Part shown: positions 1 to 24,529 of the stretch, piece after piece | How the letters are laid out: each line of letters starts with the position of its first letter | Numbering within the stretch: the stretch's first letter is position 1 | IMG/VR virus record: IMGVR_UViG_3300037573_000241 | Location: 1-24,529 of that record | Direction: 5' to 3' (one strand) | Origin: a virus | Length of the DNA: 24,529 bases | The notes under the pieces: generated by a model | What the model was told of the DNA's origin: nothing | The model's database searches: none | What the model saw: the letters and a program-made list of their open reading frames with translations, nothing else | Translations under genes and position numbers: made by a program

Positions 1-127
1 TATTAAGCACTTTTAAAAATCTACTAGTTTTATCTAGATGATATTCAAATTCTGCATCATCATTGCTTATTTTAAATTCTTTAAAAAAACAAGTTTGTGT
101 GATGTACTGTATTGTGTTACTAGTCAT
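1..127 (-). CDS. Hypothetical phage protein, N-terminal part (runs off the window)
   Basis: An open frame starts with ATG (complement of 125-127) and runs off the left edge, giving 42 residues that begin MTSNTIQYITQTCFFKEF. The start lies one base past the stop of the 977-residue gene (129-131), so the two are probably co-transcribed and translationally coupled. The visible part is polar with a phenylalanine-rich patch and shows no motif I recognise. Context, downstream in a late virion cluster, suggests a structural or assembly protein, but that is inference only. Confidence 0.6.
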   Translation of the reverse strand, partial: MTSNTIQYITQTCFFKEFKISNDDAEFEYHLDKTSRFLKVLN

Positions 128-128
128 T

Positions 129-3062
129 TTAATCTTTTAATCTTTTAATAAGTCTTTTATAAGCATTTGGGTCAGTTCTTTTAATAGATCCAAGGAAATC
201 TACAGCATCGTCTTTATCTGCTTGAGTTATTTTTGGTAAAGTAGATTTACGAAGCTTTTCACCAATTTTTTTAACTTCTTCGTTCTTTGACCGCATCACA
301 TGCCCACCTAAAACTCTTAGTTTTTTAATTTTAAATTTCTTTTCAGTTTTAGTTATTTTCTGTCGAAGCGTACCTGTTTGTGTATCATAATACTTTTGTA
401 ATTCTGCACGAGCTGGCCGAGCTTCAACTTCTTCTGTAGTCCATTCACTAGCACCATGTCCGCGGTATTTGCCTTTCTTGCCGCCAGCCTTTTCTGCGTA
501 TTCGTCTTGCACGTCTACACCTACTCTAAAATATCCATCTCGCCTTTTATTAGGATTGTCTTTGTGCCATAAGTCAGCGGCTCTTTGAGCTAAGTAGTAT
601 CCGTCATATTTTTCTTCTAGTTTTACATTATATACTATACTGCTTATACTTGCAATGGAATCTGCTAACTCTGGGTTAACACTTTCTAATTCTGAAAATA
701 GTTCTCCCGGAGCATACCTCAATGCCTCCTCCGGACTTTTGCCTAATGCTTTACCTAAAATTGCACTTACTTGGTTTTCTTCTTTGCTTTGTGATTCAAC
801 ACCTTCTGCGAATAAATCTTCAATTTCTACTCTGTGATTACTTGCTAAAACATCTTGAACTACTTGTCCTGCTTCATCACCCGGATTATCCATAAAGTTT
901 CTAAGATCATCTCCACTGCCTAGATCATCATGTGTTAAGCCTCTAGCATAGTCATACATATCGCTTTCTAAATCCTCATAACCTAAATAAGATCCAGGTT
1001 GAACATTTGCTAACCATTCTTCGCACTTCTCTCTCATTAGTGCTTGAACGTCAGATCTTTCTTCGCCTTCTGCAAACCTAGCTTTGTCTGATTCTAAATG
1101 ACTTTTTGCAAGTTCTTGATACTTTCTAATCATATTTTCATCAGCTTTACCTTCGTCATATGCTTTATACAAATCATCAAATTCGTCTAATGGTCCATCT
1201 GATAACATATTTGAAAAGACTTCATGTGTAAGTAATATATCACATTCTTTGCTACCTGGTTCACATTGTGCAAATGCAGTCATCCAATCTTCATAATGAG
1301 CTTCGTCATCATCGCCTAAAATAGAGTTAAACCACCTATCACTTTCTTTATCCCAAACATTACTATCGTCCCATTCGTCCTTTTCTTCAAGCCCTGCTCT
1401 TTTTCTTAAAGCATTACCTTCTGCAAACCTAGCTTTTAATGCTGTCCTGGCTTGCTTCATTTCCAAGTCTTTTTTCCAATCTAAATCAGGTAACTGTTTC
1501 ATTCCAAGTTTTGCTCTAAGTTCATTACCAAGTCTTCTCTTACCTTCAGACCATTCTGGCTCTAATTGATCAATAAATGCTCCTTCTTGTGCTTGTGTTT
1601 GCTGTCTTATTTCTTTCTTCCCAGCCTTTCTTGTCATCTTTTCAACTTTTCTTTTAACGCCTCTCTCAGAGCCCATGTGTTTTTGCCACTCACCAGTAGC
1701 TATGCCATGTTTTTTAGATGCTTCTTCTGTTTTTCTAGTCTTGTCATATGCTTTAACTCTTTTCATCGTAGCGTAATGTATATGATCTGGCGTAAACTCA
1801 TTAGTAGCAGAGTTTTTAGCTTGTTCTTTTTCTCTTTTAGATCTAGGCATTGAATAATCTGTCTCTTCTTTGGCCAACTTCAGCTTTGTATCTTTATCTT
1901 TTTGTCTTTCTGCTTTTGATTTTTTAGCCGCGTCTTCGTCGCCTTTCAGTAAAAGAGATTGTGGGTACTTCTCTTCTTTTGCTACTTTTAATCCTGCTCT
2001 TTTTCTTAAATCATTTATGTCGGTACTCTCTTGGTATTTCAGAGCCCCATCTACATCGAAGAGACCACTTTGCTTTGCTAAGTCTGGATCTAATCCACCT
2101 AATTGTTCAAGTCTATTATCGACTTTTTCTCTAACATCGGTGTAACCTTGGTCTTCTGCATCCATTAAATCATCAAACAACTCGTCATCAGAGAGGAAGG
2201 CTGAGACCATCTGGGTGGTTTCTTCATTTGCTGGTCTTGGTTCCTTATGAAATTCTGCATATAGTTTAAGAGCATCTATATATTCTTCGTCGGTTTGATC
2301 TTCATATCTTATAAGGCCACCTATCATTGTACCTTCTTTAACACTTATAGAAACTAATTTATCTTTTTTAGTTGAACGAACAACAGGTTTTTTCTTCCTC
2401 CATTGGTCGCCATGTGCTTTAGCAAACTCACCTGCTTTCATATCCTTGTATTTTGCGCCAATTTCGCCTTTAATATCAGCTTGTCTTATTTGTTTTTTGG
2501 TAGCTGTCTTAGGATCTAAGTCTTCATCGAATTTAAAAATTCCTTTTCCAAAATCTCTTAACTTAGTTGATTTACCACTCAAATCTTTAGGCATCTTCTT
2601 CTTTAATTTCTTCTTTAATTCGGTTCTGTCAAAAGGACCATACATTTTCATCATTGGACCTGGTGGGTGTCCTTTTGGTTTAGGGCTAGACGAAATATTA
2701 GATCTGACTGTAAAGTTAGGGCCAGGGTGGGCTTCTTTTGGCTCTTCTTCATCGAATTTAAAAATTCCTTTTCCAAAATCTCTTAACTTAGTTGATTTAC
2801 CACTCAAATCTTTGACTAAATCTGATAGCTTGGTTACTTTTTTGGGTTTTTCTTCTGGAGTTTTCTTTAGATTTCTGTCTTGTCTATCTATATAGTCTTT
2901 TGTTTTATAAACAGGGTATGCTTCAGCGAGCTCCCAACCCTTCTCCAGGTAATTTTCCTCTTGATCTTTGTCAATAACAATAACCTTGCCATTTTTAGAA
3001 ACTAAGGAGTCCTTTGTAGGATCCTTCATTTGTCGTGCTTCGAAAAATTGATGTAATTTCAT
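129..3062 (-). CDS. Large repeat-containing protein with T4-like capsid-targeting N-terminus; putative internal head protein
   Basis: A 977-residue, highly charged, Lys/Glu/Asp-rich protein with no membrane segment and no enzyme motif I recognise. It starts MKLHQFFEA, resembling the capsid-targeting sequence of T4 internal proteins (MKTYQEFIAEA in IPIII), which the gp21 prohead protease cuts after Leu/Ile-X-Glu; here FFE|A would be the site. FAEG, a similar hydrophobic-X-Glu|Gly sequence, occurs three times further in, twice as KARFAEG. LRKRAGL occurs twice. A 22-residue block (about residues 84-105 and 159-180) is repeated exactly and corresponds to a 68-base perfect DNA repeat. A late-promoter motif lies at 3092-3099. 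By inference it is packaged in the head and possibly cut into several peptides; a scaffold or tail component is an alternative. Confidence 0.75.
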   Translation of the reverse strand: MKLHQFFEARQMKDPTKDSLVSKNGKVIVIDKDQEENYLEKGWELAEAYPVYKTKDYIDRQDRNLKKTPEEKPKKVTKLSDLVKDLSGKSTKLRDFGKGIFKFDEEEPKEAHPGPNFTVRSNISSSPKPKGHPPGPMMKMYGPFDRTELKKKLKKKMPKDLSGKSTKLRDFGKGIFKFDEDLDPKTATKKQIRQADIKGEIGAKYKDMKAGEFAKAHGDQWRKKKPVVRSTKKDKLVSISVKEGTMIGGLIRYEDQTDEEYIDALKLYAEFHKEPRPANEETTQMVSAFLSDDELFDDLMDAEDQGYTDVREKVDNRLEQLGGLDPDLAKQSGLFDVDGALKYQESTDINDLRKRAGLKVAKEEKYPQSLLLKGDEDAAKKSKAERQKDKDTKLKLAKEETDYSMPRSKREKEQAKNSATNEFTPDHIHYATMKRVKAYDKTRKTEEASKKHGIATGEWQKHMGSERGVKRKVEKMTRKAGKKEIRQQTQAQEGAFIDQLEPEWSEGKRRLGNELRAKLGMKQLPDLDWKKDLEMKQARTALKARFAEGNALRKRAGLEEKDEWDDSNVWDKESDRWFNSILGDDDEAHYEDWMTAFAQCEPGSKECDILLTHEVFSNMLSDGPLDEFDDLYKAYDEGKADENMIRKYQELAKSHLESDKARFAEGEERSDVQALMREKCEEWLANVQPGSYLGYEDLESDMYDYARGLTHDDLGSGDDLRNFMDNPGDEAGQVVQDVLASNHRVEIEDLFAEGVESQSKEENQVSAILGKALGKSPEEALRYAPGELFSELESVNPELADSIASISSIVYNVKLEEKYDGYYLAQRAADLWHKDNPNKRRDGYFRVGVDVQDEYAEKAGGKKGKYRGHGASEWTTEEVEARPARAELQKYYDTQTGTLRQKITKTEKKFKIKKLRVLGGHVMRSKNEEVKKIGEKLRKSTLPKITQADKDDAVDFLGSIKRTDPNAYKRLIKRLKD
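2521..2813. repeat. 68-bp perfect direct repeat inside the 977-residue gene
   Basis: Bases 2521-2588 and 2746-2813 are identical over 68 bases, in frame 225 bases apart, and encode the same block (DLSGKSTKLRDFGKG with flanking residues). Identity at DNA level, including synonymous positions, points to a recent internal duplication or gene conversion. Confidence 0.9.
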
Positions 3063-3091
3063 AGTAATAATATTTCCTGAACTTTAACAAG

Positions 3092-3099
3092 TATTTATC
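3092..3099 (-). promoter_or_regulatory. Putative T4-type late promoter (GATAAATA)
   Basis: The minus strand reads GATAAATA, matching the NATAAATA late motif of T4-like cyanophages and close to TATAAATA of T4. It lies about 30 bases upstream of the start of the 977-residue gene at 3062. The motif is short and this DNA is AT-rich, so one match alone is weak; recurrence before four minus-strand units strengthens it. Confidence 0.55.
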
Positions 3100-3110
3100 A
3101 CTTTTGGAAA

Positions 3111-3323
3111 TTATTCTGATTCTTTTGTAACTAAGGCTATTTTAATACCACGTCTGACAAGCTCATTTCGACACTTTCCCTTTATTTTAGGTTTGCCACT
3201 ACTATTATTAATATATTCAAACAACTCCTTTTTTGGCATCCCTTTCATCCAATAATGAGTTGTTGTTGTTTTCCCTGTGTGTCTTTCTCTCGTTGTTTGA
3301 GATGGTCTGAATTTTGTTGGCAT
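3111..3323 (-). CDS. Conserved small T4-like marine phage protein of unknown function
   Basis: A 70-residue basic protein beginning MPTKFRPSQTTRERHTGKTT, with a central KGMPKKELFEYIN stretch and a basic C-terminal half (KCRNELVRRG). I recall closely similar small proteins in T4-like cyanophages and pelagiphages, but no function is known to me. It has no membrane segment or cysteine motif; the charge pattern would allow nucleic-acid binding. It sits alone between two late-promoter motifs, with CATAAATA 36 bases upstream of its start. Confidence 0.8.
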   Translation of the reverse strand: MPTKFRPSQTTRERHTGKTTTTHYWMKGMPKKELFEYINNSSGKPKIKGKCRNELVRRGIKIALVTKESE

Positions 3324-3358
3324 GTTATTATGTTACTCCGTATTGGTTTTACGGAAAA

Positions 3359-3366
3359 TATTTATG
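3359..3366 (-). promoter_or_regulatory. Putative T4-type late promoter (CATAAATA)
   Basis: The minus strand reads CATAAATA 36 bases upstream of the start of the 70-residue gene at 3323. It falls in the 82-base gap after the stop of the small membrane protein, where a new transcription start is expected. Confidence 0.55.
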
Positions 3367-3405
3367 CATTATTGTAAAGAATTTACAATATATCTGAATA
3401 TGCTG

Positions 3406-3663
3406 TTATTTTTTCTTTTTGAGGGTAGCAACTTCTTTTTCAAGTTTTACAATACGGTTGCTTAATAGGGGATATTGTGCTAACCATTTCTCCTCTCGAC
3501 TAGCAATTTCGATATCGTATCTCTTTGCTACCCATTCCATTGTGTTATTCATTTTACCTTGGAACCAAACACCTACTTTAGTGTTTTTAAACCATGCGTA
3601 AAAACTACTGCCTATTATACCTGATAAGATTGCTTTTAATGTTAGTATGAATAACCAATGCAT
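3406..3663 (-). CDS. Small membrane protein with C-terminal coiled coil; holin or spanin-like candidate
   Basis: 85 residues. Positions about 3-25 form one hydrophobic segment (LFILTLKAILSGIIGSSFYAW), followed by an amphipathic region and a charged C-terminal helix with coiled-coil heptads (RIVKLEKEVATLKKKK). Its ATG overlaps the TAA of the 260-residue gene (TAATG), so translation is coupled, and it is the third gene from the lysozyme. The lysozyme has no export signal, so a membrane partner is needed and this protein is the nearest candidate for a holin-type role. That is positional inference; a tail- or head-associated membrane protein is equally possible. No holin family signature is recognised. 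Confidence 0.75.
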   Translation of the reverse strand: MHWLFILTLKAILSGIIGSSFYAWFKNTKVGVWFQGKMNNTMEWVAKRYDIEIASREEKWLAQYPLLSNRIVKLEKEVATLKKKK

Positions 3664-4445
3664 TATTGCTCTCTATTTTTTTCGTATTCTAAATCTTGTA
3701 AGTCCATTTCAAGTTCTTCAATTTTATATGCGACTTCTTTATATTTGTCATCGAAGAATTCTTCCGTTTCATATACAGCAGATTCTAAGTTATTCTTTGC
3801 ATCAAATACTTGATTTGTGTAGTAGTCTAGTTCTTTTTCATTTAGGCCCAGTTTTTCTGCTAACGCACCAAGCTCATTGATTATAGTCATATGTGTATCA
3901 GCATATTTAATTTGTTTAGTAATATCTCTTGCCGCTTGTGGACCGTATTCTAATTTGTCTGCTAAAGGTTGTAATTGGGCTATTTGTGCTTGTATTTGTT
4001 CTGGATTAGCTTCTTCGTTAACTGCTCTTGGCATTGGGCCCATCGATGGCATTGGCAATATATCCTTTTCTTTATTATCACGACTAATTAAATTCCAATT
4101 ACCTTTTGGTTTACCTGGGCGTCTTGGATTTGCTGTAGAATTAATTAATGATGCTAACTGTTTAACAAGTGTATCGTCGTTGAGTGCCTTATCTTTTATT
4201 TGTCTTAAAATACTGTCTATGATATCTGCCTTGGCGGAAACAAAAGTACCCTCATCCATATCACCAAATATATCGTGTTTTTTGAATTCGGGTCCTTTCT
4301 TCTTAAGTTCTTTCTTCTTATCCTTATGTGTTACTGGTCTATTGAATTTTTCAATATTCTTAGCAACCGGATTTCTTTTTATGTTAAAAGGTTTTGGCTT
4401 TTGTGATTTGCCTTTGCCTTCAGTTATAATATCATTAAGTTTCAT
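3663..4445 (-). CDS. Putative internal head protein with capsid-targeting N-terminus
   Basis: 260 residues starting MKLNDIITEGKG. Residues 7-9 (ITE) followed by Gly10 match the T4 gp21 prohead-protease rule Leu/Ile-X-Glu before a small residue, and the preceding basic/hydrophobic segment resembles the T4 capsid-targeting sequence. After it comes a very basic, proline-rich region (to about residue 60) that could contact DNA; a mid segment rich in Pro, Met and Gly; and an acidic coiled-coil C-terminus (KIEELEMDLQDLEYEK). It sits one base downstream of the lysozyme and overlaps the next gene by three bases. I infer a head-packaged or scaffold-core protein. No enzymatic motif is visible. Confidence 0.75.
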   Translation of the reverse strand: MKLNDIITEGKGKSQKPKPFNIKRNPVAKNIEKFNRPVTHKDKKKELKKKGPEFKKHDIFGDMDEGTFVSAKADIIDSILRQIKDKALNDDTLVKQLASLINSTANPRRPGKPKGNWNLISRDNKEKDILPMPSMGPMPRAVNEEANPEQIQAQIAQLQPLADKLEYGPQAARDITKQIKYADTHMTIINELGALAEKLGLNEKELDYYTNQVFDAKNNLESAVYETEEFFDDKYKEVAYKIEELEMDLQDLEYEKNREQ

Positions 4446-4446
4446 T

Positions 4447-4917
4447 TTATATGCTCTCTAATCTAACCATTAATCTTTCAGCACGGTTGGTTACTTGTTT
4501 ATGCCATCTGCTATCTCTACCTTCAACACCTGCTTGTTTCCAATCTTGTGATTCTAAGGCTTTACGGAAGTTAATAAACTTTCCTAGTCTAGTTCTACCC
4601 ATATTGAACATCATGTTTACCAATACCTCTTGCACAGTACCGGGCCAATTGTTGAAACTATCTCCGTATAAAGCGGTGCATTCGCTGATTGCTGTGTCGA
4701 GATCTTTTTCGAAGCACTCTTTAACCCTGTCTTCTGAAACAGGATGTCCTACTCCCAGTTGTTCTTCAGGATCTCCCTCTACAATTAAGTGTCCAATACC
4801 GAAAGTCGGATACCCAAGATGATCAAGGTAAACTTCATTTACGACCCCTTCGTCGATTTTCAACTGTTCAAATACTGCTTCTCGGTCTAACTCAGTATCT
4901 TTCCCTGTGCCAAACAT
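4447..4917 (-). CDS. T4-type lysozyme (GH24 endolysin)
   Basis: 156-residue muramidase of the T4 lysozyme family, which hydrolyses the MurNAc-GlcNAc bond of peptidoglycan. The catalytic set is visible with the same spacing as in T4 (E11-D20-T26): Glu23 in KIDEG, Asp32 in YLDHLG and Thr38 in PTFGIGH. The following GIGHLI and the later LVNMMFNMG and RWHKQVTNRAERL segments also fit the family. There is no signal peptide or signal-anchor helix, so release to the periplasm would need a holin. In T4-like phages this fold also occurs as part of a baseplate protein, but this is a free single-domain enzyme. It is first in a coupled three-gene set and follows a late-promoter motif at 4946-4953. Confidence 0.93.
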   Translation of the reverse strand: MFGTGKDTELDREAVFEQLKIDEGVVNEVYLDHLGYPTFGIGHLIVEGDPEEQLGVGHPVSEDRVKECFEKDLDTAISECTALYGDSFNNWPGTVQEVLVNMMFNMGRTRLGKFINFRKALESQDWKQAGVEGRDSRWHKQVTNRAERLMVRLESI

Positions 4918-4945
4918 TTTTGCTCCTGTGTGTGTTTATTATTTG

Positions 4946-4953
4946 TATTTATC
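4946..4953 (-). promoter_or_regulatory. Putative T4-type late promoter (GATAAATA) for the lysozyme operon
   Basis: The minus strand reads GATAAATA 28 bases upstream of the lysozyme ATG and just downstream of the terminator closing the preceding gene, which makes a fresh promoter here likely. Confidence 0.6.
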
Positions 4954-4971
4954 TGATTATGCAAATTAAAT

Positions 4972-5001
4972 CAAAAAAAAAGCACACCGTGAGTGTGCTT
5001 T
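4972..5001 (-). terminator. Rho-independent terminator of the 195-residue virion protein gene
   Basis: On the minus strand a 9-bp perfect stem (AAAGCACAC / GTGTGCTTT, 4979-4987 with 4993-5001) with a five-base loop is followed by a run of T. It lies about 30 bases past the stop of the gene at 5033-5620. The plus-strand side also has a T run, so it may work both ways, but no plus-strand gene enters it. Confidence 0.85.
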
Positions 5002-5032
5002 CGTTTTTTAAGTAATTAAAAATCTTTAAATA

Positions 5033-5620
5033 TTAAACAGATCCGTTATCAGCTACTGAACCGAAGTCCTTAATAGTGAGACTGTCTGTTACAACTAATA
5101 CTGTTACAGTAGCTACGCCACTAGAAGCTGAACCAGTTGTTACTGTAGCAACAACATCTGTTGCTGAACTATATCTAGCCATGTAGTTACTCTGAAACTG
5201 GTATGTCTCAGTCATGTCTGCATCACCTGATGTGAATAATCTATCAGTGTCACCAGAATCTCCAACAATAATTGCTGTACTATCTGTTGCACTTACCCAT
5301 GGGCTACCAACATCAATTGTTACTCCATATACCATTGATCCCGAAGGTATTTCAAATAAAGTAGTTGAGCCGCTGTTATATGCTAGTTCAGTACTGACGT
5401 ACTGAGCAACAGCATTGGTGGCGGTATCAAATTGTCCTTTAGTAAGGAAAGCTGAAGCAACTGAAGCATTGGCGCCTCTTACTTCCACTAATGTTGATCC
5501 ATCATTGTCTGTGAACTTAAAATAGTCATCTGTAGTGTCTGTTAAGATTTTTAATCCGCGTTTTCCAAACTGTACTAAATTGCCTAGTCCTTTTAACGAG
5601 AAATTATTTATATCTGCCAT
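5033..5620 (-). CDS. Putative virion structural protein (fiber or decoration type)
   Basis: 195 residues, rich in Ser, Thr, Val, Ala and Gly with few Lys or Cys, the composition of beta-rich phage fibers and head decoration proteins. The N-terminal part (NLVQFGKRGLKILTDTTDDYF) resembles virion-attachment segments. The middle (FEIPSGSMVYGVTIDVGSPW) and C-terminal half are predicted beta strands, as in phage proteins that start a fiber or coat fold with a V/IPxGS motif. It is monocistronic: a late motif lies 63 bases upstream (5683-5690) and a strong terminator follows at 4972-5001, as for an abundant virion part. Which structure it belongs to cannot be told from sequence alone. Confidence 0.7.
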   Translation of the reverse strand: MADINNFSLKGLGNLVQFGKRGLKILTDTTDDYFKFTDNDGSTLVEVRGANASVASAFLTKGQFDTATNAVAQYVSTELAYNSGSTTLFEIPSGSMVYGVTIDVGSPWVSATDSTAIIVGDSGDTDRLFTSGDADMTETYQFQSNYMARYSSATDVVATVTTGSASSGVATVTVLVVTDSLTIKDFGSVADNGSV

Positions 5621-5682
5621 TTCGTTACTCCAACGTATTTACATAATCGATTATATAGAAGTCTGTAAACTTTCTACAATTG

Positions 5683-5690
5683 TATTTATG
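5683..5690 (-). promoter_or_regulatory. Putative T4-type late promoter (CATAAATA)
   Basis: The minus strand reads CATAAATA 63 bases upstream of the start of the 195-residue virion protein and just after the end of the SGNH gene pair (stop at 5706). Confidence 0.55.
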
Positions 5691-5705
5691 CCTATTGGCA
5701 GTTAA

Positions 5706-6449
5706 TCAGCTTATACTAGCAATAAATTTTTGTATATACTCAGCATACCGCTGACATCCATACTTGTTGGGGTGGGAGTCAGTAGCTGATACCTGAAAGC
5801 CGTGGTCTTCTGACGTACTTAATTGTTGTAATGGCAACCAATCAGTGACACTATTAAAACAACGTGACATAGTTTTATTAGTAAAGTGCTTTTTTAGACC
5901 TGGACTTCTATGCTCCTCATATACATATTGGCTATGTATGTCGCCCCATATCACAGTAGCATTAGTATTAATTTTTTCGTAGTTCATTACTCTCTTCACA
6001 GATTCAACAAATAAGTTGTCCATGCCAGTGTAACCATTCCCTTTAGTAGGTAATAAAAATCGTTGCATGTAATCCTTAGCAAGTGTTACTTGATTTTCTC
6101 TCAGAGAGTCTTCCAGTTCAAAGTCACTATCTCGCATACCGTTTAGACTCGATATTTTTCCATCTTTACCAAAAAATGGATAGCGAATATCTATAGTGAA
6201 TCCAAATATCATTAAAGGTTTTTTAAATGTACTTGTAGTTTGTAACGGTTGCAACGATATTTCTGTATTACTTGCACCACCCCTAGACAAATTAACACAT
6301 GGCACATTTAGTTCTTTTGCTAAGAAGACGGGCCAAGCATTCTGTGGTTCACGTACTGTCGAAATATGCTTTAGCACTAAATCTTCGGATTCATAGACCG
6401 GTCCATTTGTGTAACTATCGCCACACGCAATTATTCCATCAAAATCCAT
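5706..6449 (-). CDS. SGNH/GDSL-hydrolase-like protein (second of a tandem pair)
   Basis: 247 residues with the blocks of SGNH hydrolases. Block I is GDSYTNG near residue 10 (nucleophile Ser). An RGGASNTE block supplies the oxyanion Gly and Asn. Near the C-terminus ATDSHPNKYG carries the catalytic Asp-x-His. Family members are esterases or deacetylases acting on acetylated sugars, lipids or peptidoglycan. There is no signal peptide, so it acts in the cytoplasm or as part of the virion. It overlaps the upstream paralogue by 11 bases (6439-6449), and the two share RGGASNTEI(S/A)LQPLQ and DWLPLQ/GWLPLQ-type segments, so they arose by duplication. Location among virion genes suggests action on surface glycans or modification of a virion part. 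The substrate is not known. Confidence 0.8.
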   Translation of the reverse strand: MDFDGIIACGDSYTNGPVYESEDLVLKHISTVREPQNAWPVFLAKELNVPCVNLSRGGASNTEISLQPLQTTSTFKKPLMIFGFTIDIRYPFFGKDGKISSLNGMRDSDFELEDSLRENQVTLAKDYMQRFLLPTKGNGYTGMDNLFVESVKRVMNYEKINTNATVIWGDIHSQYVYEEHRSPGLKKHFTNKTMSRCFNSVTDWLPLQQLSTSEDHGFQVSATDSHPNKYGCQRYAEYIQKFIASIS

Positions 6450-7188
6450 TATTGTTCTCTAGTAGTTGTATAAAAAAATCAGCATACAGTTGTATGCCTC
6501 TTTCATTAGGGTGATGATCATTTGCTTTTAGCCAGTACTTCTCGTCTTCGTCGGTCAAGTGTTGTAATGGCAACCAACCTGAATGTTTATTAAAGCAATA
6601 GTCTCTATAAGGTAGTAATAGTTTTCTATCAACTACATCTTTAGGATCACTATTATGTATCCATCCCCACATAACTTCTGCATTAGGATTGATAATTTTA
6701 TATTGCATCATAATTTTTATAGATTGCTGAGTAGCAAACAAATATCCATCTATGCCTTCATGAGGTTCATCGCAACTACTCCGCTGACGTATCTCGGTAT
6801 CATCCATATCGGGATAATATGTATTCAGCATATCCAAAGCAAACTTTTTTAAATACCTAACATCGCCCTCATCCAGGTGTTCTGGCAATATACTGTAATG
6901 ACTATGAATTACTCCCTTATTTGGCTTAAAGTAAGGCAATCTATGAGGCATTGTTAATCCGAATATTATTAATGGGTGTTTTGCTTTAGCAAACTCGGGT
7001 ATGCCGGATTGTAACGGTTGTAATGCTATTTCTGTATTACTTGCACCGCCTCTAGCTATATTAGAAAATGGTATTTTGAAATGCTTGGCAACAATACCGG
7101 GCCAAGTACCTTCTGGACCGTTGCCTATAATGTCTTGGCACCCTTCGGTAAAACTATCTCCACATGCTAGTAAATAATCGTATTCCAT
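6439..7188 (-). CDS. SGNH/GDSL-hydrolase-like protein (first of a tandem pair)
   Basis: 249 residues, paralogous to the gene it overlaps. Block I is GDSFTEG near residue 11, the Gly/Asn block is RGGASNTEIALQPLQ, and ANDHHPNERG near residue 230 supplies the Asp-x-His pair. All catalytic positions are intact, so both copies are probably active. Length and layout match single-domain SGNH esterases; no export signal or fused carbohydrate-binding domain is seen. It is the first minus-strand gene after a divergent non-coding region (7189-7459). No clean late motif lies upstream; the nearest, CTAAATAA, is imperfect. Likely roles, by inference, are deacetylating host surface polysaccharide or acting as a tail-associated esterase. 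Confidence 0.8.
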   Translation of the reverse strand: MEYDYLLACGDSFTEGCQDIIGNGPEGTWPGIVAKHFKIPFSNIARGGASNTEIALQPLQSGIPEFAKAKHPLIIFGLTMPHRLPYFKPNKGVIHSHYSILPEHLDEGDVRYLKKFALDMLNTYYPDMDDTEIRQRSSCDEPHEGIDGYLFATQQSIKIMMQYKIINPNAEVMWGWIHNSDPKDVVDRKLLLPYRDYCFNKHSGWLPLQHLTDEDEKYWLKANDHHPNERGIQLYADFFIQLLENNNGF

Positions 7189-7459
7189 AGCACTTATTTA
7201 GTTGCCAACGCGAAGCTAAGGCTAAAAATCCAGCCCCCAGTTAACTAGAGTCCGCGTCCGGACTCTACAGTTGTTGACTGTTTGCGGAACATAGTTCCTT
7301 ATCTATGTAGCACGTCTTGATGAGCGGTGCAATATTGTACTTGTCAACTGGTTCATACAAACAGTTAATAATATTTACATTATTACCAATGAATAGACGA
7401 GTTATGGTGTATTTTGGTTAAATAATGGTATATTTTAGTTAAATGACAGGAGTAATAGA
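7189..7459. other. Divergent non-coding region with a cluster of hairpins
   Basis: 271 bases separate the minus-strand SGNH operon from the plus-strand ferredoxin gene and contain no credible ORF. Hairpins: AGAGTCCG/CGGACTCT (7247-7266, 8 bp, loop CGTC), CAGT/ACTG (7268-7280) and ACATAG/CTATGT (7289-7308). A possible outer helix pairs CCAGTT near 7237 with AACTGG near 7342, giving a branched fold of about 110 bases. No T run follows the GC-rich stem, so it is not a plain terminator. It could be a leader of either flanking gene, a small RNA, or a control site for divergent transcription. Strand is undecided because the stems are symmetrical. Confidence 0.4.
7404..7444 (+). repeat. Tandem 21-bp-period repeat upstream of the ferredoxin gene
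   Basis: Two near-identical units, ATGGTGTATTTTGGTTAAAT (7404-7423) and ATGGTATATTTTAGTTAAAT (7425-7444), repeat with a 21-base period, two helical turns, and end 16 bases before the TTG start. Same-face spacing suggests paired binding sites for a regulator. No consensus -35/-10 pair is seen here, so this may be an activator-dependent (middle-type) promoter; that is inference. Confidence 0.5.
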
Positions 7460-7810
7460 TTGACATACGTTGTAAAGGGAGAGTGTGTAGATTGTAAGGA
7501 GACACCATGTGTTGCTGTTTGCCCAGTAGATTGTTTTTTCGAATTAGAAAATATGTTAGTAATAGATCCGGATATTTGTATTGATTGTGCAATATGCGAA
7601 CCCGAGTGTCCGGTAGACGCAATAGTGAGTGACAGAAAGTTAAAACCTGAAGACAGTCGATGGCTACAATTTAATGAAGATATGAGCCGAATTGGTGCCC
7701 CTGTAATTACAAAGGTAAAACCACCGATGGAAGGGCATGAAACCGTTAACTATACTAGAGATGAAGCGTTCGAAAAAGCCTCTAGAATACCATTTGTAGA
7801 CAAATCTTAA
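7460..7810 (+). CDS. fdxA: 7Fe ferredoxin (FdxA/ferredoxin I type)
   Basis: 116-residue ferredoxin of the bacterial [3Fe-4S][4Fe-4S] family, a low-potential electron carrier. Cysteines at 9, 17, 21, 25, 40, 43, 46 and 50 (motifs CKETPCVAVCPVDC and CIDCAICEPECP) keep the same relative spacing as Azotobacter ferredoxin I, with the extra Cys12 also present. The C-terminal extension of about 60 residues is normal for the family. TTG is the start: AGGAG (7448-7452) sits seven bases upstream and MTYVV is the typical family N-terminus; no in-frame ATG fits. It would need Fe-S clusters, which links it with sufBCD at the other end of the window. Its electron partner is unknown. Confidence 0.93.
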   Translation: MTYVVKGECVDCKETPCVAVCPVDCFFELENMLVIDPDICIDCAICEPECPVDAIVSDRKLKPEDSRWLQFNEDMSRIGAPVITKVKPPMEGHETVNYTRDEAFEKASRIPFVDKS

Positions 7811-7820
7811 TGAGTAAATA

Positions 7821-7840
7821 CTTAAACTAGTCGGTTTAAG
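7821..7840 (+). promoter_or_regulatory. Perfect inverted repeat (possible operator) abutting a -35 box
   Basis: CTTAAAC (7821-7827), six bases, then GTTTAAG (7834-7840) form a perfect 7-bp inverted repeat ending three bases before TTGACA at 7844. It may be an operator, or a weak transcription-end hairpin for fdxA, but no T run follows. CTTAAAC recurs just before the GATAAATA motifs at 8452 and 10213. Confidence 0.4.
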
Positions 7841-7843
7841 TTC

Positions 7844-7872
7844 TTGACATACACCACATTTTAAAGTATAAT
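7844..7872 (+). promoter_or_regulatory. Consensus sigma70-type promoter for the SleB-like gene
   Basis: TTGACA (7844-7849), 17-base spacer, TATAAT (7867-7872): a perfect match to the bacterial housekeeping consensus, 28 bases upstream of the ATG at 7901. It implies reading by host RNA polymerase from early infection. Confidence 0.88.
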
Positions 7873-7900
7873 ATATGCATATAACTAACTAGGTAGAATT

Positions 7901-8437
7901 ATGTTCGAAATTATATTAACATCGGCTAAAACAATAATGTTGTCTATGATGGTGGGAAATGCTCCCATGGACGTACAAAATGTTGAAGAAACGTATTGCA
8001 TGGCGTTAAACGTTTATTACGAAGCAAGGGGTGAAGGCTGGAAAGGCAAAACAGCAGTAGCTCATGTAGTATTGAATAGAGCTGAACATGAAAAATACCC
8101 TAACACAATTTGTGGTGTGGTGTTACAAGCAAAAATATGGGAAGACCGTGTGATTAGAGATAGGTGTCAGTTTAGTTGGTATTGTGATGGCAAAAAAGAC
8201 TTACCACAATTGCAATACAGACAAGATCCGAGACAAGGAAAAGTTATTGAAGCCAACATGCGTGACTGGAGAAGAAGCGTAGAAGTTTCAATCATGGCAA
8301 TGGATGGCTGGAGCAGAGATGTTTCAGGCGGTGCAACACATTATTATAATCATAATATTTCAACGCCCAGCTGGAGTACAATTTACCCAACAACAACCGT
8401 TATAGAAAACCATACGTTTCTTGTTAGGACCGATTAA
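7901..8437 (+). CDS. SleB-type cell-wall hydrolase (Hydrolase_2 family)
   Basis: 178 residues of the SleB/CwlJ cell-wall hydrolase family (Pfam Hydrolase_2), peptidoglycan-cleaving enzymes. The signature NVYYEARGEGWKGKTAVAHV includes the conserved catalytic-type Glu41; VLNRA, the CQFSWYCDGK segment and a late GGATHYYN motif follow in family order. The first 18 residues are moderately hydrophobic, but a clear signal peptide is not evident. The promoter is perfect sigma70 rather than a late motif, so this enzyme is probably made early. That is unusual for a lysin and suggests wall remodelling, exclusion of competing phages, or an auxiliary lysis role besides the T4-type lysozyme. Confidence 0.88.
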   Translation: MFEIILTSAKTIMLSMMVGNAPMDVQNVEETYCMALNVYYEARGEGWKGKTAVAHVVLNRAEHEKYPNTICGVVLQAKIWEDRVIRDRCQFSWYCDGKKDLPQLQYRQDPRQGKVIEANMRDWRRSVEVSIMAMDGWSRDVSGGATHYYNHNISTPSWSTIYPTTTVIENHTFLVRTD

Positions 8438-8451
8438 AACTACACTTAAAC

Positions 8452-8459
8452 GATAAATA
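8452..8459 (+). promoter_or_regulatory. Putative late promoter (GATAAATA) with structured leader
   Basis: GATAAATA preceded by CACTTAAAC, the same arrangement as at 10213. The following leader to the ATG at 8531 can form hairpins (TACAA/TTGTA around 8466-8496 and a CCGG/CCGG pair near 8497-8512). Good Shine-Dalgarno AGGAG lies at 8521-8525. Confidence 0.5.
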
Positions 8460-8530
8460 CTTCTTATACAATCCCAGTAGGATGGAGGTTGTACAATTCC
8501 GGGATTATCCGGTAATTACAAGGAGTAATA

Positions 8531-8998
8531 ATGTACGAGTATAGGTGTAAAGTCCTGAAAGTTATAGATGGAGACACAGTAGACGTAGATATCGATTTAG
8601 GATTTGGAATAATGTTAAGAGATGAGCGAGTTAGACTTATGGGTATAGACACTCCGGAAAGCAGAACTAGAGATAAAGTTGAAAAGAAGTTTGGAAAAGC
8701 CAGTGCAAAACGATTGAAAGAAATGATCGGCGGCAGATCAGGACCAATTCTGCATACACAAATTAATAAGAAAGGCGAAGATATGAAAGGGAAGTTTGGT
8801 CGTATCTTAGGCGATTTTACTGTTGAGCACAATGGTAAACACAGAATGGTAACAGACATCTTAGTTGAAGAAGGACATGCAGTTGCTTATTTTGGAGGCA
8901 GTAAAGAAGAAATCCAAGTGAAGCACATGGCTAATAGAAAAAAATTAATCAGAGAAGGCTTTATTCAATTGACTGAAGAAGAAGCCGGATTAGTTTAA
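8531..8998 (+). CDS. Staphylococcal-nuclease-like (thermonuclease family) protein
   Basis: 155-residue single-domain protein of the SNase/TNase family, Ca2+-dependent phosphodiesterases. Visible motifs in order: VIDGDTVDV (residues 11-19) with the metal-binding Asp; RVRLMGIDTPES with the catalytic-type Arg, Asp, Thr and Glu; GKFGRILGD with the second Arg; and a C-terminal LVEEGHAVAYFGG segment. All key acidic and arginine positions appear intact, so activity is likely. No signal peptide is present, unlike secreted nucleases, so it acts inside the cell, perhaps in host DNA or RNA breakdown or nucleotide recycling. ATG is well supported by AGGAG eight bases upstream. Confidence 0.88.
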   Translation: MYEYRCKVLKVIDGDTVDVDIDLGFGIMLRDERVRLMGIDTPESRTRDKVEKKFGKASAKRLKEMIGGRSGPILHTQINKKGEDMKGKFGRILGDFTVEHNGKHRMVTDILVEEGHAVAYFGGSKEEIQVKHMANRKKLIREGFIQLTEEEAGLV

Positions 8999-9037
8999 AC
9001 GAATAAAATATTTTACCAATATAATTAAAGAATTTTC

Positions 9038-9066
9038 TTGACATAGTCTAAATAGTAAGTTATAAT
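9038..9066 (+). promoter_or_regulatory. Consensus sigma70-type promoter
   Basis: TTGACA (9038-9043), 17-base spacer, TATAAT (9061-9066), 24 bases upstream of the ATG at 9091; AGGA near 9080 serves as ribosome site. It probably drives both the 98-residue gene and the QueD-like gene behind it. Confidence 0.88.
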
Positions 9067-9090
9067 ACTATTAAATATTAGGAATCCTTT

Positions 9091-9387
9091 ATGTTAGTGA
9101 ATGTAGTAAAGAAAGGTGAGATAGTTTCGTTAAGACTCAGCACTGGCGAAGAGCTAGTCGGCACCCTCAAAGAAGATGAATTAGAATCCAAAGGTTATGT
9201 GGTTATTGAACAGCCACTAATTGTTGGACGTAGTGAAAAAGGCTTCGGGTTAATGCCGTATATGATGACTTTGGACCCAGAGGCATCAGCTAAAATTACC
9301 CAAACTCATATTATGACTATGGCGCCTACAATGGAAGAAGTTGCAAAGGGCTATAGAAAACAAACATCTAAAATAGTAAGTCTATAA
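9091..9387 (+). CDS. Small conserved phage protein, possibly Sm-like fold
   Basis: 98 residues. The N-terminal half (KKGEIVSLRLSTGEELVGTLKED) has the strand-turn pattern of Sm/Hfq-type small barrels, which bind RNA, and GFGLMPYMMTLDPEA follows. I recall similar proteins in marine T4-like phages, but not a proven function. The call rests on the pattern alone, since Sm folds are poorly conserved in sequence. It has its own consensus promoter and lies nine bases before the QueD-like gene, so they form an early two-gene unit. Confidence 0.7.
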   Translation: MLVNVVKKGEIVSLRLSTGEELVGTLKEDELESKGYVVIEQPLIVGRSEKGFGLMPYMMTLDPEASAKITQTHIMTMAPTMEEVAKGYRKQTSKIVSL

Positions 9388-9396
9388 GAGATAAAA

Positions 9397-9888
9397 ATGA
9401 ATTATAAATATGTAAGCACAAAAGAATACGTGGATCAGTTTCCAGTAGCATATCGTCAATGGAGAGCTGATAGTCACTGTAATATTATTCATGGTTATAG
9501 TTTTAGCATGAAGTTTTACTTTGGTGCGAATAATTTAGATGTTCGTAACTGGGTAGCAGATTATGGCGGTCTTAGAGATTTAAAAGGATTTTTACAAGAT
9601 CAATTCGATCATACATTATTAGTAGCAGAAGATGATCCCCATAAAGATTGGTATTTGGAAGCCAACAAACTTGGCATTGCAAAAGTAATAGAACTTCCAA
9701 AACTTGGTTGTGAAGGATTGGCCGATCAGTTATACAAATATGTTAATGGAGTTTATATTCCAGACATGTGGGGTCCATCAGAAGCAGAACGTCTATGGTG
9801 TTTTAGAGTAGAAGTTCGTGAAACACAAACTAACATGGCATATAGAGAAGGTCACAGAGAAGATAACGAAGACCTTTTTGCAGTTTAA
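9397..9888 (+). CDS. QueD/6-pyruvoyl-tetrahydropterin-synthase-like protein, variant zinc site
   Basis: 163 residues of the PTPS/6-carboxytetrahydropterin synthase family, which acts on dihydroneopterin triphosphate in 7-deazaguanine (queuosine) or pterin synthesis. Family features: Cys28-x3-His32-Gly33; NWVADYGGLRDLKGFL; and Asp71-His72 in FDHTLLV. Two usual zinc histidines look altered: the HGH motif reads HGY (Tyr34), and the early His of FSAAH-type motifs reads Tyr19. His27 beside Cys28 might compensate. I recall the HGY form in marine phage and some alphaproteobacterial proteins, so it is probably a subfamily. No other 7-deazaguanine genes are in the window. Substrate and activity are uncertain; the fold assignment is firm. 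Confidence 0.82.
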   Translation: MNYKYVSTKEYVDQFPVAYRQWRADSHCNIIHGYSFSMKFYFGANNLDVRNWVADYGGLRDLKGFLQDQFDHTLLVAEDDPHKDWYLEANKLGIAKVIELPKLGCEGLADQLYKYVNGVYIPDMWGPSEAERLWCFRVEVRETQTNMAYREGHREDNEDLFAV

Positions 9889-10226
9889 TGCCTTTAGAGT
9901 TTCGATAGTCCGATTTTTGCGTTTTGACGCTCGTTTTGTACAGACTTTAAACAACAAAAACAAATCGCAAGGTCAACGTTGGCTTGGACCTTGATAAACT
10001 AAATAGCCTTAGAGTTGATAGCCTTGATTGTCAGTGACATATTGTCAGAAATTTTGATATATCGGGACAAACAAAAGAGCGGGTGTGATAACGCTTGAGG
10101 GGCAAGAAATCCCAAAGAGTTAAGGCACACAAAAAGGCGAGATTTCGCTTGTGTAGATAGCCAGTAAGTAATAGTATGTCCTATGAAAACTGGCCCACCA
10201 CACTTAAACTAGGATAAATAAAAACT
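9889..10226 (+). ncRNA. Candidate structured non-coding RNA upstream of tRNA-Pro
   Basis: 338 bases without a credible ORF, rich in helices. A 7-bp hairpin CAAGGTC/GACCTTG lies at 9968-9993. TGACA/TGTCA pairs at 10035-10047. A possible domain is closed by 10081-10087 with 10199-10205 (GGGTGTG/CACACTT, two wobble pairs) and encloses two good stems: 10127-10154 (ACACAA/TTGTGT plus GCGA/TCGC) and 10160-10194 (GCCAGT/ACTGGC with inner ATAG/CTAT). GCCTT(T)AGAGTT repeats near 9890 and 10006. I do not recognise tmRNA or RNase P features. A tRNA-adjacent large phage RNA recalls the GOLLD class only by location; I cannot match its consensus. Promoter not identified. Confidence 0.45.
10213..10220 (+). 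promoter_or_regulatory. Putative late promoter (GATAAATA) before tRNA-Pro
   Basis: GATAAATA preceded by CACTTAAACTAG ends seven bases before the first base of the tRNA. If it is used as a late promoter, the start would fall at the mature tRNA 5' end, so the tRNA may instead be processed from a longer transcript. Confidence 0.4.
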
Positions 10227-10303
10227 CGGAGTATAGGTCAGTCTGGTAGACCGCTACGTTTGGGACGTAGATGTCGGTGGTTCAAATCCATCTACTCCGA
10301 CCA
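10227..10303 (+). tRNA. tRNA-Pro (anticodon UGG)
   Basis: 77-base cloverleaf. Acceptor CGGAGTA pairs with TACTCCG (10293-10299), D-arm GGTC/GACC, anticodon stem CTACG/CGTAG around loop TTTGGGA with anticodon TGG at 10261-10263, and T-arm GGTGG-TTCAAAT-CCATC (G-U tolerant). Discriminator A and CCA are encoded (10300-10303). It reads CCA and, with wobble, other proline codons; phage tRNAs usually offset codon-use differences from the host. Confidence 0.95.
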
Positions 10304-10306
10304 ATT

Positions 10307-10338
10307 CACTAAAATAGTTAGTGCCAGTATTAGCACTA
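10307..10338 (+). other. Overlapping alternative hairpins after tRNA-Pro
   Basis: CACTAA/TTAGTG (10307-10323) and TAGTGC/GCACTA (10319-10338) share bases, so only one can form at a time. The 95 bases between the tRNA and the convergent stop at 10399 hold no ORF and no T-run terminator. This may be a tRNA 3' processing element or part of the structured RNA region upstream. Confidence 0.35.
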
Positions 10339-10398
10339 TGCAACAGCCATGTATAGGGGATGTTAGGGTAGCGATCGAGAGTGTTCAGCTTTGTCTAC

Positions 10399-10986
10399 TT
10401 AGATCAATCCACTTAATGCTTTTATTTCTTCTGCTTCGGACTTACTAATCGGTGTTCGTCCTGGATTGTACGGAAATACACAACAAGGTTGAATATTGTA
10501 GAAACTATTGTTTTCGTCTGACCATTCTCGTTTATAAAAATTGCCATCTAAATCTTCTTCAATCCAAGTTTTTGTCGAATCATTTTGATAGTAATCTGTC
10601 ATGTCTCTGCCTTCTTGTACAGCAGAAGTACGTTGAAGCCGGTCTAGATACTCACCATCACTGCTTATTCCAAATAACGGCATAGCAGATTGCCAGTTAT
10701 GTTTGACCATCCACTGTTCTTGCAACTCATCTTTTATATCAATAGGGCTATACTGCCCTAGTTCTGGATAATTTTCTGATAACCAAAACTTTTCGTCAGC
10801 CCATGGATCATGCTCCATTGTTAACTCTAGGATTGTTTGATTACAAATATCTGCTTCAAAATAATGTTTAATTATAGTATTACCGCCGTTAATAGACGTA
10901 TACCATAGCCGGTCGTTTATAATGCATGTTAGCTCACGCAGTTCTCTATTGTGGGTCCAATTAAGTTCCATATTAGTATTTAGCAT
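10399..10986 (-). CDS. Hypothetical protein, isolated on the minus strand
   Basis: 195 residues, acidic, rich in Trp, Tyr and Asn, without membrane segments or a motif I recognise. Features seen are paired cysteines near the C-terminus (IQPCCVFPYNPGRTP) and an end (SKSEAEEIKALSGLI) that looks helical. An in-frame second ATG at codon 6 (MELNWTHNREL) is an alternative start; neither has a Shine-Dalgarno sequence. It is the only minus-strand gene between 7189 and the right edge, starts 16 bases from the divergent membrane-protein gene, and ends towards the tRNA, so it may be a recent insertion or a separately controlled gene. Confidence 0.7.
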   Translation of the reverse strand: MLNTNMELNWTHNRELRELTCIINDRLWYTSINGGNTIIKHYFEADICNQTILELTMEHDPWADEKFWLSENYPELGQYSPIDIKDELQEQWMVKHNWQSAMPLFGISSDGEYLDRLQRTSAVQEGRDMTDYYQNDSTKTWIEEDLDGNFYKREWSDENNSFYNIQPCCVFPYNPGRTPISKSEAEEIKALSGLI

Positions 10987-10988
10987 TA

Positions 10989-10996
10989 GATAAATA
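10989..10996 (+). promoter_or_regulatory. Possible late promoter motif (GATAAATA) just before the membrane-protein ATG
   Basis: GATAAATA ends six bases before the ATG at 11003. If used as a T4-type late promoter, the transcript would start at or next to the ATG, giving a leaderless mRNA; no Shine-Dalgarno sequence is present. A chance match in AT-rich DNA is possible. Confidence 0.3.
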
Positions 10997-11002
10997 TATC
11001 AT

Positions 11003-12409
11003 ATGCTATTCGGTTTACTTACATTATTTACTGCTTTAGCCATTGCCGGAGTTGCCGCTTGGTTTAGTATAGTGGGTCTTATGACGTTCTTTCAAGGAGC
11101 GGCATTGAGTATTGCTGTGATGGCAGGCACCCTGGAAATAGGTAAACTTGTAACAGTTAGTTGGCTTTATCGGTATTGGAAAGAAACTGCTTTCCTAACC
11201 AAATTTTATCTATCAGTTGCAGTGGTATTCCTAATGCTTATAACAAGCATAGGTATATTTGGTTACTTGTCTAAAGCCCACCAAGAAGTATCAGGTAATA
11301 GTGCTGATGCATTTGCAATAGTAGAAAGACTAGAAAATGAAATAGAACGTGAAAACAATAAGATTTTTTTAATAGACGAACGTATTGAAAGAATACAAAG
11401 TGATACAGGCATAGATAACACACAAAGTATCTCCCAACAAGTAGCAATAAGAGATGGTGCATGGGATAGAGTTCAGGGCGATATAGATTATGCACAAGGA
11501 CAAATAGATGACATCAGGGAACAATTAAGAATTGACCTAGCATCACAAGATACAAGACTAGGAACATTAGACCAAGCAGAAGCGGATTTAAGAAATAGAG
11601 GTGTCGAAGTTATTGAAACAGATGCTGGAGGAGCCTTTAGACGTGCAGAAACAGAAACTATAGACTATGGTGAACAAGCAGATCAGTTACGAATAACACA
11701 GGCAGACGACCGTGATGATATAAAAACAGAAAAAGAAAGGCTAAGGACTGTTGCCCAAACAGATATAAATTCACAACAAGCAAATATAGATAGATATAGA
11801 GAACAAGCACAGAATGATATAGATGGTGCTAATATAGAAATAAACGAGTTACGTGAAAACAGTAGTGCTGACCAAGATGCAAACATTATAAGGATAGATG
11901 AATACAATAACGAGATTGATGTAATATACGAAGACATAGTTTTGATTAGAGAAGAACAGTTTGTAGCAGAACAAGTAGTTAGAGATTTAGAAAAAGAAAT
12001 AGGCCCAATCAAATATGTTGCAGAACTAATTTATGGTTCAAGTTCTGCAGACATTTTAGATGATGCAATACGTTTGTTTATTATATTGCTTGTAGTTGTA
12101 TTTGACCCATTAGCAGTTATGTTGCTCTTGGCGGCTAACCAAACATTAATACGTTATGGTATTAACTTAGAACAAACACCTCCAACACCTCCAACACCAA
12201 CAGAGCCTCCACCACCAAATGAATTAGAACAGGAATGGGATAATAAAGATTTGGGCGATGTTGTAGAAGACGATGGAATGCAAGAACAGTTAGAAGATCA
12301 AGTTAATCACTTAAAAGACCAACTAGTTGCAGACCGTTTAGCACAACAAGTAGCATCTGATGATGCCGCGACAGCAATTGCTGAAAGCGCCTCCAAAAAA
12401 AAAGACTAG
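11003..12409 (+). CDS. Multi-pass membrane protein with long coiled coil; apparent upstream part of a frameshifted product
   Basis: 468 residues. The N-terminal 90 hold about three hydrophobic segments (roughly 2-30, 33-55, 67-90), followed by about 250 residues of Gln/Asp/Glu/Arg-rich helix with coiled-coil pattern and then a further membrane segment (FIILLVVVFDPLAVMLLLAA). The tail has a proline hinge (TPPTPPTPTEPPPPNE) and an acidic helix. I do not recognise a named family. The frame ends SASKKKD-stop right after a run of nine A. The -1 frame continues without a stop into the next repeat protein, so the full product may be about 714 residues. By layout it is an inner-membrane protein with a large soluble coiled-coil domain, possibly for superinfection exclusion or membrane anchoring of phage processes (inference). 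Confidence 0.8.
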   Translation: MLFGLLTLFTALAIAGVAAWFSIVGLMTFFQGAALSIAVMAGTLEIGKLVTVSWLYRYWKETAFLTKFYLSVAVVFLMLITSIGIFGYLSKAHQEVSGNSADAFAIVERLENEIERENNKIFLIDERIERIQSDTGIDNTQSISQQVAIRDGAWDRVQGDIDYAQGQIDDIREQLRIDLASQDTRLGTLDQAEADLRNRGVEVIETDAGGAFRRAETETIDYGEQADQLRITQADDRDDIKTEKERLRTVAQTDINSQQANIDRYREQAQNDIDGANIEINELRENSSADQDANIIRIDEYNNEIDVIYEDIVLIREEQFVAEQVVRDLEKEIGPIKYVAELIYGSSSADILDDAIRLFIILLVVVFDPLAVMLLLAANQTLIRYGINLEQTPPTPPTPTEPPPPNELEQEWDNKDLGDVVEDDGMQEQLEDQVNHLKDQLVADRLAQQVASDDAATAIAESASKKKD

Positions 12410-12420
12410 AAGATAGTCTT
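12395..12420 (+). promoter_or_regulatory. Candidate -1 programmed frameshift site (A9 run plus hairpin)
   Basis: Nine A (12395-12403) contain the slippery heptamer A AAA AAA in the zero frame, followed by G and the zero-frame stop TAG at 12407-12409. AAGACTA (12402-12408) and TAGTCTT (12414-12420) form a perfect 7-bp hairpin with loop GAAGA right after it. A -1 shift opens the frame of the following repeat protein. The stem overlaps the end of the run, closer than the usual 5-9 base gap, so transcriptional slippage or a homopolymer sequencing error are real alternatives. Confidence 0.5.
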
Positions 12421-12459
12421 AAATCCTTAAATAAAAAATATGAAAAGACATTAAAACTC

Positions 12460-13146
12460 TTGAGTGATAAGCCTAAAGAAGTTATAATAGAGAAAGAAGT
12501 AGAGAAAATAGTTGAGAAAATAGTAGAAGTTGAGAAAATAGTAGAAGTTGAGAAAATAGTAGAAGTTGAGAAAATAGTAGAAGTTGAGAAAATAGTAGAA
12601 GTTGAGATCCCAGTAGAAGTTATTAAGGAGGTAGAAGTTGAAAAAGTCGTTGAAAAGATTGTCGAGAAGCCGGTCGAAATCGAGAAGGAAGTCGTGGTTA
12701 CTAAAGAGGTCCCAGGACCAGAGCGAATTGTCGAAGTCCCAGGACCAGAGCGAATTGTCGAAGTCCCAGGACCAGAGCGAATTGTCGAAACGACAATCTA
12801 TAAAGATTTGGGACCAGAGCGAATTGTCCAAGTCCCAGGACCAGAGCGAATTGTAGTTAGGACAGATAATAGTAAGATAGAAGAACTTGAAAAGAAGTTA
12901 GCGGTTATGCCTTCTGTTGTTGAAAAAGCTAATGCTAATAATTTAATTGAAGCCGCTAGGATTATGTCCGAAAGCGAGTTCAATAAAGAAGGGTATACTG
13001 AGGAAGAAATATTAAATATGCTTACAAAGAGTAGTGAAGAAGATGTTAATCGTCAATTGAAAAACTTGGGGTTCTGGGCTATACCATTACCAAGAGACGA
13101 AGATGATAAACCAGATCCAGACAACATGAGGTATACCACAAAATAA
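12460..13146 (+). CDS. KIVEVE / PGPERIVEV repeat protein (probably the -1 frame continuation of the preceding gene)
   Basis: If translated alone from TTG at 12460 it has 228 residues. That start has no Shine-Dalgarno sequence, while the same frame reads open back through 12400 as helix-like sequence (RLEDSLKSLNKKYEKTLKLL), which supports fusion to the membrane coiled-coil protein. Domains in order: five identical KIVEVE hexads plus variants (about residues 18-55); a Val/Glu/Lys-rich stretch; nonapeptides of the form VPGPERIVE, three exact and two variant (about 83-132); a coiled coil; and a C-terminal domain with YTEEEILNMLTKSSEEDVNRQ. Such repeats suggest an extended rod or spacer. The stop overlaps the clpX start (TAATG). 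Function unknown. Confidence 0.7.
   Translation: MSDKPKEVIIEKEVEKIVEKIVEVEKIVEVEKIVEVEKIVEVEKIVEVEIPVEVIKEVEVEKVVEKIVEKPVEIEKEVVVTKEVPGPERIVEVPGPERIVEVPGPERIVETTIYKDLGPERIVQVPGPERIVVRTDNSKIEELEKKLAVMPSVVEKANANNLIEAARIMSESEFNKEGYTEEEILNMLTKSSEEDVNRQLKNLGFWAIPLPRDEDDKPDPDNMRYTTK
12514..12621 (+). repeat. 18-bp tandem repeat (five exact copies plus one degenerate)
   Basis: GAGAAAATAGTAGAAGTT repeats exactly from 12514 to 12603, then a changed copy (GAGATCCCAGTAGAAGTT) ends at 12621. Each unit encodes one six-residue Glu-Lys-Ile-Val-Glu-Val unit. Exact synonymous identity suggests slippage-driven change in copy number. Confidence 0.95.
12709..12855 (+). repeat. 27-bp tandem repeat encoding VPGPERIVE units
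   Basis: Three exact 27-base units at 12709-12735, 12736-12762 and 12763-12789. After a 21-base interruption come two diverged units up to about 12855. The core GGACCAGAGCGAATTGT is identical in all five. Confidence 0.93.
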
Positions 13147-14429
13147 TGTCAGATAATAAGTCAAATAATAAAGATAGTAACTTAGAATGTAGTTTTTGCG
13201 GTAAGAAGCGACATGATGTACGAAAGCTAATAGCAGGACCTAATTCATATATTTGCAACGAGTGTGTAAGTATAAGCCATAAAATTATTAACGAGGATTA
13301 CGATACTAATCCAAGCATGGAACTGGAGGATATACCTACCCCACAAGAAATCAAAGACTATTTAGATGAATATGTAATTAGCCAAGACTATGCAAAAGAA
13401 ATACTAAGTGTATGTGCATATAATCATTACAAGAAAACATATTACAGCGATGACAAAGACAGCATTGAAAAAAGTAACGTATTATTAATAGGTAGTACAG
13501 GTACAGGTAAAACACTAGTAGTACAAACACTTGCTAGAATGTTAGGCGTACCATTTGCTATAGCAGATGCAACTACACTTACTGAAGCAGGATACGTTGG
13601 AGAAGATGTAGAGAGTGTAATCGAACGATTACTTAATACATGTGATTGGAATGTAGATAAAGCACAGAAGGGCATCGTGTTTATAGACGAGATTGATAAG
13701 AAAGCTCGTAGCAGTGAGTCTAACACCAATACAAAGGACATTAGTGGAGAGGGTGTACAACAAGCACTCCTAAGACTGATAGAAGGAACTACTGTAAAAA
13801 TTTCAGTTAACGGTTCAAAACGTATGGACGACTTTATTGAATTCGATACTAAAGACGTATTGTTTATAGTAGGAGGAGCATTTGTAGGGTTAGACAAGAT
13901 TGTAAACAAAAAATTAAAGAAAGGGTCTATAGGATTCAATCAAAAAGTTTATAGTAAAGGAACAGACCAAAATTGGTTAGACCATGTAGAACATGAAGAT
14001 ATTATCAGCTATGGATTAATTCCAGAGTTTGCTGGTCGATTACCTAACATTGTGGGATTAGAAGATTTAGATGAAGATGATATGTTTAACATATTAACTA
14101 ATGCCAAATCAAGTTGTATCACACAGGTAAAGAAATTACTAGAATTAGATGAAATAGAATTACAGTTTGAGGAACAATATCTTAAAGATGTAGCCGGGAT
14201 TGCTGTAAAGAATAAAGTTGGGGCAAGAGGACTAAAAAGCATTGTAGAAAACAGTCTACATAATATAATGTTTAGGGCTCCAGCATTAAAACAGCAAAGT
14301 GTCCAACAAGTTATATTTAGTAAGTATCCTATAACGGTTGACATGCACCCTGTATTTGTGTATACTAATGGGACTAGTGAAATAGATAAGCACTATAAAA
14401 TTAAACATAGAGGTAAAAGTGGGTTATAA
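13146..14429 (+). CDS. clpX: ClpX-like AAA+ unfoldase, full length with zinc domain
   Basis: 427 residues, the usual ClpX length. It unfolds proteins with ATP and feeds them to the ClpP protease. Seen in order: N-terminal zinc domain (Cys15, 18, 37, 40); Walker A GSTGTGKT (116-123); pore loop GYVG (149-152); Walker B IVFIDEID (177-184); IGF loop (262-264), the ClpP-docking tripeptide; and sensor-2 GARGLKSI. The RKH pore loop of bacterial ClpX is altered (GSKRMDD), which could change substrate choice, for example for ssrA tags. No clpP is in the window, so it probably works with host ClpP. It overlaps the repeat-protein stop (TAATG), and bS21 starts inside its 3' end. Confidence 0.93.
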   Translation: MSDNKSNNKDSNLECSFCGKKRHDVRKLIAGPNSYICNECVSISHKIINEDYDTNPSMELEDIPTPQEIKDYLDEYVISQDYAKEILSVCAYNHYKKTYYSDDKDSIEKSNVLLIGSTGTGKTLVVQTLARMLGVPFAIADATTLTEAGYVGEDVESVIERLLNTCDWNVDKAQKGIVFIDEIDKKARSSESNTNTKDISGEGVQQALLRLIEGTTVKISVNGSKRMDDFIEFDTKDVLFIVGGAFVGLDKIVNKKLKKGSIGFNQKVYSKGTDQNWLDHVEHEDIISYGLIPEFAGRLPNIVGLEDLDEDDMFNILTNAKSSCITQVKKLLELDEIELQFEEQYLKDVAGIAVKNKVGARGLKSIVENSLHNIMFRAPALKQQSVQQVIFSKYPITVDMHPVFVYTNGTSEIDKHYKIKHRGKSGL

Positions 14430-14853
14430 TAGAGATAACAACAAGAATAATAAAACGTATACTAGAGATTTTAATTCTAGAAGACGTGATGACAGACAGA
14501 AGTCAGACTCACACTATATGGACGCCTACAATCCGGGTATTGAAGTTAGGAATGGAGATGTTGGTAAAGCATTGAGAGTATTGAAGAAGCGTTTAGAAAG
14601 AGCTGAGTTTCAGAAGACTATGTCTAAACTACAATATTATGAGAAACCAAGCCAGAAAAGAAAACGTATGAAAGACCAAGCAAAGAAGCGTTGGAACAAA
14701 CGTGTTCGTGATATGGAAGCCTCTGGACAACAACAACAGTATGCGCCTACTGGAACTAAATGGATGAAAAATAAAAGCAAAGTAAGAAAACATGCACTTG
14801 CGAAGGCGAGATTACAAATTCAACTCCGTAAAGCCGGTCCTTTACATTCGTGA
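14419..14853 (+). CDS. rpsU: Ribosomal protein bS21-like protein with N- and C-terminal extensions
   Basis: 144 residues. The centre (about 38-100) matches bS21, the small-subunit protein near the mRNA exit and anti-Shine-Dalgarno region: EVRNGDVGKALRVLKKRLE, then LQYYEKPSQKRKRMKDQAKK, parallel to the FYEKPTxxRKR core of bacterial bS21. Flanks are long, very basic and absent from the roughly 70-residue host protein. bS21 genes are known in pelagiphages and other marine phages. GTG is the start: AGAGG lies six bases upstream and the gene overlaps clpX by 11 bases. Expected role: replacing host bS21 on 30S subunits to favour phage mRNAs (inference from family). Confidence 0.85.
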   Translation: MGYNRDNNKNNKTYTRDFNSRRRDDRQKSDSHYMDAYNPGIEVRNGDVGKALRVLKKRLERAEFQKTMSKLQYYEKPSQKRKRMKDQAKKRWNKRVRDMEASGQQQQYAPTGTKWMKNKSKVRKHALAKARLQIQLRKAGPLHS

Positions 14854-15626
14854 GGATAAGCATGGTTAGTGGAGGGTTTGATCCCTTACATAGCGGACAT
14901 ATCGCTTACTTAACAGCGGCGTCTCAATTGGGAGACAAATTAATTGTAGCACTAAACAGCGATGATTGGCTTACTAGAAAAAAAGGCAGGCCCTTTATGC
15001 CATTTGAAGAAAGGGCAGAAATTATTGAAAGACTGGAGATGGTAGATACTGTTTGGGGTTTTGATGATAGTGATGGCACTTGCATTACCGCAATAGAACA
15101 AGCCAAGAAGGCATACAGTAATGACGAGATTATATTTTGTAATGGCGGAGACCGTACAAAAGAAAACATACCAGAGATGGAAGTCGAGGGAATAGAATTT
15201 AAATTTGGTGTTGGCAGTGAAAATAAGTCCAACAGTAGTAGTTGGATACTTAAAGAATGGCAACATCCAACTGAACGCAGAGTATGGGGCGAGTTTAGCG
15301 ACTTGTTTCAAGACGGAACAGTAAGAGTTAAAGAGTTAGTAATAGAACCAGGCAAAGGTATTAGTTACCAAAGACATTTTAAGAGAGATGAGATATGGTT
15401 TATAAGCAAAGGAGAGTGTGAAGTAAAGCACGGAATTGATACTGAGCACCCGGAACACTTTACATACTATTTACTTAAAACAAATCAATCGCATACAGTT
15501 AGAGCAACAGAGTGGCATCAAATAGTAAATAAAACTGATAAGCCATGTCATATTATAGAGATACAGTACGGTGAAGAAACGTCTGAAGATGATATAGAAC
15601 GTTTAAATTATTACGACGGAGAATAA
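14850..15626 (+). CDS. Cytidylyltransferase-cupin fusion protein
   Basis: 258 residues in two domains. Residues 1-135 form a nucleotidyltransferase of the cytidylyltransferase superfamily (GGFDPLHSGH with HxGH at 14-17; GGDR at 99-102), which couples CTP or ATP to a small phosphate-containing substrate. Residues about 145-250 form a cupin with the pattern of type II mannose-6-phosphate isomerases (PGKGISYQRHFKRDE, then HxVR and W near TEWHQIVN). The pairing suggests a sugar-phosphate or nucleotide-sugar step, such as making a surface glycan precursor; exact substrates cannot be read. GTG start overlaps the bS21 stop (GTGA), so translation is coupled. Confidence 0.82.
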   Translation: MRISMVSGGFDPLHSGHIAYLTAASQLGDKLIVALNSDDWLTRKKGRPFMPFEERAEIIERLEMVDTVWGFDDSDGTCITAIEQAKKAYSNDEIIFCNGGDRTKENIPEMEVEGIEFKFGVGSENKSNSSSWILKEWQHPTERRVWGEFSDLFQDGTVRVKELVIEPGKGISYQRHFKRDEIWFISKGECEVKHGIDTEHPEHFTYYLLKTNQSHTVRATEWHQIVNKTDKPCHIIEIQYGEETSEDDIERLNYYDGE

Positions 15627-16067
15627 ATGGAAATGCTAGAGATGGACACGAATAAAGTATGCAAGATACTTAATGAGATAGTGGAATATGAGATGGCTGG
15701 TGTTGTTAGATACGCACACAGTTCGTTAATGGTAACAGGCCCGTACAGAATTCCTATTGTACAATTCCTACAAGAACAAGCAAATGAGAGTTTATTACAT
15801 GCCTTACAGGCTGGCGAACTTATTACAGGATTAGACGGACACCCTAGTCAAGTAATAGCAAAGATTAAAGAATCGCACGATCACCGTATAATAACAATAC
15901 TACAAGAAAGTTTAGAACATGAATTACATGCAGTTGGCTTGTATAAGAACCTATTAAAAGAAGTAGTAGACTCAAGCATTTACTTAGAAGAGTATGCACG
16001 TGGACAGATAGGGCAGGAAGAACAACATGCTTTAGAGATTAAAAAAATGTTAAAGGACTTCGCATAA
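15627..16067 (+). CDS. Ferritin-like (bacterioferritin-type) four-helix protein
   Basis: 146 residues, all helical, like bacterioferritin or a related ferritin-like diiron protein. Candidate ligands: Glu22 (EYEMAGVVRY), Glu54/His58 (NESLLH), Glu97 or Glu99 (ESLEHELHAVGLY) and Glu131-x2-His134 (EEQH). The first Glu/His pair has spacing Glu-x3-His instead of the classic Glu-x2-His, so the diiron centre may be changed. Family roles are iron storage and detoxification. It begins directly after the cytidylyltransferase-cupin stop and ends one base before the next gene, so it belongs to that operon. With ferredoxin and SUF genes in the same window, an iron-handling role is plausible; a non-ferritin diiron enzyme remains possible. 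Confidence 0.78.
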   Translation: MEMLEMDTNKVCKILNEIVEYEMAGVVRYAHSSLMVTGPYRIPIVQFLQEQANESLLHALQAGELITGLDGHPSQVIAKIKESHDHRIITILQESLEHELHAVGLYKNLLKEVVDSSIYLEEYARGQIGQEEQHALEIKKMLKDFA

Positions 16068-16068
16068 A

Positions 16069-16506
16069 ATGAAACTTGATTATAAAGACTGTGGTATAAT
16101 AGGTTTCACATGTAGTACATTTGATTTACTACATGCGGGACATATTACAATGCTAGAAGAAGCAAAACATCACTGTGATTATTTAATAGTAGGATTACAA
16201 AATGACCCTACTGAGGATCGCCCCGAAAAGAACAAGCCCGTACAAAGTATTGTTGAACGACAAATACAATTGGCGGCTGTAAAGTATGTAGATGAAATTG
16301 TTATTTACAATACTGAACAAGACCTAACCGACCTACTACTAACGTTACCTATTAATGTTAGAATTTTAGGAGATGAGTACAAAATTAAAGACTTTACTGG
16401 TAAAAATATAGCCAAGCAACGTGGTTGCAAGATTGTATACAACGGTAGAGACCATAGTTTTAGTAGTACTTCGTTACGCAAACGTGTTATTAAAAACGTA
16501 TACTAG
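16069..16506 (+). CDS. Glycerol-3-phosphate cytidylyltransferase-like protein (TagD family)
   Basis: 145 residues, the usual TagD length. Motifs: FTCSTFDLLHAGHITML with HxGH at 22-25 for CTP binding; a central acceptor region; and SSTSLRKR (132-139) replacing the family RTEGISTT-type motif near the C-terminus. Known members make CDP-glycerol or related CDP-activated alcohols for teichoic acids or surface sugars; the substrate here is unproven. It is the last gene of the coupled clpX-bS21-cytidylyltransferase-ferritin run, and the second such enzyme in 2 kb. Together they suggest CDP-linked modification of a glycan or lipid. No terminator is obvious behind it; a new promoter follows 21 bases on. 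Confidence 0.85.
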   Translation: MKLDYKDCGIIGFTCSTFDLLHAGHITMLEEAKHHCDYLIVGLQNDPTEDRPEKNKPVQSIVERQIQLAAVKYVDEIVIYNTEQDLTDLLLTLPINVRILGDEYKIKDFTGKNIAKQRGCKIVYNGRDHSFSSTSLRKRVIKNVY

Positions 16507-16526
16507 TAACAAATCTTAAAAAAAGG

Positions 16527-16554
16527 TTGACATTGAATCTATTACCTGTATAAT
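16527..16554 (+). promoter_or_regulatory. Consensus sigma70-type promoter
   Basis: TTGACA (16527-16532), 16-base spacer, TATAAT (16549-16554), ahead of the winged-helix gene at 16613. Context AAAAGGTTGACA resembles the promoter at 17834. Confidence 0.88.
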
Positions 16555-16563
16555 AGTATACAA

Positions 16564-16582
16564 GTTAAGGATAATCCTTAAC
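16564..16582 (+). promoter_or_regulatory. Perfect 9-bp inverted repeat in the leader
   Basis: GTTAAGGAT, one A, ATCCTTAAC lies at about +3 to +21 from the predicted start. It may be an operator for a dimeric repressor, possibly the winged-helix protein encoded just downstream (autoregulation), or an RNA 5' hairpin with stem GTTAAGG/CCTTAAC. Confidence 0.55.
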
Positions 16583-16612
16583 GTTAATGTAAAAAAACCT
16601 TTAGGAGGTCAT

Positions 16613-16879
16613 ATGACTACATCAACAGTCGCTCTAACCAAAGAGCAAAAAGTTCTACATGCTTTGCAAGAAGGCAGAACTTTATCTTCAGCACAAATCA
16701 AATCATTTTTTGGTGCTGGTAACCCACAAGCAGTAATTCAATCACTACGATTCAAAGGATTTCCAATCTACTTGAATACAGTAACTGATGCTAAAAACCG
16801 TTCAAGAAACGTGTATCGATTAGGTACGCCTTCAAGAGCTGTAATTGCCGCTGGTTATAAAGCTATGGCTAATTCGTAA
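16613..16879 (+). CDS. Small helix-turn-helix / winged-helix DNA-binding protein
   Basis: 88 residues. The pattern KVLHALQEGRTLSSAQIKSFF followed by PQAVIQSLRFKGFPIY and a basic wing-like NRSRNVYRL is that of a winged helix-turn-helix (helix 1, turn, recognition helix, wing). No named family is recognised. Ribosome site AGGAGGT (16603-16609) is a full match, so expression should be high. It has its own consensus promoter with an inverted repeat in the leader and its own terminator at 16897, making a monocistronic early unit, typical of a phage regulator. DNA target unknown; the nearby inverted repeat is the first candidate. Confidence 0.78.
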   Translation: MTTSTVALTKEQKVLHALQEGRTLSSAQIKSFFGAGNPQAVIQSLRFKGFPIYLNTVTDAKNRSRNVYRLGTPSRAVIAAGYKAMANS

Positions 16880-16896
16880 GTAATTACGATATATTA

Positions 16897-16920
16897 AAAG
16901 CGCCATTCGGCGCTTTTTTT
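16897..16920 (+). terminator. Rho-independent terminator of the winged-helix gene
   Basis: Stem AAAGCGCC/GGCGCTTT with loop ATTC followed by T run, 17 bases after the stop. Strong and GC-rich. Confidence 0.93.
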
Positions 16921-16996
16921 ATGACTTAAAAACCTTGTAGATATGCTAAATTCCTTTAATATTCAATCCTATCTCCCAAAAAAAATTATAAAATGC

Positions 16997-17024
16997 TTGA
17001 CATGTATGCAAAAACAAGTATAAT
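16997..17024 (+). promoter_or_regulatory. Consensus sigma70-type promoter of the outer-membrane protein
   Basis: TTGACA (16997-17002), 16-base spacer, TATAAT (17019-17024), 75 bases before the ATG at 17100. Confidence 0.88.
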
Positions 17025-17032
17025 ATAACAAT

Positions 17033-17079
17033 GCTTTGGCAAAAGGCAGAGATATTCTTTTCTGCTTAAAACCAAAAGC
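17033..17079 (+). promoter_or_regulatory. Long 5' leader hairpin of the outer-membrane protein mRNA
   Basis: GCTTTGG (17033-17039) pairs with CCAAAAGC (17072-17079, one bulged A), and inside it GCAGA (17046-17050) pairs with TCTGC (17061-17065). It begins about where transcription should start, like the stabilising 5' hairpin of ompA mRNA. AAGGAGG (17088-17094) stays free downstream. Confidence 0.6.
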
Positions 17080-17099
17080 ATAAAAAAAGGAGGAATATA

Positions 17100-17744
17100 A
17101 TGAAAAAATTATTCAACATTGATAACGCATTTAAAATAGCAGTGGTTTTATTGCTATCGTTAATGGCGTTTGGTGCCAAAGCGGCATCTTTTGACGGAAG
17201 TATAGGATATGGAAATGACTATATTTTCAGAGGACAGACTCAAACACAAGGTAGCGGTTTCGCTTTTGGATCTATTGATTTAGGTTTAGAGAACGGTGCT
17301 TATGCTGGTGCATGGGTTGGCGAAGTCGACTTTGCAGGCGGTACAGCTGATGCAAAGATTGATATGTATGCAGGATACAAACACGATTTAAGTGATAATA
17401 TTTCTGTAGGCGTTCAATACACAGACTACTCTTATAGAGGAGATTCATCTTTAGATGGCTCTGAATATACAGTAGTTGGAATGTTCGGCGACCTTACGCT
17501 CTCACATACAATTGGACGTGACGATTATCTTGACTATTCATTAGTCAGTTATAACGTAATGGACTTTGTTGATGTGTCGTATGGTACCTTGGATACTGTC
17601 GGTGATAACATCACAATTAGCAGAAATTTGGAGTTGCCTCGCGACTTTAAAGCTTCAGTTAGTTATGTTGCTTTCACAGCAGACAGTGGATCCAATGCAG
17701 TTGATGAAAACGCATTTGTCGTTAGAATCAGCAAATCCTTCTAA
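17100..17744 (+). CDS. TorF/Gcw_chp-type outer-membrane beta-barrel protein
   Basis: 214 residues. A signal peptide (1-28, cut after AKA) precedes ASFDGSIGYGNDYIFRGQTQTQ, matching the start of the TorF-like putative porin family (Gcw_chp, TIGR02001), whose members share the GYxxDYxFRGxxQ opening. Alternating beta strands follow and the last residue is Phe (RISKSF), the barrel-assembly signal. It is therefore expected in the host outer membrane. Strong promoter, stabilising leader, full ribosome site and terminator suggest abundant early expression. Possible roles, by inference: changing permeability or nutrient uptake, or masking receptors against other phages. Confidence 0.87.
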   Translation: MKKLFNIDNAFKIAVVLLLSLMAFGAKAASFDGSIGYGNDYIFRGQTQTQGSGFAFGSIDLGLENGAYAGAWVGEVDFAGGTADAKIDMYAGYKHDLSDNISVGVQYTDYSYRGDSSLDGSEYTVVGMFGDLTLSHTIGRDDYLDYSLVSYNVMDFVDVSYGTLDTVGDNITISRNLELPRDFKASVSYVAFTADSGSNAVDENAFVVRISKSF

Positions 17745-17760
17745 GGTAGCTTAGACTAAG

Positions 17761-17791
17761 TGCCCCTTACATCCGTTTGGGGCATTTTTTT
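17761..17791 (+). terminator. Rho-independent terminator of the outer-membrane protein gene
   Basis: TGCCCC (17761-17766) pairs with GGGGCA (17779-17784), followed by seven T. Confidence 0.92.
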
Positions 17792-17806
17792 GACTGAAAT
17801 ACAGAA

Positions 17807-17831
17807 TTTTTACCAAAATTCGTGGTAAAAA
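17807..17831 (+). promoter_or_regulatory. Perfect inverted repeat touching the -35 region
   Basis: TTTTTACCA (17807-17815), seven bases, TGGTAAAAA (17823-17831) ends two bases before TTGACA at 17834. Position suggests an operator or an activator site. A single half-site with identical flank (TTTTTACCAAAA) recurs at 20629-20640. Confidence 0.5.
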
Positions 17832-17833
17832 GG

Positions 17834-17861
17834 TTGACAAATGTCTATATGATGCTATAAT
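17834..17861 (+). promoter_or_regulatory. Consensus sigma70-type promoter
   Basis: TTGACA (17834-17839), 16-base spacer, TATAAT (17856-17861), 33 bases before the ATG at 17895. It probably reads the run of small genes up to 19425. Confidence 0.88.
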
Positions 17862-17894
17862 ATGTATATAGGTTAAGTAAAAAACAAAAAAAAT

Positions 17895-18272
17895 ATGGTT
17901 AAAAATAGAAATACAACTGTTCTTGCTACAGAATATCAAGACACGACAGATCTTAAAAAGTTTCTTAAATATTGTACAGGTGCTATAATGACACCAGTAC
18001 AAGGTAAAGAGGATACTTTTTGGTTACACGGTGACAAGAGAGGCGACTACTACGAGAAGAAATATTATAAAGTAGTGTTTGGACCTGTTACTCAAGTTTC
18101 ATATAGTCATAATAACAAATATGGTGAACCGGCCAAACAAGAAAGGCTAGGCTATGGATTTGATATTCAAGCATCAGGTGACTATAATGGTTGGTCTCTT
18201 ATGGGCGAGTACCGTGAGATGATTGAAGAAGCCATGAAAGACTATAAAGAAAAGAAAGAGGCGGTTGCATAA
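17895..18272 (+). CDS. Hypothetical small early protein (125 residues)
   Basis: Soluble, charged protein with aromatic-rich centre (DKRGDYYEKKYYKVVFGPVTQ) and a basic-acidic helical tail (EEAMKDYKEKKEAV). No motif recognised. It is first in an operon of five small genes behind a consensus promoter and inverted repeat. The ribosome site is weak (A-rich leader before ATG). The last base of its stop is the first base of the next ATG (TAATG), so the next gene is coupled. Such clusters of tiny early genes in T4-like phages often encode host-takeover factors, but no specific role can be given. Confidence 0.75.
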   Translation: MVKNRNTTVLATEYQDTTDLKKFLKYCTGAIMTPVQGKEDTFWLHGDKRGDYYEKKYYKVVFGPVTQVSYSHNNKYGEPAKQERLGYGFDIQASGDYNGWSLMGEYREMIEEAMKDYKEKKEAVA

Positions 18273-18526
18273 TGCAACGGAATTATAAAAAAGCATTCAC
18301 TGCCTTAAAAAAATTAGGTTGCCCAGTATTTGAAGGAGACGATTACGGTGACGAACGTTTCTTCCGTATTAGTGGAGAAGACAATTATGACATTTTGTGG
18401 GCAGATTATTACCAAATGGATTTCGGACTATTTGGTGTTAACCAAGCTGTAGTTGATATACTTGACAGTAACGGATTGTTTGCAGAATGGATAAACCCAG
18501 GGGTACTTGGCGTTCACGAGTTCTAG
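18272..18526 (+). CDS. Hypothetical small acidic protein (84 residues)
   Basis: Acidic, aromatic-rich protein with a basic first helix (RNYKKAFTALKKLG) and then DDYGDERFFRISGEDNYD, an alpha/beta-like pattern. No family recognised; charge distribution is like DNA-mimic or inhibitor proteins of phages, but this is only a compositional remark. Start overlaps the previous stop (TAATG). Confidence 0.72.
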   Translation: MQRNYKKAFTALKKLGCPVFEGDDYGDERFFRISGEDNYDILWADYYQMDFGLFGVNQAVVDILDSNGLFAEWINPGVLGVHEF

Positions 18527-18536
18527 TAGTAAAATT

Positions 18537-18722
18537 ATGATAGCAAACAAGATATGGTTTGATGACAACAATCTACCCGGACCTAACTGTAGGCATGGTT
18601 GGATTGTGAGAGAGAAGGGGAGCGACGCAATTCCTTCTGAACCACAGCTCATACAGTTATGCGAGGACAAAGTAATAACAGTACGCGACATGAACGCAAC
18701 ATTGATGCATAAGGAATTTTAG
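18537..18722 (+). CDS. Hypothetical small protein (61 residues)
   Basis: The frame is open from 18507, but the TTG there lies within the upstream gene; ATG at 18537 (MIANKIWFDDNNLPG) follows the previous stop by ten bases and is the better start. No Shine-Dalgarno sequence is visible. The sequence has a GPNCRHGW segment with one Cys and one His and an acidic end; no family recognised. It lies nine bases before the next gene, within the same small-gene operon. Confidence 0.6.
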   Translation: MIANKIWFDDNNLPGPNCRHGWIVREKGSDAIPSEPQLIQLCEDKVITVRDMNATLMHKEF

Positions 18723-18731
18723 GAGAAAATT

Positions 18732-19157
18732 ATGATTGGAGAAACATACACACAATACATCGGAATGGAGATCGAACATGCTCTCAAAGAATGTATTGAT
18801 AAACCACGATTCAAAGAAGGATTTTATAGACATCCTGTTGAACCGTTAATTTCAAAGGTTACTCGTACTAGTAGTGCCGAAGCAAACTACGCAACAGGTC
18901 CTATAAAAAAGACCATGTATGTAGAAGATGCTTTTGGAAATCGCTACAAAGTTTCTGTCGAAGATCTTACCCGAGTCAAAGGCAAAGGTTGGATTACATA
19001 CGCCGAACGTAATAAGTTAGATACTCATTATGATCCTGCAGAAGGTATGCATATTCTTTCCACACCTGAGTATAATGCGTGGGTTAAAGTAGCCTATAAA
19101 GCATCTCAGAATGGTGAGAGCTATCCAGAGTTTAAACAAACTAATGCGACGATCTGA
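18732..19157 (+). CDS. Hypothetical protein (141 residues)
   Basis: Well supported start: AGGAG seven bases before ATG. Soluble protein with central beta-like stretch (KKTMYVEDAFGNRYKVSVEDLTRVKG) and Tyr/Trp-rich C-terminal half. No motif or family recognised. It overlaps the following gene, so it is part of the same operon. Confidence 0.75.
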   Translation: MIGETYTQYIGMEIEHALKECIDKPRFKEGFYRHPVEPLISKVTRTSSAEANYATGPIKKTMYVEDAFGNRYKVSVEDLTRVKGKGWITYAERNKLDTHYDPAEGMHILSTPEYNAWVKVAYKASQNGESYPEFKQTNATI

Positions 19158-19425
19158 CGAAAGAATAATAAAGTATGAAGACGTCGATTTAAACGAGTCT
19201 TTCAGAACCGGCAGACAGAAACTGTATACATTCCGTAATGGTTATGGTGCCAGTGTAATTAAGCATACTAGTTCTTATGGCGGGAAGAGAGGTTTATGGG
19301 AAGTAGCAGTATTAAAAGACGATCAACTATGTTATGATACTGAAATTACTAATGATGTAATAGGACATCTTAATGATCCTGAAGTAGATCGACTTTTAGA
19401 AAGAATAGCAAATTTAAAAGAATAG
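19144..19425 (+). CDS. Conserved small marine T4-like phage protein (93 residues)
   Basis: The frame is open from ATG at 19111, but ATG at 19144 (MRRSDERIIKYEDVDL) gives only a 14-base overlap with the previous gene and is preferred; the longer form would add 11 residues. The core (RNGYGASVIKHTSSYGG then RGLWEVAVLK and ITNDVIGHLNDPEVDRLL) closely resembles small proteins I recall from T4-like cyanophages, with no known function. It ends the small-gene operon, two bases before the next promoter. Confidence 0.75.
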   Translation: MRRSDERIIKYEDVDLNESFRTGRQKLYTFRNGYGASVIKHTSSYGGKRGLWEVAVLKDDQLCYDTEITNDVIGHLNDPEVDRLLERIANLKE

Positions 19426-19426
19426 G

Positions 19427-19475
19427 TTGACTTCTTCCTTAATAGAAGTATAATAGTTTAGGTAAGGCAACTTAC
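19427..19475 (+). promoter_or_regulatory. Sigma70-type promoter with GNRA-loop leader hairpin
   Basis: TTGACT (19427-19432), 16-base spacer, TATAAT (19449-19454). The leader then carries GTAAG-GCAA-CTTAC (19462-19475), a stem with a stable GCAA tetraloop at the predicted mRNA 5' end, 30 bases before the ATG at 19506. Confidence 0.82.
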
Positions 19476-19505
19476 TACAATCAAACTAAACAGAGGCACG
19501 ATAAG

Positions 19506-19934
19506 ATGAGTATAGACACCCAAATTCAAACGCCACTAATATACAATCAAGAAAAATATCCTTACTACGGTGTACATAAGAAAACTGGTGAAATATACAG
19601 TAAAAAGAGAGGCCCTTGGAAGATGATGAGTTTTGGTGTAAGCGGCAAAAGCCCATACCCGGCGAGTCAAATAGTAAATCCTGGAGGCGGCTACAAATTC
19701 ATTACACAACATATTGCAGTACATGAAACACTAAATCCTACTCTTCCTGTTCCAGTAGGCATTACTGAATCAGCCTGGAAAAGAACTCCTCGAAGTGTAA
19801 AATCTATGCTTAGAAAAATTTGGCAGGTTAATCATAAAGATCACAATCACCTAAACTATAATCCAATTAATCTTGAGTGGACCACTGCACAAGAAAACGT
19901 TAATGCATATCAGCGGTACAGGGTAGCGGCTTAG
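19506..19934 (+). CDS. HNH endonuclease (free-standing homing-type)
   Basis: 142 residues. The C-terminal motif VNHKDHNHLNYNPINLEW (about 108-125) followed by TTAQENV is the HNH fold of phage homing endonucleases (His110, paired His/Asn with metal). The N-terminal part (YYGVHKKTGEIYSKKRG) resembles the target-recognition region of the family. No neighbouring intron or split gene is visible, so it looks free-standing and may spread itself between related phages by cutting a nearby site. It has its own promoter. A structural or packaging nuclease role is less likely given the position among early genes. Confidence 0.85.
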   Translation: MSIDTQIQTPLIYNQEKYPYYGVHKKTGEIYSKKRGPWKMMSFGVSGKSPYPASQIVNPGGGYKFITQHIAVHETLNPTLPVPVGITESAWKRTPRSVKSMLRKIWQVNHKDHNHLNYNPINLEWTTAQENVNAYQRYRVAA

Positions 19935-19943
19935 TAACTTACG

Positions 19944-20378
19944 ATGAAAGAAAAGCAAAACTTTCTTAGTAAGAGTATTCACGAGAACTCGGATCCCACA
20001 CAGTCGCATTTGATAGTGTGTGCTCCGTGTAACGACGATGCAGACTATGAATGGGTAACTGAGGTAGGTGTGAATGAAGCCATTGCTCCTTTTAAAGCAT
20101 GGTTCGTTGACAATAATATACCTCATGTATTTGAAATGAACTGGGGCAATCCTTGGCTTGGCGATCAAACCGGAGATATAATGTTGACAGCCTCCCCTAC
20201 ACATACATTTTGTATTAATGTAACAGTTAGAGCAAACAAAAGACCGATGACTAAAGAAGAAAGAATGGTATTTGAATTAAAATTTTTAAACAAATTCCCA
20301 ATTACTAATTTGGGTCCATACATAGAACAAGGTATGAGGAAAATGGGAGAGGCCGAAGGTGAGCAAGAACAAAAGTAG
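19944..20378 (+). CDS. Hypothetical protein (144 residues)
   Basis: Acidic soluble protein; the centre has Trp-rich FEMNWGNPWLG and a TGDIMLTASPTH stretch, and the end has a basic-acidic helix (EQGMRKMGEAEGEQEQK). No motif recognised. It starts nine bases after the HNH gene and overlaps the next gene by 20 bases, so it is in the same transcription unit. Confidence 0.7.
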   Translation: MKEKQNFLSKSIHENSDPTQSHLIVCAPCNDDADYEWVTEVGVNEAIAPFKAWFVDNNIPHVFEMNWGNPWLGDQTGDIMLTASPTHTFCINVTVRANKRPMTKEERMVFELKFLNKFPITNLGPYIEQGMRKMGEAEGEQEQK

Positions 20379-20628
20379 AGATAGAGCATTTAAAGAATCA
20401 GTACAAGACACAATGTTAGCATTAATTATAAACTTCCCGCTAAACATGATATTGCTATACATAGCAAATAGAACTTTTTTATTGGTATTAGAAAGAGAAG
20501 GTGATAGGATATTTTGGACATCGGTGTTCTTAACATCCGTCTTTACTATCTTTGCAATTGTGCGAAAAACCTATGTCAGAATGTATTTTGAAAAGAAAAA
20601 CTTAAGAATAATGCAAAAAAAGACTTGA
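20359..20628 (+). CDS. Small two-helix membrane protein
   Basis: 89 residues from GTG, with GGAGAGG about seven bases upstream. Two hydrophobic segments (about 20-45 and 53-68) are flanked by basic tails (SKNKSRDR and RKTYVRMYFEKKN), so both ends probably face the cytoplasm. The layout (basic NxSR start, a pair of helices, VRxYVxRxxF-like end) resembles small phage membrane proteins of the DUF7220 type as I remember them; this is a weak match. It could be an inner-membrane modifier or holin-like, but the early-type setting argues for host modification. The TGA stop lies within a weak promoter-like TTGATT. Confidence 0.65.
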   Translation: MSKNKSRDRAFKESVQDTMLALIINFPLNMILLYIANRTFLLVLEREGDRIFWTSVFLTSVFTIFAIVRKTYVRMYFEKKNLRIMQKKT

Positions 20629-20664
20629 TTTTTACCAAAAAAGCATTATATATTATATAAGTTG

Positions 20665-20672
20665 CATAAATA
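20665..20672 (+). promoter_or_regulatory. Possible late promoter (CATAAATA) before the structured RNA
   Basis: CATAAATA sits at the start of the non-coding region 20629-21027. A competing weak sigma70-like pair lies just upstream (TTGATT at 20625, TATATT at 20649, spacer 18). Either could start the RNA candidate. Confidence 0.35.
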
Positions 20673-20935
20673 ACTTTGCAATTTGGAAATGCAAGGGAAA
20701 AAGAATCGTAAGAAACAAGGACCTACTGTAAATTCAAATTGTTGTTTTAAAGGAAAGGATTCCTACACAAGGTAAGTAGATCGGTGGCCCGCAAGGACCG
20801 TAAGTGAAACAAACCGAATGGTAAGAAGAATAACTACTAAAACACCGGGGTAACCAACAAACGGCTTATAATGGCAACAGTATAAGACACGAAGAAGATT
20901 ACCAAGTAGAATAGGGCGACAGGACACACACTAAC

Positions 20936-20963
20936 GAATGCCGCTCTACTCCGCGTTCTTTTT
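20936..20963 (+). terminator. Rho-independent terminator of the structured RNA
   Basis: GAATGC (20936-20941) pairs with GCGTTC (20953-20958, one G-U), followed by TTTTT. Part of it can instead pair upstream (AGTAGA with TCTACT), the arrangement seen in attenuators. Confidence 0.65.
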
Positions 20964-21023
20964 ATTCGCCATATGGGTTTAAAAAGAAAGAGATAGAAAT
21001 TAACTTGCTTTTTAAAAGGAGAA
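20956..21023 (+). promoter_or_regulatory. Possible FourU-like RNA thermometer on the hsp20 ribosome site
   Basis: TTCTTTTT (20956-20963) can pair with AAAGGAGAA (21015-21023): eight pairs including two wobble pairs, covering the Shine-Dalgarno AGGAG. A small local hairpin CUUU-UUAA-AAGG also touches it. U-rich pairing with AGGAG is the principle of FourU thermometers, which control small heat-shock genes. The long loop makes this tentative. Confidence 0.3.
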
Positions 21024-21027
21024 AATT

Positions 21028-21468
21028 ATGAATAAGCAGATCAGAATCACATCCGATTCACTATCCCCACTATATAAAATGAGCGTCGGTTTTGACAGAA
21101 TGGCAGAACAGTTTTTCAACGACCCGTCATTTTCACAAAACGGAACAGGCTATCCGCCTTATAACATCACCAAGACCAAAGACGACGTCTATGAGATTAC
21201 TCTTGCTATTGCAGGATTTAAAAAATCAGATATCGAAATTGAACTTGAAGATGGTACTCTCAAAATTCATGGTACTTCAAATGTACTAGATATTAAAGAA
21301 ACTGAATTCTTACACAAAGGCATTGCAGAGAGAAATTTCATTAGAACTTTCAAACTTGCAGAGTATGTTGAAGTGAAAGATGCTAAACTACAAGATGGTT
21401 TACTAAGAGTCCAGCTAGAGAGAAATGTTCCTGAAGCGATGAAACCGCAAAAAATTAAAATATCTTAA
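21028..21468 (+). CDS. hsp20: Hsp20 small heat-shock chaperone (IbpA-type)
   Basis: 146 residues. The N-terminal LSPLYKMSVGFDRMAEQFF and YPPYNI are typical of bacterial IbpA-like proteins. The alpha-crystallin domain spans about 44-135 (DVYEITLAIAGFKKSDIEIELEDGTLKIHG ... ERNFIRTFKLAEYVEV ... LQDGLLRVQLERNVPE is the order of its segments). It holds unfolded proteins without ATP. Hsp20 genes are common in T4-like cyanophages and other marine myophages, probably aiding capsid folding or stress protection. Ribosome site AAGGAG lies six bases upstream; no sigma70 promoter is seen, so it may be read through from the structured RNA or by the motif at 20665. Confidence 0.93.
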   Translation: MNKQIRITSDSLSPLYKMSVGFDRMAEQFFNDPSFSQNGTGYPPYNITKTKDDVYEITLAIAGFKKSDIEIELEDGTLKIHGTSNVLDIKETEFLHKGIAERNFIRTFKLAEYVEVKDAKLQDGLLRVQLERNVPEAMKPQKIKIS

Positions 21469-21475
21469 TTTTGTT

Positions 21476-21483
21476 GATAAATA
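21476..21483 (+). promoter_or_regulatory. Possible late promoter (GATAAATA) in the hsp20-clpS gap
   Basis: GATAAATA follows the hsp20 stop by seven bases. The following bases can fold (GGGTAG/CTACCT around 21487-21512), without a T run. With the sigma70 promoter at 21542 it would give clpS-sufB both late and early starts. Confidence 0.35.
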
Positions 21484-21541
21484 TGTGGGTAGTAGTAATT
21501 TAACTGCTACCTACTATTACAGTCAATTTGTTCCATAAAGG

Positions 21542-21570
21542 TTGCATAATAGTAATAACTAGTGTATAAT
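21542..21570 (+). promoter_or_regulatory. Sigma70-type promoter of clpS-sufB
   Basis: TTGCAT (weaker -35, 21542-21547), 17-base spacer, TATAAT (21565-21570), 31 bases before the clpS ATG. Less perfect than the other plus-strand promoters. Confidence 0.65.
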
Positions 21571-21601
21571 ACTATTTAACCACACAGAGCAAGGGTAACA
21601 C

Positions 21602-21901
21602 ATGGCTAAAGAGGCAGTAAAGACAAGAACATCCACAGAACTTCGGTATCCTTCTAGGTTTAATGTTGTTATATACAATGATGATTTTACTCCTGTAGAG
21701 TTTGTTATAAAATTATTAATAGAGATATTTAACAAAAACATTACTACAGCAAAAACATTAACTCAGTCTGTGCATACAGATGGACACGCTATTGTAGGAT
21801 CGTACAACTCAGAAATTGCTGAACAAAAGTGTGCGGAGGCAATTACAGTATCTAGGGCATCAGGGCATCCTTTACAACTTAAAGTTGAAAGAATAGGATG
21901 A
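21602..21901 (+). CDS. clpS: ClpS-like N-degron adaptor
   Basis: 99 residues, near the usual ClpS length. The core VVIYNDDFTPVEFVI matches the binding-pocket signature (NDDxTPMEFV in E. coli, with the gate Met replaced by Val), followed by SVHTDGHAIVG, EIAEQKCAEAITVSRASGHPLQLKVE, which keep the pocket His and the C-terminal contacts. ClpS hands proteins with destabilising N-terminal residues to ClpA (or ClpC). Here the same phage also carries clpX, so both arms of Clp proteolysis may be steered. Its last bases overlap the sufB start (ATGA), so the two are coupled. Confidence 0.93.
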   Translation: MAKEAVKTRTSTELRYPSRFNVVIYNDDFTPVEFVIKLLIEIFNKNITTAKTLTQSVHTDGHAIVGSYNSEIAEQKCAEAITVSRASGHPLQLKVERIG

Positions 21902-23364
21902 GTATCGATAACCTTAACACTTCAAAATACGAACAAGGCTTTGATACTAAGGTAGAAACTGAAAGTTTACCACCAGGGCTAGACGAAAAAACTGTAAGAA
22001 AAATTAGTGCTATTAAAGGAGAGCCGGAGTGGTTATTGGACTTCAGATTAAAAGCATTTAAGAAATGGGTAGGTATGGTCGAACCCGATTGGAGTGAGTT
22101 AACTTATGTGCCTATCGATTACCAAGCACTCAGTTATTACTCGGCTCCCAAGTTTTTTGAAGAAGGCGATATCCCACAAGAGATTTTCGATACGTTTGAA
22201 AAGTTAGGTGTGCCATTACATGAGCGTGATGCATTAATGGGATTAGAATCAAAGAAGATAGAACCAAAAAAGAGTAAGGGCGACATACCATTAGTAGCTA
22301 TTGATGCAGTATTTGATAGTGTAAGTATTGCTACAACATTCCAAGCAGAATTAAAGAAACACGGTATTATATTCAGTAGTATCAGCGAAGCAGTACAAGA
22401 CCATCCAGAACTAGTTAAGCAATATTTAGGCACAGTTGTACCATACACTGACAATTACTTTGCCACACTGAACTCTGCGGTGTTCACAGACGGTACATTT
22501 GTATACGTTCCACCCGGCGTTAAATGTCCCATGGAGTTAAACACTTACTTTAGAATCAATGCCCGGAACACAGGACAGTTCGAACGTACACTTGTTATAG
22601 CAGACAAAGACAGTTATGTTAGTTACTTAGAAGGCTGTACAGCACCAGCGTATGATGAGAACACGCTACATGCGGCTGTTGTGGAGCTCGTAACCCATGA
22701 CAGAGCAGAGATCAAGTACAGTACAGTACAGAATTGGTATGCTGGTGATGAGAATGGTGTGGGAGGAGTTTATAACTTCGTAACCAAACGAGCCATGTGC
22801 AAAGGTGTAGACAGTAAAGTAAGTTGGACGCAAGTCGAAACTGGTAGTGCTATCACATGGAAGTATCCAAGTTGTATACTTAAAGGCGATGGTAGTATTG
22901 GTGAGTTCTTTAGTGTTGCAGTTACCCAAGGTAAGCAACAAGCAGATACTGGAACTAAAATGATACACCTTGGAAAGAACACTAAGAGTACGATTATATC
23001 CAAAGGCATTAGTTTTGGAGATAGTACAAACACTTATAGAGGCTCAGTTAAAGTTAATCGTGGTGCCCACAATGCTCAGAACTTTACTAAGTGCGATAGT
23101 TTAATGTTACAAGACAGTAGAGCATTAACTATCCCTTACATCACAAGCCAGAATAATAGTGCTAAGATAGAGCATGAAGCAAGTGCCGGAAAGATTAGTG
23201 AAGATCAATTATATTATTTACAAAGTAGAGGTCTCAGCGAAGATGATGCTATGAATCTTGTTGTTAACGGATTCTGCAAAGATGTATTCCAAAAGTTACC
23301 ATTAGAATTTGCCGCAGAAGCAAATAAACTATTAAGTGTAACACTAGAAGGAGCAGTAGGATAA
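21898..23364 (+). CDS. sufB: SufB, Fe-S cluster assembly scaffold subunit
   Basis: 488 residues, full length for SufB, the main scaffold of the SufBCD complex that builds Fe-S clusters. The C-terminal beta-helix and family signatures are intact: GCTAPAYDENTLHAAVVEL, FTKCDSLML with Cys399 (equivalent to the essential E. coli Cys405), IEHEAS, and VNGFCKDVFQKLPLEFAAEA. The N-terminal part (SAIKGEPEWLLDFRLKAF) is canonical. So it looks functional, not a relic. It is coupled to clpS upstream (ATGA overlap) and followed by sufC 39 bases on. Closest relatives cannot be told here, but proteobacterial-type sequence is likely. Confidence 0.97.
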   Translation: MSIDNLNTSKYEQGFDTKVETESLPPGLDEKTVRKISAIKGEPEWLLDFRLKAFKKWVGMVEPDWSELTYVPIDYQALSYYSAPKFFEEGDIPQEIFDTFEKLGVPLHERDALMGLESKKIEPKKSKGDIPLVAIDAVFDSVSIATTFQAELKKHGIIFSSISEAVQDHPELVKQYLGTVVPYTDNYFATLNSAVFTDGTFVYVPPGVKCPMELNTYFRINARNTGQFERTLVIADKDSYVSYLEGCTAPAYDENTLHAAVVELVTHDRAEIKYSTVQNWYAGDENGVGGVYNFVTKRAMCKGVDSKVSWTQVETGSAITWKYPSCILKGDGSIGEFFSVAVTQGKQQADTGTKMIHLGKNTKSTIISKGISFGDSTNTYRGSVKVNRGAHNAQNFTKCDSLMLQDSRALTIPYITSQNNSAKIEHEASAGKISEDQLYYLQSRGLSEDDAMNLVVNGFCKDVFQKLPLEFAAEANKLLSVTLEGAVG

Positions 23365-23367
23365 ACG

Positions 23368-23396
23368 TTGACAATACATAACTAAGATAGTACAAT
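23368..23396 (+). promoter_or_regulatory. Sigma70-type promoter of sufC, predicting a leaderless mRNA
   Basis: TTGACA (23368-23373), 17-base spacer, TACAAT (23391-23396). The expected start, about seven bases downstream, coincides with the sufC ATG at 23403, and there is no Shine-Dalgarno sequence. Confidence 0.75.
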
Positions 23397-23402
23397 ACAC
23401 AC

Positions 23403-24101
23403 ATGCTAAAATTAAAAAATTATACAGTTGAAAACATCTTTGAAGACGTTAGCCTCACATTTGAAGCTGGCAAGACTTATGTTATTATGGGCAGTAACGG
23501 AATAGGTAAAAGTACACTGGTACACAGCCTAATGGGTAAACCTGGATTGCCAACTGTTAGTGGATCTGCAATTTTTTTAGGTAGCGATATTAACACACTA
23601 GAAACAGACGAACGTGCTAGACTAGGTATGTTTGTAGGATTCCAAGCACCAATAAGTATTCCAGGTTTAAGTAACTTCCAGTTTATTAAACAAGCAACTA
23701 ATATTAAAGTGACTGAGATTAAAGACAGTTTAGACCAGTTTAAAGAACTTTCTAACACATTGGGCTTGCCTGATGATTGGGACAAACGTAATCTTAACAC
23801 AGATGCTAGTGGTGGTGAAAGGAAAAAGAACGAGCTAATTCAAATGCTAATGATGAATACAAAGTTAGCCATGTTAGACGAACCAGACAGTGGACTAGAC
23901 GTAGACGGCATTAAAGCATTGACATCAGAACTAAATGCTTGGCGCACAGAAGAAAACACCCTTGTTGTAATAACACATTACGACAAACTAATTTCCGGAT
24001 TAAAGCCTGATGCTGTTATTGTATTACAAAAAGACGGGGCATTAGTTGGAGATCAATCATTAGCAGATAAGATTTTTAATGATGGGTTCGAAGGTGTATA
24101 A
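23403..24101 (+). CDS. sufC: SufC, ABC-type ATPase of the SufBCD complex
   Basis: 232 residues, slightly shorter than the usual 245-250. Motifs intact: Walker A GSNGIGKST (30-38); Q-loop FVGFQAPISIPG with Gln81, characteristic of SufC; signature SGGERKKNE (136-144); Walker B LAMLDEPDSGLD with Glu160; and switch His192. It hydrolyses ATP to drive cluster assembly and iron entry with SufB and SufD. Predicted transcript from 23368 is leaderless; read-through from sufB is also possible. The sufD frame follows directly. Confidence 0.96.
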   Translation: MLKLKNYTVENIFEDVSLTFEAGKTYVIMGSNGIGKSTLVHSLMGKPGLPTVSGSAIFLGSDINTLETDERARLGMFVGFQAPISIPGLSNFQFIKQATNIKVTEIKDSLDQFKELSNTLGLPDDWDKRNLNTDASGGERKKNELIQMLMMNTKLAMLDEPDSGLDVDGIKALTSELNAWRTEENTLVVITHYDKLISGLKPDAVIVLQKDGALVGDQSLADKIFNDGFEGV

Positions 24102-24126
24102 AACTTTATTTGGGCAAACAATATTA

Positions 24127-24529
24127 ATGCCCCAAGCAAACGTAGAAGAATTTTATAAACTAAATGACTACTTCGAGTATGTAACGTCTAATAAATTTAT
24201 AGATGACTTACCACATGCTTATTGGTCTAGTATACTTCCACAGTTTAAAAAGACTTACGAAAATAACCTACTAACATTAAAAGAAGAAGGATTGCCTACT
24301 AAACGCAGTGAGCAGTTTAACTTTGCAAACATACATAAACTGTACGATATTGATATTCTTAGTGCTAAATCTGACAACGATAGTTATGACATTATAGAAC
24401 GTTTTAGTTACTTGAACGGTAAGAAACGTTCTATTGTATTAAATGACAGCAGAATATTTACATCAGAGGATTTAAACAAACGTAGTCCTTTTAACGTACA
24501 GATATTAGATAGTGTTAATACGAATAAGA
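24127..24529 (+). CDS. sufD: SufD, N-terminal part (runs off the window)
   Basis: Open frame of at least 134 residues to the right edge. GLPTKRSEQFNFANIHKL (about residues 59-76) is the conserved SufD N-terminal motif (GLPTRKxExWKYTxL in host proteins). The start is uncertain: the frame is open from ATG codons at 24079 and 24082 and GTG at 24094, overlapping the sufC end; 24127 gives an N-terminus closest to family length but has no Shine-Dalgarno sequence. With sufB and sufC this makes the SufBCD scaffold set. The rest of the protein lies outside the window. Confidence 0.85.
   Translation, partial: MPQANVEEFYKLNDYFEYVTSNKFIDDLPHAYWSSILPQFKKTYENNLLTLKEEGLPTKRSEQFNFANIHKLYDIDILSAKSDNDSYDIIERFSYLNGKKRSIVLNDSRIFTSEDLNKRSPFNVQILDSVNTNK

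Follow-up and report, generated by a model that had tools for sequence, protein, structure and literature searches.

A ROSE-like leader RNA of a viral hsp20 gene, preceded by a covarying RNA domain

The locus and its gene-free leader

The window that we analyzed is the whole 24,529-nucleotide stretch formed by positions 1-24,529 of a 24.5-kb virus record (IMGVR_UViG_3300037573_000241). A region on its plus strand, at 20629-21027, lies between an ORF of 89 aa (20359-20628) and a gene coding for a small heat shock protein, hsp20 (21028-21468, plus strand; Pfam HSP20, E = 2.3e-17; phrog_432), which is followed downstream by clpS and then sufB. The region had been described as gene-free, and this was borne out, as the ORF listing shows none of 60 aa or longer there. 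Searching the window against Rfam returned a single match, a tRNA. The window also carries, at 13146-14429 and 21028-23364, genes for a ClpX-like protein (with a zinc finger), Hsp20, ClpS, and SufB, which is an unusual combination of protein-quality with Fe-S genes. An ORF at 12460-13146 contains long VEKIVEVEKIVEVEK and VPGPERIVE repeats; on the minus strand, two adjacent, overlapping ORFs (5706-6449 and 6439-7188) start alike (ACGDSYTNG and ACGDSFTEG) and look like tandem GDSL-type hydrolase paralogues.

Two promoter-like sequences are found just upstream of the leader. The first, a sigma-70-like promoter (TTGATT, 18 nt, TATATT; 20625-20654, plus strand), matches the consensus at 9 of 12 positions, a score within chance expectation for the region; TTGATTTTTTGCCAAAAAA..ACTATATAAT of this stretch is kept among relatives. 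The second, CATAAATA (20665-20672, plus strand), is like the T4-type late promoter TATAAATA and may act as one. Its ATAAATA shows no variation in the first seven aligned leaders, NATAAATA is present at the site in 22 of 23 leaders, and counts of DATAAATA in non-coding upstream DNA were 22 in sense and 10 in antisense orientation. This reading stays tentative because none of the contigs searched that carry the D-E modules described below yielded T4-type capsid or portal families. The same motif, as GATAAATA, occurs at 10213-10220, immediately 5' of a tRNA-Pro gene (10227-10303). The leader itself would extend from a putative transcription start at 20673 to the last nucleotide before hsp20.

A covarying RNA domain upstream of hsp20

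Leaders were collected through Hsp20 searches (viral contigs; bacterial and archaeal genomes) and two DNA pattern scans. Twenty-three distinct viral leaders share a core of two modules, D and E, all of them 5' of hsp20. The first scan recognized the element solely upstream of hsp20, other matches that we inspected being unrelated sequence, and the second gave 17 contigs, all hsp20 leaders as far as examined. A covariance model built from the D-E part (R1) matched hsp20-leader sites only in 712 kb, and in seven records of 57-130 kb it matched once per record. The distance of D-E from the hsp20 start is always ~180 nt.

Module D (20847-20903, plus strand) consists of P1 (GGUAA/UUACC), a short 2-bp P2, and P3 (20865-20886) with a GCAA tetraloop of the GNRA type, and module E (20912-20948, plus strand) is a stem, UAGGGCG/CGCUCUA, around a conserved loop, ACAGGACACACACUAACGAAUG (20919-20940). 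The original prediction had drawn hairpins at 20865-20886 and 20905-20950 and asked for compensatory changes; both hairpins exist, as P3 of D and as E, and compensatory changes in both stems were found among the 23 distinct homologues in an unadjusted MAFFT alignment. Two-sided changes occur at 5/5 pairs of P1 and 7/8 pairs of P3 in the plain alignment, and at 7/7 stem pairs of E; once the alignment was hand-adjusted, P1 was paired in 119 of 119 cells. Scoring a structure of 39 pairs on the unadjusted alignment of 23 leaders (A3) revealed that 88.5% of cells were paired (shuffled: 73.6%) and that 27 pairs were changed on both sides (shuffled: 18.1). The covariation score was 0.428, compared to 0.169 in shuffles and at most 0.104 with slid partners, the slide control being biased towards the scored structure, which was drawn from the same sequences. 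Folding energy of the single sequence was dropped as evidence of structure, the stability being ordinary and the z values (-0.6 and -0.2) uninformative; the evidence for structure is therefore comparative and not energetic.

The E loop is nearly invariant among leaders with the same version of E, and some relatives have another version of the whole stem-loop (GUGAGGAGAUACAGACACACACUAACAGAAACGACCUCAC type). In columns 75-113 of A3 the two versions alternate among close relatives (leaders L041 vs. L187; L067 and L052 vs. L189, L191, and L193), as if swapped as cassettes through recombination. No partner sequence complementary to the E loop was found elsewhere in the window.

Further hairpins lie upstream of the core. 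Module A (20678-20742, plus strand) is closed by GCAAUUUG/CAAAUUGU and has 2x2 A-rich internal loops and a GUAA tetraloop; in 18 leaders, 213 of 234 cells were paired, compared to 190 when shuffled (maximum 200). Module B (20767-20823, plus strand), aligned by eye, is a second copy of the A-type hairpin, in which three relatives show a C-G to G-C change flanking the GUAA loop. The repeated G(G)UAAG loops that had been pointed out in this stretch are real, and belong to one hairpin motif in two copies with a GUAA tetraloop, the first of which covaries. An early search pattern for module A was mis-spaced and matched unrelated sites only. At the GUAA loop of B, this window has an inserted hairpin, CGGUGGCCCGCAAGGACCG (CGGU..ACCG, 20782-20800), that is absent from its relatives. 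A third module, C, is found upstream of D in L005, L041, L052, L062, L067, L172, L187, L189, L191, and L193; in it UCUUCAAAAG[AU]GC[AU]CGG (or a variant) occurs twice, the copies being mutually complementary (GUGCUC/GAGCAC) and their orientation swapped between leaders.

None of D-E, A, and B matched an Rfam (15) family above the gathering threshold, lax E-values giving chance matches and a sub-threshold ROSE_3 match (in L189). D-E with A/B is a structured RNA absent from Rfam 15, and the earlier statement that the stretch cannot be placed in a known class holds as far as Rfam matches above cut-off are concerned. On the Hsp20 tree, the D-E core falls within a single clade, whose 26 rows comprise 23 that have it and 3 that do not, and the least change that accounts for its presence and absence is 3, which would fit about one gain and two losses within this clade. 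Modules are also gained and lost between leaders, with few in L172, L008, and L010 and many in L041.

ROSE-like hairpins at the hsp20 ribosome-binding site

The Shine-Dalgarno sequence of hsp20, AGGAG (21017-21021, plus strand), is invariant in the 23 leaders and pairs with an anti-Shine-Dalgarno CUUGCU, with one bulged G, in a ROSE-type hairpin that we call G (21004-21021, plus strand) and that had been overlooked in the first reading. All six pairs of G are kept in 23/23 D-E leaders, and the pair next to CUUGCU:AGGAG varies (U-A in 14, A-U in 9). CUYGCU..AGGAG is present in 65 of 67 distinct viral hsp20 leaders, where the pair adjoining the box is standard in 59 of 65 (shuffled maximum: 53). 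With UYGCU..AGGA as the search pattern, 9/9 distinct named-phage leaders and 59/77 chromosomal hsp20 leaders were matched; among 424 other genes with a Shine-Dalgarno sequence, which served as controls, the strict box was found in 0 and the loose box in 14. Leaders without D-E, including those of cultured phages, consist of G and one further hairpin, F, only. Such short leaders are those of P-SSM3, HTVC008M, Mosig, Melnitz, and C48C1; in these and in HTVC115P, a U(U/C)GCU box pairs with the Shine-Dalgarno sequence. L148, L149, L146, L145, L147, and L144 are hsp20 leaders of cultured cyanophage, pelagiphage, and methylophage and of phage C48C1.

The leader has a U(U/C)GCU box, Shine-Dalgarno pairing with a bulged G, a place in the 5' UTR of a small heat shock gene, and a further hairpin (F) upstream, as ROSE-like elements do. 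The Rfam ROSE families (RF00435, RF01832, and RF02523) gave no match in the window. ROSE_3 or ROSE scored above the cut-off in two of the wider leader set (L153 and L301), and L189, which has D-E, matched ROSE_3 at the right place with 17.1 bits vs. a cut-off of 43. We therefore call the element ROSE-like and not an Rfam ROSE member. L153 (OQ572409.1), whose leader scores 69 bits with ROSE_3, comes from a record named Pseudomonas phage Y7 (UNVERIFIED) that possibly contains bacterial chromosome. F and G, which make up the last ~75 nt, add a new member, below Rfam thresholds, to the known ROSE-like kind and, by strong analogy, would respond to temperature as a two-hairpin RNA thermometer.

A two-state estimate over 47 distinct viral hairpins places the mean closed fraction of G at 99% at 15°C, 94% at 25°C, 63% at 37°C, and 31% at 45°C, i.e., near half-melted at ~37-40°C. 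Full-ensemble folding of the last 80 nt gave a mean Shine-Dalgarno accessibility at 15°C of 0.37 in D-E leaders vs. 0.48 in controls, with a modest rise with temperature and no clear separation from other genes; chromosomal hsp20 leaders were equally weak, and the energy model leaves out non-canonical ROSE pairs. A version with 60 nt upstream was flawed, cutting hairpin F, and was redone with 80 nt. By itself, full-ensemble folding does not prove a thermometer.

Hairpin F (20956-20988, plus strand; UUCUUUUUAUUCGCCAUAUGGGUUUAAAAAGAA), which corresponds to ROSE hairpin I and carries a bulged G, changed on both sides at 6 of 11 pairs, with 93% of cells paired. Its top, GCC..GG with the bulged G, is common to other viral and chromosomal hsp20 leaders. 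The terminator that the original prediction had given the RNA was not confirmed: a terminator scan found none, and the U-run that follows 20957 forms the 5' arm of F. The lower stem of F covaries, and its pairing is preserved in several relatives that break the run (UUAUCCUU, UUUGUUUA). An intrinsic terminator or attenuator hairpin with U-run was rejected on these grounds. Since it lacks a terminator of its own, runs unbroken into hsp20, and ends in a ROSE-like hairpin, we read the leader as acting in cis. What had been proposed as a non-coding RNA or attenuator leader is thus a conserved structured RNA, better read as a cis-acting translational leader.

Between E and F lies the linker CUCCGCG (20949-20955, plus strand). 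In most relatives this linker has a conserved GCGA that faces UUCGCC, is complementary to UUCGC of F, and could form an alternative helix with it, which agrees with the competing helices suggested earlier; the pairing, however, does not covary, and in the window it amounts to GCG:CGC only. We also considered, by eye, that the 3' arm of F might pair with the ROSE box, and discarded this because L008, L062, and L174 do not preserve it. Of 45 viral leaders that lack D-E, 35 have standard pairs at both positions under the bulged G of F; of the 23 that have D-E, 2 do, and mostly UU lies opposite UU there. This contrast suggests that F may have an extra role where D-E is present; it is one of conservation and not covariation, and relatedness contributes to it, as the D-E leaders are one clade.

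A proposed thermometer-receptor leader and its known counterparts

We consider it probable that 20673-21027 is a ~350-nt hsp20 5' leader, a thermometer acting in cis whose D-E part would be a receptor, most likely binding Hsp20. Below the heat-shock range, CUUGCU would pair with the Shine-Dalgarno sequence and keep translation low, and warming would melt the weak, G-bulged hairpin G and let ribosomes load. One viral clade appears to have added the folded D-E domain, usually with hairpins A and B, ahead of this thermometer; D-E would be tied to F through short conserved linkers, the top of F being altered alongside, a coupling that we infer from sequence comparison. As a receptor, D-E would tune the thermometer, Hsp20 oligomers being its most likely ligand: free Hsp20 would repress its own translation, and aggregated client proteins would relieve the repression, as for IbpA of Escherichia coli. 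Hsp20 is our conjectured ligand, and the first candidate, because D-E is found only with hsp20, because IbpA provides a precedent, and because motif counterparts of the essential Arg and aromatic residue of IbpA are present in 23/23 D-E Hsp20s. The same residues are common in Hsp20s without D-E; they are thus compatible with binding to D-E but are not specific evidence for it. A more specific version, which we regard as rather less likely than not, holds that D-E is a new class of RNA receptor linking F, and thereby the ROSE hairpin, to a second signal (free Hsp20 or the state of aggregation), so that the leader would be a viral sensor with two inputs, heat and protein damage, and the GCGA:UCGC helix perhaps its switch.

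D-E (and A/B) might instead sense a small molecule, an ion, or a host or phage RNA-binding protein unrelated to Hsp20 within the same cis-acting thermometer leader, an alternative that is credible if somewhat doubtful: a long, near-invariant loop in a covarying stem, GNRA-capped hairpins, and conserved linkers are typical of ligand- or protein-binding RNAs, but D-E occurs only with hsp20, and no other regulon member appeared in the data searched. We think it unlikely that the modules merely stabilize or insulate the 5' leader and prolong the life of the mRNA with no ligand. Their addition and loss would suit such a role, and stable 5' hairpins have been proposed to stabilize ibpA mRNA (PMC3669281); passive stems, though, would require neither a near-invariant unpaired loop nor the conserved linkers, and F differs specifically where D-E is present. 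The free-standing, trans-acting small RNA with its own terminator that was first envisaged could claim the strong conserved structure and the upstream promoter-like sequences, and is nevertheless improbable given the empty terminator scan, a U-run that pairs in F and is not kept unbroken among relatives, the constant spacing to hsp20, and the lack of an E-loop complement elsewhere in the window. It is scarcely believable that the domain is what remains of an intron or of a mobile RNA element inserted into the leader, as its presence/absence variation and cassette-like module exchange are set against no Rfam intron or ribozyme match, no occurrence outside hsp20 leaders, and a constant core length and position.

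For the thermometer-receptor reading that we prefer, the comparisons indicate that small heat shock genes of marine phages, including cyanophages, are generally preceded by ROSE-type thermometers, one clade having joined its thermometer to an RNA domain absent from Rfam. This makes it possible to test whether, during infection, viruses match chaperone supply to heat or to the aggregation of proteins, and it provides a natural composite in which a thermometer is joined by a second RNA domain.

Among ornate large phage RNAs, GOLLD and ROOL are likewise phage-borne, multi-hairpin, and modular. They are, however, far larger independent RNAs, and the phage hsp20 leader has no Rfam match. The FourU thermometer of SPbeta blyA (PMC10586365) is also reported as a prophage RNA thermometer, of another class and on another gene. 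IbpA represses its own mRNA by binding the structured 5' UTR, for which one Arg and one aromatic residue are needed (PMC10474464); the phage case shares a small heat shock protein with these residues and a thermometer-type 5' UTR, whereas that description contains no counterpart of D-E. Classical ROSE elements (Bradyrhizobium ROSE1 and E. coli ibpA; RF00435 and RF01832) are also multi-hairpin leaders of small heat shock genes with the ROSE box last, but the extra phage domain is matched by no ROSE model and has covarying helices and a conserved loop of its own. In the open-access literature searched, we found no reports of ROSE elements on phage hsp20. The short two-hairpin ROSE-like thermometer described for Pseudomonas ibpA (PMC3669281; RF02523, ROSE_3) has the same layout as F and G: it likewise belongs to a small heat shock gene, the U(U/C)GCU box of its last hairpin pairs with the Shine-Dalgarno sequence with a bulged G, and a more stable first hairpin lies directly upstream; the phage version differs in being viral, in its weak, A/U-rich hairpin, below the Rfam cut-off in D-E leaders, and in the ~300 nt of extra folded RNA that precede the thermometer.
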